Shown: positions 1 through 64,000 of the stretch, piece by piece | Layout: every line of letters starts with the position of its first letter | How positions within the stretch are numbered: position 1 is the first letter of the stretch | NCBI RefSeq assembly: GCF_900090315.1 | Contig: NZ_FMHZ01000002.1 | Coordinates: 3,264,501 to 3,328,500, forward strand | DNA: 64,000 bases | Source of the DNA: Micromonospora citrea | GTDB lineage: Bacteria; Actinomycetota; Actinomycetes; Mycobacteriales; Micromonosporaceae | Reading direction: 5' to 3' | Notes under the pieces: generated by a model | Database searches by the model: none | What the model saw: only the letters and a program-made list of their open reading frames with translations | What the model was told of the DNA's origin: nothing | Made by a program: the position numbers and the translations under genes

Positions 1-1143
1 GCCGCCGAGATCGCCCGGGTCTGCGGCCCCCGCGAGGCCGACGGCTACCTGCGCTTCGTCGACTACGCCCGCAAGCTGTGGCAGTGGGAGCGCGCCGACT
101 TCATCGAGCGCAACCTGGACGCCCCCACCGACCTGCTCACGGGCAACCTCGTGAAGCTGCTCGCGGGTGGCGCCTTCCGCCGGCTCCAGACGAAGATCAA
201 CCAGTTCTTCCGGGACCCGCGCACCCAGCGGATCTTCTCCTTCCAGGCCATGTACGCCGGGCTCGCCCCACACGACGCGCTCGCCATCTACGCCGTGATC
301 GCGTACCTCGACTCGGTGGCCGGGGTCTACTTCCCGCGCGGCGGCATCCACGCGGTCTCCCGGGGGATGGCCGGCGCCGCCGAGAAGCACGGCGTGCAGA
401 TCCGCTACGACACCACGGTCACCCGGGTGGAGACCGCGAACGGGCGGGCCACCGGCGTGGTGACCGCCGACGGCGAGCTGGTCCCGGCCGACGTGGTGGT
501 GCTCAACCCCGACCTGCCGGTCGCCTACCGCGACCTGCTGCCGCCGACCCGCCCGCGCCGGCTCACCTACTCGCCGTCCTGCGTGGTCCTGCACGTCGGA
601 TCGCGGCAGGGTTATGGAAAGATCGCCCACCACAACATCCACTTCGGACGGTCCTGGAAGGGCACCTTCGATGAGGTCATCCGGCGGGGCGAGCTGATGA
701 GCGACCCGTCCCTGCTGGTCACCAACCCGAGCCGCACCGACCCGTCGGTGGCGCCCGCCGGCCGGCACACCTACTACGTGCTCGCCCCGGTGCCCAACCT
801 CGACCGGGCGCCGTTCGACTGGCGGGGCGACCTCACGGACCGCTACGCCGCCCAGCTCGTCGGCACCCTGGAGGAGCGGGGCTACGTCGGCTTCGGCGAG
901 GGCGTCGAGGTGCTCCGGGCGGTCACCCCGGCCGAGTGGGCCGAGCAGGGGATGGCCGCCGGCACCCCGTTCGCCGCCGCGCACAGCCTCTTCCAGACCG
1001 GCCCGTTCCGCCCGTCGAACCTGCACCGGACGCTGCCGAACGTCGTCTTCGTCGGCTCGGGCACCCAGCCCGGCGTGGGCGTGCCGATGGTGCTCATCTC
1101 CGGCAAGCTCGCCGCCGGTCGCATCACCGGGGGATCCCGTTGA
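1..1143 (+). CDS. crtI: Phytoene desaturase (CrtI family), C-terminal part
   Basis: The 5' end lies outside the window; frame 1 is open from base 1 to the TGA at 1141. CrtI-type enzymes are FAD-dependent and introduce double bonds into phytoene during carotenoid synthesis. The visible part matches the C-terminal two thirds of the family: an FYFPRGG-like block (VYFPRGGIHAV), a flavin/substrate region, and the C-terminal FAD signature VFVGSGTQPGVGVPMVLISG. The idi start follows 31 bp downstream, so the two are probably co-transcribed in an isoprenoid/carotenoid operon. It could be a related carotenoid oxidoreductase (CrtD-like), because the N-terminal dinucleotide-binding motif cannot be seen. 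Confidence 0.9.
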   Translation, partial: AAEIARVCGPREADGYLRFVDYARKLWQWERADFIERNLDAPTDLLTGNLVKLLAGGAFRRLQTKINQFFRDPRTQRIFSFQAMYAGLAPHDALAIYAVIAYLDSVAGVYFPRGGIHAVSRGMAGAAEKHGVQIRYDTTVTRVETANGRATGVVTADGELVPADVVVLNPDLPVAYRDLLPPTRPRRLTYSPSCVVLHVGSRQGYGKIAHHNIHFGRSWKGTFDEVIRRGELMSDPSLLVTNPSRTDPSVAPAGRHTYYVLAPVPNLDRAPFDWRGDLTDRYAAQLVGTLEERGYVGFGEGVEVLRAVTPAEWAEQGMAAGTPFAAAHSLFQTGPFRPSNLHRTLPNVVFVGSGTQPGVGVPMVLISGKLAAGRITGGSR

Positions 1144-1174
1144 CCCTTTCCCGCACATCCGAAAGGCGCGTGTC

Positions 1175-1795
1175 GTGACCACCCGCGAGGAGCATCTCGT
1201 CGAGCTCGTCGACGACGCCGGGCGGGCGCGCGGCGAGACCACCGTGGCCGCCGCGCACCAGCCCCCGGGCCAGCTGCACCGCGCCTTCTCGGTGCTGCTC
1301 GTCGACCCCGAGGGCCGGGTGCTGCTGCAACGGCGGGCGCCCGTGAAGACGCGCTTCCCGCTGCGCTGGGCCAACGCCTGCTGCGGCCACCCGGCGCCCG
1401 GGGAGTCGCTGACGGAGGCCGCGAACCGCCGGCTGCGCGAAGAGCTCGGCGCCGACCCGGTCGAGCTGACCGAGGTCGGGGTGTACGTCTACTACGCGGA
1501 GGACCCGGCCACCGGCCGGGTCGAGTTCGAGTACGACCACGTCCTGCGGGGCGGGTTCCGGCCGGGCAGCCCGCTGCTGCCCGACCCCGACGAGGTGGCC
1601 GAGCTGCGCTGGGTCGACCCCGTCGCCCTGGCCGCCGACCTCGACGCCGACCCCCGCGCGTACGCGCCGTGGCTGGGCGGGGTGGTGAACCGGCTGCTGC
1701 GACCGACGGGGCCGGCCCTCGACCCGCCGGATGCGGCCACGACCCCCTCCGGCCTGCCGGCGGACGACGCCTCGGAGCGGTCGGGTGGCCGATGA
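1175..1795 (+). CDS. idi: Isopentenyl-diphosphate delta-isomerase, type I
   Basis: Interconverts IPP and DMAPP, supplying the allylic primer for carotenoids and other isoprenoids; cytosolic. The 206-residue protein has the type I (Nudix-fold) signatures: QLHRAFSV near residue 30, the catalytic-Cys block WANACCGHP near residue 66, and the Nudix-like helix ESLTEAANRRLREELG with metal-binding glutamates. It starts at GTG 1175 behind a GAAAGG-type Shine-Dalgarno. The C-terminal about 25 residues are a Pro/Ala/Thr-rich tail beyond the usual domain. The next gene's start lies 11 bp inside its 3' end, implying translational coupling. Confidence 0.95.
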   Translation: MTTREEHLVELVDDAGRARGETTVAAAHQPPGQLHRAFSVLLVDPEGRVLLQRRAPVKTRFPLRWANACCGHPAPGESLTEAANRRLREELGADPVELTEVGVYVYYAEDPATGRVEFEYDHVLRGGFRPGSPLLPDPDEVAELRWVDPVALAADLDADPRAYAPWLGGVVNRLLRPTGPALDPPDAATTPSGLPADDASERSGGR

Positions 1796-2729
1796 GGCGC
1801 TGAGCGCGGGGGCCGTGGCCCGGCGACTCGGGGTCGCCGTCACCACCCTGCGCACCTGGCACCAGCGCTACGGGCTCGGCCCGAGCGAGCACGTCCCCGG
1901 CCACCACCGGCGCTACACGCCGGCCGACCTCGCGCGCCTGGAGATCATGCGGCGGCTCACCGCCCAGGGGGTCACGCCCGCCGAGGCGGCCCGGTGGGCC
2001 CGTGCGGCCCCGGACGTCGCGCCGGCCGGCGACCGCCCGCGCGCCCGCGCCGCCGGCACCCGGGACGGCGGCGGCGCGACCATCCCGGTCGGCCGGGCCG
2101 GGCCGGCCGCCCGGGGGCTGGCCCGGGCCGCCATGCGGCTGGACTCGGTGGCGATCAGCGCGGCGATCGCGCACTCCATCGAGGCGGACGGCGTGGTCGC
2201 CACGTGGGACGGGCTGCTGCGCCCGGTGCTCGCCGGCATCGGCGAACGGCACGCCGCCACCGCCGGCCTGGTCGAGGTCGAGCACCTCGTGTCGCGCTGC
2301 GTGTCCGAGGCGTTCGCCGCGGTCGCCCGGGCCGCGACGCCCGGCGACCCCCCGCGCATCCTGCTCGCCTGCGCCGACGAGGAGCAGCACAGCCTGCCGC
2401 TGGAGGCGCTCGCCGCCGCGCTCGCCGAGGCCGGGGTCGGCTACCGGATGCTCGGCGCGCGGGTACCGGTGGCGGCGCTGGTCGAGGCGGTCAACCGGAC
2501 CGGGCCGGCCGCAGTGGTGATCTGGTCACACACCCGGGCCACCGCCGATCCCGCCCAGCTCGCCGCCCTGCTCGCGGCGCCCCGCCGGCCGCTGCTGGTG
2601 CTCGCCGCCGGGCCGGGTTGGCTGGCGGACTCGCTGCCCGCCGGGGTGGTGCGGCCGGTCGACCTCACCGAGGCGGTCTCGCTCGCGCTGGCCGTACGTG
2701 ACTCGCTGGGCCAGTCGACGGCGGACTGA
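1785..2729 (+). CDS. MerR-family regulator with degenerate B12-binding domain (LitR/CarH-like)
   Basis: Predicted transcriptional regulator. An N-terminal MerR helix-turn-helix (AVARRLGVAVTTLRTWHQRYG, about residues 8-28) is followed by a linker and a C-terminal half resembling the helical cap plus Rossmann-like B12 domain of light-sensing LitR/CarH. The GTG at 1785 is chosen because the MerR domain begins immediately after it; the longer upstream reading lies inside idi. The W-x9-EH motif of adenosylcobalamin-dependent CarH reads H-x9-EH here, and the expected D/E-x-H-x-x-G reads EQHSLP. The fold is therefore probable but cobalamin binding is doubtful. Its place at the end of a crt/idi cluster suggests control of carotenoid genes. 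Confidence 0.8.
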   Translation: MADEALSAGAVARRLGVAVTTLRTWHQRYGLGPSEHVPGHHRRYTPADLARLEIMRRLTAQGVTPAEAARWARAAPDVAPAGDRPRARAAGTRDGGGATIPVGRAGPAARGLARAAMRLDSVAISAAIAHSIEADGVVATWDGLLRPVLAGIGERHAATAGLVEVEHLVSRCVSEAFAAVARAATPGDPPRILLACADEEQHSLPLEALAAALAEAGVGYRMLGARVPVAALVEAVNRTGPAAVVIWSHTRATADPAQLAALLAAPRRPLLVLAAGPGWLADSLPAGVVRPVDLTEAVSLALAVRDSLGQSTAD

Positions 2730-2806
2730 CCGGGGGTGCCGGGACGCGACGCCGTCCACTAGCGTCGGGGGTCCGCTGACCCCGACCCCCTCTTCGGGAG
2801 CGAACG

Positions 2807-3607
2807 ATGCGCCCACGCGCCGTACTGGCGTCCGCCCTGGCCCTGGCACTCCTCCTCGGCGGCTGCGGCGACACCACCCCGGCCGGGTCCGGGGCGGCCG
2901 GCCCCAGCCCCGTCGCCTCCGCGCCGCTGCCGCCGGCACCGAAGCCGAGCGCCAGTCCACGGCCGAGCCGCACCACGCCGCCGCCCAGGCGCCCGGTCCG
3001 GCCGCTGCCGACCACGCTGCCGGCCGGCCTGCACCGCACCACGGGCGCACGGGCGGTGGCGCTGACCTTCGACGACGGGCCGGACCCGGTCTGGACGCCG
3101 AAGGTCCTCGACCGCCTCCGCGCGGCCCGGGTCACCGCCACGTTCTGCGTGGTCGGCACCCAGGCCCGCCGGCACCCCGACCTGATTCGGCGGATCGTGC
3201 GCGAGGGGCACCAGCTCTGCAACCACAGCTGGCGCCACGACCTGGACCTGGCCCGGCGGCCGGTCGCCGAGATCCGCGCCGACCTCGCCCGCACCAACGC
3301 GGCGATCCTGGCGGCGGTGCCCGGCGCCAAGGTGCCGTTCTACCGGCAGCCGGGCGGCCGGTGGACGCGCGAGGTGGTGACCGTCGCCAAGCAGCTCGGC
3401 ATGCGCTCGTTGCACTGGAACGTCGATCCGCAGGACTGGGACAAGCCGACCGCCCCGACGATCACCAAGCGGGTACGCGCCGCCGCCCGGCCCGGATCGG
3501 TCGTGCTGCTGCACGACGGGGGCGGTAATCGGGCCGCGACGCTGGCCGCCTGCCCGCACCTGATCGTCGACCTGAAGCGCCGGTACGGCATCACCCGGCT
3601 CCGCTAG
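2807..3607 (+). CDS. Polysaccharide deacetylase (NodB/CE4) lipoprotein
   Basis: Predicted cell-surface metal-dependent deacetylase acting on N-acetylglucosamine polymers such as peptidoglycan. The N-terminus has a hydrophobic signal ending in a lipobox (LLGGC, Cys near residue 20), then a Pro/Ser-rich spacer of about 55 residues, then a CE4 domain. Motif 1 is TFDDGPD, motif 2 NHSWRHD, motif 3 RQPGGRW, and motif 5 LLHDGGG, so the Asp-His-His metal triad and catalytic residues are present. It stands alone, 77 bp after the MerR gene, with tRNA genes downstream. The natural substrate cannot be told from sequence. Confidence 0.9.
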   Translation: MRPRAVLASALALALLLGGCGDTTPAGSGAAGPSPVASAPLPPAPKPSASPRPSRTTPPPRRPVRPLPTTLPAGLHRTTGARAVALTFDDGPDPVWTPKVLDRLRAARVTATFCVVGTQARRHPDLIRRIVREGHQLCNHSWRHDLDLARRPVAEIRADLARTNAAILAAVPGAKVPFYRQPGGRWTREVVTVAKQLGMRSLHWNVDPQDWDKPTAPTITKRVRAAARPGSVVLLHDGGGNRAATLAACPHLIVDLKRRYGITRLR

Positions 3608-3659
3608 ACCGCCCCTGACCTGCGCTTTTACGGGCCTGTGTGGCTCGGGCCATACCGGT

Positions 3660-3689
3660 TTGGTCGACCGGGGGGCCATCACGTAAGCT
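3660..3689 (+). promoter_or_regulatory. Candidate promoter of the tRNA cluster
   Basis: A -35-like TTGGTC (3660-3665) and a -10-like TAAGCT (3684-3689, TAnnnT pattern) are separated by 18 bp. A transcript would begin near 3696, about 65 bp before tRNA-Glu. Read by eye only. Confidence 0.35.
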
Positions 3690-3761
3690 ATCCAAGCCTC
3701 CGGCGGGGCCGGATGGGAGCAAGTCCGCTTGAAGTTGCGAGTGTGCAATGATGGCGGGGCC

Positions 3762-3834
3762 GCCCTCATCGTCTAGCGGCCCAGGACGCCGCCCTTTCAA
3801 GGCGGTAGCACGGGTTCGAATCCCGTTGGGGGCA
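3762..3834 (+). tRNA. tRNA-Glu (TTC anticodon)
   Basis: Full cloverleaf of 73 nt. The acceptor arms GCCCTCA/TGGGGGC pair, the anticodon loop is CTTTCAA (anticodon TTC), and the T-arm is CGGGTTCGAATCCCG. The discriminator base is A and CCA is not encoded. Confidence 0.95.
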
Positions 3835-3866
3835 CGGTCCGGCTTCGGCCGGAGGCAACAAAGCTA

Positions 3867-3940
3867 GGTCCTGTGGAGCAGTTGGAGTGCTCGCCGCCCT
3901 GTCAAGGCGGAGGTCGCGGGTTCAAGTCCCGTCAGGACCG
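3867..3940 (+). tRNA. tRNA-Asp (GTC anticodon)
   Basis: Full cloverleaf of 74 nt, 32 bp after tRNA-Glu. The acceptor arms GGTCCTG/CAGGACC pair and the anticodon loop is CTGTCAA (anticodon GTC). The T-arm is CGGGTTCAAGTCCCG, the discriminator is G, and CCA is not encoded. Confidence 0.95.
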
Positions 3941-4042
3941 CAGCGCTTACGCCGCGCCCATATGCGCGGCGTTCTGCGTATCGGAGCGTGCGACCCTCCC
4001 GGCGGCGAGCCCGTCGTGCGGGTAGCATGAACCGAACACCAC

Positions 4043-4116
4043 GGCCAGGTAGCTCAGTTGGTACGAGCGTCCGACTGAAAATCGGAAGGTCGGCGGTTCG
4101 ACCCCGCCCCTGGCCA
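4043..4116 (+). tRNA. tRNA-Phe (GAA anticodon)
   Basis: Full cloverleaf of 74 nt. The acceptor arms GGCCAGG/CCTGGCC pair, the anticodon stem is CCGA/TCGG around loop CTGAAAA (anticodon GAA), and the T-arm is GGCGGTTCGACCCCGCC. CCA is not encoded. It ends the Glu-Asp-Phe cluster. Confidence 0.95.
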
Positions 4117-4138
4117 CATAGCCTTTCGCCGGGCTACT

Positions 4139-4174
4139 GAAGCGCCGACCAGCGGAAACGCCGGTCGGCGCTTC
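4139..4174 (+). terminator. Hairpin terminator after the tRNA cluster
   Basis: Twelve-base perfect arms (GAAGCGCCGACC at 4139-4150, GGTCGGCGCTTC at 4163-4174) close a 12-nt loop, 22 bp after tRNA-Phe. There is no T-tract, as is usual in high-GC actinobacteria. Confidence 0.7.
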
Positions 4175-4327
4175 TGCGTTCGGGGTGGTCCTGCGCGGCT
4201 CCGGATGGGCGGTTGCACGCGGTTCAGCCCTCCTCGGTAACGTCTTGTGACAGTCGTGATCTTCGTTCAGGATGGGCGGCGGCACGGGCCCACACCGCGG
4301 GTCCCGTCCGGACCACCTGGGAGCGTC

Positions 4328-4723
4328 ATGACAAGCAGATTCACCGAGTTGGGCATCGACTGCCACGATCCGGAGAGACTCGCGGCCTTCTGGTGCGAGG
4401 TCCTGGGCTTCACGGTGATCGACCGGAGTGCGGGCAAGGTCGAGATCGGTTCCTGGGTGCCGACCGTCGAGGACGTTCGGGCCCGCCAGATGCCGCCCAC
4501 CCTGCTGTTCACCAGGGTGCCCGAGGGCAAGACGGTGAAGAACCGACTGCACCTCGACGTCAGCCCGGTCGACGGCAGCACCGAGGACGAGGTGAGAAGA
4601 CTGCTCGACCTCGGCGCCACCAGGGCGGACGTGGGCCAGGGCCCGGACCGGAACTGGGTGGTCATGGCAGACCCCGAGGGCAACGAGTTCTGCGTCCTAC
4701 GCACCCTCGCACCGCAGGAGTAG
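4328..4723 (+). CDS. VOC (glyoxalase/dioxygenase superfamily) protein
   Basis: A 131-residue single-module vicinal oxygen chelate protein. It opens with the typical LGIDCHDPERLAAFWCEVLGF first beta-alpha unit and closes with the second half (HLDVSP, then MADPEGNEFCVL). The His of the first unit, the HLDV His and the Glu in the final strand are candidate metal ligands. ATG 4328 is preferred over an in-frame GTG at 4247 because the domain begins immediately after it. Actinobacteria carry many such proteins; substrate is unknown and the neighbours (tRNAs upstream, a hydrolase downstream) give no hint. Confidence 0.8.
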   Translation: MTSRFTELGIDCHDPERLAAFWCEVLGFTVIDRSAGKVEIGSWVPTVEDVRARQMPPTLLFTRVPEGKTVKNRLHLDVSPVDGSTEDEVRRLLDLGATRADVGQGPDRNWVVMADPEGNEFCVLRTLAPQE

Positions 4724-4983
4724 GCGCGAGCGACAGCAGCCGACAAGCCTCCGCGTCGCCGACCTCAGTCACAGCGCCCCGAACAGGGGACGGTCATCCC
4801 GGACGAGGCGGTGAACCAGCATGCTCGGGCCCTGACGAAGGTGGGTGCGCCCGCCTGTCGTTCGGGCGCGGTGCCGACCCCGGGCGGATCCCTACCGTCG
4901 ACGCGTCACGACGGATCCCCTGGGAGGCAGCATGATCACACCAATGACGCGCGCCGGCTCGACGGCACCGGCCGGCGGCCGCC

Positions 4984-6120
4984 TTGCGTAGCGGCGGCCG
5001 GGCACTGCTCGTACTCCTGACGCTCCTGGCCACGCTGCTGGCCGGCGGCCCGGTCGCGGCCCGGGCGTCGGCGCCGGCGTTGACGTTGCCGGCGCCGACG
5101 GGCCGCTATCCGGTCGGCACCACCTGGCTGCACCTGACCGACGACGCGCGGCCCGACCAGTGGCGGCCCGAGGTGCGCCGGGAACTGATGGTGTCGCTCT
5201 GGTATCCGGCGGTGGCCGCGCCGGGCACGCCGGCGCCCTACACCACGGCGGCGGTCTCCGCGCGGATCATCGCCGCCGAGGGGTTGCCCCTCCCACCCGA
5301 CCTGTTGACCAGCGTACGCACCAACGCCCGCCGCGACGTGCCGGTCCGCCCGACCGTCCGGGGCTGGCCGCTGGTGGTGCTCTCCCCCGGCTTCAGCCTC
5401 AGCCGGGAGTCGCTGACCGGGCTGGCCGAGGAGCTGGCCAGCCGCGGGTACGTGGTGGCCGGCGTCGACCATCCCCACGAGGCGCGAGGCGTCGAGTTCC
5501 CGGACGGCAGGGTCGCCGACTGCCTCGCCTGCGAGGCGACCGGGCCGGACCGGATGCCCCGCGTGGTCGAGGGGCGGGCGGCCGACGTGTCGTTCCTGCT
5601 GGATCGGCTGACCGGACCGCGTCCGGTGTGGCGCGGCGCCCGGTTCCTCGACCCGACCCGGATCGGCATGGTGGGGCACTCCGTCGGCGGCGCCAGCGCC
5701 GCCCAGGCGCTGCGTACCGACCGGCGGGTCGACGCCGGGATCAACCTGGACGGCACCCACTTCGTCCCGGTCCCGGCGGGCACGGTGGCCAAGCCGTTCC
5801 TGCTGGTCGGCTCGGAGGGGCCGACGGACGGGAGCTGGCTGCGCGACTGGCCCGGCCTGGCCGGCTGGAAGCGCTGGCTCACCGTCACCGGCAGCGGTCA
5901 CCTCTCCTTCACCGACCGGCCGGTGCTGGGCGCCCAGCTCGGCATGGACCCGGGCGCCATTCCGGGCGACCGGCAACTGCTGATCACCCGCGCGTACGTC
6001 GCGGCGTTCCTCGACACGCACCTGCGCGGGCGACCGCAGCCGCTGCTCGACGCGCCGGCCCCGGCCTACCCCGAGGTGCGCTTCCAGGACGGGGCGCCGT
6101 CACCGGTCGCGGCGGGATGA
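4984..6120 (+). CDS. Secreted alpha/beta hydrolase, platelet-activating-factor acetylhydrolase-like
   Basis: A 378-residue exported esterase/lipase. It begins with a signal peptide (RALLVLLTLLATLLAGG then an AxA-type cleavage region). The core carries VVLSPGFSLSRES (oxyanion region), the nucleophile elbow GHSVGG, the acid region INLDGTH, and a late catalytic His in GSGHLSF. The arrangement matches bacterial PAF-acetylhydrolase-type enzymes. TTG 4984 is the first in-frame start and directly precedes the signal peptide. A better Shine-Dalgarno with ATG (4932) sits upstream in another frame and reads only 19 codons, stopping at 4991. The substrate is not predictable. Confidence 0.8.
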   Translation: MRSGGRALLVLLTLLATLLAGGPVAARASAPALTLPAPTGRYPVGTTWLHLTDDARPDQWRPEVRRELMVSLWYPAVAAPGTPAPYTTAAVSARIIAAEGLPLPPDLLTSVRTNARRDVPVRPTVRGWPLVVLSPGFSLSRESLTGLAEELASRGYVVAGVDHPHEARGVEFPDGRVADCLACEATGPDRMPRVVEGRAADVSFLLDRLTGPRPVWRGARFLDPTRIGMVGHSVGGASAAQALRTDRRVDAGINLDGTHFVPVPAGTVAKPFLLVGSEGPTDGSWLRDWPGLAGWKRWLTVTGSGHLSFTDRPVLGAQLGMDPGAIPGDRQLLITRAYVAAFLDTHLRGRPQPLLDAPAPAYPEVRFQDGAPSPVAAG

Positions 6121-6125
6121 ACGAT

Positions 6126-6162
6126 CCGGTCCCCACCCGAGCAGGACACGGGTGGGGACCGG
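6126..6162. terminator. Bidirectional hairpin between convergent genes
   Basis: Fourteen-base perfect arms (CCGGTCCCCACCCG 6126-6139 and its complement 6149-6162) around a 9-nt loop, between the hydrolase stop and the stop of the convergent gene at 6174. Confidence 0.75.
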
Positions 6163-6173
6163 TCGTCGCGGCG

Positions 6174-7262
6174 TCAGCGCCCCTGCTGGCGGCGCTGGGC
6201 CATCCCGCTCTGGATCGCCTCCCACACGCTTCGCCCGGCCTGCCGCAGCGTCTCGCCCGCCTGCTCCGCGAGCTGCGCCGCGCTCGGCGGCCCGTCACCG
6301 CCGTCCTCGCCGCGTTGGTCGTCCGGCCCGCGCCCGCCCTGCTCTCCACGCTGCGCGGGGCCGCCCGGTTCGCGGTCGGCCTGCTCCCCGCGAGCCTGCG
6401 CGGGGCCGCCCTGCTCCCCGCGCTGCGGAGGTCCACTCTGGTCCCGGGACGGCTGGGCGGCCGGGGCCGCTTCCCGCCCTGCCTGCTCCCGGGCGCGCTG
6501 GGCCTGGCCCTGTTCGCCGCCTCCACCCGAACCGCTGGCGAGACCGCCACCCCGCGCCGCCTGACCGGCGTCGGGCCCGCCGCCCGGCCCGCGACCACCG
6601 CCCGGCCCGCCACCCTGCTCGCGACCACCGCCCTGACCGCCGCCCTGCTCGCCGCCAGCGGCCTGGCCAGCGGCCTGGCCACCCGGCTTCCCGCCCGGCT
6701 CGCGCAGGGAACGGTCGGCGACCGCGCCGATCGCGCCGACCTGCTGGCCTAGTTCGTCGGTCGCCCCGCCGGGCCGCTTGACCGAGCCGACGACCTGCCG
6801 ACCGGGTTCGTGGGCCTCCCCGCGCGACCGCTCCGCCGCCCCGGCGGCCTGTCCGCCCCGGGCGGTCATCTGCTGCGTCGCCCGGTTGACGTCGTCGATC
6901 GACTGCGCCGCCGTACGCGACAGCGCCTCGATGATCTGCGGGTTGCGGTCGATGGTGGTCAGCGCGCGTTCCAGGATGTCAACCACCTTCTCCAGTCGCA
7001 CCTTGAGCTGCGCCTCGGCGTGCACCCCGGTGATGTCCAGCTCCACGCCCTGCAGGTGCACCCGGACACCGGCGTCGAGTTGGAGGAGGTTGGCCAACCG
7101 TGCCCGCAGGGAGAGGTCGGCGTCCAGCCCGTCGACCGCGAGGCGGATCGAGTCGACCGACACCTTCGGCACGTCGAGCAGGACGTCCGGCTCGGCCGCC
7201 TCCCGTCCGGCTGGCCGCTGGGTGGTGCGCTCCGGTTCCCGCTGCTGCGCGTTCTCGCTCAT
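6174..7262 (-). CDS. Hypothetical protein: conserved helical/beta N-domain plus Gly/Gln/Arg-rich tail
   Basis: A 362-residue protein of unknown function. Residues about 25-120 form a regular, conserved-looking domain alternating hydrophobic and charged residues (LLDVPKVSVDSIRLAVDGL, then VELDITGVHAEAQLKVRLEK, then a helix ending DRNPQIIEAL). Residues about 130-320 are low complexity, dominated by Gly, Gln, Arg and Glu with recurring GGEQG/RGEQG words. The last 30 residues form an amphipathic helix (AGETLRQAGRSVWEAIQSGM). There is no signal peptide or transmembrane segment. Actinobacteria have similar orphan proteins with collagen-like or disordered tails; I do not recognise a name. ATG 7262 is the first start of the frame. 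Confidence 0.7.
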   Translation of the reverse strand: MSENAQQREPERTTQRPAGREAAEPDVLLDVPKVSVDSIRLAVDGLDADLSLRARLANLLQLDAGVRVHLQGVELDITGVHAEAQLKVRLEKVVDILERALTTIDRNPQIIEALSRTAAQSIDDVNRATQQMTARGGQAAGAAERSRGEAHEPGRQVVGSVKRPGGATDELGQQVGAIGAVADRSLREPGGKPGGQAAGQAAGGEQGGGQGGGREQGGGPGGGRGPGGGPDAGQAARGGGLASGSGGGGEQGQAQRAREQAGREAAPAAQPSRDQSGPPQRGEQGGPAQARGEQADREPGGPAQRGEQGGRGPDDQRGEDGGDGPPSAAQLAEQAGETLRQAGRSVWEAIQSGMAQRRQQGR

Positions 7263-7477
7263 GCTCCCCGCTCCGCATCCTCCGGCCCGGCCGGCCGGGA
7301 CCGTCCGGCGCGGTTACCCGATATCCGGCCGACAATCCGCCCTCCGACCCGCCCCGGACGAGGCGCGGCGACCGGCCTCGCCGTACGTCCGGCACCGCGG
7401 CACACCGGATGAGGTGTCCGGAACCGGGCAGCGCGCGAAGCTGCACACCCGGGCATCAGCCGGTATGGTCCGGGCCT

Positions 7478-7993
7478 ATGGGACAGGAGATGGCTGACCC
7501 GATCGACATCCGGCAGGAGTCCGAACGGTTCGCGTTGCGCGGCGTCCTCCTGGTCCCCGCCCCCGCGGATCAAGCGTTCGCCGTGTTCACCGACGCGCTG
7601 GCGAGCTGGTGGGTGACCGAGTACACGTGGTCGGGCCCGGAGCACCTGGCCGATCTGGGCATGGAGCCGCACGCCGGCGGCATGCTCTACGAGATCGGCC
7701 CGTACGGCTTCCGCTGCGACTGGGGCCGGGTGCTGACCTGGGACCCACCCCGGCGGCTGGTCTTCACCTGGCAGATCGGCGCGGACCGGGCGCCGGTGCC
7801 CGATCCGGCGCGGGCCAGCGAGGTGGAGGTGCTCTTCCACCCGGACGGACCGGAGCGGACCCGGGTGGAGGTCGAGCACCGGCACTTCGACCGGCACGGC
7901 GAGGCCGCCGAGGGCTACCGGCAGGCGTTGACCGCCGGCTGGCAGGAGCTGCTCACCCGCTACGCCGCCGCGGTGACCCACGGCGCCGGCTGA
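7478..7993 (+). CDS. SRPBCC/AHSA1-domain protein
   Basis: A 171-residue helix-grip protein of the START-like/AHSA1 type. Signature segments are FALRGVLLVPAPADQAFAVFTDALASWW at the start, a central PGGMLYEIGP-like strand (HAGGMLYEIG), WDPPRRLVFTWQI, and the long C-terminal helix GWQELLTRYAAAV. These proteins bind hydrophobic ligands; some Micromonospora relatives are annotated as activators of Hsp90 homologues without evidence. Two in-frame ATGs are possible, 7478 and 7490; the GGACAGGAG directly before the second is too close to serve it well. Confidence 0.75.
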   Translation: MGQEMADPIDIRQESERFALRGVLLVPAPADQAFAVFTDALASWWVTEYTWSGPEHLADLGMEPHAGGMLYEIGPYGFRCDWGRVLTWDPPRRLVFTWQIGADRAPVPDPARASEVEVLFHPDGPERTRVEVEHRHFDRHGEAAEGYRQALTAGWQELLTRYAAAVTHGAG

Positions 7994-8011
7994 CCCGCCC
8001 GCCCGACCCCC

Positions 8012-8147
8012 GATGACGGCTGACCCGCGCGACAGGTCAGGCCGCCGACCCGATATCGGCTGGCCCGCACGAGGGGCCAGGCCACCGGCCCCGATACCGG
8101 CTGACCCGCCCGACAGGCGACGCCACCCGCCCCGATGACGGCTGACC
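8012..8147. repeat. Tandem 40-41 bp repeats able to form hairpins
   Basis: Three units plus a partial fourth start at 8012, 8052, 8093 and 8134 with GAT(G/A)(A/T/C)CGGCTG. They lie between convergent genes ending at 7993 and 8160. In unit 1 CTGACC pairs with GGTCAG; in unit 2 CTGGCC pairs with GGCCAG, a compensatory A/T to G/C change; unit 3 has lost the pairing. Confidence 0.75.
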
Positions 8148-8159
8148 TCCGGTGCCCCC

Positions 8160-8867
8160 TCAGCGGCCGATGCCGGGGCGGGCGCCGGGGGCCGTGGCGA
8201 CACCTCGGCCGCCGAGGTCGGCGCGGCGTCCCGCCTCGGCGCCGGAACCGAACCCGGTGCCGGCCAGCCGGCGCGGCGCGGCGGTGCGCAGCCGCGGATA
8301 CACCTCGGCGACGCGGTGCCGCACGCGGTCGGAGCGGTCGGCCAGCACCAACGCGACCGACGGCTTGCCCGACCCGGCGACCGCGTCGGCCTCGGCGGCG
8401 GCCAGCCGGGCGCCGATCGCCTGGGCGAAGCCGGCCAGCCAGGAACGCCGGAAGGCGGCGGGGTGCTCGCCGGACGGCACGTGGGTCGCGGCCAACCCGT
8501 GCGCGGCCTGCACCAGCAGTGACGTGAAGAGCACGTCGACCCGTTCCAGGTCGCTGGCGAAGCCGAACAGGTGCATGGCGAAGCCGCTGCCCTGCCGGCG
8601 CCGCACGCAGCGACAGCGCAGCGGGTCGGCGACCGCCGCGAGCAGGCCGGCCTTGTCCCGGGCGTACGGGGCGACGACCTCGACCACCCGGTCGCCGACC
8701 GGGTCGGTGGCGGGGTCGCGGGCGGCCAGGAGCGCCCGGTCCACGCCGTAGCGGGCGATCAGCTCGGTCGCCTTGGCGGTGAACGCCGCCGACTCGGCGG
8801 GGGTGCAGGCCGGGTCCTCGGCCTGGGCCAGCAGCTTGCGCACCTTGCTGAGCATGGCCTCGGACAT
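8160..8867 (-). CDS. DUF2786-domain protein
   Basis: A 235-residue protein. Its first 45 residues are the DUF2786 signature (KVRKLLAQAEDPACTPAESAAFTAKATELIARYGVD). It continues into an all-alpha/beta region with LFGFASDLERVDVLFTSLLVQ and a long Ala-rich helix. Related actinobacterial proteins are uncharacterised; the DUF2786 segment resembles a small helical nucleic-acid-associated domain in some phage proteins, but this is not evidence of function here. The last about 50 residues are Ala/Gly/Arg-rich. A start ATG at 8867 fits the domain's first residues. Confidence 0.8.
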   Translation of the reverse strand: MSEAMLSKVRKLLAQAEDPACTPAESAAFTAKATELIARYGVDRALLAARDPATDPVGDRVVEVVAPYARDKAGLLAAVADPLRCRCVRRRQGSGFAMHLFGFASDLERVDVLFTSLLVQAAHGLAATHVPSGEHPAAFRRSWLAGFAQAIGARLAAAEADAVAGSGKPSVALVLADRSDRVRHRVAEVYPRLRTAAPRRLAGTGFGSGAEAGRRADLGGRGVATAPGARPGIGR

Positions 8868-8959
8868 GCCCCCAGACTGTCACGCCGGCCGGTCGGCACC
8901 GGGCCGGCCCGGCCGGGCACCCGGCGCGGGAGACGGCGGACCGGCGGGCCGGCCGCGCG

Positions 8960-9349
8960 TCAGCCGGCCCGGCTGCGCAGGGTGGCCACCGTCGAGCCGG
9001 CCAGGGTGAGCAGGCAGTCGGGCAGCAGCCCGTCGGCCACCGCCGCCCCGAAGAGCGCTTCGCCGGTGTCGGCGTCGGCGTTGGCGTACGCGCTGACGAA
9101 GCGGGCCACCCAGCGGGTGTCGTAGTCGGCCTCGTCGATGCCGGGAAAGTCCAGGGCGCAGGTGCCCGGCGGCACCGGCTCGCCGACCATCGTCGCGGCG
9201 AGGCACCAGGCCACCCCGTACGCGCCGGCCAGGCCGGACCGGTCGACGACCGCGTCGAACGCCCCCACCACCGCGTCGCCGTCCCCGGCCAGCGCCGAGC
9301 GGAGCACGGCGGTCGCGTCGTCGAGCGTCTGCTGTGGTGATTCGGTCAC
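8960..9349 (-). CDS. Small hypothetical protein
   Basis: About 129 residues, acidic, mostly helical, without signal peptide or recognised domain. Conserved-looking segments include GAYGVAWCLAATM and DEADYDTRWVARFVSAYANAD. GTG 9349 is preferred over an in-frame TTG at 9376 because the extra nine residues are Cys/Arg-rich and unlike the rest. It shares its orientation with the DUF2786 gene 92 bp downstream and may be co-transcribed with it. Function unknown. Confidence 0.55.
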   Translation of the reverse strand: MTESPQQTLDDATAVLRSALAGDGDAVVGAFDAVVDRSGLAGAYGVAWCLAATMVGEPVPPGTCALDFPGIDEADYDTRWVARFVSAYANADADTGEALFGAAVADGLLPDCLLTLAGSTVATLRSRAG

Positions 9350-9504
9350 GCACCGCACGGTAGGGCAGCGGGTCAAGCGGCCGGGCCAACGTCACTCTGC
9401 GTGAGCAGGGCGGGCGACCTGCGGATTGAGTCGCCTCCGTGGTCACGCCACCCGCCTCGGCACGCTAATGTGCGCAGCGGACCTTCGCCGGAGGAAGGAC
9501 GACC

Positions 9505-10854
9505 ATGCTCAAGTCACGCGCCTCGCGGGCAGCCACCCTGGCCACCTGCGTGACGTTCCTGCTCGCCAACAGCGCCTGCGGGACCGAAGGCCCCGAAGAG
9601 GCGACCACCCACCAGGTGCGCCTCTACGGCACCGACGGCAACATGCTCAACTCGTACCCCGCCGAGCTGAAGGACCGCGCCGGCCTCGTCGACGGCATGA
9701 AGGGCACCACGCCCATGACGCCGCTGCCGGAGAGCTTCAAGAGTCGGCTACGCACCGTCGACCCGAAGCTGAACGACTTCGTCTACTCCGCCGAGACGTA
9801 CGACGCGGTGGTGATCAGCGCGCTCGCCGCCCAGCTCGCCGGCAGCACGGACCCGGCCGCGATCGCCCGGCAGATCGTCGGGGTCACCAACGGCGGGCAG
9901 CGCTGCGAGGACGCGGCGACGTGCCTCGCGCTGGCTCGCGCCGGGCAGGACATCGAGTACCGCAGCGTCTCGATGACCCGGGCCGGGTTCACCGACGCCG
10001 GCGAGCCGGCCACCGCCAGCTACGCCACCCTGCACTTCGACGGCCAGCAGCTCAACGACGGCAAGACGGAGTTCGTCGGCGCCGGGGACGAGTCGGCGGC
10101 GAGCACGAAGGCCCCGCCGAAGGGGAAGAAGCAGCGCGGGGGCCGCACCGACCGCAGCGACGGCTCCCCGCTGGTCGTGGGCGGTCTGCTGCCGAAGACC
10201 GGTGACCTGGCGCTGGCGTACCCGCAGATGGCCACCGCGGTCACCCTCGCGGTCAAGGACATCAACGCGGCCGGCGGCGTGCTCGGCGAGCCGATGGTCT
10301 GGATCGAGGGCGACGACGGCACCAACCCGGCGGTGGCCAAGGCCACCGTGGCCCGGCACGTCGAGCGGAACGTGCACGTCATCATCGGCGCCGGCGGCTC
10401 CGGGATCTCCCGCGAGGTGCTGCCCGACGTGGTGGCGGCCGGGAAGGTCCTCTTCTCCCCGTCCAACACCGACGCCAGCCTGACCGAGCTGGACGACAAG
10501 GGCCTCTACTTCCGCACCGCGCCGCCGGACAGCCTCCAGGGGCGGGCGCTCGCCGACGTGATCCTCCGCGACGGGCCGCAGAAGATCGCGATCGTGGCCC
10601 GGAAGGACTCCTACGGCGAGGGCCTCCAGGCCACCGTCAAGGCCGAGCTGGAGCGCGCCGGCGTCGGCGGCGACCGGCTGAAGCTGCTGACCTACGACCC
10701 GCCGGCCGACGCCAAGGCCAGCCCGGTCGACTTCTCGGCCAGCGCGAAGGAGATCAAGGACTTCGGCGCGGAGGCCGTGCTCATCATCGGCTTCGCGGAG
10801 TCGGCGCAGATGATCCGCGCGCTCGCGGACGCCGGCGTGGAGTTCCGGAACTGA
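9505..10854 (+). CDS. Branched-chain-amino-acid-type substrate-binding lipoprotein, circularly permuted
   Basis: A 449-residue export-signal protein (Cys near residue 25, weak lipobox NSAC) related to LivJ/LivK-type periplasmic binding proteins. The order of its halves is reversed. Residues about 38-185 (VRLYGTDGNMLN, then DPKLNDFVYSAETYDAVV, then CLALARAGQDIEY) correspond to the C-terminal half of the usual family. A Lys/Ser/Gly linker (about 186-217) follows. Residues about 218-449 (VVGGLLPKTGDLA, AVTLAVKDINAAGGVLGE, KVLFSPSNTDASLTELDDKG, LYFRTAPPDSLQGRAL) are the usual N-terminal half. The protein ends ALADAGVEFRN, exactly where the canonical protein would run on into the VRLYGTDGN segment. 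No permease or ATPase genes are adjacent. Ligand unknown. Confidence 0.85.
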   Translation: MLKSRASRAATLATCVTFLLANSACGTEGPEEATTHQVRLYGTDGNMLNSYPAELKDRAGLVDGMKGTTPMTPLPESFKSRLRTVDPKLNDFVYSAETYDAVVISALAAQLAGSTDPAAIARQIVGVTNGGQRCEDAATCLALARAGQDIEYRSVSMTRAGFTDAGEPATASYATLHFDGQQLNDGKTEFVGAGDESAASTKAPPKGKKQRGGRTDRSDGSPLVVGGLLPKTGDLALAYPQMATAVTLAVKDINAAGGVLGEPMVWIEGDDGTNPAVAKATVARHVERNVHVIIGAGGSGISREVLPDVVAAGKVLFSPSNTDASLTELDDKGLYFRTAPPDSLQGRALADVILRDGPQKIAIVARKDSYGEGLQATVKAELERAGVGGDRLKLLTYDPPADAKASPVDFSASAKEIKDFGAEAVLIIGFAESAQMIRALADAGVEFRN

Positions 10855-10874
10855 GCCGCCGGCTCTGGCTGGTC

Positions 10875-10906
10875 GACGGCCGCACCGGTGATCCGGTGCG
10901 GCCGTC
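10875..10906 (+). terminator. Hairpin terminator after the binding-protein gene
   Basis: Perfect 14-bp arms (10875-10888 and 10893-10906) around a TGAT loop, 20 bp after the stop codon at 10854, between convergent genes. Confidence 0.8.
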
Positions 10907-10962
10907 GTCGTGTCGGGGGTCTCCGAGGCGCGGCAGGGCGCCCGGCCCCCGGTAGCGGACGG

Positions 10963-11706
10963 TCAGCGGGGCCGGCGCCGCTCCAGGAACTCGGTCATCC
11001 GCCGGTGCTTCTCCTCGTCCTCGAAGAGGACCGCCTGGCTGACCAGGTCGAGGTGCGGGTGCGCGGCGGGGGGTGCGTCGACGGCCAGCTTGGTGAGCCG
11101 CAGGGCGAGGGCGGACCCCTTCGCCATCTCGTCCAGCAGGTCGTGGGCGGTGGGCAGCAGCTCGACGGGCTCGGCCACCACCCGGTTCACCAGGCCGATC
11201 CGCAGCGCCTCCTCGGCGTCCACCCGGCGGCCGGTGAAGAGCAGCTCCTTGGCCCGGGCCTCGCCGACCAGCGCCGGCAGCCGGTGGGTCGCGCCCGCGC
11301 CGGCCAGGATCCCCAACCGCACCTCCGGCTGGCCGAACACGGCCCGCGCCGTGCAGACCCGCAGGTCGCAGGCGTACGCCAGCTCGGCACCGCCGCCCAG
11401 CGCGGGCCCGTCCACGGCCGCCACGGTCGGCATCGGCAGCGCCCGGATCCGGGCGAAGGCGGCCGAGTTGATGGCCGCCAGGGCGTCCAGCCGGCCCCGC
11501 TCGCGCAACTGGCCGATGTCCGCCCCGCCGGCGAAGATCCCCTCGGCGCCGCCGGTGAGCAGCAGCAGGCGGGGGCGGGCCTCCAGCTCCGCGCAGACCT
11601 GGTGCAGCTCGGCGATCAGGTCGGCGTCGATGGCGTTGCGCTTCTCCGGCCGGTCGAGCGTGACGACCAGCCGGTCCGGCCGCTCCTCGATGCGCAGCCC
11701 GCTCAC
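10963..11706 (-). CDS. Enoyl-CoA hydratase (crotonase family)
   Basis: A 247-residue crotonase-fold enzyme, predicted to hydrate 2-enoyl-CoA to 3-hydroxyacyl-CoA in beta-oxidation. Both glutamates of true hydratases are present: GGGAELAYACD (first catalytic Glu region) and FGQPEVRLG (second). The oxyanion segments (RPEKRNAID and FAGGADI) are intact. GTG 11706 is preceded by GAGGAG. It follows a 3-hydroxybutyryl-CoA dehydrogenase gene on the same strand with a 109-bp gap, so the two form a likely fatty-acid degradation unit. Confidence 0.92.
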   Translation of the reverse strand: MSGLRIEERPDRLVVTLDRPEKRNAIDADLIAELHQVCAELEARPRLLLLTGGAEGIFAGGADIGQLRERGRLDALAAINSAAFARIRALPMPTVAAVDGPALGGGAELAYACDLRVCTARAVFGQPEVRLGILAGAGATHRLPALVGEARAKELLFTGRRVDAEEALRIGLVNRVVAEPVELLPTAHDLLDEMAKGSALALRLTKLAVDAPPAAHPHLDLVSQAVLFEDEEKHRRMTEFLERRRPR

Positions 11707-11815
11707 GCCGTGCCTCCTCTGCTCGCGTCCGCGGGGCTCGCGGGCGCACCCGACGCGCTCACCCGCGCCGACCTTCCGTTCGCGACTGCGGGGCTCGCAA
11801 GCTCACTCCTCGCGC

Positions 11816-12673
11816 TCACGAACGGACACCGCCTTCCCAGCGGTAGAAGCCCTGGCCGGACTTCTTGCCCAGCTTGCCGGCGGCCACCATCTCCACGAGC
11901 AGCGGCGGCGGCGCGAAGCGGTCCCCGTACGCGGCCTGGAGGGTGCGCGCGATGTCCAGCCGCACGTCCAGCCCGACCAGGTCGGTCAACTCCAGCGGGC
12001 CGACCGGGTGCCGGTAGCCGAGCACCATCGCCTTGTCGATGTCGGCCGGGGCGGCCACCCCGTCGGCGACCATCCGGATCGCCTCCAGGCCGAGGGTGAC
12101 TCCGAGCCGGGAGGTGGCGAAGCCCGGCATGTCGCGTACGACGACGGGGTCCTTGCCCAGCCGGCCGGCGAGCGCGACGGCCGCGGCGGTGGTCTCGTCG
12201 GCGGTGGCCGGGCCGACCACGACCTCCAGCAGCGCCATCGCCCAGACCGGGTTGAAGAAGTGCAGCCCGAGGAAGCGCTCCGGCCGCGCCAGCCCGTCGG
12301 CCAGCTCCGCGATGGGGATGCTGGACGTGTTGCTGCCCAGCAGGGCCGGGCGCAGCGCCTCGGCCTCGCGCAGCACCGCCCGCTTGAGGTCCGGCCGCTC
12401 CGGCACGGCCTCCACCACCACGGCGGGTTCCGGCGCGACCTCGGCCAGCGCGGATCGCAGCGTGACCCGCTCGCGGTTCGTGGCGGCCTGCTCGGCGCCG
12501 AGCTTCCCGCGCCGCACCGCCTTGTCCCACAGCTCGGCGAGCCGGTCCACGGCGGTCGCGCCCCGGGCCCGGTCCACCTCGACCAGCTCGACGGCGTGCC
12601 CGGACCCGGCCGCCACGTACGCGATGCCGAGCCCCATCGTGCCGGCCCCGACGACGACAAAGCGGTCGCTCAT
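11816..12673 (-). CDS. 3-hydroxybutyryl-CoA / 3-hydroxyacyl-CoA dehydrogenase
   Basis: A 285-residue NAD(P)-dependent dehydrogenase acting on 3-hydroxyacyl-CoA. The N-terminal Rossmann motif is VVGAGTMGLGIAYVAA. Ser-rich SNTSSIPI and the catalytic-His block GLHFFNPV are canonical, and the C-terminal helical domain (HPVGPLELTDLVGLDVRLDI, then GKLGKKSGQGFY) is complete. The upstream extension of the frame past 12673 is not coding-like; the ATG has a GGAGG upstream (rc of cctcc at 12678-12682). Its partner is the enoyl-CoA hydratase just downstream. Confidence 0.92.
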   Translation of the reverse strand: MSDRFVVVGAGTMGLGIAYVAAGSGHAVELVEVDRARGATAVDRLAELWDKAVRRGKLGAEQAATNRERVTLRSALAEVAPEPAVVVEAVPERPDLKRAVLREAEALRPALLGSNTSSIPIAELADGLARPERFLGLHFFNPVWAMALLEVVVGPATADETTAAAVALAGRLGKDPVVVRDMPGFATSRLGVTLGLEAIRMVADGVAAPADIDKAMVLGYRHPVGPLELTDLVGLDVRLDIARTLQAAYGDRFAPPPLLVEMVAAGKLGKKSGQGFYRWEGGVRS

Positions 12674-12836
12674 GACGCCTCCCTGCCTGCGGCGGCGACC
12701 CGGGGTCGACCCGCGCTCCGCCACCCGCTCCACTCGCTCATGGGCCGACCCTATGCAGCGGCGCTCCCCCGGGCATGCGTGGGGGCGGCGCGGATCGGGT
12801 ACGACGGCCGGCAACGACAGGGAAGGACGGGCCGAG

Positions 12837-13133
12837 ATGAGCCAGGCACCGGAGACCGTGGACAGTGCGGGCACGGCGGAGACCGTGGAGACCCGCGGGG
12901 ACGAGCGGGTGGACCTGCTGCGTGCCGACACCAACAACGACGGGCGCACCGACGTCTGGGTGGCCGACACCGACGGGGACGGCAAGCCGGACCTGTTCCA
13001 GTTCGACACCGACCACGACGGCAAGGTGGACATCACGATGGTCGACCTCGACGAGGACGGCACCCCCGACGAGGTGGTCGACGGCGACGGCGGCCTCCCG
13101 CCCGAGCAGCTTCCCCCGACCGTCCAGGTCTGA
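12837..13133 (+). CDS. Small acidic protein with four DxDxDG calcium-loop repeats
   Basis: A 98-residue, strongly acidic, apparently cytosolic protein. After a Glu/Thr-rich 25-residue head, four loops recur with an exact 13-residue period: DTNNDGRTD, DTDGDGKPD, DTDHDGKVD and DLDEDGTPD. This is the spacing and ligand pattern of thrombospondin type-3/EF-like calcium loops. There is no signal peptide, which is unusual for this repeat type. ATG 12837 has a GGAAGG Shine-Dalgarno. Function unknown; calcium binding is inference from motif. Confidence 0.75.
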   Translation: MSQAPETVDSAGTAETVETRGDERVDLLRADTNNDGRTDVWVADTDGDGKPDLFQFDTDHDGKVDITMVDLDEDGTPDEVVDGDGGLPPEQLPPTVQV

Positions 13134-13183
13134 GGCGTACGCCGGCGGTCCGGGGCTCCGCCGTTGCGGCGGGGCTCCGGGCG

Positions 13184-13963
13184 TCAGCCGGCCAGGCGCA
13201 GCGTGGCCAGGTAGTAGGGCGCGTCCCGGTCGTCCACGTCGGTCAGTCGCCACGCGGTGCCCCGGACCAGCTCGGCCAGCTCGTCGGGCGAGCAGACCAG
13301 GTAGTCGAACCACTCGGTGCCCAGCTCCCGGTAGCGCAGGCGGAGCCGGAGCTGCCCGCCGAGCCGGCCCCGACGCCGGTTGCGCTCGTGGTAGCCGGTG
13401 TGCAGCGGGTCCCGGGTGCCGTACGGGTCGGTGCCCTGCGCGATGATCCGCGCGCCCGGGCGGGCCAACGCGGCGAGCGCGGCAAGCAGGGCCGGTGCCC
13501 GTTCCCGCCCCTCCAGCAGCCCGACGTTGTTGCCGAGCAGCAGGAACGTGTCGTAGCGCCGCCCGTCGGCCACGTGCGCGTCGACCGTGCCGTGCACCAG
13601 GTCGCGGACGCCCCGCCGCCGGCAGACGGCCAGCGCGCCGGCCGAGGTGTCCAGCCCGGTGACCGGCACGCCCCGCTCCTGGAGCAGCAGCGCGATCCGG
13701 CCCGCCCCCACCCCGACGTCGAGGGTGGCGCCCTCGACCCGGTCCACCGCCCGGCGGTCGTACGGTTCCCAGTCCGCCGGGCCGTCCAGGTAGTGCGCGG
13801 CGGGCGCGCCGTTGACCAGCCCGTCGTCCCGCTCGATGATCTCGATGACGGGCCTGGGCAGCCGCCCGCCCGCCAGGGGACGGGGGCCGACCCCGGTGGC
13901 CACGGCGAGGGCGTCGCGCAGCATCTCCCCGAACACGTCACCGATCCGTGGCTCCACCGTCAC
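13184..13963 (-). CDS. Class I SAM-dependent methyltransferase
   Basis: A 259-residue protein with a SAM-binding Rossmann core: motif I TLDVGVGAGRIALLLQ (about residue 80), acidic motif II GLDTSAGAL, and the motif IV-like FLLLGNNVGLLEG. The C-terminal half carries YHERNRRRGRLGGQ and a strand-rich end. Target unknown. It is divergent to the flavin-binding protein gene at 14017 with a 53-bp spacer, so both promoters must lie there. Confidence 0.85.
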   Translation of the reverse strand: MTVEPRIGDVFGEMLRDALAVATGVGPRPLAGGRLPRPVIEIIERDDGLVNGAPAAHYLDGPADWEPYDRRAVDRVEGATLDVGVGAGRIALLLQERGVPVTGLDTSAGALAVCRRRGVRDLVHGTVDAHVADGRRYDTFLLLGNNVGLLEGRERAPALLAALAALARPGARIIAQGTDPYGTRDPLHTGYHERNRRRGRLGGQLRLRLRYRELGTEWFDYLVCSPDELAELVRGTAWRLTDVDDRDAPYYLATLRLAG

Positions 13964-14016
13964 GGCTTCACGCTATCCGGCCGGTCAGTCAGCCGCGACC
14001 GCCGTATCCTGGCGGC

Positions 14017-14412
14017 GTGACCACTCTGGATCGCCTCGCGGCGGAGAAGTACGTCCTGCTGACGACGTTCCGCAAGGACGGTCGGGCGGTGCCGACACCG
14101 GTCTGGGCGGTGCGTGACGGCGACGCGCTGGCGGTGTGGTCGGCGGCGGATTCCGGCAAGGTGAAGCGGATCCGGCGCAGCGGGGACGTCACGGTCGCGC
14201 CGTGCGACGTCCGGGGCCGGCCGCACGGCGAGGCGGTGCCCGCCCACGCGACGCTCTGCGACCCGGCCGACACCCGGCGGGTACGCGACCTGATCAAGCG
14301 GAAGTACCGGCTGATCGGCCGGCTCAGCCTGCTCGGCAGCCGGCTGCGGCGGGGCGAGGGCGGCACGGTCGGCATCCGGGTCTCGCTCGCGGAGCGACCC
14401 TCGGGCGGCTGA
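14017..14412 (+). CDS. PPOX-class FMN/F420-binding protein
   Basis: A 131-residue split beta-barrel protein of the pyridoxamine-phosphate-oxidase-like superfamily. It has the usual opening (EKYVLLTTFRKDGRAVPTPVW), the KVKRIRRSGDVTVAPCDVRG central part, and a conserved end. Actinobacterial members often use F420 rather than FMN; sequence alone does not decide. GTG 14017 is immediately before the domain. Confidence 0.8.
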   Translation: MTTLDRLAAEKYVLLTTFRKDGRAVPTPVWAVRDGDALAVWSAADSGKVKRIRRSGDVTVAPCDVRGRPHGEAVPAHATLCDPADTRRVRDLIKRKYRLIGRLSLLGSRLRRGEGGTVGIRVSLAERPSGG

Positions 14413-14455
14413 CCGTCGCGGCGCGGGCGGCGGCGCCCTTCCGCCCCCGGACACG

Positions 14456-14489
14456 ACGAAGGCGGCGGACCGGGGTCCGCCGCCTTCGT
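14456..14489. terminator. Bidirectional hairpin between PPOX gene and bldC
   Basis: Fifteen-base perfect arms (from 14456 and to 14489) around a 4-nt loop, between convergent stop codons at 14412 and 14513. Confidence 0.8.
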
Positions 14490-14512
14490 GCACACCTGTT
14501 GACTTCCGGCCG

Positions 14513-14722
14513 TCAGTCCCCCTGGCGCTGCTGGGGGATCTGCCCCTGCAGCAGGGCCCTGACCTCCGACTCGCGGTACCGGCGGTGGCCCCCCAGGGTC
14601 CGGATGGCGCTGAGCTTGCCAGCCTTGGCCCACCGGGTCACCGTCTTCGGGTCGACACGGAACATCGACGCCACCTCGGCCGGTGTGAGTAGCGGCTCTG
14701 GTTCGTGCGTTCGCGATGCCAT
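14513..14722 (-). CDS. bldC: BldC, MerR-like developmental regulator
   Basis: A 69-residue protein consisting almost only of a MerR-type winged helix: PLLTPAEVASMFRVDPKTV (HTH), RWAKAGKLSAIRTLGGHRRY (wing). It is nearly identical in pattern to Streptomyces BldC, which binds DNA cooperatively as head-to-tail multimers and holds back differentiation. Its neighbourhood (hypothetical gene and valine dehydrogenase) is also that of Streptomyces bldC, supporting orthology. Its role in this organism is inferred. Confidence 0.95.
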   Translation of the reverse strand: MASRTHEPEPLLTPAEVASMFRVDPKTVTRWAKAGKLSAIRTLGGHRRYRESEVRALLQGQIPQQRQGD

Positions 14723-14932
14723 CGGTCACTCCTCCACATGTATAGACATCGGCCGGGGTCCCGCCGGCCGACGCGTCTCCCATGGTCCGGCTAGTCCCCG
14801 ATGTCCGACATGGGCCGAACGGCCGAACGTCCCTAGACGGACGGATGAACCATGCCCGATTTATGCGACTTTTACACGGCAGAAAGTACCTTATTCGGAC
14901 TCATGATCACGGTTCGTGATGCGTCGACTACG

Positions 14933-14958
14933 AAGACGCCTCGAATTCGAGGCGCTTC
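14933..14958 (-). terminator. Palindrome after the gene at 14974
   Basis: The core CGCCTCGAATTCGAGGCG (14937-14954) is a perfect palindrome with extra flanking pairs, 16 bp beyond the stop of the minus-strand gene at 14974. Likely terminator. Confidence 0.5.
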
Positions 14959-14973
14959 CTGGGCGTTTTGGGG

Positions 14974-15813
14974 CTAGTTGCACCGTTCCAACAACTGCAC
15001 CGCGCGCCACCGCGCGACCAGCTTGTCGTACGCCGCCGACGCCTCCTCGGCCTCGCCCCGGGACAGCCCGGCGAGCCCGCTCGCCACCAGCTCGGGCGAG
15101 TCGTCGGCGGCCAGCGTCTCGTCGGAGAGCAGCTCGACCAGGCCGCCGTAGTCCAGCTCCACCACCGAGCGCGGGTGGAACTCCTCCAGCCAGCGGGCGG
15201 CCTCCTCGACCGCCTCGGTGATGGGCGCGTCGCCGACCGACTTGCGCAGCACCGACAGGGCGCGGGACGACCGGCGCCGGGCCTTGGAGATCTCCGTGCG
15301 GTAGCGCAGCGCCCGCCGCCCGGGGCTGGTCACGTGGTGCCGCTCCTCCGGGTCGAAGAGCACGAACCAGCGCAGCGGCACACCCCACGTGGCGATCTGC
15401 TCGTGCAGCCGGGGGACGCCGTGCTCCAGCACCCGGGCCCCGCTGCGCCAGTCCTCCACGACGGCCTTGGCCTGCCCGGCGAGCACCGGCGGGACGAACG
15501 CGTCGGCCAGCACCGGCGGCACGCCGTCGCGCGCGCTGAGCGCCGCCTCGGCCACCCGGACGCGCAGGTTCCACGGGCAGACCAGCAACGACTCGTCGGT
15601 CTCCAGGACGTACGCCTCGTCGGGCAGGTCGGGCAGCCGCGTCCAGCCCGCGCCGAGCGCCTCGATCACCGACGTCCGCTGCCGGCCGGGCCCCTCCACC
15701 GGGGCGACCGCCCGCCCCTGCTCGACGTAGCGACGCCAGTACGTCTGGCGGTCCCGGTCGAAGGCGGTCAGCGGCTCGTACACGCGCAGGTATGAAGCGA
15801 AGAGCGACGGCAC
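14974..15813 (-). CDS. Conserved hypothetical protein linked to bldC
   Basis: A 279-residue cytosolic protein without signal or membrane segment. Its counterpart lies between bldC and the valine dehydrogenase gene in Streptomyces too (from memory of the S. coelicolor map). Visible features: an opening [21 protein letters not shown], a [15 protein letters not shown] block, [11 protein letters not shown], a basic helix [20 protein letters not shown], and an acidic C-terminal helical region. Its start is divergent from the dehydrogenase gene across 170 bp. Function unknown. Confidence 0.8.
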
Positions 15814-15983
15814 GGCGCGATCCTCCCACGAATCGGAACCCGACCGTCGTCGGCGCCGCGATCACGCGTGCCGTGGGCGGTCGGACGGCGTCGGCCGATA
15901 CTAGGCTCAGCGGCACCGGCAGCATCCCGCCGGCGTCCACGGTCCACGTCCCACAAGGGCGCACCCCACACCAGGAGCTAGTC

Positions 15984-17066
15984 ATGGGCGTATTCGCCAC
16001 CACAGACGACCCGGGATCCACCGGTCACGAGCAGGTCGTGTTCTGCCAGGACAAGCAGTCCGGCCTCAAGGCGATCATCGGCATCTACTCCACCGCGCTC
16101 GGCCCCGCGCTCGGCGGCACCCGGTTCTACCCGTACGCCAGCGAGGAGGCCGCCCTCGCCGACGTGCTCGACCTGTCCCGGGGCATGGCCTACAAGAACG
16201 CCCTGGCCGGGCTGGACCTGGGCGGCGGCAAGGCGGTCATCTGGGGTGACCCCGAGCGGATCAAGAGCGAGTCGCTGCTGCGCGCGTACGGCCGGTTCGT
16301 GGAGTCCCTGGCCGGGCGCTACTACACCGCCTGCGACGTCGGCACCTACGTCGCCGACATGGACGTGATCGCCCGCGAGACGTCGTACGTCACCGGCCGC
16401 AGCGTCGAGCACGGCGGCGCCGGCGACTCCTCGATCCTCACCGCGTGGGGCGTGTTCCAGGGCATGCGGGCCGCCGCCGAGCACGTCTGGGGCGCACCGA
16501 CGCTGGCCGGCCGCCGGGTCGGCGTGGCGGGCCTGGGCAAGGTCGGCAAGTATCTGGTGGGCCACCTGCTCGACGACGGCGCCGAGGTCGTGGCGACCGA
16601 CGTCAACCCGAAGGCCCTGGAGTGGGCGCGCACCACCCACCCGCAGGTCGCCCTGGTCGACGACGTCGCCTCGCTGGTCGCCGCCGACATCGACGTGTAC
16701 GCCCCGTGCGCCCTGGGCGGCGCGCTCAACGACGACACGGTGCCGGTGCTGCGCGCCAAGGTGGTCGCCGGCGCGGCGAACAACCAGCTGGCCCACTCCG
16801 GCATCGAGAAGCTGCTGGCCGACCGCGGCATCCTCTACGCCCCCGACTACGTGGTGAACGCCGGCGGCGTCATCCAGGTGGCCGACGAGATCGAGGGCTT
16901 CAACTTCGAGCGGGCCAAGCTGCGGGCGACCCGGATCTACGACACCACCCGGGAGATCCTGCGGCTGGCCGACGCCGAGGGCGTGCCGCCGGCGGTGGCG
17001 GCGGACCGGCTCGCGGAGCGGCGGATGGCCGACGTCGGCCGGCTGCGCACGATCCTGCTGCGATGA
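15984..17066 (+). CDS. vdh: Valine/leucine dehydrogenase (Glu/Leu/Phe/Val dehydrogenase family)
   Basis: A 360-residue NAD-dependent amino-acid dehydrogenase that deaminates branched-chain amino acids to 2-oxo acids. The substrate domain has [12 protein letters not shown] and [25 protein letters not shown] with the two catalytic lysines. The cofactor domain has [16 protein letters not shown], then an acidic residue ending the next strand (VATDVN), and the conserved [10 protein letters not shown] and GAANNQL blocks. ATG 15984 has AGGAG 7 bp upstream. In Streptomyces the orthologous gene feeds valine-derived acyl-CoA to macrolide synthesis; here the role is inferred. Specificity for valine versus leucine cannot be read. 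Confidence 0.93.
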
Positions 17067-17356
17067 GCGTCACGGGGCGGAGCCGGGCCGGTTCCGCCCC
17101 ACCCCGCCACCCCGGTGCCGGGCGCCGTTAAGCTGAGTTCGTAGGGCTTTGTCCGGTGTCACGGGCGCTCCCGGCACCGGTCCTTACCCGGTACAATCGG
17201 TGACGGCTGGATGACCGCGACGCGCGGTGCCGGTCGACGGTAACCCGAGGTGCCGAACGATGGCATCCCCATGTACCGTAAGAGCCACGAGAGATGCCTG
17301 ACGTCATCGGGGCCCGCCTTCGGGCTGCCCCGCATTCTGTGCGAGGGGGTCGAGCC

Positions 17357-17572
17357 ATGGGGCGCGGCCGTGCTAAGGCCAAGCAGACGAAGGTGGCCCG
17401 GGAGTTGAAGTACCACTCCCCGAACACCGACCTCACCGCCTTGCAGCGCGAGTTGGCGGGTGCTGGTAAGTCTGAGCACAACTTCGACGACGACTACAAA
17501 GAGTATGTCGACGACGATGATGAGGATCACGCGGACGAAGACCCGGATCCCTGGGTACGTCCGACCCGCTGA
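17357..17572 (+). CDS. DUF3073-domain protein
   Basis: A 71-residue protein with the family's fixed layout: a basic start MGRGRAKAKQTKVARELKY, then HSPNTDLTALQREL, then a very acidic end (YVDDDDEDHADEDP). It is conserved in actinobacteria near vdh and purM. ATG 17357 follows a GGGGTCGAG sequence. The 290 bp upstream contain no gene; a TACAAT (-10-like) lies near 17192 but no matching -35 was seen. Function unknown. Confidence 0.88.
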   Translation: MGRGRAKAKQTKVARELKYHSPNTDLTALQRELAGAGKSEHNFDDDYKEYVDDDDEDHADEDPDPWVRPTR

Positions 17573-17586
17573 CCTCCGGTCGCAGC

Positions 17587-17615
17587 TGAGCACGCGGTAA
17601 TCCCCCGCGTGCTCA
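17587..17615 (+). terminator. Hairpin after DUF3073
   Basis: Perfect 11-bp arms (17587-17597, 17605-17615) with a 7-nt loop, 14 bp after the stop codon. Confidence 0.7.
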
Positions 17616-17648
17616 CGCATGTGCCCATCCGAAGCGGCGCCAAGACGA

Positions 17649-17708
17649 CGATCAGGGAACCTGCCGACGCCGGAGGCGACTCCGGCCGCTCGGCAGGTCC
17701 CCTGATCG
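17649..17708. terminator. Long hairpin between DUF3073 and the RiPP precursor gene
   Basis: Nineteen-base arms (17649-17667, 17690-17708) with one mismatch, 10 bp beyond the stop of the minus-strand gene at 17719. Probably the terminator of the RiPP locus. Confidence 0.7.
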
Positions 17709-17718
17709 CGGTGCGCCC

Positions 17719-17955
17719 TCAGCGGGGCCGGTTGTTCCAGTTGTAGAACGTCGGAATGTTCTCGAAGTGGTTCCAGGCGCAGACGGCGCTCGCGCCGTCG
17801 CCGCCGGCCACCTCCGCCCGCATCCGTCGCGCGGCCTCGGCCTCGTGGAGGAGCGCGGTGAGTCCCGGCGCGGCTTCCCGCACCCGATCGGCGATCCGAC
17901 CCGCGGCGGCGTCCACCCCGCGCTCAGGCTGCCGGTGACTGGTGGTCTCGGGCAT
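17719..17955 (-). CDS. amcA: RiPP precursor peptide with multiple cyclophane motifs (AmcA-like)
   Basis: A 78-residue peptide. The first about 55 residues are a helical, charged leader (RIADRVREAAPGLTALLHEA, RRMRAEVAGGDG). The C-terminus is an aromatic/Asn-rich core, SAVCAWNHFENIPTFYNWNNRPR in two pieces: SAVCAWNH then FENIPTFYNWNNRPR. Tripeptides WNH, FEN, FYN (or YNW) and WNN fit aromatic-X-Asn/His substrates for three-residue cyclophane crosslinks. It overlaps the 3' end of the radical SAM gene by 32 bp and is read in the same direction. I recognise the pair as resembling the AmcA/AmcB multiple-cyclophane family; the name is from memory. Start ATG 17955. Confidence 0.75.
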   Translation of the reverse strand: MPETTSHRQPERGVDAAAGRIADRVREAAPGLTALLHEAEAARRMRAEVAGGDGASAVCAWNHFENIPTFYNWNNRPR

Positions 17956-19057
17956 GCTCCAACACTCCCTCCAGTAGGTGGATCTTGCTGTTGCGGCAGT
18001 GCGCGGTCTCCGTACCGTCGAAACGCCCCAGCTCGAAGTAACGGTTGGCCGCGTGGCCACCGCCGCAGAAACCGAAGTAGGGGCAGGACGAACGGCACGC
18101 CTCGACGCCGGCGAGGAACTCGCCGACCCAGGGCGTCCGGTCCGCCCCGGCGAGGATCTCGGCCAGCGGGGCGGTCAGCACGTTGCCGCTGCTGAAGTCG
18201 CCGTACCGGGCGTCGGTGAAGCCGGCCAGCTCGGGCGAGAGCACCGTCACCGAGCCGTCATGGCCGACCGTCGGAATCGGGTCCAGCCGCCGGGGCAGCA
18301 CGTCGTCGGCGGTGCCGTCCAGCACGGCGGCGGCGTACCGCAACGACCACTCGACCTCGCGCAGGTGGATCCGGGGATCCCGGCGCCAGGCCGCCACCAG
18401 CTCCGCCCAGAACGCGGTCACCGCCCGGGCGTCATGGGAGTTGTCGCGGAGGTTGACCCCCTCGGTCTCCTCGATGTTGACGCCGAGCACGTCACAGCCG
18501 AGGTCGAGGAAGTAGTCGTACAGCTCCGTGGCGAGGCCCGGCCCGGGGCGACCCACCACCGCCAGCGCGGAGAACGGCAGCCCGTGCCGGCGCAGCGCCG
18601 CCACCCCGCGCACGATCCGGTCGTACGCCGGCCCGCCCGCCCGGGTGACCCGGTCGCCGTTGCGCTCGCGCGGACCGTCGACGCTCACGCTCACCCGCAC
18701 CCGGTGCTCGGCGAAGAACGCACACCAGGCGTCGTCTATCAGCGTGGCGTTGGTCTGCACGTGGTGCTCGACCTCGGGCCCGAAGGGCGCGATCAGCGCG
18801 GCCAGGTGCTCCCGGCCGGCGGCGAGCGGCTCCCCGCCGTGCCACACCACCGAGAAGCGCCCGGCCGCCGCCCACGGGTTGACCGACTCGGCCACCGCCT
18901 CGGCCACCGACACCGGCATCCGCCGGTCGGCGGCCCGGAACGGCAGGTAGCAGTACGCGCAATCCAGGTTGCACAGGGTGGTCGGCTGCATCACGACGTA
19001 CGAGGGGACGGCGGCCAGGCCGCGCATCCCGCTGAACGACTGTCCCCGAGCAGCCAT
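17924..19057 (-). CDS. amcB: Radical SAM/SPASM cyclophane-forming peptide maturase (AmcB-like)
   Basis: A 377-residue radical SAM enzyme. The CxxxCxxC cluster motif CNLDCAYC (about residue 31) binds the SAM-cleaving 4Fe-4S centre. WHGGEPL, VSVDGP and the C-terminal SPASM cysteines (CRSSCPYFGFCGGGH, later a final Cys in TAHC) identify a peptide-modifying maturase with auxiliary clusters. It is translated ahead of its presumed substrate (amcA at 17719), whose start lies within its last codons. ATG 19057 has an excellent GAGGAGG Shine-Dalgarno. No protease or exporter gene is adjacent, so leader removal and export would use other loci. Predicted reaction: C-C crosslinks in the precursor. Confidence 0.85.
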   Translation of the reverse strand: MAARGQSFSGMRGLAAVPSYVVMQPTTLCNLDCAYCYLPFRAADRRMPVSVAEAVAESVNPWAAAGRFSVVWHGGEPLAAGREHLAALIAPFGPEVEHHVQTNATLIDDAWCAFFAEHRVRVSVSVDGPRERNGDRVTRAGGPAYDRIVRGVAALRRHGLPFSALAVVGRPGPGLATELYDYFLDLGCDVLGVNIEETEGVNLRDNSHDARAVTAFWAELVAAWRRDPRIHLREVEWSLRYAAAVLDGTADDVLPRRLDPIPTVGHDGSVTVLSPELAGFTDARYGDFSSGNVLTAPLAEILAGADRTPWVGEFLAGVEACRSSCPYFGFCGGGHAANRYFELGRFDGTETAHCRNSKIHLLEGVLEHARDHQSPAA

Positions 19058-19070
19058 TGCCCTCCTCAGC

Positions 19071-19137
19071 GCCTGAAGGGCTGCCGGGAAACTCCGGTGA
19101 GGGGTTGCCCCGACAGCTTTGAGGGTGCCCTTCAGGC
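19071..19137. promoter_or_regulatory. Spaced inverted repeat upstream of the radical SAM gene
   Basis: GCCTGAAGGGC (19071-19081) and its exact complement (19127-19137) are separated by 45 bp just upstream of amcB's Shine-Dalgarno. It may be an operator or an mRNA structure; the spacing is long for a simple operator. Confidence 0.4.
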
Positions 19138-19200
19138 TAGGCGGCGACGGCCACTCGGGTGAAGCCCTGATCAGGTGCCCGTACGGTCACCGGAGCGTGA

Positions 19201-20355
19201 TCATCCCCGGGTGTGCTGGCCGATCATCTGCACGTTGCCGGAGCCCTCGATGATCTCGCCGGCCTGCCACGCGTCGACGCCCCGACCGGTCAGGGTCGCC
19301 AGCGCGCGGTCGGCGTCCTCGGCGGAGACGATCGCGAACATGCCGACGCCCATGTTGAAGGTCGCCTCCATCTCCGGGTCCTCGATCCGCCCCTTGGACT
19401 GGATCAGGTCGAAGATCGGCTGAGGCTTCCAGGTGGACCGGTTGACCACCGCGTCGACGTGCTCGGGCAGCACCCGCACCAGGTTGCCGGGGATGCCGCC
19501 GCCGGTGACGTGGGCCAGCGCCCGCACCTCGGCCTCGGCGATGAGCTTGAGGCAGTCCTGCGCGTAGATCTTGGTCGGGGTCAGCAGCTCCTCGCCGAGG
19601 GTGCGCTGCCGGCCGAAGTCGTCGATCACCACGTCGAGCCGCATCCGGCCGGCGCCCAGCAGCACGTGCCGCACCAGCGAGTAGCCGTTGGAGTGCAGGC
19701 CCGAGGAGCGCATGGCGATGACCACGTCGCCCACCTCGACCCGCTCCGGGCTGAGGATGTCGGCCTCCTCCACCACGCCGACGCCGGTGGCGGAGATGTC
19801 GTACTCGTCCGGGCGCAGCACGCCGGGGTGCTCGGCGGTCTCGCCGCCCAGCAGGGCGCAGCCCGCGTAGCGGCAGCCGTCGGCGATGCCGGCGCCGATC
19901 TCGGCGACCTTGTCCGGCACGACCTCGCCGGTGGCGATGTAGTCGAGCAGGAAGAGCGGCTCGGCGCCGCAGGCGACCAGGTCGTCGACGACCATCGCGA
20001 CCAGGTCGATGCCGACCGTGTCGTGGATGTCCATCTGCTGCGCGATCACCAGCTTGGTGCCCACGCCGTCGGTGGACGACGCCAGGATCGGGTTCTTGTA
20101 CTTCTTCGTGTCCAGCCGGAACAGGCCCGCGAAGCCGCCCAGGTCGCCCATCACCTCCGGGCGCCGGGTCTGCTTCACCTTCGACTTGAGCAGCTCGACC
20201 GCCCGGTCGCCCGCCTCGATCGAGACGCCGGCGTCCGCGTACGAGACCGAGCGTTTGCGCGCCTGGCGGCCGGCGCCGGCCGTCCAGGGCTGGCGGTCGC
20301 CGCCGGCGCCGGTCGGGCTGCTTCCTGCGCCGCTGCGCTCGGACACGTGCGTCAC
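19201..20355 (-). CDS. purM: Phosphoribosylformylglycinamidine cyclo-ligase (AIR synthetase)
   Basis: Fifth step of de novo purine synthesis: ATP-dependent closure of FGAM to AIR. The 384-residue protein has the PurM core beginning SVSYADAGVSIEAGDRAVELLK, the TDGVGTKLVIA block, GLHSNGYSLVR, and HVTGGGIPGNLVRVLP. An N-terminal extension of about 35 residues (Ser/Gly/Ala-rich) precedes the domain. GTG 20355 has GGGGAGAA upstream. It lies directly downstream of purF on the same strand (60-bp gap) and is followed by amcB. Confidence 0.96.
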   Translation of the reverse strand: MTHVSERSGAGSSPTGAGGDRQPWTAGAGRQARKRSVSYADAGVSIEAGDRAVELLKSKVKQTRRPEVMGDLGGFAGLFRLDTKKYKNPILASSTDGVGTKLVIAQQMDIHDTVGIDLVAMVVDDLVACGAEPLFLLDYIATGEVVPDKVAEIGAGIADGCRYAGCALLGGETAEHPGVLRPDEYDISATGVGVVEEADILSPERVEVGDVVIAMRSSGLHSNGYSLVRHVLLGAGRMRLDVVIDDFGRQRTLGEELLTPTKIYAQDCLKLIAEAEVRALAHVTGGGIPGNLVRVLPEHVDAVVNRSTWKPQPIFDLIQSKGRIEDPEMEATFNMGVGMFAIVSAEDADRALATLTGRGVDAWQAGEIIEGSGNVQMIGQHTRG

Positions 20356-20414
20356 GGTTCTCCCCTTTGTGGTTCTGGCGCCGTGCCGGCGGTGACCGGC
20401 CGCGCCGGGTGGTG

Positions 20415-21953
<1,539 letters not shown>

Positions 21954-22122
21954 CTGCGCTCCCTCATGCTGGTCTGGACCGGCCGTGCGCACCACGCGGG
22001 GGCGGATCCGCACTCCTCGACCGGGACCACTGTCGTCGCCTGACAGTGTACGCGAATCGCCGTCGACACAGAAAGTCACGGCCCGGCTCCCCAACGTCAC
22101 CCGTCGATGCGCGTCGCCGCAG

Positions 22123-22476
22123 CTAGAGCGGCAGGTACGCGGAGAGATCCGCCCGAATTCCACTCACCTGTACGCGACCCTGGGTGATCGCCTCGGCCCA
22201 TTCGAGCCGCCCGGTGGCCACCGCCAGCCAGGTCCCCGGGTCCATCTCCACCACGTTCGGCGGGGTGCCGCGGGTGTGTCGAGGACCGGGAATGCACTGA
22301 ACTGCGCCGTAAGGTGGGACACGCACCTCCACCGATCGGCCGGGGGCGCGCTCCGCGAGGACGGTCAACAGGGCACGGACCGCGTCTCGGAGGACCGGCC
22401 GCTCGGGCGTACGCCCCTCGTCGAGCGCCGACAACGCCGCCGCGACCGCGGCGGACTTAATGTGCGGAGAGGACAC
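22123..22476 (-). CDS. Sterol-carrier-family (SCP2-like) protein
   Basis: About 117 residues. The N-terminal half is a helix-rich segment ([32 protein letters not shown]); the C-terminal half carries the SCP2-like end [38 protein letters not shown] in pieces typical of the family. The Arg/Glu-rich middle ([15 protein letters not shown]) is the ligand-facing sheet. It precedes purF on the same strand, as in Streptomyces, with a 170-bp spacer. Start GTG 22476 is inferred from domain length. Ligand unknown. Confidence 0.75.
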
Positions 22477-22630
22477 GACGGGACGATACGGCTTCAGCGC
22501 GCCACGCCTGACGCTGGCCCTGGGTCGCGCCGATCCGGTCAGACAAGGCATAGTTGCCGACGGCGTATTCGTACCGTGATGATCCCCGGCCCGGCGCCCC
22601 GCCGGTCGAGGGAAGTCAGTCCGGAAGGCG

Positions 22631-24553
22631 GTGGACGTGTCAACACACCGACGTGCCTGGAAGCAGCGGGCCGGTGTGGTCGTGGCGCTGGTTGTCGGCG
22701 CTGTGCTCGCTGCCCCCGCCACACCGGCGCTGGCCGCCGACGTCAGCGTGTCGCCCGGCTCGGTCACCGTCAGTGCCGGCAGCGACGCCACCGTCACCGT
22801 GCAGATCACGCCCGGCCTGGAGGACAAGAGCGGCGAGATCAGCCTGACCGGCCTCCCCTCCGGAGTGAGCTGCGGCGGCTGCGGCGGATTCCAGTTCAAC
22901 GGGCCGCCCGGCGCGCCGAAGACCCACCTGCTCACCCTTCGCGCCAGCGACAATGCCGGCGACGCCAACGCGTCGGTCACCGTGCGTGTCGTGCCGGACA
23001 AGTCGAACCCCGACACCGGCAGCTTCCAGCTGACCGTCAAGGGCAAGGCGCAGCCGACCCAGCCGCAGACGCAGACCGTCCGGTCGGTCTCCGGCAAGGT
23101 GGTCGCCCAGGCCAACGGCAAGGCCGTGCCGAACGCCGTGGTGATGCTCCAGGACGGCGCCGGCAACAAGCGGGACACGGTCAGCGACGACAGCGGCAAC
23201 TTCCGCTTCACCGGCACCACCGAGAAGCCGATCGCGCCGGGCCGGCTCGCCGTCGGCGCCAGCGTCGGCGAGGTGTACGCCACCAAGAGCTTCGACGCGG
23301 CCGCCGGCCAGAGCATCACCGGCCAGCGCATCGCCCTGGCGATCAAGGTCGAGACCACCCCGAGCCCCACCCCCTCGGCCAGCGCGGAGACCCTCCCCAC
23401 CGAGGAGGCCCTCGACGAGACCGCCGAGGAGAGCACCGAGGCGACCCCGGGCGCGGCGGCCAACGCCAGCAACGAGGACTCCGGCGGCATGGGGAACTGG
23501 CTGTTCATCCTGCTCGGCGGCCTGCTCGTCGCCGCGGGTGTCGGCACCATCGTGCTGCTCTGGATGCGGCGCAAGGACAACGACGACGAGCCCGACGACG
23601 CCCCGGCGGGCGCTGCGGCGGGCGCGGTTCCGGCGGCCCGTGGGGGCTACCGTGGCGCCGGCGCGGACGACCAGACCCGGGTGGTCAACCGGGTCGGCGC
23701 CGGGCCCGACCCGACGATGGTCGGTGGCACCTCGCTCAGCGACGCCCCGACGATGATGCACCGCCCCGTGGTCGACGACGTGCCGCCGGACCCGTACGGC
23801 GCGCCCCCGCAGCCGTACGGTGCGGCGGGAGCCGGGGCGGGCTGGGCCGGCAACGGCTACGGCGACGAGCCGGCCGGCGCGGGCGGCTACGGCAACGCCC
23901 CGTCCTCCGGCAGCGGCTACGGCAACGCGCCGTCCTCCGGCAGCGGCTACGGCAACGCGCCCTCCTCCGGCGGTGGCTACGGCAGCCGCGACTACGGCGC
24001 GGCCGGTGCCGCGGGGGCGGCGGGTGCGGCCGGCTACTCGTCGGCCTCCGGGGGCGGCCGGGGCTACGGCGAGCGGTACGACGAGCCGACCGGCCGCTAC
24101 ACCGGCGAGGCCACCCAGTACCCGGCCCCGGCCGACCCGTACGCGACCGGCCTCTACCAGCAGGAGCAGGAGCAGGGCTACGGCCGGTCCGAGCCCGCGC
24201 CGTACGGCCGGGGCGGGGAGCCGACCGGCGGCTACGACCAGCGCGGCGGCTACGACCGGCAGGGCGGCTACGACGAGCCCGGCTACGGCCAGCAGGGCGG
24301 TTACGGCAATGAGCCCGCCCCGCGCGGCGGCTACGGCCAGCAGGGCGGCTACGACCAGCCCACCTCCTACGACCCGGGTGGCTACGGCCAGCAGGGCGGC
24401 TACGGTCAGGAGCCCCCGCAGCAGCGCGGCGGCTACGACGACCGCGGCTACGGCCAGCAGGGCGGCTACGACGACCCGCAGGCCGGGCGCGGCCGGGCGG
24501 ACGGCCCGCCGCAGCAGGACCGGGGCCGCCGGCTGGACTGGCTGGACGACTGA
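22631..24553 (+). CDS. Secreted/membrane-anchored protein with Ig-like ectodomain and prion-like GYGQQGGY tail
   Basis: A 640-residue type I membrane protein. It has a signal peptide ([20 protein letters not shown]), a beta-rich Ig-like domain (about residues 36-150), a carboxypeptidase-regulatory-like beta domain ([27 protein letters not shown] onward), and an acidic Ser/Thr stalk. A single membrane segment ([22 protein letters not shown], about residue 290) is followed by basic RRKDN. The about 320-residue cytoplasmic tail is low complexity: three [10 protein letters not shown] repeats, then five GYGQQGGY words mixed with GGYD. This Gly/Tyr/Gln composition resembles phase-separating FET-type domains. 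GTG 22631 or 22637 may be the start. Function unknown. Confidence 0.8.
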
Positions 24554-24586
24554 ACCGGCGGGCCACGCGCCCGACGGCACGACAGC

Positions 24587-24628
24587 ACGGCGAGGGCCGC
24601 TCGGGATTTCCCGGGCGGCCCTCGCCGT
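24587..24628. terminator. Strong hairpin after the prion-like membrane protein gene
   Basis: Arms of 14 bp (from 24587, to 24628) with additional CGGG/CCCG pairs in the loop, 34 bp after the stop. Confidence 0.8.
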
Positions 24629-24655
24629 TCGTGCGAGACTCCGCGCCCTGGAGTA

Positions 24656-24775
24656 GCCCGACGGCCCCCGGCCGCGCCAGGCACACCGGAGAAGCCCGAC
24701 GGCCCCCAGGCCACGCCCCAGGCACACCGGAGAAGCCCGACGGCCCTCAGGCGTCGCCAGGCGCGACGGCCGCCC
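24656..24775. repeat. Tandem repeats of about 38-41 bp
   Basis: Units begin GCCCGACGGCCC at 24656, 24694 and 24735, the third degenerating after 24760. They fill the space between the terminator at 24628 and the convergent comB-like gene. Confidence 0.7.
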
Positions 24776-24848
24776 AGGCAGGGAGACCCGGACGACCGGC
24801 AGCCGGGGGCGGATGCGGGGACCGCCGGGCGGCGGAACCGGACGACCG

Positions 24849-25646
24849 TCAGGCCGCGGAGAAGACCCCTTGGCGCAGCACGGGGACCACGTCCGACACG
24901 CCGACCCGGACGGCGACCTCCACGTCCTGGGCGAAACCACCCTCGATCAGCTCGCGGCCGGACACGCTCCCGCGCACGGCGGCGGGAACGTCGGGGGTGC
25001 TGGCGAGCGCCGCGAGCGCCATGGCCGCCTCGACGGAGAGACCGCCGGGCACCCCGGAGAGGGCGTCCAGCACGCTGGCCGCCCCGAGCTGGTCCTCCAC
25101 CGAGGGGCGCAGCGACCCGTCCGGCCACCGCTCGCCGGAGGCGACGACGCCGATCGGGGCGTCCGTCGAGCCGTACCCCTGGTGGCGCAGCCAACGCCCG
25201 ACGGCGGGCGCGTTGCGCAGGCAGGCCGCGACGACCGGCATGCCGGTGGCGCTGGCCGCGGCGCTGATCGCCGAGCCGTTCGGCGACGGCAGCACGAGGT
25301 CGGCGACGACCGGCGCGGTGCTCAGCGCCGCCGGTGAGAGCGACCACGGGTGTTCCGGGGTCGTCCGCCGGCGGCCCACCGCAGCGACCGCGCCGACTCG
25401 CCGCGCGTAGTCGCCGGCCTGTTCGCCCCACGGGAACGGGTGCACCCGCATGCCACGCCCCACGGCGACCTCCACGGCGGTGGTGAACGACAGCACGTCC
25501 ACCACCACCAGCACCGCGCAGACCCGGCCGAGCTCGGCCGCCCCGGTCAGCCCCCAGTCGAACCGGGCGCCGGATCCGGGTTGGCCGTAGACCGCCGCGG
25601 CCAACGCCTCAGCGCTTGTCGGGCGCGGCGGGCTGCTCGGTCTCAC
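24849..25646 (-). CDS. comB: 2-phosphosulfolactate phosphatase (ComB family)
   Basis: A 265-residue member of the ComB family, a magnesium-dependent phosphatase first known from coenzyme M synthesis. Family signatures: [43 protein letters not shown] and [11 protein letters not shown]. Actinobacteria do not make coenzyme M by the archaeal route, so the true substrate is uncertain. The start overlaps the purL end by 38 bp if GTG 25646 is used; an in-frame TTG just after the purL stop is an alternative. Last gene of the purSQL unit. Confidence 0.85.
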
Positions 25647-28335
25647 CGGAGTCGGGCTCGGACGCCGCGGCGGGCTCCGTCGGGGCCTCGGCCGGAGCGT
25701 CGACGGCCTCGGCCGCCGGCTGCTCCGGGGTGGCGGCCTCGGCCGGGGTCACCGGCTCCACCGCGCCGGTCGCCGGGACCGGGGCAGCCGACGCGATCGG
25801 CTCGACCGCGACCTCCGCCGGGTCCACCGGCGCCGCCTCGGCCCGCTCGTCGTCGGGCAGCGGCACGGCCTCGACCGCGCCGGCCACGCCGGCGGCCGGC
25901 GCGGGCACCTCGACGAGGGCCGGACCCCCGAAGAGGCGCGGCAGGGTCGCGGTGTGCGCGGCGCGCAGCTCGTCCAGGCCGATCCGGAACTGGCCGTGCA
26001 CCTCCAGCGTGCCGCCGGCCGGGTCGGTGACACCGATCAGCTCGAACGGCACGCCGCGCTCGGCGCAGAGGGCGGTGAACGCCTTCTCGTGGCCGCGCGG
26101 CACCGAGACCAGGGCCCGCCCGGCGGACTCGCTGAACAGGTAGACGAACGGCATCGAGCCGCCGGCGAACCGCTCCGGCACCGCGATCCGCGCGCCGACC
26201 CCGCGCCGCAGGCAGGACTCGACCAGGCTCTGCGCGAGACCGCCGTCGGAGAGGTCGTGCGCGGAGCTGAGGTGCCCGACCCGGGCGGCCTCGGCGAGCA
26301 GTTCGGCCAGGAGCCGCTCGTGGGCCAGGTCGACCTGCGGGGGTACGCCGCCGAGGTGCTCGTGGGTGACCCACGCCCACTCCGAGCCGGACAGCTCCAC
26401 GTGCGTCTCGCCGAGCAGGAAGAGCTGGTCGTGGTCGCCGCCCGGGCGCGGCACGAAGCCCATCGGCACCCGGTTGGCCACGTCGTCGAGCACGCCGAGC
26501 ACGCCGACCACCGGGGTCGGGTGGATCGCGGCCGCACCGGTCTGGTTGTAGAAGCTGACGTTGCCGCCCGTCACCGGGATGCCCAGCTCGGCGCAGCCGT
26601 CGGCCAGGCCGCGGACGGCCTCGGCGAACTGCCACATGACGCCCGGATCCTCCGGCGAGCCGAAGTTCAGGCAGTTGGTGACGGCGATCGGCTTCGCGCC
26701 GGTGACGGCGACGTTCCGGTACGCCTCGGCCAGCGCCAGCTTGGTGCCGTGGTAGGGGTCGAGGCGCGCGTAGCGGCCGTTGCCGTCGACCGACAGCGCC
26801 ACGCCGAGCCCGGTCCGCTCGTCGATCCGGATGACGCCGGAATCCTCCGGCTGGGCGAGCACGGTGTTGCCCAGCACGTACCGGTCGTACTGCTCGGTGA
26901 CCCAGGTCTTGTCGGCCAGGTTGGGCGACGCGATCATGCGCAGCACGGTCTCGCGCAGCGCCTCCGGGTCGGCCGGCCGGGGCAGCGTCTCCGCGCGGTC
27001 GGCCTGGAGCAGGATCAGGTCGGCCGGCTCGCGCATCGGACGGGCGTAGACGGGACCGTCGTCGACCAGGGAGCCCGGCGGCACGTCGACCACGAGCTGG
27101 TCCCGCCAGGTGATCAGCAGGCGGCCCGGCTGGCCGTCCGGCGACGGCGGGGTGACCTCGCCGATCGCGGTGGCCCAGACGCCCCACTTCTCGGCGGTCT
27201 TGAGCACCGCGTCGAGCTTCGCCGGCTCGACGACCAGCAGCATCCGCTCCTGGGACTCGCTGGCCAGGATCTCGTGCGGCTCCATCGAGGGCTCGCGCAG
27301 CGGCACCCGCTCCAGCCAGACCCGCATGCCGGTGCCGGCCGCCGCGGCGGTCTCGGTCAGCGCGCAGGTCAGGCCGGCGCCGCCGAGGTCCTGGATGCCG
27401 ACGACGAGCTGGGCGTCGTAGAGCTCGAGGCAGGCCTCGATGAGCAGCTTCTCCATGAACGGGTCGCCCACCTGCACCGACGGGCGGCGCTGCTCGCTGC
27501 CCTCGTCGAAGGTGGCGCTGGCCAGCACGGAGACGCCGCCGATGCCGTCGCGGCCCGTCTTGGCGCCCATCAGCACCACGACGTTGCCCGGGCCGGCGGC
27601 GGCCTTGTTCTGCAGCCGGTTGACCGGCAGCACGCCCAGGCAGAGCGCGTTGACCAGCGGGTTGCCCTGGTAGCAGGGGTCGAAGACGACCTCGCCGCCG
27701 ATGTTCGGCAGGCCGAGGCAGTTGCCGTAGCCGCCGACGCCGGCGACCACGCCGGGCAGCACCCGCGCCGTGTCGGGGTGGTCGGCCGCGCCGAAGCGCA
27801 GCGGGTCCATCACCGCGACCGGGCGGGCGCCCATGGCCAGGATGTCCCGGACGATGCCGCCGACGCCGGTCGCCGCGCCCTGGTAGGGCTCGACGAAGCT
27901 CGGGTGGTTGTGCGACTCGACCTTGAAGGTGACCGCCAGCTCGTCGGAGACCTGCACCACGCCGGCGTTCTCGCCGATGCCGGCGAGCAGCCGGTCGCTG
28001 GGCGGGGCCTTCTCGCCGAACTGGCGCAGGTGCACCTTGCTGGACTTGTAGGAGCAGTGCTCGCTCCACATGATCGAGTACATGGCCAGCTCGGCCTGGG
28101 TGGGCCGGCGGCCGAGGATGTGCCGGATCCGGTCGTACTCGTCGTCACGGAGCCCCAGCTCGGCGTACGGCTGCAGCTCGCCGGGGGTGTCCCCGGCGCG
28201 CGGGACCGTGTCCACACCGGCGGCCCAGTCGGCGGCCGGCGGCGCGACTGCGGCCGGACGCGGCTCCACCGGCTGCGCCGGGGCGGCCGGGAACGCCTCC
28301 GGGGTCTCGCGAACCTCGTCCGGATGGGTGGTCAT
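25609..28335 (-). CDS. purL: Phosphoribosylformylglycinamidine synthase, large subunit
   Basis: Fourth purine step: FGAR plus ammonia and ATP gives FGAM, with PurQ and PurS supplying the glutaminase and bridge. The 908-residue protein has the small-type PurL layout: [55 protein letters not shown] and [12 protein letters not shown]. It is about 150 residues longer than usual, mainly because of a C-terminal tail (about residues 800-908) of Ala, Pro, Glu and Val with no recognisable domain. The N-terminal about 60 residues are also Pro/Ala-rich. ATG 28335 has GAGGTC upstream. Confidence 0.95.
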
Positions 28336-28405
28336 GACCTCTCCTCGCTGCGCTCAACGCCGCCCGGAAGGCGGCTGAGCAGACCGATGATGCCGCCGCG
28401 CACGG

Positions 28406-29089
28406 TCACGCCGGCGCCCCCACCAGGTGCTTGAGCACCGAGGTGAAGAAGCCGAGGCCGTCCAGGGAGGGGCCGGTGAGCGCCTCCACGGCGTGCTCGG
28501 GATGCGGCATGATGCCGACCACGTTGCCGGCGGGGTTGGTGATCGCGGCGATGTCGCGCTGCGATCCGTTGGGGTTGCCGCCGACGTAGCGGGCGACCAC
28601 CCGGCCCTCGGCTTCGAGCTGGTCCAGCGTCGCGGTGTCGGCGACGTAGCAGCCCTCGCCGTTCTTGACCGGGATCAGCACCTCCTGGCCGGGCTGGAAC
28701 GCGTTCGTCCACGCCGTGCCGGCCGACTCGATGCGCAGGACCTGGTCCCGGTTGCGGAAGTGCAGGTGCTGGTTGCGGGTGAGGGCCCCGGGCAGCAGGT
28801 GGGCCTCGCAGAGGATCTGGAAGCCGTTGCAGACGCCGAGCACGGGCAGGCCGCCCCGGGCCGCGTCCACGATCGTCTCCATGACCGGCGCGAACCGGGC
28901 GATCGCGCCGCAGCGCAGGTAGTCGCCGTAGGAGAAACCGCCGGGCAGGACGACGGCGTCCACCCCGTGCAGCCGGGGGTCACCGTGCCAGAGGCGGACC
29001 GGTTCGGCGCCCGCGATGCGGACGGCCCGGGCCGCGTCCCCGTCGTCGAGCGAACCGGGGAACGTGACCACACCGACCCGGGCGGTCAC
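28406..29089 (-). CDS. purQ: Phosphoribosylformylglycinamidine synthase, glutaminase subunit
   Basis: A 227-residue class I glutamine amidotransferase that hydrolyses glutamine and passes ammonia to PurL. It has the nucleophile Cys in [14 protein letters not shown], the His-Glu of the triad in MPHPEHAVE, and the opening [19 protein letters not shown]. The start GTG 29089 overlaps the purS stop in a GTGA, giving translational coupling. A 70-bp gap separates it from purL. Confidence 0.96.
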
Positions 29090-29349
29090 GAGCGGGCGTC
29101 CGCGGTCTCGTCGGCCTCGACCAGGCGGACGGTGAAGTCCTCGATGACCGGGTTGGCGAGCAGCTTGTCGGCGATCTCCCGGGCCCGGTCCAGGTCCGGT
29201 TCACCGGAGAACTCGATCTCGATCCGCCTGCCGATCCGAACCGAGGCGACGTCGCTGACGCCGAGCCGGGGCAGCGCGTTTGCGACGGCCTGGCCCTGGG
29301 GATCGAGGATCTCGGGCTTGAGCATGACGTCGACGACGACGCGAGGCAC
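29086..29349 (-). CDS. purS: Phosphoribosylformylglycinamidine synthase subunit PurS
   Basis: An 87-residue bridging subunit joining PurQ and PurL. The pattern [39 protein letters not shown] and [12 protein letters not shown] is diagnostic. GTG 29349 is selected because AGGAG lies 7 bp upstream and the protein then begins with the first beta strand. It is the first gene of purSQL-comB. Confidence 0.95.
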
Positions 29350-29765
29350 TGGGCACTCCTGACTGTGTACGCAGTTGGGTGCCGACCCACAACGGGCGAG
29401 CGCAGCCAGCCTACCTGGCAGATACGGCCCTGGACGCACCGGCCGGACGCAGTTCAGGCAGTGATCGACATTCCCGGCGCGGGGGCCGGGAGACCGATAC
29501 GGGTTCGTTGCGATCCCGATGCGTTTCCGTAGCCGACCGGCCCGATTCGCCCCACTGCGCCGGGCCGCCGCACACCCGTCACGCTCGACCCGGCCGGCCG
29601 TTCTTCATCGAAGAAAATCGATCGCACTCTTGTGAACGACATCTCAGGGGCCCTACCGTACATCGTCGTACGTCGATTGGACGTACGCGACCGTCGGGCC
29701 ACCCCCGCCCGCCGGCCGACAGCTCGACCCGGTGAACCCGGACCCGTCCCCGAAGGAGCCCCACC
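29350..29765. other. Gene-free divergent region between purS and the protease gene
   Basis: 416 bp with no convincing gene. It holds two inverted repeats: TTCTTC-atc-GAAGAA (29601-29615) in a locally AT-rich stretch, and GTACGTC-gattg-GACGTAC (29668-29686). Either could be an operator for the protease gene at 29766. The purS promoter must lie at the 29350-29450 end. Confidence 0.5.
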
Positions 29766-30449
29766 ATGCGCATCCGATCCATGATCGCGGTGCTGGCCAC
29801 CGCAGCGGCCGGCCTGCTCGGCGCCAGCTCCGGCGCGGTCGCCGCCCCGGCCGGCCCGCAGCCGATCATCGGCGGCGGCACCGTCTCGTCCGCCCCGTGG
29901 GCCGCCGCCGTGTTCAGCAACGGATCGTTCACCTGCTCCGGCACGATCATCGCGCCGCAGTGGGTGCTCACCGCCCGGCACTGCGTGAGCGGCACGATGT
30001 CCGTCCGGGTCGGCAGCGTCTACCGCTCCTCCGGCGGCCAGACCCGCACCGTCAGCGCCAGCTACAGCCGCTACGACCTGGCCCTGCTGCGCCTGTCCAG
30101 CTCGGTGAGCACCTCGTACGTCACGCTGGCCACCAGCAACCCGCCGATCAACTCGACCAACTCGATCTACGGCTGGGGCATGACCTGCTACAGCGGCTGC
30201 TCGGCCTCCACCCAGCTCAAGACCGCGTCGGTCCGGGTGACCAGCAACAGCGCCACCGACGCGTACGGCGGCCAGGCGATCCGGAGCACCCGGATCGACG
30301 GCAACGCGTGGCGGGGCGACTCGGGCGGCCCGCAGTTCTACAACGGCCGGCAGGTCGGCGTCGCCTCCACCGCCGACGGCCAGAGCATCCAGAACTACGG
30401 CAGCGTCGCGTACAACCGGGCCTGGATCACCCAGACGGCCGGTGTCTGA
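29766..30449 (+). CDS. Secreted chymotrypsin-family (S1) serine protease
   Basis: A 227-residue extracellular protease. The signal peptide (MIAVLATAAAGLLGASSGAVA) is followed by a short pro-segment and the mature N-terminus IIGGGTVSS. The triad is complete: TARHC (His), YDLALLRL (Asp), GDSGGP (Ser). Paired cysteines (CSGTIIA with ARHC; GMTCYSGC) fit two disulfides. The primary-specificity pocket residues cannot be assigned by eye. GAAGGAG precedes ATG 29766. Confidence 0.93.
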   Translation: MRIRSMIAVLATAAAGLLGASSGAVAAPAGPQPIIGGGTVSSAPWAAAVFSNGSFTCSGTIIAPQWVLTARHCVSGTMSVRVGSVYRSSGGQTRTVSASYSRYDLALLRLSSSVSTSYVTLATSNPPINSTNSIYGWGMTCYSGCSASTQLKTASVRVTSNSATDAYGGQAIRSTRIDGNAWRGDSGGPQFYNGRQVGVASTADGQSIQNYGSVAYNRAWITQTAGV

Positions 30450-30577
30450 CGGTTAGCGCCCCGGCGGCGCGGATGGTCGGCTACGCGCCGGCCGTCCGCG
30501 CCGCGCCGTTTTGCAGCATCCGATCAGGTGAACAAGGCTCACGATCGGGTCCGCACAACCCTGCGACCATCGGAAAC

Positions 30578-31039
30578 GTGCTGGTCGTGACGACGGAGCA
30601 ACTACCCGGGTACGAGATCCGCCAGATCCTCGGCGAAGTGGTGTCATCGATGGCCAGGACGCGGAACCCGTACCGCGAGGGGGTCAAGAACCTGCGCGGT
30701 GGCGCGTACGACCCGATGGCCCCGGACAACCTCACCCGGTGGCGTACGGACTCGGTGGCCCGGCTCGGCGAGGAGGCCCGCCGCCTCGGCGCGAACGCCG
30801 TGGTGGGCATGCGCTTCGACAGCCGCGACTGCGGCGAGATGTGGATGGAGATCTGTGCGTACGGCACCGCCGTGATCGTGGCGCCCAAGATGCCCGACGT
30901 CATGCCGCCCGACCAGCCGCTGGTCGCCGCGGAGACCGCGCACGACCCGGCCTTCGCCGAGTCCCCGGGCGGCATCGCCGAGCCGGCCAGCGCCCCCAAC
31001 CTCGGCACGGCGGCGGAAACCCCCACCCGAGACGCCTGA
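30578..31039 (+). CDS. YbjQ/UPF0145-family protein
   Basis: A 153-residue protein with the UPF0145 heavy-metal-binding-like domain: VVTTEQLPGYEIRQILGEVV, RDSVARLGEEARRLGANAVVGMRFD (here SVARLGEEARRLGANAVVGM), and MEICAYGTAVIV. These small proteins form pentameric rings; their role is unknown. The C-terminal about 45 residues are a Pro/Ala-rich tail. GTG 30578 and GTG 30587 are both possible. Confidence 0.85.
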   Translation: MLVVTTEQLPGYEIRQILGEVVSSMARTRNPYREGVKNLRGGAYDPMAPDNLTRWRTDSVARLGEEARRLGANAVVGMRFDSRDCGEMWMEICAYGTAVIVAPKMPDVMPPDQPLVAAETAHDPAFAESPGGIAEPASAPNLGTAAETPTRDA

Positions 31040-31087
31040 CCCACCCACCCACCACCTGCCCGCCCCGCCCGCGCCCGCCCCGACCCC

Positions 31088-31147
31088 GTTGATCATGACG
31101 TTGGCGGCGGTCCTCGAGATCGACTTCGCCGCCAACGCCATGATCAA
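31088..31147. repeat. Palindromic repeat element, copy 1 (divergent)
   Basis: Inverted repeat with 21-bp arms (31088-31108, 31127-31147), one mismatch, and a 19-nt spacer ending in GACTTC. The arms start GTTGATCATG. It lies between convergent genes (31039 and 31169). Copies at 53556 and 54753 share the arm sequence except for paired substitutions (GTTGGCGGC/GCCGCCAAC here, GTTAGCGGC/GCCGCTAAC there), so both arms changed together. Confidence 0.85.
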
Positions 31148-31168
31148 CCGCGGGGTTCCGGGGAGAGG

Positions 31169-32602
31169 TCAGAGGATGGGGGGTGGGGTGTAGGTCGCGG
31201 CGGCGGGGTGGGCGTCGACGACCTTGGCGACGCGGCGGGCGACGGCCTCGACCTGGGCGGGGGCGGCGCCGACGAAGGCGGTACGGTCGGCGACGAGGGC
31301 GTCGATCTCGCCGCGGGTCAGGCCCAGCCGGCCGTCCGCCGCGAGGCGGTCGAAGAGGTCGTTCTCGGCGGCGCCCTTCTCGCGCATGGCGAGCGCGACG
31401 GCGACCGCGTGCTCCTTGATCACCTCGTGGGCGACCTCACGCCCGACACCCCGCCGGACGGCCGCCACGAGAAGCTTGGTGGTGGCCAGGAACGGCAGGA
31501 AGCGCTCCAGCTCGCGGTTGATCACGGCCGGGTACGCGCCGAACTCGTCCAGCACGGTGAGGAACGTCTGGAACAGCCCGTCGGCGGCGAAGAACGCGTC
31601 CGGCAGGGCGACCCGGCGAACCACCGAGCAGGAGACGTCGCCCTCGTTCCACTGGTCGCCGGCCAGCTCGCCGACCATCGACAGGTAGCCCCGGATGATC
31701 ACGGCGAAGCCGTTGACCCGCTCGCTGGAGCGGGTGTTCATCTTGTGCGGCATCGCGCTGGAGCCGACCTGGCCCGGCTTGAAGCCCTCGGTGGCCAGCT
31801 CCTGGCCGACCATCAGCCGGATCGTGGTGGCCAGCGAGGACGGCGCGGCGGCGATCTGCGCCAGCGCGGAGAGCACCGCCAGGTCGATCGAGCGCGGGTA
31901 GACCTGGCCGACGCTGTCGAGCACCCGGGCGAAGCCGAGGTGCTCGGCCACCCGGCGCTCCAGCTCGGCCACCTTGTCGGCGTCCCCGTCGAAGAGGTCG
32001 AGCTGGTCGGCGGCGGTGCCCACCGGGCCCTTGACGCCGCGCAGCGGGTACCAGTTGATCAGGTCGTCCAACCGCTCGTACGCGATCAGCAGTTCCTCCG
32101 CGGCCGACGCGAAGCGCTTGCCGAGCGTGGTGGCCTGCGCGGCGACGTTGTGCGAGCGACCGGTCATCACCAGGCCCGAGTGCTCGACGGCGAGGCGGGC
32201 CAGTCGGGCCAGGGTGGCGACCACCCGGTCCCGCACCAGCTCCAGCGAGGCCCGCACCTGGAGCTGCTCGACGTTCTCGGTGAGGTCCCGCGAGGTCATG
32301 CCCTTGTGCACGTGCTCGTGCCCGGCGAGAGCGCTGAACTCCTCGATCCGGGCCTTCACGTCGTGCCGGGTGACCCGCTCCCGCTCGGCGATCGAGGCCA
32401 GGTCGACCTGGTCCAGCACCCGCTCGTACGCCTCGACCACGCCGTCCGGCACGGCCACGCCGAGGTCCCGCTGCGCCCGGAGCACGGCGAGCCAGAGTCG
32501 CCGTTCCATCCGGATCTTCTCCTCGGGGGACCAGAGGGCGACCAGCTCGGGTGAGGCGTACCGGTTGGCGAGCACGTTCGGGATCGTCGTCACGTGGCTC
32601 AT
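31169..32602 (-). CDS. purB: Adenylosuccinate lyase
   Basis: Cleaves SAICAR to AICAR and adenylosuccinate to AMP. The 477-residue protein has the fumarase/aspartase signature SSAMPHKMNTRSSE, the catalytic-His segment TSRDLTENVEQ and GRSHNVAAQATTLGKRFA. It is longer than Bacillus-type enzymes and close to the actinobacterial length. Its upstream 100 bp contain a 17-bp four-copy repeat (32630-32697), so the promoter is either within 32603-32629 or beyond the repeat. Confidence 0.95.
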   Translation of the reverse strand: MSHVTTIPNVLANRYASPELVALWSPEEKIRMERRLWLAVLRAQRDLGVAVPDGVVEAYERVLDQVDLASIAERERVTRHDVKARIEEFSALAGHEHVHKGMTSRDLTENVEQLQVRASLELVRDRVVATLARLARLAVEHSGLVMTGRSHNVAAQATTLGKRFASAAEELLIAYERLDDLINWYPLRGVKGPVGTAADQLDLFDGDADKVAELERRVAEHLGFARVLDSVGQVYPRSIDLAVLSALAQIAAAPSSLATTIRLMVGQELATEGFKPGQVGSSAMPHKMNTRSSERVNGFAVIIRGYLSMVGELAGDQWNEGDVSCSVVRRVALPDAFFAADGLFQTFLTVLDEFGAYPAVINRELERFLPFLATTKLLVAAVRRGVGREVAHEVIKEHAVAVALAMREKGAAENDLFDRLAADGRLGLTRGEIDALVADRTAFVGAAPAQVEAVARRVAKVVDAHPAAATYTPPPIL

Positions 32603-32629
32603 TCTCTCGTATCCGCAGGCGGGGACGTC

Positions 32630-32697
32630 GCCGGGCGGGCCACGTCGCCGGGCGGGCCGTGTCGCCGGGCGGGCCGTGTCGCCGGGCGGGCCGCGCC
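32630..32697. repeat. 17-bp tandem repeat (four copies) upstream of purB
   Basis: Units GCCGGGCGGGCC(A/G)(C/T)GTC begin at 32630, 32647, 32664 and 32681, perfect apart from two bases. They start 28 bp upstream of the purB start codon and end against a gene remnant. Confidence 0.85.
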
Positions 32698-32811
32698 TGG
32701 GCCAGCGGCAGCGGAGGCTGGACCGCCGACGGCAGGGTCATCTACAACATCAACAACGACGGCAAGGGCGACATGGTCTGGTCGCTGACGGGCTCACCGT
32801 CGATCAGCTGA
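32698..32811 (+). pseudogene. 3' remnant of an FG-GAP/calcium-loop-like protein gene
   Basis: The last 37 codons of an open frame read like the end of a folded extracellular protein (GGWTADGRVIYNINNDGKGD, then MVWSLTGSPS) and stop at 32809. Upstream the frame runs into the 17-bp tandem repeat, with no start or domain. INNDGKGDMVW resembles FG-GAP or DxDxDG loops. Probably a decayed gene end; it could also be chance coding-like sequence. Confidence 0.35.
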
Positions 32812-32924
32812 GCCACGCCGGGGCCCGCCGGTGACCGCCCGGCGCCGGCGGGCCCGACCGGGAACGCGGGGACGCAGTCAGCGCCCCCGCGACGGCCCCG
32901 ACCGGAACGCCGGGCGGGCGCAGT

Positions 32925-34673
32925 TCAGTCCTTCACGACTTCCGGGACGGCCTGGGCGGGGAGGTCGGGCGTCGGGGCGTCGGCCGGCGCCGCCTGCCGC
33001 CGGCCCGCGACGATGACGAGCCGGTCCAGGTAGAACAGCTGCAACGCCACGAACGCGGCCAGGAAGAGCAGCAACATCGGCAGCGGCAGCACCTGGGCGA
33101 CGAACCCCCGCATGGCCTCCGGGGCGCCGAACGACTCCGCCAGCCGCAGGAGGACGAGGTTCGCCGCCGGCGCGTGCTGGACGTCCCGGACCACCAGTTG
33201 CGGCCACAGCCAGCTCTGCGCGCCGACCAGCCAGCTCAGCAGCCCGGCGGCGGCCACCATGGGCAGGGCGGGCAGCAGCATGGTCGAGGCGAACCCGTTG
33301 CCGGCCTCCCAGCGTTCCCGCTGGCCCCGGAAGAACAGGGCGAACACCACGAGCGCGGGGACGGAGAGCCAGCCCGGCGGGATCAGCCCCGCGAAGGTGT
33401 CCAGCTGGTCGGCCTCCTCCGCCCGGAGGAAGTGGGCGATGGCCAGCGGGCCGTCGCCCACGAAGAGCCAGGGCGCGAACGGCAGCAGGAGCAGCTCGCT
33501 GGCCCGGCCCAGCGGGCGCAGGCCGCCGATGGCGAAGCCGGCCAGCGCGGCGAGGCCCACCCCGACCACCGCCGAGATCAGCGGCGGAAGCCAGGTGTTG
33601 GCCTGGACCCGGCCGGTGGAGACGCCGGAGGGCAGCGGCGGCGCGTCGGCGACGAGCATCCGCAGCCACGGCCCCAGCACGTACGCGAGCACGCCGAGGA
33701 GCACCAGCAGCCCCACCACCAGCGCGCCGAGCGCGACCGGACTCCGCGGGGCGGGCGCGCCGCCCGCCGGGCGCTCCCGCCGGCCGGTGAACGCGATCCG
33801 CGTGCGGGTCGTCACGAGCAGGGCGACGGCGAGGACGCCGAGCACGGCGAGGAACGCCAGCAGCAGCACGCTGCCCGCGGCGCCGACGCCGAACTCCAAC
33901 CGCCTCAGGCTGTCCTGCATGATCCGCACCATCGGGGCGACCTGCTCGTTCCGCCCGCCGACGACCGGCCACTGGAGCGACCAGGACTGCACGGTCACCG
34001 CGACGACGGTCAGCGCGAGCACGCCGCCGACGGCCAGGGCCGCCGGGGCGGAGCGACCGCCGCCGGGGCGGCGACGCAGCGCGGCGAGGAAGGCGGTGGC
34101 GCCGACCGCGACCACCAGCCCGGCCGTCAGCAGCGCCACGGTGCGTACGGCGGTCAGCGTGGGCGACTGTGTCCAGGCGTCCCGGTCGGCCTCGACCCGG
34201 TCCAGGGCCCAGGCCACTCCGACGGCGAGCGGGGCGTAGGCGGCCAGCGGCAGGGCCAGCAGCGCCCGGGTCACCAGGCGGGGCACCCGGCCGGCCCGCT
34301 CCGCGGCGAGCGCGAGCAGCGGGGCGACGAGCAGCGCCAGCAGCAGCGGCACGAGGGCGAGGAGGAGCGCGTAGGCCAGGTCGCCGAAGAACCCGCGCTC
34401 GATCACCTGCGCGTAGTTGTCGCCCCCGGCGGACTCGGTCCGGTCGCGGAACGCCTGGCCCCGCCGGAAGCTCTCCACCAGGGTGCTGACCGACGGCAGC
34501 ACGTACGACCAGAGCAGGGCGACGACCGCCGGCACGAGCAGCACCAGGCCGGTGACGACCTGCGCGCCACGGCCGATCCCGACGCCCCGGGACGACGCCG
34601 GGCCGGGCGGGGCCGGAAACGGCGGCGCGGGACGGGCGTGGGGATCGGGCACGGACGTCGAGGCGGCAGACAC
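32925..34673 (-). CDS. Fused sugar-type ABC transporter permease (two permease halves)
   Basis: A 582-residue membrane protein. About a dozen hydrophobic segments fall in two groups. The first half has VLLVPAVVALLWSYVLPSVSTLVESF near residue 50, the usual start of a MalF/UgpA-type permease. The second half starts near residue 330 (ALGALVVGLLVLLGVLAYVLGPW) and resembles a MalG-type partner (LLLPFAPWLFVGDGP, LLPALPMVAAAGLLSWLV). EAA-loop consensus is poor in both halves. No solute-binding protein or ATPase is adjacent, so it is an orphan. GTG 34673 has GAGGAG upstream; the upstream continuation of the frame is not coding-like. Substrate unknown. Confidence 0.75.
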   Translation of the reverse strand: MSAASTSVPDPHARPAPPFPAPPGPASSRGVGIGRGAQVVTGLVLLVPAVVALLWSYVLPSVSTLVESFRRGQAFRDRTESAGGDNYAQVIERGFFGDLAYALLLALVPLLLALLVAPLLALAAERAGRVPRLVTRALLALPLAAYAPLAVGVAWALDRVEADRDAWTQSPTLTAVRTVALLTAGLVVAVGATAFLAALRRRPGGGRSAPAALAVGGVLALTVVAVTVQSWSLQWPVVGGRNEQVAPMVRIMQDSLRRLEFGVGAAGSVLLLAFLAVLGVLAVALLVTTRTRIAFTGRRERPAGGAPAPRSPVALGALVVGLLVLLGVLAYVLGPWLRMLVADAPPLPSGVSTGRVQANTWLPPLISAVVGVGLAALAGFAIGGLRPLGRASELLLLPFAPWLFVGDGPLAIAHFLRAEEADQLDTFAGLIPPGWLSVPALVVFALFFRGQRERWEAGNGFASTMLLPALPMVAAAGLLSWLVGAQSWLWPQLVVRDVQHAPAANLVLLRLAESFGAPEAMRGFVAQVLPLPMLLLFLAAFVALQLFYLDRLVIVAGRRQAAPADAPTPDLPAQAVPEVVKD

Positions 34674-34819
34674 CGGGCACTCCTCCGGTCGACGGTGGCA
34701 GGGAGCTACCCAGGCTAGGCCAGCGGGCCGGGACCGCGTCCAGGCGAGGCCCCGGCACGGTGCGTTCGCGTCCAGGCGAGGCCCGACACGGTGCACCCGA
34801 GCGCCCCCGAGGGGCGCGG

Positions 34820-36112
34820 TCAGCGCTCCAGGATGGCGGTCACGCCCTGCCCGCCGGCGGCGCAGATCGAGATCAGCCCCCGCCCGCCGCCGGACTCCGC
34901 GAGCAGCTTCGCCAGGGTCGCCACGATCCGGCCGCCGGTCGCCGCGAACGGGTGCCCGGCGGCCAGCGAGGAGCCGTTGACGTTGAGCTTGTCCCGGTCG
35001 ATCGCGCCGAGCGGGGCGTCCAGCCCGAGCCGGTCCTTGCAGAACTCGGGGGACTCCCAGGCGGCCAGGGTGGCGAGCACCTGGGAGGCGAACGCCTCGT
35101 GGATCTCGTAGTAGTCGAAGTCCTGGAGCGTCAGTCCGGCCCGGGCCAGCATCCGGGGCACCGCGTACGCGGGGGCCATCAGCAGCCCCTCGTCGCCGTG
35201 CACGAAGTCGACGGCGGCGGTCTCCGACCAGGAGAACCACGCCAGCACGGGCAGGCTGTGCGCGCGGGCCCACTCCTCGCTGGCCAGCAGCACGGTGGAG
35301 GCGCCGTCGGTCAGCGGCGACGAGTTGCCGGCGGTCATGGTGGCCCGCTCGGCGTCCGGGCCCTTCGCGCCGAAGACGGGCTTGAGCGAGCCGAGCTTCT
35401 CCAGGCTGGTGTCCGGGCGCAGGTTCGCATCGCGGGTGAGCCCGAGGTACGGCGTCAGCAGGTCGTCGAAGAACCCCCGGTCGTACGCGGCGGCGAGCCG
35501 TTGGTGCGAGCGCAGCGCCAGCTCGTCCTGGGCCTGCCGGTCGATCTGCCAGCGCAGCGCGGTGCGGGCGGCGTGCTCCCCCATCGACAGCCCGGTACGC
35601 GGCTCGGCGTTGCGCGGGATCTCGGGCCGGAACGGCTGGCTGGGGCGCAGCTTCGCGGCGATCTTCAGCCGCTCGCCGACCGTGCGGGCGCTGTTCAGCT
35701 TGAGCAGCGTGCGGCGCATGTCCTCGTTGACGGCGAGCGGTGCGTCGGAGGTGGTGTCCACGCCCCCGGCGATGCCCACCTCGATCTGCCCGAGGGCGAT
35801 CTTGTTGGCGACCAGGATGGCCGCCTCCAGCCCGGTGCCGCAGGCCTGCTGGATGTCGTAGGCGGGGGTGTGCGGGTCGAGCTTCGAGCCGAGCACGACC
35901 TCGCGGGTCAGGTTGAAGTCCCTCGCGTGCTTGAGCACCGCGCCGGCCACCACCTCGCCGACCCGCTGGCCGGCCAGGCCGAACCGCGCCACGAGCCCGT
36001 CCAGCGCCGCGCCCAGCATGTCCGCGTTGGACGCGCTCGCGTACCGCGAGTTGGACCGGGCGAAGGGGATGCGGTTGCCGCCGATGACCGCGACCCGCCG
36101 GATGCTCTGCAC
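34820..36112 (-). CDS. Acetyl-CoA acetyltransferase / 3-ketoacyl-CoA thiolase (FadA2/FadI-like)
   Basis: A 430-residue thiolase that splits 3-ketoacyl-CoA (or condenses acetyl-CoA). The acyl-accepting Cys is in IQQACGTGLEA, the conserved His in GHPFAATGGR, and the second Cys in ICAAGGQG; NEAFA-type block reads EIHEAFASQV. It is divergent from fabG4-like and htdX-like genes across 55 bp. In Mycobacterium tuberculosis the same three families are neighbours (fadA2, fabG4, htdX), supporting a shared fatty-acid pathway. Confidence 0.93.
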   Translation of the reverse strand: MQSIRRVAVIGGNRIPFARSNSRYASASNADMLGAALDGLVARFGLAGQRVGEVVAGAVLKHARDFNLTREVVLGSKLDPHTPAYDIQQACGTGLEAAILVANKIALGQIEVGIAGGVDTTSDAPLAVNEDMRRTLLKLNSARTVGERLKIAAKLRPSQPFRPEIPRNAEPRTGLSMGEHAARTALRWQIDRQAQDELALRSHQRLAAAYDRGFFDDLLTPYLGLTRDANLRPDTSLEKLGSLKPVFGAKGPDAERATMTAGNSSPLTDGASTVLLASEEWARAHSLPVLAWFSWSETAAVDFVHGDEGLLMAPAYAVPRMLARAGLTLQDFDYYEIHEAFASQVLATLAAWESPEFCKDRLGLDAPLGAIDRDKLNVNGSSLAAGHPFAATGGRIVATLAKLLAESGGGRGLISICAAGGQGVTAILER

Positions 36113-36133
36113 GATCCCGCCTCCTCGAAACGC

Positions 36134-36161
36134 TTGCCCTCAACCTACTCGCCAGTAGGCT
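36134..36161 (+). promoter_or_regulatory. Promoter/operator between thiolase and fabG4-like genes
   Basis: TTGCCC (36134-36139), 16 bp, TAGGCT (36156-36161) puts the start site at the A of ATG 36168, predicting a leaderless mRNA. The palindrome CCTACT-cgcc-AGTAGG (36144-36159) overlaps spacer and -10, so a bound regulator would block both divergent genes. The CTACTCG half also occurs in the TetR operator at 47113. Confidence 0.4.
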
Positions 36162-36167
36162 ACGCCT

Positions 36168-37523
36168 ATGACCGACAGGTACGCGAGCTTCGTCCAATCG
36201 GGGGCCGGTCGCGCGCTGGTCAAGCGCCTCGGGCTGCCCGACCCGCCGCGACTGCGCCGACACGCCCCCGGCGACCCCCTCACCCCCGGTCCCGTCCTGC
36301 TGGGCGCCGCGACCGGGGGCCGGCTCGCCGAGCCGGTCGGCAAGCTCCTCGCCGCCGCCGGGGTCGAGCTGCGCGACCCCGACGCCGTGGAGTCCACCGA
36401 GCGCTTCGCCGCCCTGGTGTACGACGCCACCGGCGTCACCGACTCCACCGACCTGCGCCAGCTCTACGACTTCTTCCACCCGCACGCCCGGTCGGTGCTG
36501 CCGAGCGGGCGGGTGATCGTGCTCGGCACCCCGCCCGCCGAGGGCGGCTCGCCCCGCGAGGCCACCGCCCAACGCGCCCTGGAGGGGCTGACCCGCAGCA
36601 TCGGCAAGGAGTTCGGCCGGGGCGTCACCGCCCAGCTCGTGTACGTCACGAAGGACGCCGACCCCGGCACCTGGACCAGCCTGGAGGCCACCCTCCGGTT
36701 CCTGCTCTCCGGCCGGTCCGCGTACGTCTCGGGGCAGGTCGTCCGGGTCGGCGCCGGCACGGCCGCCGCCCCGGCCGACTGGGACCGCCCGCTGGACGGG
36801 CAGGTCGTCCTGGTCACCGGGGCGGCCCGGGGCATCGGCGCGGCGCTGGCCCGGGTGCTGGCCCGCGACGGCGCGCGCGTCGTCGCGCTGGACGTCCCGG
36901 CGGCGGGCGACGAGCTGGCCGCGGTCGTCAACGAGATCGGCGCGACGGCCGTGCAGCTCGACCTGACCGCGCCCGACGCGCCGGCCCGGCTCGCCGCGCA
37001 CCTCGCCGAGCGGCACGGGCGGGTCGACGTGGTCGTGCACAACGCGGGCATCACCCGGGACAAGACCCTCGGCCGGATGGACGCCGACCGCTGGGACTCG
37101 GTCATCGACGTCAACCTCTCCAGCCAGGAGCGGATCAACGACGTGCTGCTGGAGCGGGAGCTGATCCCGGCCGGCGGGCGGATCGTCTCGGTCTCCTCCA
37201 TCGCCGGCATCGCCGGCAACCGGGGGCAGACCAACTACGCCGCCAGCAAGGCGGGCGTGATCGGGCTGGTCGACTCGCTCGCCCCGGCCCTGCGCGAGCG
37301 CGGGATCAGCGTGAACGCCGTCGCCCCCGGGTTCATCGAGACACGGCTGACCGCGCGCATCCCGCTGGCGCTCCGCGAGGCGGGCCGGCGGATGAACAGC
37401 ATGTCGCAGGGCGGGCTGCCGGTGGACGTCGCCGAGACCATCGGCTGGCTGGCGTGGCCGGCCTCCGGCGCGGTCAGCGGCAACGTCGTCCGGGTCTGCG
37501 GCCAGAGCCTGCTGGGGGCGTGA
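36168..37523 (+). CDS. High-molecular-weight 3-oxoacyl-ACP/CoA reductase (FabG4-like)
   Basis: A 451-residue two-domain short-chain dehydrogenase. The N-terminal about 200 residues are a degenerate flavodoxin/SDR-like domain (ALVKRLGLPDPPRLRR). The C-terminal domain is a full SDR: cofactor motif TGAARGIGAALA, HNAGITRDKTL, catalytic Ser in SVSSIAG, and YxxxK in YAASKAG. This layout is that of mycobacterial FabG4, which prefers NADH and long acyl chains. Its stop overlaps the next gene's ATG (TGATG at 37521), so it is translationally coupled to the hydratase. Confidence 0.92.
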   Translation: MTDRYASFVQSGAGRALVKRLGLPDPPRLRRHAPGDPLTPGPVLLGAATGGRLAEPVGKLLAAAGVELRDPDAVESTERFAALVYDATGVTDSTDLRQLYDFFHPHARSVLPSGRVIVLGTPPAEGGSPREATAQRALEGLTRSIGKEFGRGVTAQLVYVTKDADPGTWTSLEATLRFLLSGRSAYVSGQVVRVGAGTAAAPADWDRPLDGQVVLVTGAARGIGAALARVLARDGARVVALDVPAAGDELAAVVNEIGATAVQLDLTAPDAPARLAAHLAERHGRVDVVVHNAGITRDKTLGRMDADRWDSVIDVNLSSQERINDVLLERELIPAGGRIVSVSSIAGIAGNRGQTNYAASKAGVIGLVDSLAPALRERGISVNAVAPGFIETRLTARIPLALREAGRRMNSMSQGGLPVDVAETIGWLAWPASGAVSGNVVRVCGQSLLGA

Positions 37524-38590
37524 TGGCCGGGCGGAGGGAGCCGGCGGAGGGCCCGGCGGACGACCTGTCCCTGCACGAGCTGATCGACGGCCCCACGGAG
37601 GTGCTGCCGGAGGAGACGCTGGCGGCGGTCCGCCGGCCGGGGCCGTCCGGCCACGACCTGAGCGTCGAGGAGACGCACGACCTCTCCGGGGCGGCCGACG
37701 AGGTGACGCGGGACCTGGCCGGGCACGCCGCGACGGGTGCCCGGGAGCGCGTGGAGCTGCCCCGGATGCCGGCGGCCGGTGCGCTGTACCGGCGGGCGCT
37801 GCTCGGCGCGCTGCCCGGTCTCGGCGGCGGTCGCCGGTCGGCCGACGTGCCGGCGGTGGAGCTTTCCGTCGCCGGGGCCGCCGTCGACCGGGCGCACCTG
37901 GCCGACTACGACCGGGTCTGCGGGTTCCGGCTCACCGACCAACTGCCGGCCACGTACCCGCACGTCATGGGGTTCCCGCTGGCCCTGCGGCTGATGACCG
38001 CGCCGGAGTTCCCGATCCCGCTGACCGGCGTGGTGCACGTCGGCAACCGGATCACCGTGCACCGCCCGGTCAGCGCCGACGAGACCCTCGACTTCCGCGC
38101 GTACGCGGAGCACCTGCGCCCGCACGACCGGGGGCGGCAGGTCGACGTGGTGCTCGTCGGCTCGGTGGACGGGGAGGAGGTCTGGCGGGGCGTCTCGACG
38201 TACCTCGGCCGGGAGCGCACGCCGGGCGGGGAGCGGCGGCGCGACCCGGGCGAGCGGCCCGCGGCGCCGGCCGGCTCCGCCCGCTGGCGGGTCGAGCCCC
38301 GCGTCGGCACGGACTACGCGCGGGTCTCCGGCGACCACAACCCGATCCACACCTCCCGCCTCGGCGCCCGGTTGTTCGGCTTCCCCCGGCCGATCGCGCA
38401 CGGGATGTGGAGCAAGGCCCGCTGCCTGGCCGCGCTGGAGAACCGGCTGCCCGACGCCTACACCGTCGAGGTGGCCTTCAAGCTGCCGGTGCCGCTGCCG
38501 GGCACGGTGAGTTTCGCGCGCCTGCCGGACGGCGGATTCGCCCTGCACGACCTGCGCGGTCGCCCGCACCTGGTGGGTCTCGTGCGCTGA
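37523..38590 (+). CDS. MaoC-like (R)-specific hydratase/dehydratase (HtdX-like)
   Basis: A 355-residue double-hotdog protein. The first hotdog (about residues 100-230) is ligand-shaping (YPHVMGFPLALRLMT, VVHVGNRITVHRPV). The second carries the catalytic hydratase motif YARVSGDHNPIHTS with Asp and His. An unusual 90-residue charged N-terminal region (DDLSLHELIDGPTEVLPEE) precedes them. The position after fabG4 and opposite thiolase matches mycobacterial htdX. Predicted role: (R)-3-hydroxyacyl thioester dehydration. Confidence 0.9.
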   Translation: MAGRREPAEGPADDLSLHELIDGPTEVLPEETLAAVRRPGPSGHDLSVEETHDLSGAADEVTRDLAGHAATGARERVELPRMPAAGALYRRALLGALPGLGGGRRSADVPAVELSVAGAAVDRAHLADYDRVCGFRLTDQLPATYPHVMGFPLALRLMTAPEFPIPLTGVVHVGNRITVHRPVSADETLDFRAYAEHLRPHDRGRQVDVVLVGSVDGEEVWRGVSTYLGRERTPGGERRRDPGERPAAPAGSARWRVEPRVGTDYARVSGDHNPIHTSRLGARLFGFPRPIAHGMWSKARCLAALENRLPDAYTVEVAFKLPVPLPGTVSFARLPDGGFALHDLRGRPHLVGLVR

Positions 38591-38633
38591 GCCGCCCCTG
38601 CCGATCCGGACACCGGGCTTGGCAGGGGCGGCT
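38590..38633 (+). terminator. Hairpin after htdX-like gene
   Basis: Thirteen-base perfect arms (38590-38602, 38621-38633) with an 18-nt loop begin at the stop codon. The right arm also holds the -35 of the next promoter. Confidence 0.7.
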
Positions 38634-38678
38634 TCGTGCGCTAGGTTCTTCTCAGATCGAGATGTTCTCAAGATGAGA
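38619..38678 (+). promoter_or_regulatory. Promoter and twin operator of the Nudix/PurA-like operon
   Basis: TTGGCA (38619-38624), 17 bp, TAGGTT (38642-38647) forms a good housekeeping-type promoter with its start near 38654. Two inverted repeats follow: TCTCAGATCGAGA (38650-38662) and TCTCAAGATGAGA (38666-38678), 16 bp apart. They straddle and follow the start site, the position of a repressor site. The adjacent NrtR-type gene is the natural candidate regulator. Confidence 0.55.
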
Positions 38679-38686
38679 GGGACGAC

Positions 38687-39439
38687 GTGGACGAGCGGGA
38701 GTTCCTGGCCGCGTACGACCCCCGGGCCTATCCGGCGGTCGCGGTCACCGTCGACGTGGTGGCGCTGACCATCCGGCACGGCGCGCTGCACCTGCTGCTG
38801 ATCCGGCGCGGCGAGCCCCCCTTCGAGGGGCACTGGGCGCTGCCCGGCGGCTTCGTCCGCCCCGCCGAGGACCTGCTCGCCGGCGCCCGGCGCGAGCTGG
38901 CCGAGGAGACCGGGCTCGGCGGGGAGGGGCTGCGCCGCGTACACCTGGAGCAGCTCGCCAGCTACGGCGACCCCGACCGCGACCCGCGGATGCGCGTCGT
39001 CTCGGTCGCCCACCTCGCGTTCGCGCCCGACCTGCCCGACCCGGCCGCCGGCAGCGACGCCGACGAGGCGGCCTGGCTGCCGGTGACCGGCCTGGCCAGC
39101 CGGCAGCTCGCCTTCGACCACGGCCGGATCATCGACGACGCGCTGGAGCGGGCCCGGTCCAAGCTGGAATACACCCCGCTCGCCACCCGCTTCCTCGCCG
39201 GCGAGTTCACCATCAGCGAGCTGCGCGCCGTCTACGAGACGGTCTGGGGGCACCCCCTGCACGCCGGCAACTTCCACCGCAAGGTGCTCTCCGTGCCCGG
39301 CTTCGTGGAGAGCACCGGCGCCAACACCGAGCGCGGCGGCGCGCGCGGCGGCCCCCGCGCCAGGCTCTACCGGGCCGGCGACGCCCGGCTGCTGCACCCG
39401 GCGCTGCTGCGCCCCGCGCGGGAGGAGACGGTGCGATGA
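38687..39439 (+). CDS. Nudix-domain transcriptional regulator (NrtR family)
   Basis: A 250-residue protein: N-terminal Nudix domain (residues about 18-150) and C-terminal winged helix (about 160-235, FTISELRAVYETVWGHPLHAGNFHRKVLS). NrtR-type regulators sense ADP-ribose or related nucleotides and repress NAD or sugar genes. The Nudix box GFVRPAEDLLAGARRELAEE fits Gx5Ex7REUxEE with all metal-binding glutamates, so hydrolysis may be retained, whereas many NrtR proteins have lost it. Two inverted repeats lie just upstream. Its stop overlaps the next start (ATGA at 39436). First gene of a five-gene operon. Confidence 0.85.
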   Translation: MDEREFLAAYDPRAYPAVAVTVDVVALTIRHGALHLLLIRRGEPPFEGHWALPGGFVRPAEDLLAGARRELAEETGLGGEGLRRVHLEQLASYGDPDRDPRMRVVSVAHLAFAPDLPDPAAGSDADEAAWLPVTGLASRQLAFDHGRIIDDALERARSKLEYTPLATRFLAGEFTISELRAVYETVWGHPLHAGNFHRKVLSVPGFVESTGANTERGGARGGPRARLYRAGDARLLHPALLRPAREETVR

Positions 39440-40410
39440 GGACCGCGGAGGCCATCCGCCTGGTCACGGCGGCCCGCAGCGACGCCGACCTGTTCGGCGC
39501 GGACCAGCCGGCCCGCCGCTACCGCGAGCTGGTCGCGGCCCTGCACCCCGACCGCCTGCCGGCCGACCCGGCCGTACGCGCCGAGGCCACCGACGCGTTC
39601 GTCCGGGTCACCACCCGCTGGAAGGCCCGCCGGGTCACCGTCCTCGGCGACTACCGCCTCGGCACGCCGGCCCACTCGGGTGACCTGGCCGACCTCTACG
39701 ACGTCGGCGCCGACCGCCTGCTCAAGCTGCCCCGGCGGCCCTCCGACAACGACCTGATGGCCCGCGAGGCGCACGCCCTGCACACCATCGCCGAGCGCGG
39801 CGACCCGCGCTACCTGCCGTACGTGCCCCGGCTGGTGGACTCGTTCCGGCACTCCGACGCCGCGACCGGCGCCGAACGGCGGATCAACGTGCTCGCCACC
39901 GCGCCCGGCCTGCACGACCTGACCGAGGTGCGGCGCGCGTACCCCGACGGGCTGGACGCCCGCGACGTCGCCTGGATGTGGCGGCGGCTGCTGGTCGCGC
40001 TCGGCCTGGCCCACCGGGCGGGCATCGTGCACGGCGCGGTCCTGCCGCCGCACGTGCTGATCCAGCCCGACCAGCACGGCGTGGTGCTCGTCGACTGGTG
40101 CTTCTCCGCGCCCGTCGGCAGCACCGTCCCCGCGCTGGTCCCCGGCCACGACGCACGGTGGTACCCCGACGAGATCCTCCGGAAGCGGCCCTGCGGGCCG
40201 GGCACCGACATCGCCATGGCCAGCGGATGCATGAGCTGGCTGATGGGGCCCCGCGCGCCGCGCGAGCTGGACGCCTTCGCGCGGGGCTGCCGCCAGCGGG
40301 CCCTGGGCGCCCGGCCCGACGACGCCTGGCGCCTGCTGCACGAACTGGACGAGGTGCTGGAACGGCTCTACGGGCCGCGCACCTTCCGACCCTTCACCCT
40401 CAACCCGTAA
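39436..40410 (+). CDS. J-domain-like / protein-pseudokinase fusion
   Basis: A 324-residue protein. Residues about 1-65 resemble a J-domain: helix, RYRELVAALHPDRLP with the HPD tripeptide, then a second helix. Residues about 75-320 look like a protein-kinase fold: a strand ending LLKLPRRPS (VAIK-type Lys), REAHAL (helix C Glu), HRAGIVHGAVLPPHVLI in the catalytic-loop position, and VLVDWCFS in place of DFG. The catalytic Asp (HRD/HGD) is Ala and the loop Asn is His, so phosphotransfer is unlikely. TDIAMASGCMSWLMG matches helix F. It overlaps the Nudix gene by 4 bp and ends 9 bp before the vWA gene. Confidence 0.7.
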   Translation: MRTAEAIRLVTAARSDADLFGADQPARRYRELVAALHPDRLPADPAVRAEATDAFVRVTTRWKARRVTVLGDYRLGTPAHSGDLADLYDVGADRLLKLPRRPSDNDLMAREAHALHTIAERGDPRYLPYVPRLVDSFRHSDAATGAERRINVLATAPGLHDLTEVRRAYPDGLDARDVAWMWRRLLVALGLAHRAGIVHGAVLPPHVLIQPDQHGVVLVDWCFSAPVGSTVPALVPGHDARWYPDEILRKRPCGPGTDIAMASGCMSWLMGPRAPRELDAFARGCRQRALGARPDDAWRLLHELDEVLERLYGPRTFRPFTLNP

Positions 40411-40419
40411 GGAGCTGTC

Positions 40420-41379
40420 ATGGGCAGTGGAATGTGGTCCACCGACGTGTACGACGCCGCCGACCGCTACCGCCGGAAGACCGGCAGGAGCGCGTTCTCG
40501 TACAGCGACAGCGGGGCGCGCACCGTGCACCCCTCGCTCGACCCCCGGGGCGTGGTACGCGAGAGCCGCGACTCCGACGAGCACCCCCGGTCGACGCCCA
40601 TCGCGGTGCTGTTCGACGTGACCGGCTCGATGCGCAACGTGCCACGCGTCCTGCAGACCAAGCTGCCGCGGCTGCTCGGGCTGCTGCAACGGCAGGGCTA
40701 CGCCAGCGACCCGCAGATCATGTTCGGCGCGATCGGCGACGCCACCTGCGACCGGGTGCCGTTGCAGGTGGGGCAGTTCGAGTCGGACAACCGGATGGAC
40801 GACGACCTCGGCCGCATCGTGCTGGAGGGCGGCGGCGGCGGACAGATGACCGAGTCGTACGAGCTGGCCATGTACTTCATGGCCCGACACACCGTGACCG
40901 ACGCCTGGGAGAGGCGCGGCCGGCGCGGCTACCTGTTCATCATCGGCGACGAGCTGGCGTACCCCCAGGTGAAGGCGCGCGAGGTGGCCCGCCTGATCGG
41001 CGACGGCCCGCGCGAGGACGTGCCGCTGCGGCAGGTCGTCGACGAGGTGACCCGCCGCTGGGACACCTACTACCTGCTCCCCGCCGGCAGCCACTACTCG
41101 GGCAACGCCAAGGTGCTGGACTTCTGGCGGAGCCTGCTCGGGCAGAACGCAGTCGTGCTGGACGATCTCGACGCGGTCTGCGAGACCATCGCGCTCACCA
41201 TCGGGCTCGGCGAGCAGGCCGTCGACCTGGACGAGGGCCTGCGCCACCTGGACCGGGCCGGCTCGAACGCCACCGGCACGGTGTCCAAGGCGCTGGCCCG
41301 GCTGGGCCGGGGGCGGCGCGCCGAGGTGTCGACGCTGCCCGCCTTCCGCGACACCGGCGGCGAGGTGACCCGGCTGTGA
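40420..41379 (+). CDS. von Willebrand factor A (vWA)-domain protein
   Basis: A 319-residue cytosolic protein. The vWA fold starts at PIAVLFDVTGSMRNV (about residue 65), whose DVTGS is the MIDAS metal motif (DxTxS variant). Further MIDAS-like acidic/Thr positions follow in GQMTESYELA and FIIGDELAYP. A helical C-terminal part (LDEGLRHLDRAGSNATG) may bind partners. Similar vWA proteins pair with kinases in TerY-type stress systems; here the partner would be the pseudokinase just upstream. Shine-Dalgarno GGAG precedes ATG 40420. Its stop overlaps the next GTG (GTGA at 41376). Confidence 0.82.
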   Translation: MGSGMWSTDVYDAADRYRRKTGRSAFSYSDSGARTVHPSLDPRGVVRESRDSDEHPRSTPIAVLFDVTGSMRNVPRVLQTKLPRLLGLLQRQGYASDPQIMFGAIGDATCDRVPLQVGQFESDNRMDDDLGRIVLEGGGGGQMTESYELAMYFMARHTVTDAWERRGRRGYLFIIGDELAYPQVKAREVARLIGDGPREDVPLRQVVDEVTRRWDTYYLLPAGSHYSGNAKVLDFWRSLLGQNAVVLDDLDAVCETIALTIGLGEQAVDLDEGLRHLDRAGSNATGTVSKALARLGRGRRAEVSTLPAFRDTGGEVTRL

Positions 41380-41480
41380 GGCACGAGGCGGTGGCCGACC
41401 CCGGCCACGACGGCTCCCGCAGCTCCCGCGGCCACGGCGGCCACGGCGGCTACGGCGGCTACGGCGGGGAGGCTCCGTGA
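41376..41480 (+). CDS. Small Gly/His/Tyr-rich peptide gene (34 residues)
   Basis: A 34-codon frame fitted exactly between the vWA and PurA-like genes. Its GTG start overlaps the vWA stop (GTGA 41376-41379) and its TGA overlaps the PurA-like GTG start (GTGA 41477-41480). The peptide begins MRHEAVADPGHDGSRSSRG and ends HGGHGGYGGYGGEAP. It is cationic/His-rich with no hydrophobic segment. Double 4-base overlaps are strong evidence for translation, though a chance frame in GC-rich sequence cannot be excluded. Function unknown: a metal-binding or regulatory peptide, a RiPP-like precursor, or merely a coupling leader. Confidence 0.55.
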   Translation: MRHEAVADPGHDGSRSSRGHGGHGGYGGYGGEAP

Positions 41481-42757
41481 GCGGGCACGTGGCGGTGGTC
41501 GACCTCGGCTACGGCGACGCCGGCAAGGGCACGGTCGTGGACTGGCTCTGCGCCACCCGGCCCGTGCACACGGTGGTCCGCTTCAACGGGGGCGCGCAGG
41601 CGGCGCACAACGTCGTGCTGCGCGACGGGCGGCACCACACGTTCGCGCAGTTCGGGGCCGGGACCTTCCACCCCGGCGTCCGTACGCACCTGTCGCGGCA
41701 CGTGGTGGTGGACCCGCTGGCGCTGGCCGCCGAGGCCGACCACCTCGCCTCCGTCGGGGTGCCCGACGCGCTCGACCGGCTGACGGTGGACGGGGAGGCG
41801 CTGCTCGCCACCCCGTACCACCGGGCCGCCAACCGGGCCCGGGAGATCGCCCGGGGAGCCGACCGGCACGGCTCCTGCGGGCTGGGGGTGGGCGAGACCA
41901 TGGCGTACGCGCTCGCCCACCCCGACGAAGCGCCCCGGGTGGCCGACTGCCTCCACCCGGCGCTGCTGCGCCGCCGGCTGGCAGCCCTGCGGGACCGGCT
42001 GACCGCCGAACTCGGCCCGCTGGACGCGCCGCCCGTCGACGACTGCCTGCCCGCGTTCACCGGGTTCGCCGGGCGGGTGGCGATCGTCGACCGGGGCTGG
42101 CTCGCCGGGGCGCTGCGCGCCGGCACCTGCGTCTTCGAGGGCGCACAGGGGGTGCTGCTCGACGAGTGGCACGGCTTCCACCCGTACACGACATGGAGCA
42201 CCACCACGTTCGCCAACGTCGACAGCCTGCTCGCCGAGGCGGGCCAGGCCGGCACTGCCACCCGGATCGGGGTGCTGCGCGTGGTCACCACCCGGCACGG
42301 CCCGGGCCCGCTGGTGACCGAGGACCCGGCTCTGCCGCTGACCGACCCGCACAACCCGACCAACCCGTGGCAGGGGCGCTTCCGGTTCGGCCACTTCGAC
42401 GCGGTCGCCCACCGGTACGCCCTCGCCGCCGCCGGCGGGGTCGACGGCCTGGCGCTGACCCACCTCGACCTCGCCGGCCCCGGGCTGCGGATCTGCCGCC
42501 GCTACGACTGGACCGACCGGCTCACCCCGGGCCCGCCCGGCGACCTGGACCGGCTGGCGGCGCTGACCGCCCGGCTGCTGCGCTCCCGCCCGGTCCACGA
42601 CGACGCCCCCGTCGACTGGCCGTCGGCGGTCGCCGAGGAACTGGCCACCCCGGTGGTGCTCACCTCGCACGGCCCCACCGCCGGAGACAAGGTCCCGAAC
42701 GGCCCGCTGCTCGCCCCGCCGACCCTGGTCGACGCCGGGCCCGGCAGGTCGGGCTGA
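41477..42757 (+). CDS. Divergent adenylosuccinate-synthetase (PurA) paralogue
   Basis: A 426-residue PurA-fold protein; canonical purA is at 54893. P-loop region GYGDAGKGTVVDWL keeps the catalytic Asp but has Ala for the next Glu. GGAQAAHNVV keeps the catalytic His of GGHNAGHT-type loops but replaces the IMP-contacting Asn with Gln. The IMP-phosphate segment [11 protein letters not shown] is GSCGLGVGETMAY here. The guanine-recognising TKLD is THLD, and the aspartate-binding [10 protein letters not shown] is GRFRFGHFD, one residue shorter. FEGAQGVLLD is retained. GTP-like hydrolysis chemistry may persist with altered substrates. Last gene of the Nudix operon. Confidence 0.85.
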   Translation: MSGHVAVVDLGYGDAGKGTVVDWLCATRPVHTVVRFNGGAQAAHNVVLRDGRHHTFAQFGAGTFHPGVRTHLSRHVVVDPLALAAEADHLASVGVPDALDRLTVDGEALLATPYHRAANRAREIARGADRHGSCGLGVGETMAYALAHPDEAPRVADCLHPALLRRRLAALRDRLTAELGPLDAPPVDDCLPAFTGFAGRVAIVDRGWLAGALRAGTCVFEGAQGVLLDEWHGFHPYTTWSTTTFANVDSLLAEAGQAGTATRIGVLRVVTTRHGPGPLVTEDPALPLTDPHNPTNPWQGRFRFGHFDAVAHRYALAAAGGVDGLALTHLDLAGPGLRICRRYDWTDRLTPGPPGDLDRLAALTARLLRSRPVHDDAPVDWPSAVAEELATPVVLTSHGPTAGDKVPNGPLLAPPTLVDAGPGRSG

Positions 42758-42859
42758 TCCGGCGCGTCTGGCGGCGCGGCCCCGGTCCGGCACGTCCGGC
42801 TGCCCCGCGAGTCTCGCGACTCGGCCACCGGGCGGGCCGCGCCCGGCGAGCATGGGGGC

Positions 42860-43474
42860 GTGGAGTCCGCGCTCGACCTGCTGCGGCAGCTGGTCACCTC
42901 CCCGTGGGTGTACCTGCTGCTGTTCGGGCTCACCGCGGTCGACGCGTTCTTCCCGGCGGTACCCGGCGAGGCGGCCGTGATCACCGCCGCCGTGCTCGCC
43001 ACCGGCGGCAACCCCAACCTGGTCGCGGTGATCGTCGCCGCCGCGCTGGGGGCCTGCGCCGGCGACCACGTCTCGTACGCCATCGGGCGCGGCGGCGGCG
43101 CCAACCGGCTCGCCCGGTTACCCGCCGACAGTCGACGGCGGGCCGGCTCCGAGTGGGCCCGCCGGGCCGTGCACCGGCGCGGCGGGCTGATCCTGACCAC
43201 CGCCCGGTACGTGCCCGGTGGCCGCACCGCGGTCACCCTCACCATGGGGGCGGTCCGCTACCCGCTCCGCTCGTTCCTGCTGTTCGACGCGGTCGCGGCG
43301 ACGAGTTGGGCGCTCTACTGCGCCCTGCTCGGCTACTTCGGCGGGCTGGCGTTCGAACGCGACCCGGTCAAGGGCGTCCTCGCGGGGGTGGGCGTGTCGG
43401 TGGCGGTCACGCTGCTGCTGGAGTCGTTCCGCTGGCTGCGCCACCGCACCCCCCGCCAGCGCACCCGCTCCTGA
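42860..43474 (+). CDS. DedA-family membrane protein
   Basis: A 204-residue integral membrane protein of the DedA/SNARE-associated family, thought to act as lipid scramblases/flippases or proton-coupled transporters. Signatures: AVDAFFPAVPGEAAVI, GDHVSYAIGR, ARYVPGGRTAVTLTMGA (the conserved Arg and Gly loop) and SWALYCALLGYFGG. Four to five hydrophobic helices. It closely resembles a second copy at 45740, the two enclosing a two-component system. GTG 42860 is the first start. Confidence 0.88.
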   Translation: MESALDLLRQLVTSPWVYLLLFGLTAVDAFFPAVPGEAAVITAAVLATGGNPNLVAVIVAAALGACAGDHVSYAIGRGGGANRLARLPADSRRRAGSEWARRAVHRRGGLILTTARYVPGGRTAVTLTMGAVRYPLRSFLLFDAVAATSWALYCALLGYFGGLAFERDPVKGVLAGVGVSVAVTLLLESFRWLRHRTPRQRTRS

Positions 43475-43513
43475 CCAGCCCGCCGCACGGCGGCCCTCCT
43501 GCCGCACGGGCTG

Positions 43514-44155
43514 TCAGAGGAGGTCGGCGTCGTGGACCAGGATCGCGAGCTGCACCCGGTTGGCGAGCTGGAGCTTGGCGAGCGCGCGGCTCACGTGTGC
43601 CTTGACGGTCGCCTCGCTCATCGTCAGGCGGCGGGCGATCTCGGCGTTGCCGAGCCCCCGGCCCACCTCCCGGACGATCTCCAGCTCCCGCTCGGTGAGC
43701 TGGCCGAGCCGCTGCCGCGCGGCGTCCCGCCGGGCCGGGCCACGCTCGGCGAAGGAGTCGATCAGCCGCCGGGTCACGGTCGGGGCGAGCATCGCGTTGC
43801 CGGCGGCCACGGTACGCACCGCGGCGGCGAGGTCCCGGGGCGGCGTGTCCTTGAGCAGGAAGCCGACGGCTCCGGCGCGTAGCGCCCGGTGCACGTACTC
43901 GTCCTGATCGAAGGTGGTCAGCATGATCACCTTCGCGCCGGTGGCGACCAGCTCCGGCGCGGCGGTCAGCCCGTCGGTGCCCGGCATCCGGACGTCGAGC
44001 AGGACCACGTCGGGGCGGAGTCGCCGCGTCTCGGCCAGCGCCCCCGCCCCGTCGGCGGCCTCGCCGACGACGGTGAGCTCCGGCGCCGCCTCCAGGATCA
44101 GCCGCAGGCCGGAGCGGACGAGGTGCTCGTCGTCGACGACCAGGACCCGGATCAC
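43514..44155 (-). CDS. NarL/LuxR-type response regulator
   Basis: A 213-residue regulator: receiver domain with VLVVDDEHLVRSG, phospho-acceptor Asp in VVLLDVRMPGTDG and the Lys in FLLKDTP; C-terminal LuxR HTH TERELEIVREVGRGLGNAEI, then ATVKAHVSRALAKL. Start GTG 44155 overlaps the kinase's stop (GTGA). Targets probably include one of the DedA genes around it, but this is inference. Confidence 0.93.
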   Translation of the reverse strand: MIRVLVVDDEHLVRSGLRLILEAAPELTVVGEAADGAGALAETRRLRPDVVLLDVRMPGTDGLTAAPELVATGAKVIMLTTFDQDEYVHRALRAGAVGFLLKDTPPRDLAAAVRTVAAGNAMLAPTVTRRLIDSFAERGPARRDAARQRLGQLTERELEIVREVGRGLGNAEIARRLTMSEATVKAHVSRALAKLQLANRVQLAILVHDADLL

Positions 44156-45546
44156 GTCGCCTCCTCCACCGGGATCAGCGCCCGGACCAGGAAGCCGCCG
44201 TCGCACGGGCCGGCCTCCAGCCGCCCGCCCAGCAGCTCCACCCGCTCCCGCAGGCCGATCAGCCCGAGCCCCGCCCCCGGCAGGCCCACACCGCCCGCCG
44301 ACCCACCACCCGAGCCCCGCACCGCCGCACCCCCCGCCGGCCGACCCGCCGCACCCCGCACAGCCGCGCGATCCACCACCCGGCCACGTGCACCCGACAG
44401 ACCCGCATCGTCCGCCGACCCACCCGCCGCACCCCGCACGGCCGCGCGGTCCGCCACCCGGCCCCGCGCGCCCGGTCCGGGCTCGGCACCCTCCGGGGGC
44501 GCGCCCGCGTCCGCCCCGGGCACGCCGCCCGACGGGGTGTTGCGGACGCTGACCTCCACCCCGCCCGACAGGTGGCGCAGCCGGACGGTGGTGTCCGTGT
44601 CCGGCGCGTGCTTGCGGACGTTCGTCAGCGCCTCCTGGACCACCCGGTACACGGTCCGGCCGACGGTGGCGGGAACAGGCCGGGGCGTCCCCTCGTCGCG
44701 CCGGTCGACCCGGAGCCCGGCGGCGCGGGACTCCCGCACCAGGTCGTCGACGCCGGCCAGCCCGTCCGCAACGGTCGCCGGCCGGCCGGCGGGGCCGGGC
44801 TGGCGCAGCACGCCGAGCACCTCGCGCAGGTCGGTGAGGGCCTGCCGCCCGGTGGACCGGATCAGGGTCGCGGCCTCGACGGTCGCCGGGTCGGCGGCGG
44901 TGACCTCGAGCGCTCCCGCGTGCACCACCATCAGCGACACCCGGTGCGCCACCACGTCGTGCATCTCCCGGGCGATCCGGGCGCGCTCCTCGGCCCGGAC
45001 GCGCTCCGCGCGCGCCTCCTGCTCGCGTTCCAGCCGCTCGGCCCGGTCCCGCAGCACGCTGAGAGTGTCCCGGCGGGCGCGTATCCAGAGCCCGACGACC
45101 AGCGGAAACAACACGGTCAACGCGAACATCGCCGTCGCGTTGGCGGGCGTGGCGGTGGTCAGCCGCCGCTCGCCGCCGACGGCCACCCCGATCAGCACGC
45201 CCACGGCCGAGACCAGGGCCGCGCCGGCGAGGAAGGCGAGGAGCCGCCGCCGGTCCCGCAGCCGCAGGCCCGCCTGACCGGAGGCCACGACCGCCGCCGG
45301 CCAGGCCGCCAGGAGCAGCCACGCCGCGGCGGCCGCCACGAACAGCGGCCAGCACCGCGCGCGTACCGTCGCGGCGGCCCAGCCTGCGAGGACGGCGACG
45401 GCGAGGACCAACGCCCGGGGCAGCGGCGAGCGTGCCCCCAGCGCGCCGGTCGCCGACCCCCAGACCGCCGCCGCCACGACGACGGCGAGCAGCACGGGGG
45501 CGTACCGGTCGACGGTGTGGCGGAGCGCGACGGCGCGGGAGGTCAC
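44152..45546 (-). CDS. NarL-family sensor histidine kinase
   Basis: A 464-residue membrane kinase. Four or five N-terminal helices (VLLAVVVAAAVWGSAT, LFVAAAAAWLLLAAW, ALVSAVGVLIGVAVGG, LTVLFPLVVGLWI) precede a coiled segment and the HisKA_3 domain EERARIAREMHDVVAHRVSL with the phospho-His. The ATPase has VQEALTNVRKHA (N box) and GLGLIGLRERVELLGG (G box). Between these boxes sits an insertion of about 90 Gly/Ala/Arg/Val residues made of repeats (GRVADRAAVRGAAGG, GRVVDRAAVRGAAGR), absent from normal kinases. Overlaps the response regulator by 4 bp. Confidence 0.9.
   Translation of the reverse strand: MTSRAVALRHTVDRYAPVLLAVVVAAAVWGSATGALGARSPLPRALVLAVAVLAGWAAATVRARCWPLFVAAAAAWLLLAAWPAAVVASGQAGLRLRDRRRLLAFLAGAALVSAVGVLIGVAVGGERRLTTATPANATAMFALTVLFPLVVGLWIRARRDTLSVLRDRAERLEREQEARAERVRAEERARIAREMHDVVAHRVSLMVVHAGALEVTAADPATVEAATLIRSTGRQALTDLREVLGVLRQPGPAGRPATVADGLAGVDDLVRESRAAGLRVDRRDEGTPRPVPATVGRTVYRVVQEALTNVRKHAPDTDTTVRLRHLSGGVEVSVRNTPSGGVPGADAGAPPEGAEPGPGARGRVADRAAVRGAAGGSADDAGLSGARGRVVDRAAVRGAAGRPAGGAAVRGSGGGSAGGVGLPGAGLGLIGLRERVELLGGRLEAGPCDGGFLVRALIPVEEAT
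44290..44470 (-). repeat. In-frame repeat expansion inside the histidine-kinase gene
   Basis: The stretch between N and G boxes encodes two RAAVRGAAG(G/R) units and related GGSAGG/GRPAGG words. Nucleotide words CGCGCGATCCACCACCCGGCC-like (on the plus strand, CCGCACCCCGCAC-type) recur. No frame disruption. Confidence 0.6.
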
Positions 45547-45739
45547 GTCCCGAGCCTAGGCCGGACGGAGGCCGCTGCCGCCCGGCCTACGCTCGGCTGC
45601 CCGCGCCGCCCGCGCCCGACCCTGAGAAACCGCCGGGCCCGACCCGGATCCGTCTCCGGGTCGGGCACGACTTAAGTCGCACGTGCCGCCTGACCGTCGG
45701 CCGATGGCGGCGCCGTCCCGCCGCACCAGCATCGAGATC

Positions 45740-46381
45740 ATGGATTCGGTGCTCGACCTGCTCCACCAGACGATGTCCTCGCCCTGGGTCTACCTGGCGC
45801 TCTTCGCGATCGCGGTGATCGACGGCTTCTTCCCGGCGGTGCCCAGCGAGACGGCCGTGATCACCGCCGGCGTGTTCGCGGCGACCGGTCGGCCCGACCT
45901 GACGGCCGTGATCGTGGTCGCGGCGGCCGGCGCGCTGGTCGGCGACCACGTCTCGTACGCCATCGGCCGGCACGGCGGCGGTCGGCTGCTCGCCCGCCTG
46001 CCCGAGGGCGGCCGGCGGCGTGCCGCCTACGAGTGGGCGCGGCGCGGGATCGCCACCCGGGGCGGGCTGATCCTCACCGTCGCCCGGTACGTCCCGGGTG
46101 GCCGGACCGCCGTCACGATGACCATGGGCGCGACCCGCTTCCCCCGGCGGCGGTTCCTCGCCTTCGACGCGCTCGCCGCCTGCTCGTGGGGCGTCTACTC
46201 GGCGCTCGTCGGCTACCTGGGCGGGCTCGCCTTCGAGCAGGACCCGATCCGCGGGCTGCTGCTCGGCCTGGGCCTCGCCCTGACGGTGACCCTGGTGGTG
46301 GAGGTGACCCGCTGGCTCGTCGGCCGCCGCCGGGCGGCCTCCGCCGCGCCGGCCCGGGAGCCGGTCAGGCTGCCGCGCTGA
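45740..46381 (+). CDS. DedA-family membrane protein, second copy
   Basis: A 213-residue paralogue of the protein at 42860, with matching segments (AVIDGFFPAVPSETAVI, GDHVSYAIGR, ARYVPGGRTAVTMTMGA, GYLGGLAFEQDP). ATG 45740 is preferred to an upstream start at 45683 because it aligns with the first copy's start (MDSVLDLL versus MESALDLL). The pair probably arose by duplication, with the two-component genes between them reading the other way. Confidence 0.9.
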   Translation: MDSVLDLLHQTMSSPWVYLALFAIAVIDGFFPAVPSETAVITAGVFAATGRPDLTAVIVVAAAGALVGDHVSYAIGRHGGGRLLARLPEGGRRRAAYEWARRGIATRGGLILTVARYVPGGRTAVTMTMGATRFPRRRFLAFDALAACSWGVYSALVGYLGGLAFEQDPIRGLLLGLGLALTVTLVVEVTRWLVGRRRAASAAPAREPVRLPR

Positions 46382-46462
46382 CCCGCTCGGGCGGCCTGCG
46401 CCGCGCCGGCCCGAAAGCCGGCCAGGTCGCCGGGCTGACCCCGCTCCTCCCGGCCCGGCTTC

Positions 46463-47110
46463 CTACCGCCCGGGCCGCCAGGTGGCGCCGGCCAGCAGCT
46501 GCCCGGCCCCGAGCCAGGCGACGTTCATCATCCGGGTCGCGGTCTTCTCCGGATCGGCGTCCGGGTGGTCAGCGAGCCAGTCGGCCAGCGACTCGGTCGC
46601 CCCCACCAGGGCGTACGCGACGACCTCCAGGTCGGTCTCGCCGGCCTCGCGCCCCTCGGCGCGCAGCGCGTGGTCGAGCATCCCGGCGACGATGTCGACC
46701 AGTCGGGCGCGCATGCCCGCCAGCTCGCCGGCGAACGGCTGCTCGCCCCGGGCCTGCCGGTAGAGCACCGCCCACCCGTCCCGGTGCGCTCCGACGAAGC
46801 CGAAGAACGCCCGCAGGCCGCGCCAGAGCCGCTCGTCGGCCGGCAGCTCCGGGGCCGCCGCCCCGGCGATGGCCTGCATCATCCGGGTGCCCTCCCGGTG
46901 CAGGCAGGCGACGAAGAGTTCCTCCTTGGTGCCGAGGTACGCGTAGACCATCGGCTTCGAGATGCCGGCGTCCTCGGCGATCTCGTCCATGCTGGCCGCG
47001 TGGAACCCCCTGCGGGAGAAGACTTTCACGGCCGCGTCGAGCATCTGCTGCTCGCGTACGGCACGGGGGAGGCGCTTGAAGGTGGGTGCGGTGGACACCC
47101 TTGCGAGCAT
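46463..47110 (-). CDS. TetR-family transcriptional regulator
   Basis: A 215-residue regulator. The HTH is AAVKVFSRRGFHAASMDEIAEDAGISKPMVYAYLGTKEEL in the usual N-terminal position; the C-terminal ligand-binding domain is helical. It is divergent from SCP2/acyl-CoA dehydrogenase genes, and a perfect 13-bp-arm palindrome lies between them, so it probably represses that lipid operon in response to an acyl-CoA-like ligand. ATG 47110 or GTG 47098 could be the start. Confidence 0.9.
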   Translation of the reverse strand: MLARVSTAPTFKRLPRAVREQQMLDAAVKVFSRRGFHAASMDEIAEDAGISKPMVYAYLGTKEELFVACLHREGTRMMQAIAGAAAPELPADERLWRGLRAFFGFVGAHRDGWAVLYRQARGEQPFAGELAGMRARLVDIVAGMLDHALRAEGREAGETDLEVVAYALVGATESLADWLADHPDADPEKTATRMMNVAWLGAGQLLAGATWRPGR

Positions 47111-47142
47111 ACCTACTCGTGCGTAGGGTTACGCACGAGTAG
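47101..47142 (+). promoter_or_regulatory. Promoter and TetR operator of the SCP2/acyl-CoA dehydrogenase operon
   Basis: TTGCGA (47101-47106), 17 bp, TAGGGT (47124-47129) forms a promoter toward the SCP2 gene. A perfect inverted repeat, CTACTCGTGCGTA (47113-47125), GGGT, and its complement (47130-47142), covers the spacer and -10. Confidence 0.6.
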
Positions 47143-47166
47143 CCAATACCCGGAAGGTGCAGCCCC

Positions 47167-47619
47167 ATGACTGACTTCGACCCGGCCAACTTCGCGAACG
47201 TCGGCCCCAAGGAGTTCGCCCAGCTGGTCAAGTCCACCCCGGACGACAAGATCGCCGAGGTCATGTCCGGCGACCTGCGCGGCAAGATCCTCAGCGAGGT
47301 CTTCGGCCGGATGCCGCAGCTCTTCCGCGCCGACCGGGCGGGCTCGACCAACGCGGTCATCCACTGGAACATCACCGGCCGTCCCGACGGCGGCACCGAC
47401 ACCTACGAGGTGGTCGTCGCCGACGGCGCCTGCACCGTCAACGAGACCCCGCAGCACGACCCGAAGCTCAGCCTCACCATGGGCCCGGTCGAGTTCCTGA
47501 AGATCGTCTCCGGTGGCGCGAACCCCGTCATGATGTTCATGACCGGCAAGCTCAAGGCCAAGGGCGACCTGGGCCTGGCAGCCAACATCGCCAACCTGTT
47601 CGACATCCCCAAGGCCTGA
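47167..47619 (+). CDS. SCP2 sterol-binding-domain protein
   Basis: A 150-residue lipid-binding protein with the SCP2 pattern: an N-terminal helix, FRADRAGSTNAVIHWNITG sheet, and the hydrophobic C-terminal tunnel helices (LSLTMGPVEFLKIVSGGANP, MMFMTGKLKAKGDLGLA). It would carry acyl-CoA or sterol ligands to the adjacent acyl-CoA dehydrogenase (gap 1 bp). GGAAGG precedes ATG 47167. Confidence 0.9.
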   Translation: MTDFDPANFANVGPKEFAQLVKSTPDDKIAEVMSGDLRGKILSEVFGRMPQLFRADRAGSTNAVIHWNITGRPDGGTDTYEVVVADGACTVNETPQHDPKLSLTMGPVEFLKIVSGGANPVMMFMTGKLKAKGDLGLAANIANLFDIPKA

Positions 47620-47620
47620 G

Positions 47621-48835
47621 ATGGCCGAGTTCTCGCTCGACCTGAACGAGGAACAGCGGGATCTGCGCGACTGGGTGCACGGCTTCGCCGCCGAGGTCGT
47701 GCGCCCGGCCGCGGCCGAGTGGGACGCCCGGGAGGAGACCCCCTGGCCGATCATCCAGGAGGCGGCGAAGGTCGGCCTGTACGGCTTCGAGTTCCTCGCC
47801 ACCTGCTGGGCCGACCCCACCGGCCTCTCCCTCCCGATCGCCAGCGAGGAGCTCTTCTGGGGTGACGCCGGCATCGGGCTGGGCATCTTCGGCACCTCCC
47901 TCGCGGTGGCCGCGATCTACGGCGCGGGCACCCCCGACCAGATGGTCGAATGGGTGCCGCAGTGCTTCGGCACCGTCGACGAACCGGCCGTCGCCGCGTT
48001 CTGCACCACCGAGCCCGAGGCCGGCTCCGACGTCGGCGCGATGCGCACCCGGGCCGTCTACGACGAGGCGAGCGACGAGTGGGTGCTGAGCGGCCAGAAG
48101 GCGTACGCCACCAACGGCGGGATCGCCGGGGTGCACGTGGTCACCGCCTCGGTCGACCCGTCGCTCGGCTCCCGTGGGCAGGCGGCGTTCGTCGTACCGC
48201 CGGGCACCGCCGGGCTGACCGCGACCCGCAAGCTGCGCAAGCTGGGCCTGCGCGCGTCGCACACCGCCGACGTCTTCCTCGACGACGTACGCGTGCCGGG
48301 GCGCTGCCTCCTCGGCGGCAGGGACGCCCTGGACGAGCGGTTGGCGCGGGCCCGTTCCGGCCGGCGCGCCTCCGGCCAGGCGGCGATGCGCACCTTCGAG
48401 CTGTCCCGACCCACGGTCGGCGCGCAGGCGCTGGGCGTGGCCCGGGCCGCCTACGAGTACGCCCTGGACTACGCGAAGGACCGGGTCCAGTTCGGCCGGC
48501 CGATCATCGAGAACCAGGCGGTCGCGTTCGCGCTGGCCGACATGAAGACGGAGATCGACGCCGCCCGGCTGCTGGTCTGGCGGGCCTCCTGGATGGGCCG
48601 CAACAACCGGCCCTTCACCGCCGGCGAGGGCTCGATGTCCAAGCTGAAGGCCGGCGAGGTGGCCGTCTCCGTCACCGAGAAGGCCGTGCAGCTGCTCGGC
48701 GGGGCCGGGTTCCTGCGGGACCACCCGGTCGAGCGCTGGTACCGGGACGCCAAGATCTACACCATCTTCGAGGGCACCTCCGAGATCCAGCGACTGGTCA
48801 TCTCCCGCGCCATCTCCGGCGTCCAGATCCGCTGA
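47621..48835 (+). CDS. Acyl-CoA dehydrogenase
   Basis: A 404-residue flavoprotein that introduces the 2,3 double bond in acyl-CoA. N-terminal helices, FCTTEPEAGSDVGAMRTRA, the flavin-binding middle sheet, and the C-terminal YAKDRVQFGRPIIENQAV and TIFEGTSEIQRLVISR, whose Glu is the catalytic base, are all in place. It is the second gene of the SCP2 operon under the TetR regulator. Substrate chain length unknown. Confidence 0.93.
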   Translation: MAEFSLDLNEEQRDLRDWVHGFAAEVVRPAAAEWDAREETPWPIIQEAAKVGLYGFEFLATCWADPTGLSLPIASEELFWGDAGIGLGIFGTSLAVAAIYGAGTPDQMVEWVPQCFGTVDEPAVAAFCTTEPEAGSDVGAMRTRAVYDEASDEWVLSGQKAYATNGGIAGVHVVTASVDPSLGSRGQAAFVVPPGTAGLTATRKLRKLGLRASHTADVFLDDVRVPGRCLLGGRDALDERLARARSGRRASGQAAMRTFELSRPTVGAQALGVARAAYEYALDYAKDRVQFGRPIIENQAVAFALADMKTEIDAARLLVWRASWMGRNNRPFTAGEGSMSKLKAGEVAVSVTEKAVQLLGGAGFLRDHPVERWYRDAKIYTIFEGTSEIQRLVISRAISGVQIR

Positions 48836-48880
48836 CCCCGCACCCCGCCCGACCGGGCCGTCGCCGAGCGGCCCGAGCGA

Positions 48881-49062
48881 CCGCAGCCCCCCGATGGGCC
48901 GCCGTCCAGCGGCTCGGACCGACCGCAGCAACCCCGAAGGGCCGCCCACCAGCGGCCTGAACGACCGCAGCAACCCCGAAGGGCCGCCGACCAGCGGCCC
49001 GAACGACCGCAGCAACCCCGAAGGGCCGCCCACCAGCGGCCCGAACGACCGCAGCACCCCGA
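48881..49062. repeat. 42-bp tandem repeat (four full copies plus a partial)
   Basis: Units begin CCGCAGC at 48881, 48923, 48965, 49007 and 49049, an exact 42-bp period. They occupy most of the 311-bp space between the acyl-CoA dehydrogenase stop and the acyl-CoA ligase start; nothing else is seen there except the ligase's GAGGAGG. Confidence 0.9.
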
Positions 49063-49146
49063 CCAGCCCCGGCGCGTGATCGAAGTGATCGCCCGCGGAG
49101 GGACCCCGTGCGGGGCCCTCCGCGCACCGCACGAGGAGGCCACGTC

Positions 49147-50709
49147 ATGGACCTGCCGTTCGTCGTCGCCACCCTGACCCGGCGCGGGTTACTCACCCCC
49201 GGCCGGCCGTCCCGCATCGCCGCCCAGCTCGGCGCGCTGCGCAAGTGGGGCCTGAGCCTCGGCGGCGAGCTGCGCCAGGCCACCGCCCGCAACCCCGACC
49301 GGACGGTGGTGATCGACGAGGAGGGCGCCGAGCTGACGTACGCCGAACTGCTGGACCGGGCCGAGCGGACGGCCCGGGCGATGCGGGCGGCGCTCGGGGT
49401 GCGGGCCGGCGACCGGGTCGGCGTGCTGTGCCGCAACCACCACGGCCTGATCGAGACGATCGTGGCCGCCACCCTGCTCGGCGCGGACGCCGTGCTCGTC
49501 AACACCGGGCTCTCCGCCGCTCAGCTCGCCACCGTCGCGGAGGAGCAGCGGCTGCGGGTGCTGGTGCACGACGCGGAGTTCGCCGAGCGGGTCGTCGGCC
49601 TGCCCGCCGAGGTGCACCGGCTCGACGAGCGCGCCCGGGAGGAGCTGGTGGCCGGCGCGTCCCCCGGCGCGCTGCGTCCGCCGGAACGCGACGGCCGGAT
49701 CATCGTGCTCACCTCCGGCACCACCGGCGCCCCGAAGGGCGCCCGACGCCCGACGCCGCACGGGTTCGGGCCGCTGGTCTCCATCATCGACCGCATCCCC
49801 CTGCACGCCGGGGACCGGGTGCTGATCGCCGCGCCGATCTTCCACACCTGGGGGTTCGCGGCCCTCCAGGTGTGCTTCGCCCTGCGGGCCACGATCGTGC
49901 TGCACCGCCGGTTCGACCCGGCCGCCACGCTCGCCGCCCTGACGCGGCAGCGCTGCGACGCGCTCTTCGCCGTGCCGGTGATGCTGCAGCGGCTGCTGGA
50001 GGTGCCCCCGCCGGACCCACGTCCCCCGTTGAAGGTGGTCGCGGTCAGCGGGTCCGCGCTGCCCGGCGGCCTCGCCCCCAGGTTCATGGACGTCTACGGC
50101 GACGTGCTCTACAACCTGTACGGCTCGACCGAGGTCTCCTGGGCCTCCATCGCGGACCCGGCCGACCTGCGCGCGGCGCCCACCACGGCCGGCCGCCCGC
50201 CGCACGGCACCCGGCTGGCGATCCTCGACACGGCCGGCGAGCCGGTGCCGGACGGCGCGGTGGGCCGGATCTTCGTCGGCAACGAGATGCTCTTCGAGGG
50301 CTACACCTCCGGCGCCACCCGGGAGCGCCGCGACGGGCTGCTCGACACCGGCGACCTGGGCCGGCTCGACGCCGACGGGCTGCTCTTCGTCGACGGCCGG
50401 GCGGACGACATGATCGTCTCGGGCGGGGAGAACGTCTTCCCGTCCGAGGTGGAGGACCTGCTGGCCGGGCTGCCGCAGGTGCGCGAGGCCGCGGTGATCG
50501 GCGTACCCGACCCCGAGTACGGCCAGCGGCTCGCCGCGTTCCTCGCCCTGCACCCCGGCGAGACCCTCGACCCGGAGGCCGTCCGCGAGTACGTCCGGCA
50601 CTACCTGGCCCGCTTCTCCGTGCCCCGCGACGTCGTCTTCGTCAGGTACCTTCCGCGCAACGCGACCGGCAAGGTGCTCACCCGCGAACTGCGCCGCTAC
50701 TACACCTGA
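49147..50709 (+). CDS. Acyl-CoA synthetase (AMP-binding, FadD-like)
   Basis: A 520-residue adenylate-forming enzyme that activates fatty acids to acyl-CoA. Motifs: A3 LTSGTTGAPKGARR, A5 NLYGSTEVSW, A7 DGLLDTGDLG, A8 GRADDMIVSGGENVFPSEVED, and the A10 Lys in PRNATGKVLTREL. GAGGAGG precedes ATG 49147. With the acyl-CoA dehydrogenase and SCP2 genes upstream it forms a lipid-degradation block. Its relationship to mycobacterial FadD12-type enzymes is an impression only. Confidence 0.92.
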   Translation: MDLPFVVATLTRRGLLTPGRPSRIAAQLGALRKWGLSLGGELRQATARNPDRTVVIDEEGAELTYAELLDRAERTARAMRAALGVRAGDRVGVLCRNHHGLIETIVAATLLGADAVLVNTGLSAAQLATVAEEQRLRVLVHDAEFAERVVGLPAEVHRLDERAREELVAGASPGALRPPERDGRIIVLTSGTTGAPKGARRPTPHGFGPLVSIIDRIPLHAGDRVLIAAPIFHTWGFAALQVCFALRATIVLHRRFDPAATLAALTRQRCDALFAVPVMLQRLLEVPPPDPRPPLKVVAVSGSALPGGLAPRFMDVYGDVLYNLYGSTEVSWASIADPADLRAAPTTAGRPPHGTRLAILDTAGEPVPDGAVGRIFVGNEMLFEGYTSGATRERRDGLLDTGDLGRLDADGLLFVDGRADDMIVSGGENVFPSEVEDLLAGLPQVREAAVIGVPDPEYGQRLAAFLALHPGETLDPEAVREYVRHYLARFSVPRDVVFVRYLPRNATGKVLTRELRRYYT

Positions 50710-50743
50710 CCGCCGGGCGGGCCGCTCGGTCCGGCGGGGCCGG

Positions 50744-50830
50744 GCGCCGGCCGTTCCCGTTCGCGGTCCCGCGCGCCGGCCGTCCCCGTTCGCGCTCCCG
50801 CGCGCCGGCCGTTCCCGTTCGCGGTCCCGC
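50744..50830. repeat. 29-bp tandem repeat (three copies)
   Basis: GCGCCGGCCGT(T/C)CCCGTTCGCG(G/C)TCCCGC units begin at 50744, 50773 and 50802 in the gap before the MFS gene. Confidence 0.8.
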
Positions 50831-50855
50831 CGGCGGCCCTTAGGCTGGCAGCACG

Positions 50856-52181
50856 ATGATCAGGTCAGAGCCCCGCCGCCGTACGCCGCTGCTGCTGGTC
50901 GAGGCGGCGACGCTGCTCTCGGGCATCGGCAACGGCGTGGCCACCGTGGCCCTGCCGTGGCTGGTGCTGGAACGCACCGGCAGCGCCACCGCCGCCGGTC
51001 TCGTCGCGGCGGCCACCGCGCTGCCGCTGCTGCTGTCGAGCCTCGTCTCCGGCACGGTCGTGGACCTGTTGGGCCGGCGGCGTACGGCCCTGGTCTCCGA
51101 CGCGCTCTCCGCCGTCTCGGTCGCCGCGATCCCGGCGCTGGACGCCCTGGTCGGGCTGAACCTCGGCTGGATCGTGGCGCTGGCCGCGCTCGGCGCCGTC
51201 TTCGACCCGGCCGGGCTGACCGCCCGGGAGACCCTGCTGCCGGCCGCCGCGCAGGCCGCCCGGTGGCGGATCGAACGGGCCAACGGCATCCACGAGGCGG
51301 TCTGGGGCCTCGCCTTCCTGATCGGGCCCGGCGTCGGCGGCGTGCTCATCGCCGCGATCGGGCCCGGCCCGACGCTCTGGGTCACCGCCGCCGGATTCGC
51401 GCTGGCCGTCGCGCTGGTCGCCGCCGTCCGGCTGCCCGGAGCCGGCCGCCCCGAGCGGCCCCCGGCCGGACTGTGGGCCGGCACCGCGGAGGGGCTGCGG
51501 TTCGTCTGGCGGGACCGGCTGCTGCGGACCATCGCGCTGATCACCATGGTGCTGGTCGCGCTCTACCTGCCGGTCGAGGGCGTGCTGCTGCCGGCGTGGT
51601 TCGTCGACCAGGGCGAGCCGGCCCGCCTCGGCGCGATCCTGATGGCGATGAGCGCCGGAGCGGTGGTCGGGGCGCTCGCCTCCGGCACGGCGGGACGGCG
51701 GATCCGGCGGCGCACCCTCATGGTGATCTCCCTCGTCGTCACCGGGGTGGCCCTGGTGGGCCTGGCCACCCTGCCGCCGTACCCGGCCATGCTCGGCTTC
51801 GCCGCCGTGATCGGGCTCGCGTACGGGCCGGTCAACCCGCTGGCCAACTACGCCATGCAGACCCGCACCCCGGAGCGGCTGCGCGGCCGGGTGGTCGGGG
51901 TGATGACCTCCTTCACGTACGCCGCCGGCCCGGCGGGCTACCTGGCCGCCGGGCCGTTGGTGGAGTGGCTCGGGCTGCGCCCGGCGTTCCTGCTGCTCGC
52001 CGGGGCGCTGCTGGTGGCGGCGCTGGTCGCCGCGCCGCTGCCGGTGCTGCGGACGCTGGACGAGCCGCCCCGCCACCCGCCCGCCCCGGTCGGCGGCACG
52101 TCCGGCCGGGTCGAGGGCCCGCTCCCGCTCGGCGAGCAGTGGGCGCCCTCGGCGCACCGGGACCCGCCGGGTCAGGGGTAG
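50856..52181 (+). CDS. MFS transporter
   Basis: A 441-residue major-facilitator-superfamily permease with about ten to twelve hydrophobic helices. The N-half loop 2-3 motif is DLLGRRRTALVSDAL; the middle loop is GLRFVWRDRLLRTIALITMV; the C-half repeats the pattern with GRRIRRRTLMVISLV. This is the MFS_3/efflux type. A Pro/Gly-rich cytosolic tail follows. Substrate unknown; no operon partner. Confidence 0.88.
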   Translation: MIRSEPRRRTPLLLVEAATLLSGIGNGVATVALPWLVLERTGSATAAGLVAAATALPLLLSSLVSGTVVDLLGRRRTALVSDALSAVSVAAIPALDALVGLNLGWIVALAALGAVFDPAGLTARETLLPAAAQAARWRIERANGIHEAVWGLAFLIGPGVGGVLIAAIGPGPTLWVTAAGFALAVALVAAVRLPGAGRPERPPAGLWAGTAEGLRFVWRDRLLRTIALITMVLVALYLPVEGVLLPAWFVDQGEPARLGAILMAMSAGAVVGALASGTAGRRIRRRTLMVISLVVTGVALVGLATLPPYPAMLGFAAVIGLAYGPVNPLANYAMQTRTPERLRGRVVGVMTSFTYAAGPAGYLAAGPLVEWLGLRPAFLLLAGALLVAALVAAPLPVLRTLDEPPRHPPAPVGGTSGRVEGPLPLGEQWAPSAHRDPPGQG

Positions 52182-52275
52182 AGCGTGGACCCGGGCGTGG
52201 TGGCGATGGCGGTCAACTGCGCCACCTCCTCGCCTCACCGCTCAAACGGAGGCCGGAAGGGTGGAGGTTGCCCGG

Positions 52276-53526
52276 TCAGCCCGGAATCGTGATCCGGCCC
52301 TCGGCGGCGGTGGAGGCGATGTCGGTGCGGTGGTGCGAGCCGGGCAGGTCGACGCCGCGTACCAGCTCGTAGGCGGCCTCGCGCGCGGCGGCCAGGTCGG
52401 GGCCGGTGGCCGTACCGCAGAGGACCCGGCCCCCGGCGGAGAGCAACGCGCCGTCGGCGGCCCGCCGCGCGGTGCCCGCGTGGATGACGCCCGGGCGCTC
52501 GGCCCCGGAGATCACGTCGCCGGTACGCGGGGCGGCCGGGTAGCCCTCGGCGGCGACCACGACCGTGACGGCCGCCCCGTCGCGCCAACGCAGCGGCGGG
52601 TGCGCGGCCAGCGTGCCGGTGGCGGCGGCGTGCAGCAGCCCGGCGAGCGGGGTCTCCAGCAGCGCGAGCACCACCTGCGTCTCCGGGTCGCCGAAGCGGG
52701 CGTTGAACTCGATCACCCGGGGGCCGTCGGCGGTGATCGCCAGCCCGACGTAGAGCAGGCCCGCGAACGGCGTGCCGCGGCGCGCCATCTCGGCCAGGGT
52801 CGGGTGGACGACGTCGCGCATGACCTCGTCGACCAGGCCGGGCGGCGCCCAGGGCAGCGGCGCGTACGCCCCCATGCCGCCGGTGTTCGGGCCGGTGTCG
52901 CCGTCGCCGACCCGCTTGAAGTCCTGCGCCGGCAGCAGCGGCACCGCCGCCTCGCCGTCGGTGACCACGAAGAGGGAGACCTCCGGGCCGGCCAGGTATT
53001 CCTCGACGACGACCCGGCCGCACTCCTCTGCGTGCCGCAGCGCGGCGGCGCGGTCGTCGGTCACCACGACGCCCTTGCCGGCGGCGAGCCCGTCGTTCTT
53101 CACCACGTACGGCGCGCCGAACTCGTCCAGCGCCCGGCCGGTGCTCTCCGCGTCCGTGCAGGTGTACGCGCGGGCGGTCGGCACGCCGGCGGCGGTCATC
53201 ACGTCCTTGGCGAACGCCTTCGAGCCCTCCAGCCGGGCCGCCTCCGCCGACGGCCCGAAGGCGGCGATCCCCTTGGCGCGTACGGCATCCGCGACCCCGG
53301 CCACCAGCGGCGCCTCGGGCCCGATCACCACCAGGTCGGCCCCGGTCTCCACCGCCAGCGCGGCGACGGCCGCCGGATCGCATGGATCGACGGCCCGCAC
53401 CGAGGCGACCGAGGCGATGCCGGGATTACCCGGTGCCGCGATCAACTGCTCGACGGCCGGATCCGCAGCCAGCCCGAGCGCGAGCGCATGCTCCCGCCCC
53501 CCACCACCAAGAAGAAGTACCCGCAC
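52276..53526 (-). CDS. purD: Phosphoribosylamine-glycine ligase (GAR synthetase)
   Basis: Second purine step: phosphoribosylamine plus glycine and ATP gives GAR. The 416-residue ATP-grasp enzyme has [53 protein letters not shown] and [16 protein letters not shown] 53526 lies 30 bp from the palindromic element copy 2, so its promoter must either contain or lie near that repeat. Confidence 0.95.
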
Positions 53527-53555
53527 GCCCGCATCCTACTGACCCCTCCCCCCGG

Positions 53556-53624
53556 CCTCGTTGATCATGGCGTTAGCGGCACTGATCGCGATCAACTTCG
53601 CCGCTAACGCCATGATCAACGAGG
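53556..53624. repeat. Palindromic repeat element, copy 2
   Basis: Perfect 25-bp inverted repeat (53556-53580 and 53600-53624) with a 19-nt spacer containing the palindrome TGATCGCGATCA. Core arm begins GTTGATCATGGCGTTAGCGG. It lies between purD and the AbiEi/DUF559-like gene; copy 3 is on that gene's other side. Confidence 0.95.
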
Positions 53625-53672
53625 TGACGGGGCGGGGAGGGTGAGAGGGGGGTGGGAGGGGTGGGTTCGTGG

Positions 53673-54650
53673 TCAGCGGCGGTGGGAGGCGGCGATGGCG
53701 TTGCGGACGGTCCAGGGGATGTAGCCGGGGTCCAGGGTGTCGGCCCAGGTGAAGCGGAGGACGGTCCACCCGGCGTTGAGCAGGCGGTTCTGTCGGCGCC
53801 GGTCGGCGAAGATCGCCTCGGGGCTGCCGTGCGGCCCTCGGCCGTCGGCTTCGGCGATCACCCTCGGGCCACGCCAACCCAGGTCACCGACACCGAGCAG
53901 GTAGCCGTCGTCGTCCCGTACCGGTAGCTGGAGGACGTCCGGAGGCACTCTGCCGTCGACGCAACGCAGCCGGGTACGGGTCTCGAGCGGAGACTGCGCG
54001 CGGCCGTCCGCCTCCGCGAGGTAGCCGCGTGCGGCCACCGCTCCCCGCCGGCGCCGCAACAGGCGCGGCATGGACAACAGGTCGTCCTCCGTGATCAACC
54101 GGCGGCACAGCGCCGAGTCCAGCACCGAGACCGCCGGGTACCGGCCGACACGCCGGATCACCTCGGCCACGGTACGCAGCGGACACGTGACCGCCATACC
54201 GTCGACGCGGACGACCGAGGCCGCCGGGTGTTCCAGTTGGTGGAGCACCAGGCCGGGGTGTCGGACCCGCTCCCGCCTCGCGGCGGCACCGGGCAGCGCC
54301 ACGTGGATCTCGTCGCTGGGCGGCAGCCCGGCGATGCCGTGAAGCTCAGCGGCCGTGCCGAGGACCGCGTGCGCATGCGGACCCAGCGAGAGCAGAGCCG
54401 CCCGGATCCGTCGCCGCCGAACGGCCGGCACGTCAGGGCCGACGACGGCGGCGCGTCCGTCCGGCGACTCCCCGCCCGCCCCACCGCCGACCAGGTAGAC
54501 GGTTCGGGCGACCCGTCGCCAGCGGCCGAACGTGACCAGGTTGTCGATCTCATGCCGCCCGAACCCGATCCTCAGCGCCTGGACCCGGGTGACCAACCCG
54601 TCCTGCCCGCCAGCAATCCGCCGCAGCTCCGTCGTACGATCCACGACCAC
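53673..54650 (-). CDS. AbiEi-like N-domain plus DUF559 (Vsr-type nuclease fold) protein
   Basis: A protein of about 325 residues. The N-terminal part (TTELRRIAGGQDGLVTRVQALRIGFGRHEID and RVARTVYLV) is the winged-helix AbiEi-like domain. The C-terminal part is DUF559: SPLETRTRLR, then GDLGWRGPRVIAEADGRGPHG and WTVLRFTWADTL, giving an Asp-x8-ExD-type motif of PD-(D/E)xK/Vsr-fold nucleases. Toxin genes of AbiE type are not adjacent. Many actinobacteria carry such solitary genes, role unknown. GTG 54650 is one of several starts (54695, 54644). It is bracketed by two near-identical palindromic repeats. Confidence 0.75.
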   Translation of the reverse strand: MVVDRTTELRRIAGGQDGLVTRVQALRIGFGRHEIDNLVTFGRWRRVARTVYLVGGGAGGESPDGRAAVVGPDVPAVRRRRIRAALLSLGPHAHAVLGTAAELHGIAGLPPSDEIHVALPGAAARRERVRHPGLVLHQLEHPAASVVRVDGMAVTCPLRTVAEVIRRVGRYPAVSVLDSALCRRLITEDDLLSMPRLLRRRRGAVAARGYLAEADGRAQSPLETRTRLRCVDGRVPPDVLQLPVRDDDGYLLGVGDLGWRGPRVIAEADGRGPHGSPEAIFADRRRQNRLLNAGWTVLRFTWADTLDPGYIPWTVRNAIAASHRR

Positions 54651-54752
54651 CCACCCTGGCCCACCCCGCCCTGTCCCGCTCCCCCCTGTGGACAACCACC
54701 CCCGGCCCCTGTGGACAACCGCCCCAGCTCCCGTTGATCACCGCCCCCAGCT

Positions 54753-54819
54753 CCCGTTGATCATGGCGTTAGCGGCACTGATCGCGATCAACTTCGCCGC
54801 TAACGCCATGATCAACGGG
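54753..54819. repeat. Palindromic repeat element, copy 3
   Basis: Perfect 24-bp inverted repeat (54753-54776, 54796-54819) with the same 19-nt spacer as copy 2 (identical in sequence). Outermost bases are CCCG/CGGG here against CTCG/CGAG in copy 2. A partial left arm (CTCCCGTTGATCA) sits 24 bp upstream at 54729. Confidence 0.95.
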
Positions 54820-54892
54820 GTGGGTCCGGGGTGGGTCCGGGGTGGGTCCGGGCGGGGTGGGGGTGGGGGTGGGGGTGGGGGCGCGGGGGTGG

Positions 54893-56245
<1,353 letters not shown>

Positions 56246-56305
56246 CTAACAAGTAGTGACGGCGCGGCCGGCAGGGGTCACGTCGAGAGGCAGGAGGCCG
56301 TTTCC

Positions 56306-57451
56306 GTGTACGACGTGGTGCTGCTCACCCTCGGCTCGGAGCGCGACGCGCCCGGCGGGGCCTGCGGCAGCGGCGGTGGCTGCTGCGGCGGTGCGACGGC
56401 GCCCGGGGCCGACGCCGGAACGGACGTCACCGACGGCGCGACGCCCGACGCCGGAACGGACGTCACCGACGGCGCGACGCCCGACGCCGGAGCACCCGGT
56501 GCGGCGCACACCTGCGCGGCGGACGTCTGCGGCACCGATGCCTGCGCGAGCGACGGCGCCCGGGCCGGGGAGCGCTGCGACACCCCCCGGGTGCCGGTGC
56601 TGGCCTGCGCGGACGCGCTCACCGCCCGGGGCGCCCGGGTGGAGACGGTCACTGCCCGTTCGGACGCCGAGATCGACGAGGTGCTCGCCCGCTTCGACGG
56701 GCCGCCCCGCCCCGACGGCCTCGCCTGGCCCGACCCGGACTCCAAGGTCCGGCTCGTCGTGGCGGCGGCGAGCGACGCCCAGTTGCGCGCCGTCGTGCGC
56801 CGGCTCGTCCGGCGGTACGCCCCACCGCCCAGCCGCCGCCCCGACGACCTGCCCGGCAACCGGACGGTGCCGGACCTGCCCCCGATCGGCGTACTCCCGC
56901 TCGATCCGGCCAGGAGCACGACGCACCGTGACCTGGCGGCGCAGCTCGGGCTGCCCCGCGACCCGGCGGCGGTGGCCGCCGCGGTGCTGGACGGCACCCC
57001 CCGCCGGCTGGACCTGCTGCGCAACGACGGCGGCTCGGTGACCCTGGACGGCGCACTGATCGGCGCCGCCGACGACGGCGGCCGGCCCCTGCACTGGCGG
57101 GGACGCGTCGAGGTGGACGACGCCGTCCTCTCCGACGGCGACGAACCGATCATGGCCTGCGCGATCGGCAACGCGGGCGGCTACGCCCGGCTGGACGACG
57201 TGGCGCTGCTCAGCCCGCCGGATCCGACCGACGGGCGGGTCGAGGTGGCGGTCGCGGTGCCGGTGGTCACCCGGTCGACGTTCGGCCGTAAGCGGGTGCG
57301 GCTGGAGGTACGCCGGGCCCGCGGGCGGGCTGTCTCCGTGCTCCCCCGGGACGAGAAGCTTCCGTACCTCGACGACGGTGTCGAGGGCGAACTGAACCGA
57401 AAGCGGTCCTGGTGGACCGAGCCAGGCGCCTGGGCGATCTGGGCGGGCTGA
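56306..57451 (+). CDS. Diacylglycerol-kinase-like protein with Cys-rich N-domain and lost catalytic motif
   Basis: A 381-residue protein. After YDVVLLTLGSE a Gly/Cys-rich segment follows (GACGSGGGCCGG and CAADVCGTDAC), interrupted by a duplicated 12-residue word (TDVTDGATPDAG). The rest resembles a DAGK/YegS fold: RLVVAAASDAQLRAVVRRL where GGDGT is expected, PPIGVLPLDPARSTTHRDLA in place of PLGTxNDFA, and a strand-rich end (DEPIMACAIGNAGGYARLDD). The catalytic GGDGT and PLGT motifs are absent, so a kinase reaction is unlikely. GTG 56306 has a GGCAGGAGG Shine-Dalgarno. Divergent from purA. Confidence 0.65.
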   Translation: MYDVVLLTLGSERDAPGGACGSGGGCCGGATAPGADAGTDVTDGATPDAGTDVTDGATPDAGAPGAAHTCAADVCGTDACASDGARAGERCDTPRVPVLACADALTARGARVETVTARSDAEIDEVLARFDGPPRPDGLAWPDPDSKVRLVVAAASDAQLRAVVRRLVRRYAPPPSRRPDDLPGNRTVPDLPPIGVLPLDPARSTTHRDLAAQLGLPRDPAAVAAAVLDGTPRRLDLLRNDGGSVTLDGALIGAADDGGRPLHWRGRVEVDDAVLSDGDEPIMACAIGNAGGYARLDDVALLSPPDPTDGRVEVAVAVPVVTRSTFGRKRVRLEVRRARGRAVSVLPRDEKLPYLDDGVEGELNRKRSWWTEPGAWAIWAG

Positions 57452-57528
57452 CCTCGACGTCCCCTCGCGGCACCCCGCCCCCGTTCGGCCCGTGGGCCTA
57501 TCCTCGGCAGGAGGAATGGGGAGGAACC

Positions 57529-59766
57529 GTGGTGGACAACAACGCCGACCGGGCCCACGTGCCCGGCCAGCAGCCAGTGCCGGAGCGGGACATCGAACCA
57601 CTCTGGCCACCGGACCAGATCGACGGCGGGTCGGGCGTCGGCACGCCGCGGTGGGCCGCGGACCCGTCGACCGGCGCACCGCCGCCCGCCGCCCCGCCTC
57701 CGGTTCCCCACCCGGCGACCGGTCAGTCACCGGCCGCGCCGCCCTCGCCCGCCGACTACCCGTCGCTCACCGGCGGGGTGCCCGCTCCCAGCGGTTGGGC
57801 GATGTCCGGCCAGCCCGGCGGTCCGTCCTGGGCTCCCACCCCGCCCGCGCAGGGCTGGACGCCCCCGGTGGTGCACACACCACCGAACCCGGCGATCAAA
57901 CCGACGGTCCCGCCCGAAGCCGGCCCGGGCGCCCGGCCGACCACCGACACCGGCGGCACGCCGGCCGGCGCGGCCGGTACATCGGACACCGCGACGGGTG
58001 GCACGCCGCCAGCGGTGCCGGCGCCCCGGGTCGACCTCGAACTGCCCTTCACCCTCGACCAGCCGGCCACGGCCGGACCGGCCCCGGTTCTCCCGTCGGC
58101 CAGGCCCACGCCGGGTCCCGACGCGTTTCCCGCCGGCGGTGGCGACCCGGCGGACCGCACGTCGCAGGGCGCGCGCCCGGACGCCGACGGCTCGGCGCCC
58201 GCTCCGGACGAGACCGTTCCGTCCTGGACCAACGGCACCACCACGCCGGGCACCTCGTCCTCGGCCAGCGGCAGGGCTGCGGTCGGCGGCTCTGCGCCAA
58301 CCACCGCCAGCGGCAGGGCTGCGGTCGGCGGCCCGCGCGGGGCCGAATCGCCATGGGCCCAGCCACCGCAACGGACCGGGGCGGCCGGCGCGGAGCCGAC
58401 CACCGGCTCGACGACTCCGGCCACGGGCGGCTCGGGGCCGGCGCGGCAGGGGACCGGCCCGGAGACACCGCAGGCGTCCGGCGGTGTGCCGCCGCAGTTC
58501 AGCCCGGCGCCGCCGCAACAGGCCGTACCGCCGCAGGCCGTCCCGGCACCGCCGCAACAGGCCGTACCGCCGCAGGCCGTCCCGGCACCGCCGCAACAGG
58601 CCGTACCGCCGCAGGCCGTCCCGGCACCGCCGCAACAGGCCGTACCGCCGCAGGCCGTTTCGGCACCGCCGCAGCTCGGACCGTACCCACCGCAGCCTGG
58701 GCCGTACCCACCGCAGCCCGGCTGGTACCCGCCGCCCGGGCAGCCGGGGGGCACGCCGGCACCGCCGCAGGCGTACCAGCCGACGGCGGGTGTGACCCAG
58801 CCGCTGACCGCCTACCCGGACGCGACCTGGCGTCCCGAGGCCGCCGCGCCGCCGACCGCCGAGGACTTCGCCCGGCGCCGGCAGGTCCGCCCGGCCGACC
58901 CGGTCGCCAGCATGGGCGTACGGGCGGTGGCCAACAAGATGGGGCTGCGGCTCCCACCGGGACGGCACGAGCAGGAACTCAGGCGGGACATCGAGATGGT
59001 CCGCCGCAACTTCGGCGGCCTGCGTCAGGTGACCGTGGTCAACCCGAAGGGTGGCGCCGGCAAGACGGTAGCCATCCTGCTGCTCGCCATGACCTTCGGT
59101 CAGAAGCGCGGCGGCTACGTGCTGGCCTGGGACAACAACGAGACCCAGGGCACCCTGGGCATGCGCGCACAGCAGGACTTCCACGCCCGTACGGTCCGCG
59201 ACATGCTGCGAGACCTGGGCCAGTTCCAGGGGCACGGGCGGGTCGGCGACCTGTCGCAGTACGTCCGGTCGCAGGGCGAGGGGATGTTCGACGTTCTCGC
59301 CTCCGACGAGTCGGCGACCGGCGGCGAGATGCTCACCGCCGCCGCGTTCGCCGAGATCCGCGAGGTGGTGAGCCGGTTCTACAAGCTGATCTTCGTGGAC
59401 ACCGGCAACAACGTGCGCGCCCAGAACTGGCAGGCCGCGATGGACGCCACCGACCAGTTGGTGGTCACCATGTCGGCACGGAACGACTCGGCGGAGACGG
59501 CCGCCCGGATGCTGGACCACCTGGAGCAGAGCGGCCGGCAGCGGCTGGTCCGGCAGGCGGTCACCGTGGTCTCCATGCCCCCGTCGCGCAAGGAGATCGA
59601 CCTGCCGGCGATCCAGGAGCACTTCGCGGCCCGGACGCGGGCGGTGCTGCTCGCGCCGTACGAGCGGCTCATCGACACCGGCGAGCCGATCCGCTACGCG
59701 GCCCTCTCCTCGGCCACCCGGGACGCCTGGCTGAAGATCGCCGCCGCCGTCGCCGAGGGGCTGTAG
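57529..59766 (+). CDS. ParA/MinD-type ATPase with long Pro-rich N-terminus (EspI-like)
   Basis: A 745-residue protein. Residues about 1-480 are disordered, rich in Pro, Ala, Gly, Thr and Gln, with four 13-residue PPQQAVPPQAVPA repeats (58510-58665). Residues about 500-745 form a ParA/MinD ATPase: deviant Walker A VVNPKGGAGKTVAIL, DNNETQGTLG, and LIFVDTGNNVRAQNW (Walker B). This domain order resembles mycobacterial EspI and actinobacterial SCO5717-like proteins. No type VII secretion gene is nearby. GTG 57529 has GGGGAGGAA upstream; the upstream frame is not coding-like. Confidence 0.85.
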   Translation: MVDNNADRAHVPGQQPVPERDIEPLWPPDQIDGGSGVGTPRWAADPSTGAPPPAAPPPVPHPATGQSPAAPPSPADYPSLTGGVPAPSGWAMSGQPGGPSWAPTPPAQGWTPPVVHTPPNPAIKPTVPPEAGPGARPTTDTGGTPAGAAGTSDTATGGTPPAVPAPRVDLELPFTLDQPATAGPAPVLPSARPTPGPDAFPAGGGDPADRTSQGARPDADGSAPAPDETVPSWTNGTTTPGTSSSASGRAAVGGSAPTTASGRAAVGGPRGAESPWAQPPQRTGAAGAEPTTGSTTPATGGSGPARQGTGPETPQASGGVPPQFSPAPPQQAVPPQAVPAPPQQAVPPQAVPAPPQQAVPPQAVPAPPQQAVPPQAVSAPPQLGPYPPQPGPYPPQPGWYPPPGQPGGTPAPPQAYQPTAGVTQPLTAYPDATWRPEAAAPPTAEDFARRRQVRPADPVASMGVRAVANKMGLRLPPGRHEQELRRDIEMVRRNFGGLRQVTVVNPKGGAGKTVAILLLAMTFGQKRGGYVLAWDNNETQGTLGMRAQQDFHARTVRDMLRDLGQFQGHGRVGDLSQYVRSQGEGMFDVLASDESATGGEMLTAAAFAEIREVVSRFYKLIFVDTGNNVRAQNWQAAMDATDQLVVTMSARNDSAETAARMLDHLEQSGRQRLVRQAVTVVSMPPSRKEIDLPAIQEHFAARTRAVLLAPYERLIDTGEPIRYAALSSATRDAWLKIAAAVAEGL
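58510..58665 (+). repeat. 39-bp in-frame tandem repeat (four copies) in the ParA/EspI-like gene
   Basis: Units begin CCGCCGCAACAGGCC at 58510, 58549, 58588 and 58627, each 39 bp, encoding PPQQAVPPQAVPA. The last copy has one substitution (TTTCG for CCCGG, giving Ser). Confidence 0.95.
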
Positions 59767-59778
59767 GGGCCCGGACAC

Positions 59779-59812
59779 GCCGTCGGCCGGCCCGGTCGGG
59801 CCGGCCGACGGC
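59779..59812. terminator. Bidirectional hairpin between convergent genes
   Basis: Fifteen-base perfect arms (59779-59793, 59798-59812), 4-nt loop, 12 bp after the ATPase stop. Confidence 0.8.
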
Positions 59813-59818
59813 TCGTGC

Positions 59819-60247
59819 TCAGTTGCTCGCCAGCGCGTCCGCGGCGGCCGGGTCGCAGTCCCGGAGGAACTGGGCGCAGCGGGCCGCCTCGTCCGCCTCG
59901 CCGATCTCGTCGGCGGCGCGGGACAGCACGTAGAGGCAGCGCAGGAAGCCCCGGTTCGGCTCGTGCGACCACGGCACCGGGCCGTGCCCCTTCCAGCCGT
60001 TGCGGCGCAGCTGGTCCAGCCCCCGGTGGTAGCCGGTGCGCGCGTAGGCGTACGCCGGGACGACCTGGCCCGCGGCGAGGGCCCGGGCCGCCAGCGCGCC
60101 CCAGCCTGCGCTGTAGGTCGGGAAGCGCGCCGCCACCTCGGCGTACGCCTCGTCGCTGCCGGCCTGCTCGGCGGCGGCCAGCGCGGCGTCGGCCTCGTCG
60201 TGCGCGGGGAGGAGGGTGGCCGGTGGTTCCGGCAACAGGTTCTGCAT
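59819..60247 (-). CDS. DUF3151-family protein
   Basis: A 142-residue cytosolic protein. Family pattern: NLLPEPPATLLP at the start, EVAARFPTYSAGWGALAARAL, AYAYARTGYHRGLDQLRRNGWKG, and WSHEPNRGFLRCLYVLSRAADEIGE. DUF3151 genes usually accompany class II aldolase in actinobacteria, as here with fba at 62176. It looks like a small helical repeat (TPR-like) protein. ATG 60247 is used. Function unknown. Confidence 0.85.
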   Translation of the reverse strand: MQNLLPEPPATLLPAHDEADAALAAAEQAGSDEAYAEVAARFPTYSAGWGALAARALAAGQVVPAYAYARTGYHRGLDQLRRNGWKGHGPVPWSHEPNRGFLRCLYVLSRAADEIGEADEAARCAQFLRDCDPAAADALASN

Positions 60248-60820
60248 CGTCCCATTCAACCCGCTTCGCCCGCGACCGCGCGAGGGGGTTGGGCGAGCCG
60301 GTTGACTGAACGGCTGAGGAGTTGGTCACGCCTGCGGCCTATGCCACCCCGGGATATTTTCCATTACAACTATTGGTCCGGAGCCTCCCCAGGACCGGGT
60401 CACGCAGGAGCTCGGTGGCTGCGCCGCCGGGCTCCTGTCCGTCTCGGGAGAGGCCGGCGCGATCCCGGGTCGGCGGCCCGGTGCGGCCGCGACGACCGGC
60501 ACCGTCGCCGCGCCCGCACCGCCCGCCGCCGATCCGGGCCCGTCGACCGCCGTCCGCCGACCCGGCGCGGGTCGGCCGGGGCGCGGCCGGCCGGGCGCGG
60601 CGCTTGCCGGCACGGATCTGCCCGGCACGGCCGACACGGTACGGCCGGGCGCGGCGCTTGCCGGCACAGATCTGCCCGGCACGGCCGACACGGTACGGTC
60701 GGCCGGACGCGGTGCCTGCCCGGTGCGGGTCTGCCCGGTGCGGCCCGGCGCGGGTCGGTCGGGAGGCCGCCGACAGCACGGAAGCCCCGCAGGTTTGGCC
60801 GGTTGCCCGGGCGGGGCAGG
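60248..60820. other. 573-bp gene-free region before the LOG-family gene
   Basis: No convincing gene. An AT-rich patch (60351-60380, GGGATATTTTCCATTACAACTATTGG-like) is unusual for this GC content and may be a promoter or a decayed junction. Then comes a GC-rich stretch and the 54-bp repeat (60589-60770). Confidence 0.6.
60589..60770. repeat. 54-bp tandem repeat (two near-perfect copies plus a degenerate third)
   Basis: Units begin GGCCGGGCGCGG at 60589 and 60643 and are almost identical; a third (from about 60701) has diverged. They lie between the DUF3151 and LOG-family genes. Confidence 0.85.
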
Positions 60821-62107
60821 ATGGCGAGGGTGCCGACCCCACCTCCCGCGGACGTCATCGAGCCGCACACCTGCACCGACGAGATCGAGACGCGCGCCGA
60901 GTTCGACCGGCGGCTGGCCACGGGCAGCCTGGTCGGGCTGACCGTGCAGGGGCTGCGGCTCGACCTCGCCCCCGTCCCCGACCTGACCGGCACCGAGGTG
61001 GCCGGCACCCTCTTCGTCGGGTGCCGCTTCGCCTCCCGGGAGGTCGGCGCCGACCTGGTCCGGCGCGGCGCCAACGTGGTGCCGCCGTTCTCCGGGCTGC
61101 CCTACCCGACCCAGCCGTCGCACCTCTACACCCCGGAGGAACTGTCCGCCGGATTCGCCGAGGGCGGCTTCGCCGGAATGTACGACACCCGGGTGTACGA
61201 GCACTTCCGCGCGCACGGCGGGGCGCTGCCGGAGGTCAAGGAGGCGCTCGGCCAGCGGCTGCACGACCACGGCGTGGACAACGCGCTCGCCGACGCCACC
61301 CGCGCCTGGCTGGCCACCCACGGGCCGCAGTCGGTGGTCGGCGTCATGGGCGGGCACGCGGTGCCGCGCGGCAGCGTGCCGTACCGGATGGCGGCGGTGC
61401 TGGGCTGGGAGCTGGCCCGGGCCGACCGGCTGGTGGTGACCGGCGGCGGGCCCGGGGTGATGGAGGCCGCCAACCTCGGCGCCTTCCTGGCGCTGCGGCC
61501 GGCCGAGGACCTGGACGCGGCGATCGACCTGCTCGCCGAGGCGCCGGACTTCACCGACCACGACCGTTACACGGCGGCGGCGCTGCGGGTGCGGGAGCGC
61601 TACGGCCGGCCGGTGCCGCCGCCCCGGCCCCGCGCCGCCGACCCCGCGAGCGTGTCCCGAGTCGACCCGGCCAGCGTGTCCCGCGTCGACTCGGCCGCCC
61701 TGGCCGGCGGCGAGGCGGACTGGGCGCGCACCGGCGGGCTCGCCATCCCCACCTGGCTCTACGGGCACGAACCGGCGAACCTCTTCGCGGGCCGGATCGC
61801 CAAGTACTTCTCCAACGCCATCCGGGAGGACACCATCCTGCGGCTGGCCCGGGGCGGGATCGTCTTCGCGCCCGGCCGCGCCGGCACCGTGCAGGAGGTG
61901 TTCCAGGCGGCCACGAAGACGTACTACGGCACCGACGGGGCCAGCGGCGCGTACGTCTTCCTGGACCGTGCGTACTGGACGCACGAGCTGCCGGTGGAGG
62001 CGCTGCTGCGGCCGCTGCTGGGCGCCTCGCCGTTCGGCGACCTGTCGACGACCGTGCACCTCACCGACGACGTGCACGAGGCCGTCCGGGTGCTCACCGC
62101 GGCCTGA
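60821..62107 (+). CDS. LOG-family (lysine-decarboxylase-like Rossmann) protein
   Basis: A 428-residue protein of the LOG superfamily, members of which release cytokinin bases from nucleotides in plants and pathogens, but also occur in bacteria as general nucleotide phosphoribohydrolases. The N-terminal about 150 residues are an extra domain. The LOG domain has SVVGVMGGHAVPRG, VVTGGGPGVMEAANLGAF and, in place of PGGxGTxxE, PGRAGTVQEVF, so one glycine is Arg. A Pro/Val/Ser insertion (PASVSRVD twice) lies in the middle. ATG 60821 is adjacent to GGGGCAGG. Confidence 0.75.
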   Translation: MARVPTPPPADVIEPHTCTDEIETRAEFDRRLATGSLVGLTVQGLRLDLAPVPDLTGTEVAGTLFVGCRFASREVGADLVRRGANVVPPFSGLPYPTQPSHLYTPEELSAGFAEGGFAGMYDTRVYEHFRAHGGALPEVKEALGQRLHDHGVDNALADATRAWLATHGPQSVVGVMGGHAVPRGSVPYRMAAVLGWELARADRLVVTGGGPGVMEAANLGAFLALRPAEDLDAAIDLLAEAPDFTDHDRYTAAALRVRERYGRPVPPPRPRAADPASVSRVDPASVSRVDSAALAGGEADWARTGGLAIPTWLYGHEPANLFAGRIAKYFSNAIREDTILRLARGGIVFAPGRAGTVQEVFQAATKTYYGTDGASGAYVFLDRAYWTHELPVEALLRPLLGASPFGDLSTTVHLTDDVHEAVRVLTAA

Positions 62108-62122
62108 CCGGCACCGGACACG

Positions 62123-62157
62123 CCGACGGCCGGCCCCACGCGGGGACCGGCCGTCGG
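62123..62157. terminator. Bidirectional hairpin between LOG-family gene and fba
   Basis: Eleven-base perfect arms (62123-62133, 62147-62157) with additional CCCC/GGGG pairing inside the loop, between convergent stops at 62107 and 62176. Confidence 0.85.
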
Positions 62158-62175
62158 GCGGTACGCGTCAGCGCG

Positions 62176-63201
62176 TCACTTGGCCAGCGTGGTGCCGGTC
62201 GAGCGCAGGTGCTCGCAGGCCTCCACGACGCGGGCGGCCATGCCGGCCTCGGCGGCCTTGCCCCAGACCCGCGGGTCGTACATCTTCTTGTTGCCGACCT
62301 CGCCGTCCACCTTGAGCACGCCGTCGTAGTTGCGGAACATGTGGTCCGCGACGGGACGGGAGAAGCAGTACTGGGTGTCGGTGTCGATGTTCATCTTCAC
62401 CACGCCGTAGTCGAGCGCCTCGCGGATCTCCGACAGCAGCGAGCCGGAGCCGCCGTGGAAGACCAGGCTGAGCGGCTTGTCCTTGCCGTACTTGGCGCCG
62501 ACCGCCTCCTGGATCTGGTTGAGGATCTCCGGGCGGAGCTTGACGTTGCCCGGCTTGTAGACGCCGTGCACGTTGCCGAAGGTCAGCGCCGCCATGTAGC
62601 GGCCCTTCTCGCCCAGGCCGAGCGCCTCCACCATGGCCAGGCCGTCCTCGACGGTGGTGTAGAGCTTGTCGTTGATGGCGTTCTCGACGCCGTCCTCCTC
62701 GCCACCGACGACGCCGACCTCGATCTCCAGGACGATCTTGGCCTCGGCCGCCCGGTCCAGCAGCTCGGCCGCGATCTGGAGGTTCTCCGCCACCGGCACG
62801 GCCGAGCCGTCCCACATGTGCGACTGGAACAGCGGCTCCTGGCCGGCGGCCACCCGCTCCTTGGAGATCTGCATGAGCGGCCGGACGAACTTGTCCAGCT
62901 TCTCCTGCGGGCAGTGGTCGGTGTGCAGGGCGATGTTGACCGGGTACTTCTTGGCGACCTCGTGCGCGTAGGCGGCGAACGCCACCGCGCCGGTCACCAT
63001 GTCCTTGATCGAGGGTCCGGAGAGGTATTCCGCGCCACCGGTCGAGACCTGGATGATGCCGTCGCTCTCCGCGTCGGCGAAGCCCTTGAGCGCCGCGTTC
63101 AGGGTCTGCGAGGACGTCACGTTGATCGCGGGGTACGCGTACCGGCCGGCCTTGGCGCGGTCCAGCATCTCCGCGTAGGTCTCGGGGGAAGCGATGGGCA
63201 T
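62176..63201 (-). CDS. fbaA: Class II fructose-bisphosphate aldolase
   Basis: Zinc-dependent cleavage/condensation of fructose 1,6-bisphosphate in glycolysis and gluconeogenesis. The 341-residue protein has the zinc-site and substrate signatures ALHTDHCPQEKLDKFVRPL, IVLEIEVGVVGGEEDG, ALTFGNVHGVYKPGNVKL, LVFHGGSGS and KMNIDTDTQYCFSRPV. AAGGAGCG precedes ATG 63201. It follows a small ORF and a holin-like gene on the same strand. Confidence 0.96.
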   Translation of the reverse strand: MPIASPETYAEMLDRAKAGRYAYPAINVTSSQTLNAALKGFADAESDGIIQVSTGGAEYLSGPSIKDMVTGAVAFAAYAHEVAKKYPVNIALHTDHCPQEKLDKFVRPLMQISKERVAAGQEPLFQSHMWDGSAVPVAENLQIAAELLDRAAEAKIVLEIEVGVVGGEEDGVENAINDKLYTTVEDGLAMVEALGLGEKGRYMAALTFGNVHGVYKPGNVKLRPEILNQIQEAVGAKYGKDKPLSLVFHGGSGSLLSEIREALDYGVVKMNIDTDTQYCFSRPVADHMFRNYDGVLKVDGEVGNKKMYDPRVWGKAAEAGMAARVVEACEHLRSTGTTLAK

Positions 63202-63213
63202 GTCGAACGCTCC

Positions 63214-63357
63214 TTACTTACCGCTGTCGGCCGTGGCCGGCCGCTGTTGTCCTTGGGTGCGCCGGACCGCGCTGTCCACCGTCGGCAGTATCCCGTAGAA
63301 GAGCGCCGCCGGCACAACCGACCCGGTACGCGCCCACGCGCCGGCGGCGGGCCTCAC
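63214..63357 (-). CDS. Small hypothetical protein (47 residues) between holin-like gene and fba
   Basis: The GTG start overlaps the stop of the holin-like gene (GTGA) and the TAA precedes fba's Shine-Dalgarno. The peptide has an amphipathic Ala/Arg start (RPAAGAWARTGSVVP), a hydrophobic AALFYGILPTV and a polar tail (RRTQGQQRPATADS). Translational coupling favours a real gene; it is too short for recognition. Confidence 0.4.
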   Translation of the reverse strand: MRPAAGAWARTGSVVPAALFYGILPTVDSAVRRTQGQQRPATADSGK

Positions 63358-63737
63358 CGCTCCTCCCACCTGTCGGGCACCGTCACGCTGATCAGCCAGG
63401 TGACCACGGCCATCACGATGGCGCCCCAGAACGCGGCCCAGAAGCCCGACACGTCGAAGGGCAGGTCCAGCCCCCGGGCGATCCAGTCGGTCAGCAGGAA
63501 CAGCAGGGCGTTGACGACGAGCGCGAACAGGCCGAGGGTGAGCAGGTAGAAGACGCAGCCGAACACCTTTATCAGCGGCTTGAGCACCGCGTTGACCACG
63601 CCGAAGATCACCGCCACGACGACGAGCGTGAGCGCGGTGTCGGCGCCGGACCGGCCGCCCACCTCCACCCCGGGCACGATCAGCGTGGTGATCCACAGCG
63701 CGACCGCGGTGATCGCCAACCGGATCAGGAAACCCAC
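63354..63737 (-). CDS. Phage-holin-family (YvlD-like) membrane protein
   Basis: A 127-residue integral membrane protein with four hydrophobic helices (FLIRLAITAVALWITTLIVPG, ALTLVVVAVIFGVVNAVLKP, FYLLTLGLFALVVNALLFLL, FWAAFWGAIVMAVVTWLISV). The pattern VNAVLKPLIK between helices 2 and 3 is typical of the phage-holin superfamily IV/YvlD group found in bacterial genomes unrelated to phage. GTG 63737. Role in envelope physiology is assumed by analogy. Confidence 0.85.
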   Translation of the reverse strand: MGFLIRLAITAVALWITTLIVPGVEVGGRSGADTALTLVVVAVIFGVVNAVLKPLIKVFGCVFYLLTLGLFALVVNALLFLLTDWIARGLDLPFDVSGFWAAFWGAIVMAVVTWLISVTVPDRWEER

Positions 63738-63863
63738 CCGACCATCCTGGCACCGGTGGTGGCGGCCGGTGGGGCGATTCGGTCGACTCGGCTTCCGAGC
63801 GGCGGACGGGCGCAGCCCGTACGGTGTGTGGGGAACCGTCCGCCGAGATCCCGGGAGGGACTG

Positions 63864-64000
63864 ATGGGTCAGCCCGACGAGGACTTCGCCCCCAGCGACC
63901 ACCTCAGCCCCGAGGAGCGCGACCTGGAGGCGGAGCCGGCCGACGCGGTGGAGCAGGCCGCCGCGGTCGATCCCGGCGAGGCCGACGTCGAGCCGCACCG
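63864..64000 (+). CDS. Acidic protein of unknown function, 5' part
   Basis: Starts at ATG 63864 behind GGGAGGGA and runs off the window. The visible 45 residues are acidic and disordered-looking (MGQPDEDFAPSDHLSPEERD, then EAEPADAVEQAAAVDPGEAD), lacking a signal peptide or domain. Further identification needs the rest. Confidence 0.6.
   Translation, partial: MGQPDEDFAPSDHLSPEERDLEAEPADAVEQAAAVDPGEADVEPH

Follow-up and report, generated by a model that had tools for sequence, protein, structure and literature searches.

Several described systems share parts with the locus analyzed here. In E. coli PurA, R303 contacts the substrate aspartate, as stated in PMC8342488. In phage PurZ, serine replaces Asp13, according to PMC12884076. 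ARG systems have been proposed to act against viral ADP-ribosylation, and PMC9503650 presents a Nudix regulator plus a vWA protein as their theme. The original prediction for the present locus knew of no named system with its gene composition, and a search of an open-access paper library likewise found no description of it.

The window, a 64-kb stretch of the Micromonospora citrea genome, contains five frames exactly where they had been predicted, all on the plus strand and with the same overlaps and gap. They follow two candidate regulatory elements:

38619 to 38647, plus strand: promoter-like pair, TTGGCA (38619-38624) and TAGGTT (38642-38647) separated by 17 bp, recognized by upstream conservation
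38651 to 38677, plus strand: tandem operator CTCANNNNGAGNNNNNCTCANNNNGAG, where the Nudix/NrtR-like repressor is predicted to bind
38687 to 39439, plus strand: Nudix/NrtR-like gene, Pfam NUDIX and NrtR_WHD above cut-off
39436 to 40410, plus strand: J-kinase gene, a J-domain fused to a pseudokinase, with a 4-bp overlap with the Nudix gene
40420 to 41379, plus strand: vWA gene, with a DVTGS MIDAS motif, after a 9-bp gap
41376 to 41480, plus strand: 34-aa frame with 4-bp overlaps at both ends, no Pfam match
41477 to 42757, plus strand: PurA-like gene of the adenylosuccinate-synthetase family (PF00709, E=1.7e-58), substrate pockets rewritten

These frames had been read as one five-gene operon. Four of the genes withstood this analysis: the Nudix/NrtR-like repressor, the J-domain pseudokinase, the MIDAS-type vWA protein and the divergent PurA form one conserved unit. 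We compared the best 80 of at least 435 bacterial loci, all of them actinobacterial, with the best 80 of at least 280 viral loci, a sample whose gene-content counts lean to close relatives. The order Nudix, J-kinase, vWA, PurA-like was found in 72 of these best 80 bacterial loci, and the Nudix gene was present in 78. Moreover, vWA and PurA-like occur in an identical 62 of the 121 genomes of the window's family (Micromonosporaceae), a linkage far above chance. A phylum-wide search, which scored 7 candidates per genome and was possibly insensitive, detected the vWA protein in 2 of 296 genomes. The gene-neighbourhood check proposed with the original prediction showed the families sharing one neighbourhood rather than occurring independently.

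The part of the operon that did not stand is the small peptide. The 34-aa frame was rejected as a separate gene, as it occupies the place where relatives start PurA-like itself. In 28 of the 31 relatives examined, the overlapping start opens the PurA-like frame: the PurA-like start overlaps the vWA stop in 21, and in 7 the same overlapping GTG opens a low-complexity N-terminal extension that continues in frame into PurA-like. PurA-like starts shortly downstream of the vWA stop in the remaining 3. The predicted peptide corresponds to this start or extension; in the M. citrea window, the leader frame is out of frame with PurA-like. Small ORFs are seen in the same position before PurA-like in phage Sebata and Vibrio phage phiKT1024.

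The regulator product matches both Nudix (E=4e-21) and NrtR_WHD (E=3e-11) above the Pfam cut-offs, and the Nudix plus winged-helix protein is predicted to be a nucleotide-responsive autorepressor. Strict Nudix boxes were present in only 47 of 89 regulators, so Nudix hydrolysis would not be a general property. Both promoter-like boxes are recognizable in most aligned upstream regions of related Micromonospora. A strict consensus promoter scan found none before the operon, so the assignment of the pair relies on this conservation. The operator matched at all 14 fixed positions in 53 of 67 upstream regions and with at most one mismatch in 62, a count that none of the shuffled controls reached. 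When the whole tandem site was scanned against the 7.2-Mb genome, one exact site was found, at its own operon, and one other with 1 mismatch, which ties the regulator to the operon as had been supposed. Bound at this tandem site, which closely follows the -10-like box, the protein would repress its own operon until released by a nucleotide ligand. With a single exact operator in the genome, this ligand probably belongs to the pathway of the operon itself.

The J-kinase gave weak Pfam scores, below cut-off (kinase, 0.0012; DnaJ, 0.075), and its predicted structure has a kinase fold. An HPD motif lies at residues 37 to 39; among 58 sequences, H was conserved in 56, P in 53 and D in 55. The catalytic Asp of the HRD motif, which marks an active kinase, was replaced by Ala in 50 of the 58 and kept in 1. 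Judged by these motifs, the J-kinase combines a pseudokinase with the conserved HPD that marks a J-domain, in agreement with its original identification. The vWA assignment was also retained: although Pfam gave no vWA match, the predicted structure points to a vWA fold, and a MIDAS motif of the DxSxS type is present as DVTGS. The vWA is a stand-alone protein with a conserved N-terminal tail motif, MGx[GS]x[WYF].

We then turn to the enzyme. The catalytic and P-loop residues D13, K16 and H41 are present in all 163 PurA-like homologues, Q224 in 161 of 161 gap-free rows, and Asp333 is also kept. Conversely, N38, T129, R143, V273, T301, R303, R305 and K331, fixed in 27 of 27 canonical PurAs (a usable frame was obtained from 27 of 30 fetched purA loci), are each kept by 0 to 5 of the 163, with the alignment less sure at R143, which lies in a gappy stretch. 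N38 became Q in 161 of 163 homologues, V273 became H in 161 of 161 gap-free rows and T301 became Q in 160 of 162 rows; R303 is absent in 163 of 163. T301, R303 and R305 are retained in 1, 0 and 0 of the 163, respectively, the aspartate-binding residues being replaced by Q and F/L. R131 was disregarded, as the canonical PurAs themselves differ at this position (Arg in 19 of 27). Against the NCBIfam adenylosuccinate synthase model, PurA-like scores 147 bits versus a cut-off of 402. The eight changed residues rule out an ordinary PurA and predict a different substrate, as the original description of an altered PurA had suggested.

It could still be argued that the enzyme converts IMP to adenylosuccinate, or performs a related salvage reaction, with aspartate bound by other residues and the partners only regulating. 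The retention of Asp13, His41 and Gln224 fits this, as does a family profile that scores best against bacterial PurA structures (196 bits). However, eight otherwise fixed residues are lost, and the same genome has a normal housekeeping purA apart from the operon, at window positions 54920 to 56170; we consider a salvage role unlikely. For a PurZ-type enzyme for 2-aminoadenine DNA, one can cite the phage distribution and the match to phrog_1211, which carries the PHROG label '2-aminooxy adenylosuccinate synthetase'. This enzyme class is refuted by Asp13, kept throughout where phage PurZ has Ser (PMC12884076); the PurZ model gives 35 versus a cut-off of 300, and PurZ structures score 29 to 43 bits versus 196 for PurA. 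Its probability is practically negligible. Diverged substrate residues would also be expected of a catalytically idle, nucleotide-sensing scaffold, but the invariance of D13, K16 and H41 over 163 diverse sequences makes such a role very improbable. By residues and profiles, PurA-like is neither PurA nor PurZ.

The explanation we favour, with somewhat less than even confidence, is that the PurA-family enzyme couples a 6-oxopurine nucleotide with some amine that is not free aspartate, that the J-domain pseudokinase and vWA hold or present this partner, and that the Nudix repressor releases on an ADP-ribose-like nucleotide. PurA-like would phosphorylate the purine 6-oxygen with GTP, as PurA does, because Asp13, Lys16, His41, Gln224 and Asp333 are kept. 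The nucleophile would be other than free L-aspartate, since Thr301, Arg303 and Arg305 are gone from the aspartate loop, and the nucleotide substrate may differ from IMP because N38, T129 and R143 changed too. The J-domain would recruit host DnaK, and the vWA would bind a peptide or acidic group via the MIDAS metal and either assemble the enzyme or deliver its substrate.

Alternatively, the vWA protein itself could be the acceptor of a protein-nucleotide ligase: after Met removal, its Gly tail would fit into the altered aspartate pocket, where the purine would be attached to it. Gly2 is conserved in 64 of 64 aligned sequences, MGx[GS]x[WYF] opens 119 of 120 listed database proteins, and the first six columns are more conserved than residues 7 to 40 (0.69 versus 0.41). 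The Q and F/L substitutions in the aspartate pocket and the inseparability of vWA and PurA-like point in the same direction. However, the conserved N-terminus may be merely structural, a wider form of the motif occurs in 150 of 172 locus frames, and tail positions 3 to 5 vary. In the predicted structure the tail precedes the first helix, and the first ten residues are modelled at lower confidence (pLDDT 78). We regard this acceptor role as a long shot. Quite improbable is its extension to a phage-born protein-modification machine, which would use GTP to activate a 6-oxopurine nucleotide and ligate it to the N-terminal Gly of vWA, or of a client presented by vWA and the J-domain pseudokinase. 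Large phages would employ the resulting purine-protein conjugate to control host proteins, and actinobacteria would later have domesticated the machine, with a repressor that senses ADP-ribose.

The core proved broader than the original prediction, which did not include its phage copies. It was found in about 200 phage genome records, and cluster C mycobacteriophages are among the carriers of the J-kinase/vWA/PurA-like core. Among the best 80 of at least 280 viral loci, 72 have the order J-kinase, vWA, PurA-like (53) or vWA, PurA-like (19). The J-kinase was undetected in 19 of these 80; the Nudix gene was present in 2 and undetected in the other 78, so the core can do without either. Plasmid records yielded 21 matches for vWA (E 1e-5) and 13 for PurA-like at a stricter threshold (1e-40), two counts that do not compare. 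In a midpoint-rooted tree whose bootstrap had not settled, canonical PurA (2 rows) lies on a 2.28 branch with support 100/100, and bacterial PurA-like copies fall among viral ones, with at least two label changes forced by starred branches. Large phages were probably the first to use the core, which in some of them lies near genes for RNA repair and NAD/ADP-ribose, and bacteria would have taken it over at least twice. Our reading is that phages carried a nucleotide ligase with a new second substrate and that bacteria domesticated it, placing it under a local repressor.

Of 204 selected viral neighbour ORFs, 159 were scanned with Pfam and the top families listed, with no background set. As a hint only, RNA-repair/modification families recurred (HAD_SAK_2, 5; R2K_2, 5; 2H-SAK, 2), and TROVE, NADAR, Tad3 and DUF4326 appeared singly. 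For R2K enzymes, PMC4431377 proposes a role as peptide ligases in phage-host conflict. Clustering for recurrent neighbours outside the core mostly gave antisense shadow ORFs.

This distribution also bears on the idea, raised in the original prediction, of a bacterial antiphage or stress-conflict module, here one resembling the ARG systems with their Nudix regulators and vWA proteins. The shared Nudix regulator and vWA (PMC9503650), the patchy presence in 62 of 121 genomes and the plasmid copies are consistent with it. However, Pfam found no ADP-ribosylglycohydrolase among the operon proteins, and PADLOC 2023 matches were partial and weak for the kinase and Nudix proteins and absent for vWA and PurA-like. 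The flanking frames scanned in the window encode a MaoC-domain protein, two VTT-domain proteins, a histidine kinase and lipid-type enzymes, and phages, including those of cluster C, carry the core themselves. An antiphage role is decidedly unlikely, and we do not retain it.

The core is common to large phages, plasmids and bacterial chromosomes, where annotations of its proteins have so far read 'hypothetical protein' or 'adenylosuccinate synthetase'. Should the enzyme attach purines to a new partner, this would be a third reaction for the PurA/PurZ family. It may then account for the phage PurA relatives that a 2026 survey placed in neither group (roughly 320 of 481, by subtraction), and would open to direct test a phage-host nucleotide chemistry for which a regulator, an operator and laboratory phages of M. 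smegmatis mc2 155 are at hand.

Like the NrtR regulators of NAD metabolism, the regulator combines Nudix with an NrtR winged helix, but its exact tandem CTCAN4GAG operator occurs only at its own operon, and it scores 139 bits versus the NCBIfam equivalog cut-off of 400. The ARG-centred, Nudix/WYL-regulated systems with vWA chaperones, as presented in PMC9503650, also place a Nudix-HTH regulator and a vWA in one operon; here the four proteins include no ADP-ribosylglycohydrolase or phosphatase, the core enzyme is PurA-like, and a J-domain pseudokinase is added. Cluster C mycobacteriophages (Sebata gp260-263, Pinkcreek 240-243) have the same kinase, vWA, PurA-like order and a small ORF before PurA, but the stretches examined lack a Nudix gene, and the sources seen annotate the genes singly rather than as a system. 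With PurZ/PurZ0 of Z-DNA phages, the enzyme shares being a phage-carried PurA relative with a predicted new substrate; it differs in its Asp13, in a changed amino-acid pocket and in a profile far closer to bacterial PurA. PurA itself is matched over most of the length and in the five kept residues Asp13, Lys16, His41, Gln224 and Asp333, whereas the aspartate loop and K331, together with the base and phosphate contacts N38, T129, R143 and V273, are rewritten, and PurA-like adjoins vWA in nearly all loci, in a genome with a separate purA.

We examined the loci of relatives of the operon, whose frames in the window are as follows.

38687-39439, + strand: Nudix protein with an NrtR winged helix, a predicted repressor
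39436-40410, + strand: J-domain fused to a pseudokinase (J-kinase)
40420-41379, + strand: vWA protein
41376-41480, + strand: 34-aa frame
41477-42757, + strand: PurA-like protein, a divergent adenylosuccinate-synthetase-family enzyme

Loci were anchored on vWA. Among the best 80 of at least 435 bacterial vWA relatives, all actinobacterial by title, PurA-like was present in 79/80, Nudix in 78/80, and the J-kinase in 74/80. Among the best 80 of 280 viral relatives, the corresponding counts were 75/80, 2/80, and 61/80; of the five viral loci missing PurA-like, two end at most 15 bases from vWA and one (L152) has a cut fragment. The order J-kinase, vWA, PurA-like was kept wherever all three were present, except in three viral loci. 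Independent searches of 121 genomes of the window's family, Micromonosporaceae by its named relatives, found vWA in 62 and PurA-like (E < 1e-55) in the identical 62. The housekeeping purA is separate (54920-56170, minus strand), roughly 12 kb downstream from PurA-like. The system is real and widespread, and four of the five proposed parts occur together in 72/80 bacterial loci. A Cys-rich small protein (4827-5174 in bacterial locus L061) was seen near the operon in 13/66 clustered bacterial loci.

The 34-aa frame had been proposed as the fifth part. Among 31 relatives with a readable junction, the PurA-like start overlaps the vWA stop in 21, and in 7 an overlapping GTG opens a low-complexity extension in frame with PurA, so that 28/31 open PurA-like at the same overlapping start; in the other 3, PurA starts a little 3' of vWA. 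The window's frame begins at this same position, and its N terminus, VRHEAVADP, resembles the PurA start VSGHVAVVDL; its reading frame differs from PurA's. We rejected the peptide as an operon component, since it lies where relatives begin PurA-like. We read it as a probable leader or duplicated start of PurA-like; an out-of-frame low-complexity leader here may be either genuine or a sequence artefact. In some phages, small ORFs of another kind occupy this place, such as the 88-aa gp262 of Sebata and a 60-aa ORF of Vibrio phage phiKT1024; a Pfam scan of these two gave no match.

The prediction that the PurA is altered was borne out. Asp13, Lys16, and His41 (E. coli numbering) are invariant in 163 PurA-like sequences, and Gln224 is kept in 161/161 gap-free rows. 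Conversely, eight residues kept in 27/27 canonical actinobacterial PurAs (27 usable of 30 fetched loci) are nearly all lost among the 163: N38 is retained in 2 (Gln in 161/163), T129 in 5 (Cys in 144/163), R143 in 4, V273 in 0 (His in 161/161), T301 in 1 (Gln in 160/162), and R303 (missing from all), R305 (Phe/Leu and others), and K331 (His/Cys) in 0. T300 is replaced by Trp, Phe, or Tyr. For T301, R305, R143, and K331 we take the roles known for these residues in the E. coli enzyme. Because the catalytic residues are invariant and the eight canonical ones nearly all lost, catalysis looks intact, with residues in both substrate pockets rewritten and then frozen. In the parts of PMC8342488 covered, E. 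coli R303 contacts aspartate and O2' of IMP, and the PurZ loop Y272-L278 touches aspartate. By our reading, this loop corresponds to the changed loop of PurA-like, and PurZ base-pocket residues N49, T132, Q190, and V241 to N38, T129, Q224, and V273. The data show the anatomy and linkage of the system, the residue switch of its enzyme, and its operator. We infer a neofunctional PurA at the base of the system, and likewise its chemistry and the ligand and role of the system.

A tandem operator, CTCAN4GAG-N5-CTCAN4GAG, sits between the -10-like box (38642-38647) and the Nudix start. We compared 67 upstream regions (the window and those of loci L012-L091 with a strong plus-strand Nudix match and enough sequence), which are related by descent and are not 67 independent events; all 14 fixed positions were matched in 53/67 and at most one mismatch was found in 62/67. 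Twenty shuffles of each region gave no site at this tolerance. The exact site occurs once in the genome; one further site has one mismatch, and two-mismatch sites are at control-pattern level. The Nudix protein would be a local autorepressor with a ligand from the operon's own pathway. This ligand may be ADP-ribose, by analogy with NrtR (PMC9503650, section 3.8, the part covered). The strict Nudix box is present in the window regulator, yet just 47/89 regulators have it. An inverted repeat at 38590-38633 (18-nt arms, 89% complementary), 3' of the upstream MaoC-domain gene, overlaps the -35-like box and is possibly that gene's terminator.

The vWA protein begins (40420-40437) with a strongly conserved motif, MGx[GS]x[WYF], in which Gly2 is present in 64/64 aligned sequences. 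A protein search gave 7829 vWA relatives among 8000 scored candidates; the 120 matches listed included no Pfam domain. In Mycobacterium phage Pinkcreek, the vWA gene (2465-4288 of locus L185) is interrupted by an in-frame insertion, some 255 residues long, starting with Cys and ending in SSN-Cys directly before the IFIGDE strand, with weak Hint/Intein Pfam matches; the Sebata vWA is without it. This is likely to be a MIDAS-site intein, which could explain split vWA matches in phage records and the 'HNH endonuclease' label in the parts of PMC9476963 covered.

Annotated phage records, which list some phages twice, contained vWA in 208 (189 Mycobacterium, 10 Rhizobium, 6 Vibrio, 3 others), the kinase in 191, and PurA matches, other PurA relatives included, in 226; 21 plasmid records contained vWA. 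Among the neighbors of the phage copies are genes for RNA repair, R2K ATP-grasp, TROVE, and NADAR proteins, with a polynucleotide kinase in Sebata and Pinkcreek and, by annotation, NAD-salvage-type genes in Rhizobium phage RHph_TM30. The J-kinase was not found in the Vibrio (L002) and Rhizobium (L003) phage stretches. Unannotated proteins lie 5' of vWA at L002:7217-7930 (237 aa) and L003:6777-7568 (263 aa) and are alike in sequence. In a PurA-like tree of 91 rows, a branch of 2.28 (support 100/100) carries the two canonical PurAs. Bacterial copies lie among viral rows, mainly in one group of actinobacteria and one of alphaproteobacterial plasmids. The starred branches force at least three label changes for viral rows and at least two for bacterial rows; with the root position not established, transfer from phage to bacterium would be the simpler direction.

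In agreement with the original statement that no named system with this composition was known, the system is undescribed in the open-access literature searched (subscription papers and bioRxiv preprints lay mostly outside it), including the parts of PMC7824862 and PMC7159879 covered. The kinase and PurA-like gene are among genes conserved in all C1 mycobacteriophages, unlinked there (PMC9476963, in part), and the name 'PurA-like adenylosuccinate synthetase' is used also in PMC11468179 (in part). The survey in PMC12884076 counts 481 phage homologues and 147 phage PurZ; its E. coli-type group has 246 prokaryotic members and only 5 beyond. By our own subtraction, roughly 320 phage homologues fall in neither group, and no discussion of them was found in the parts covered. 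PurA-like is not a PurZ: by the same survey, position 13 is Ser in phage PurZ, and it is Asp in PurA-like.
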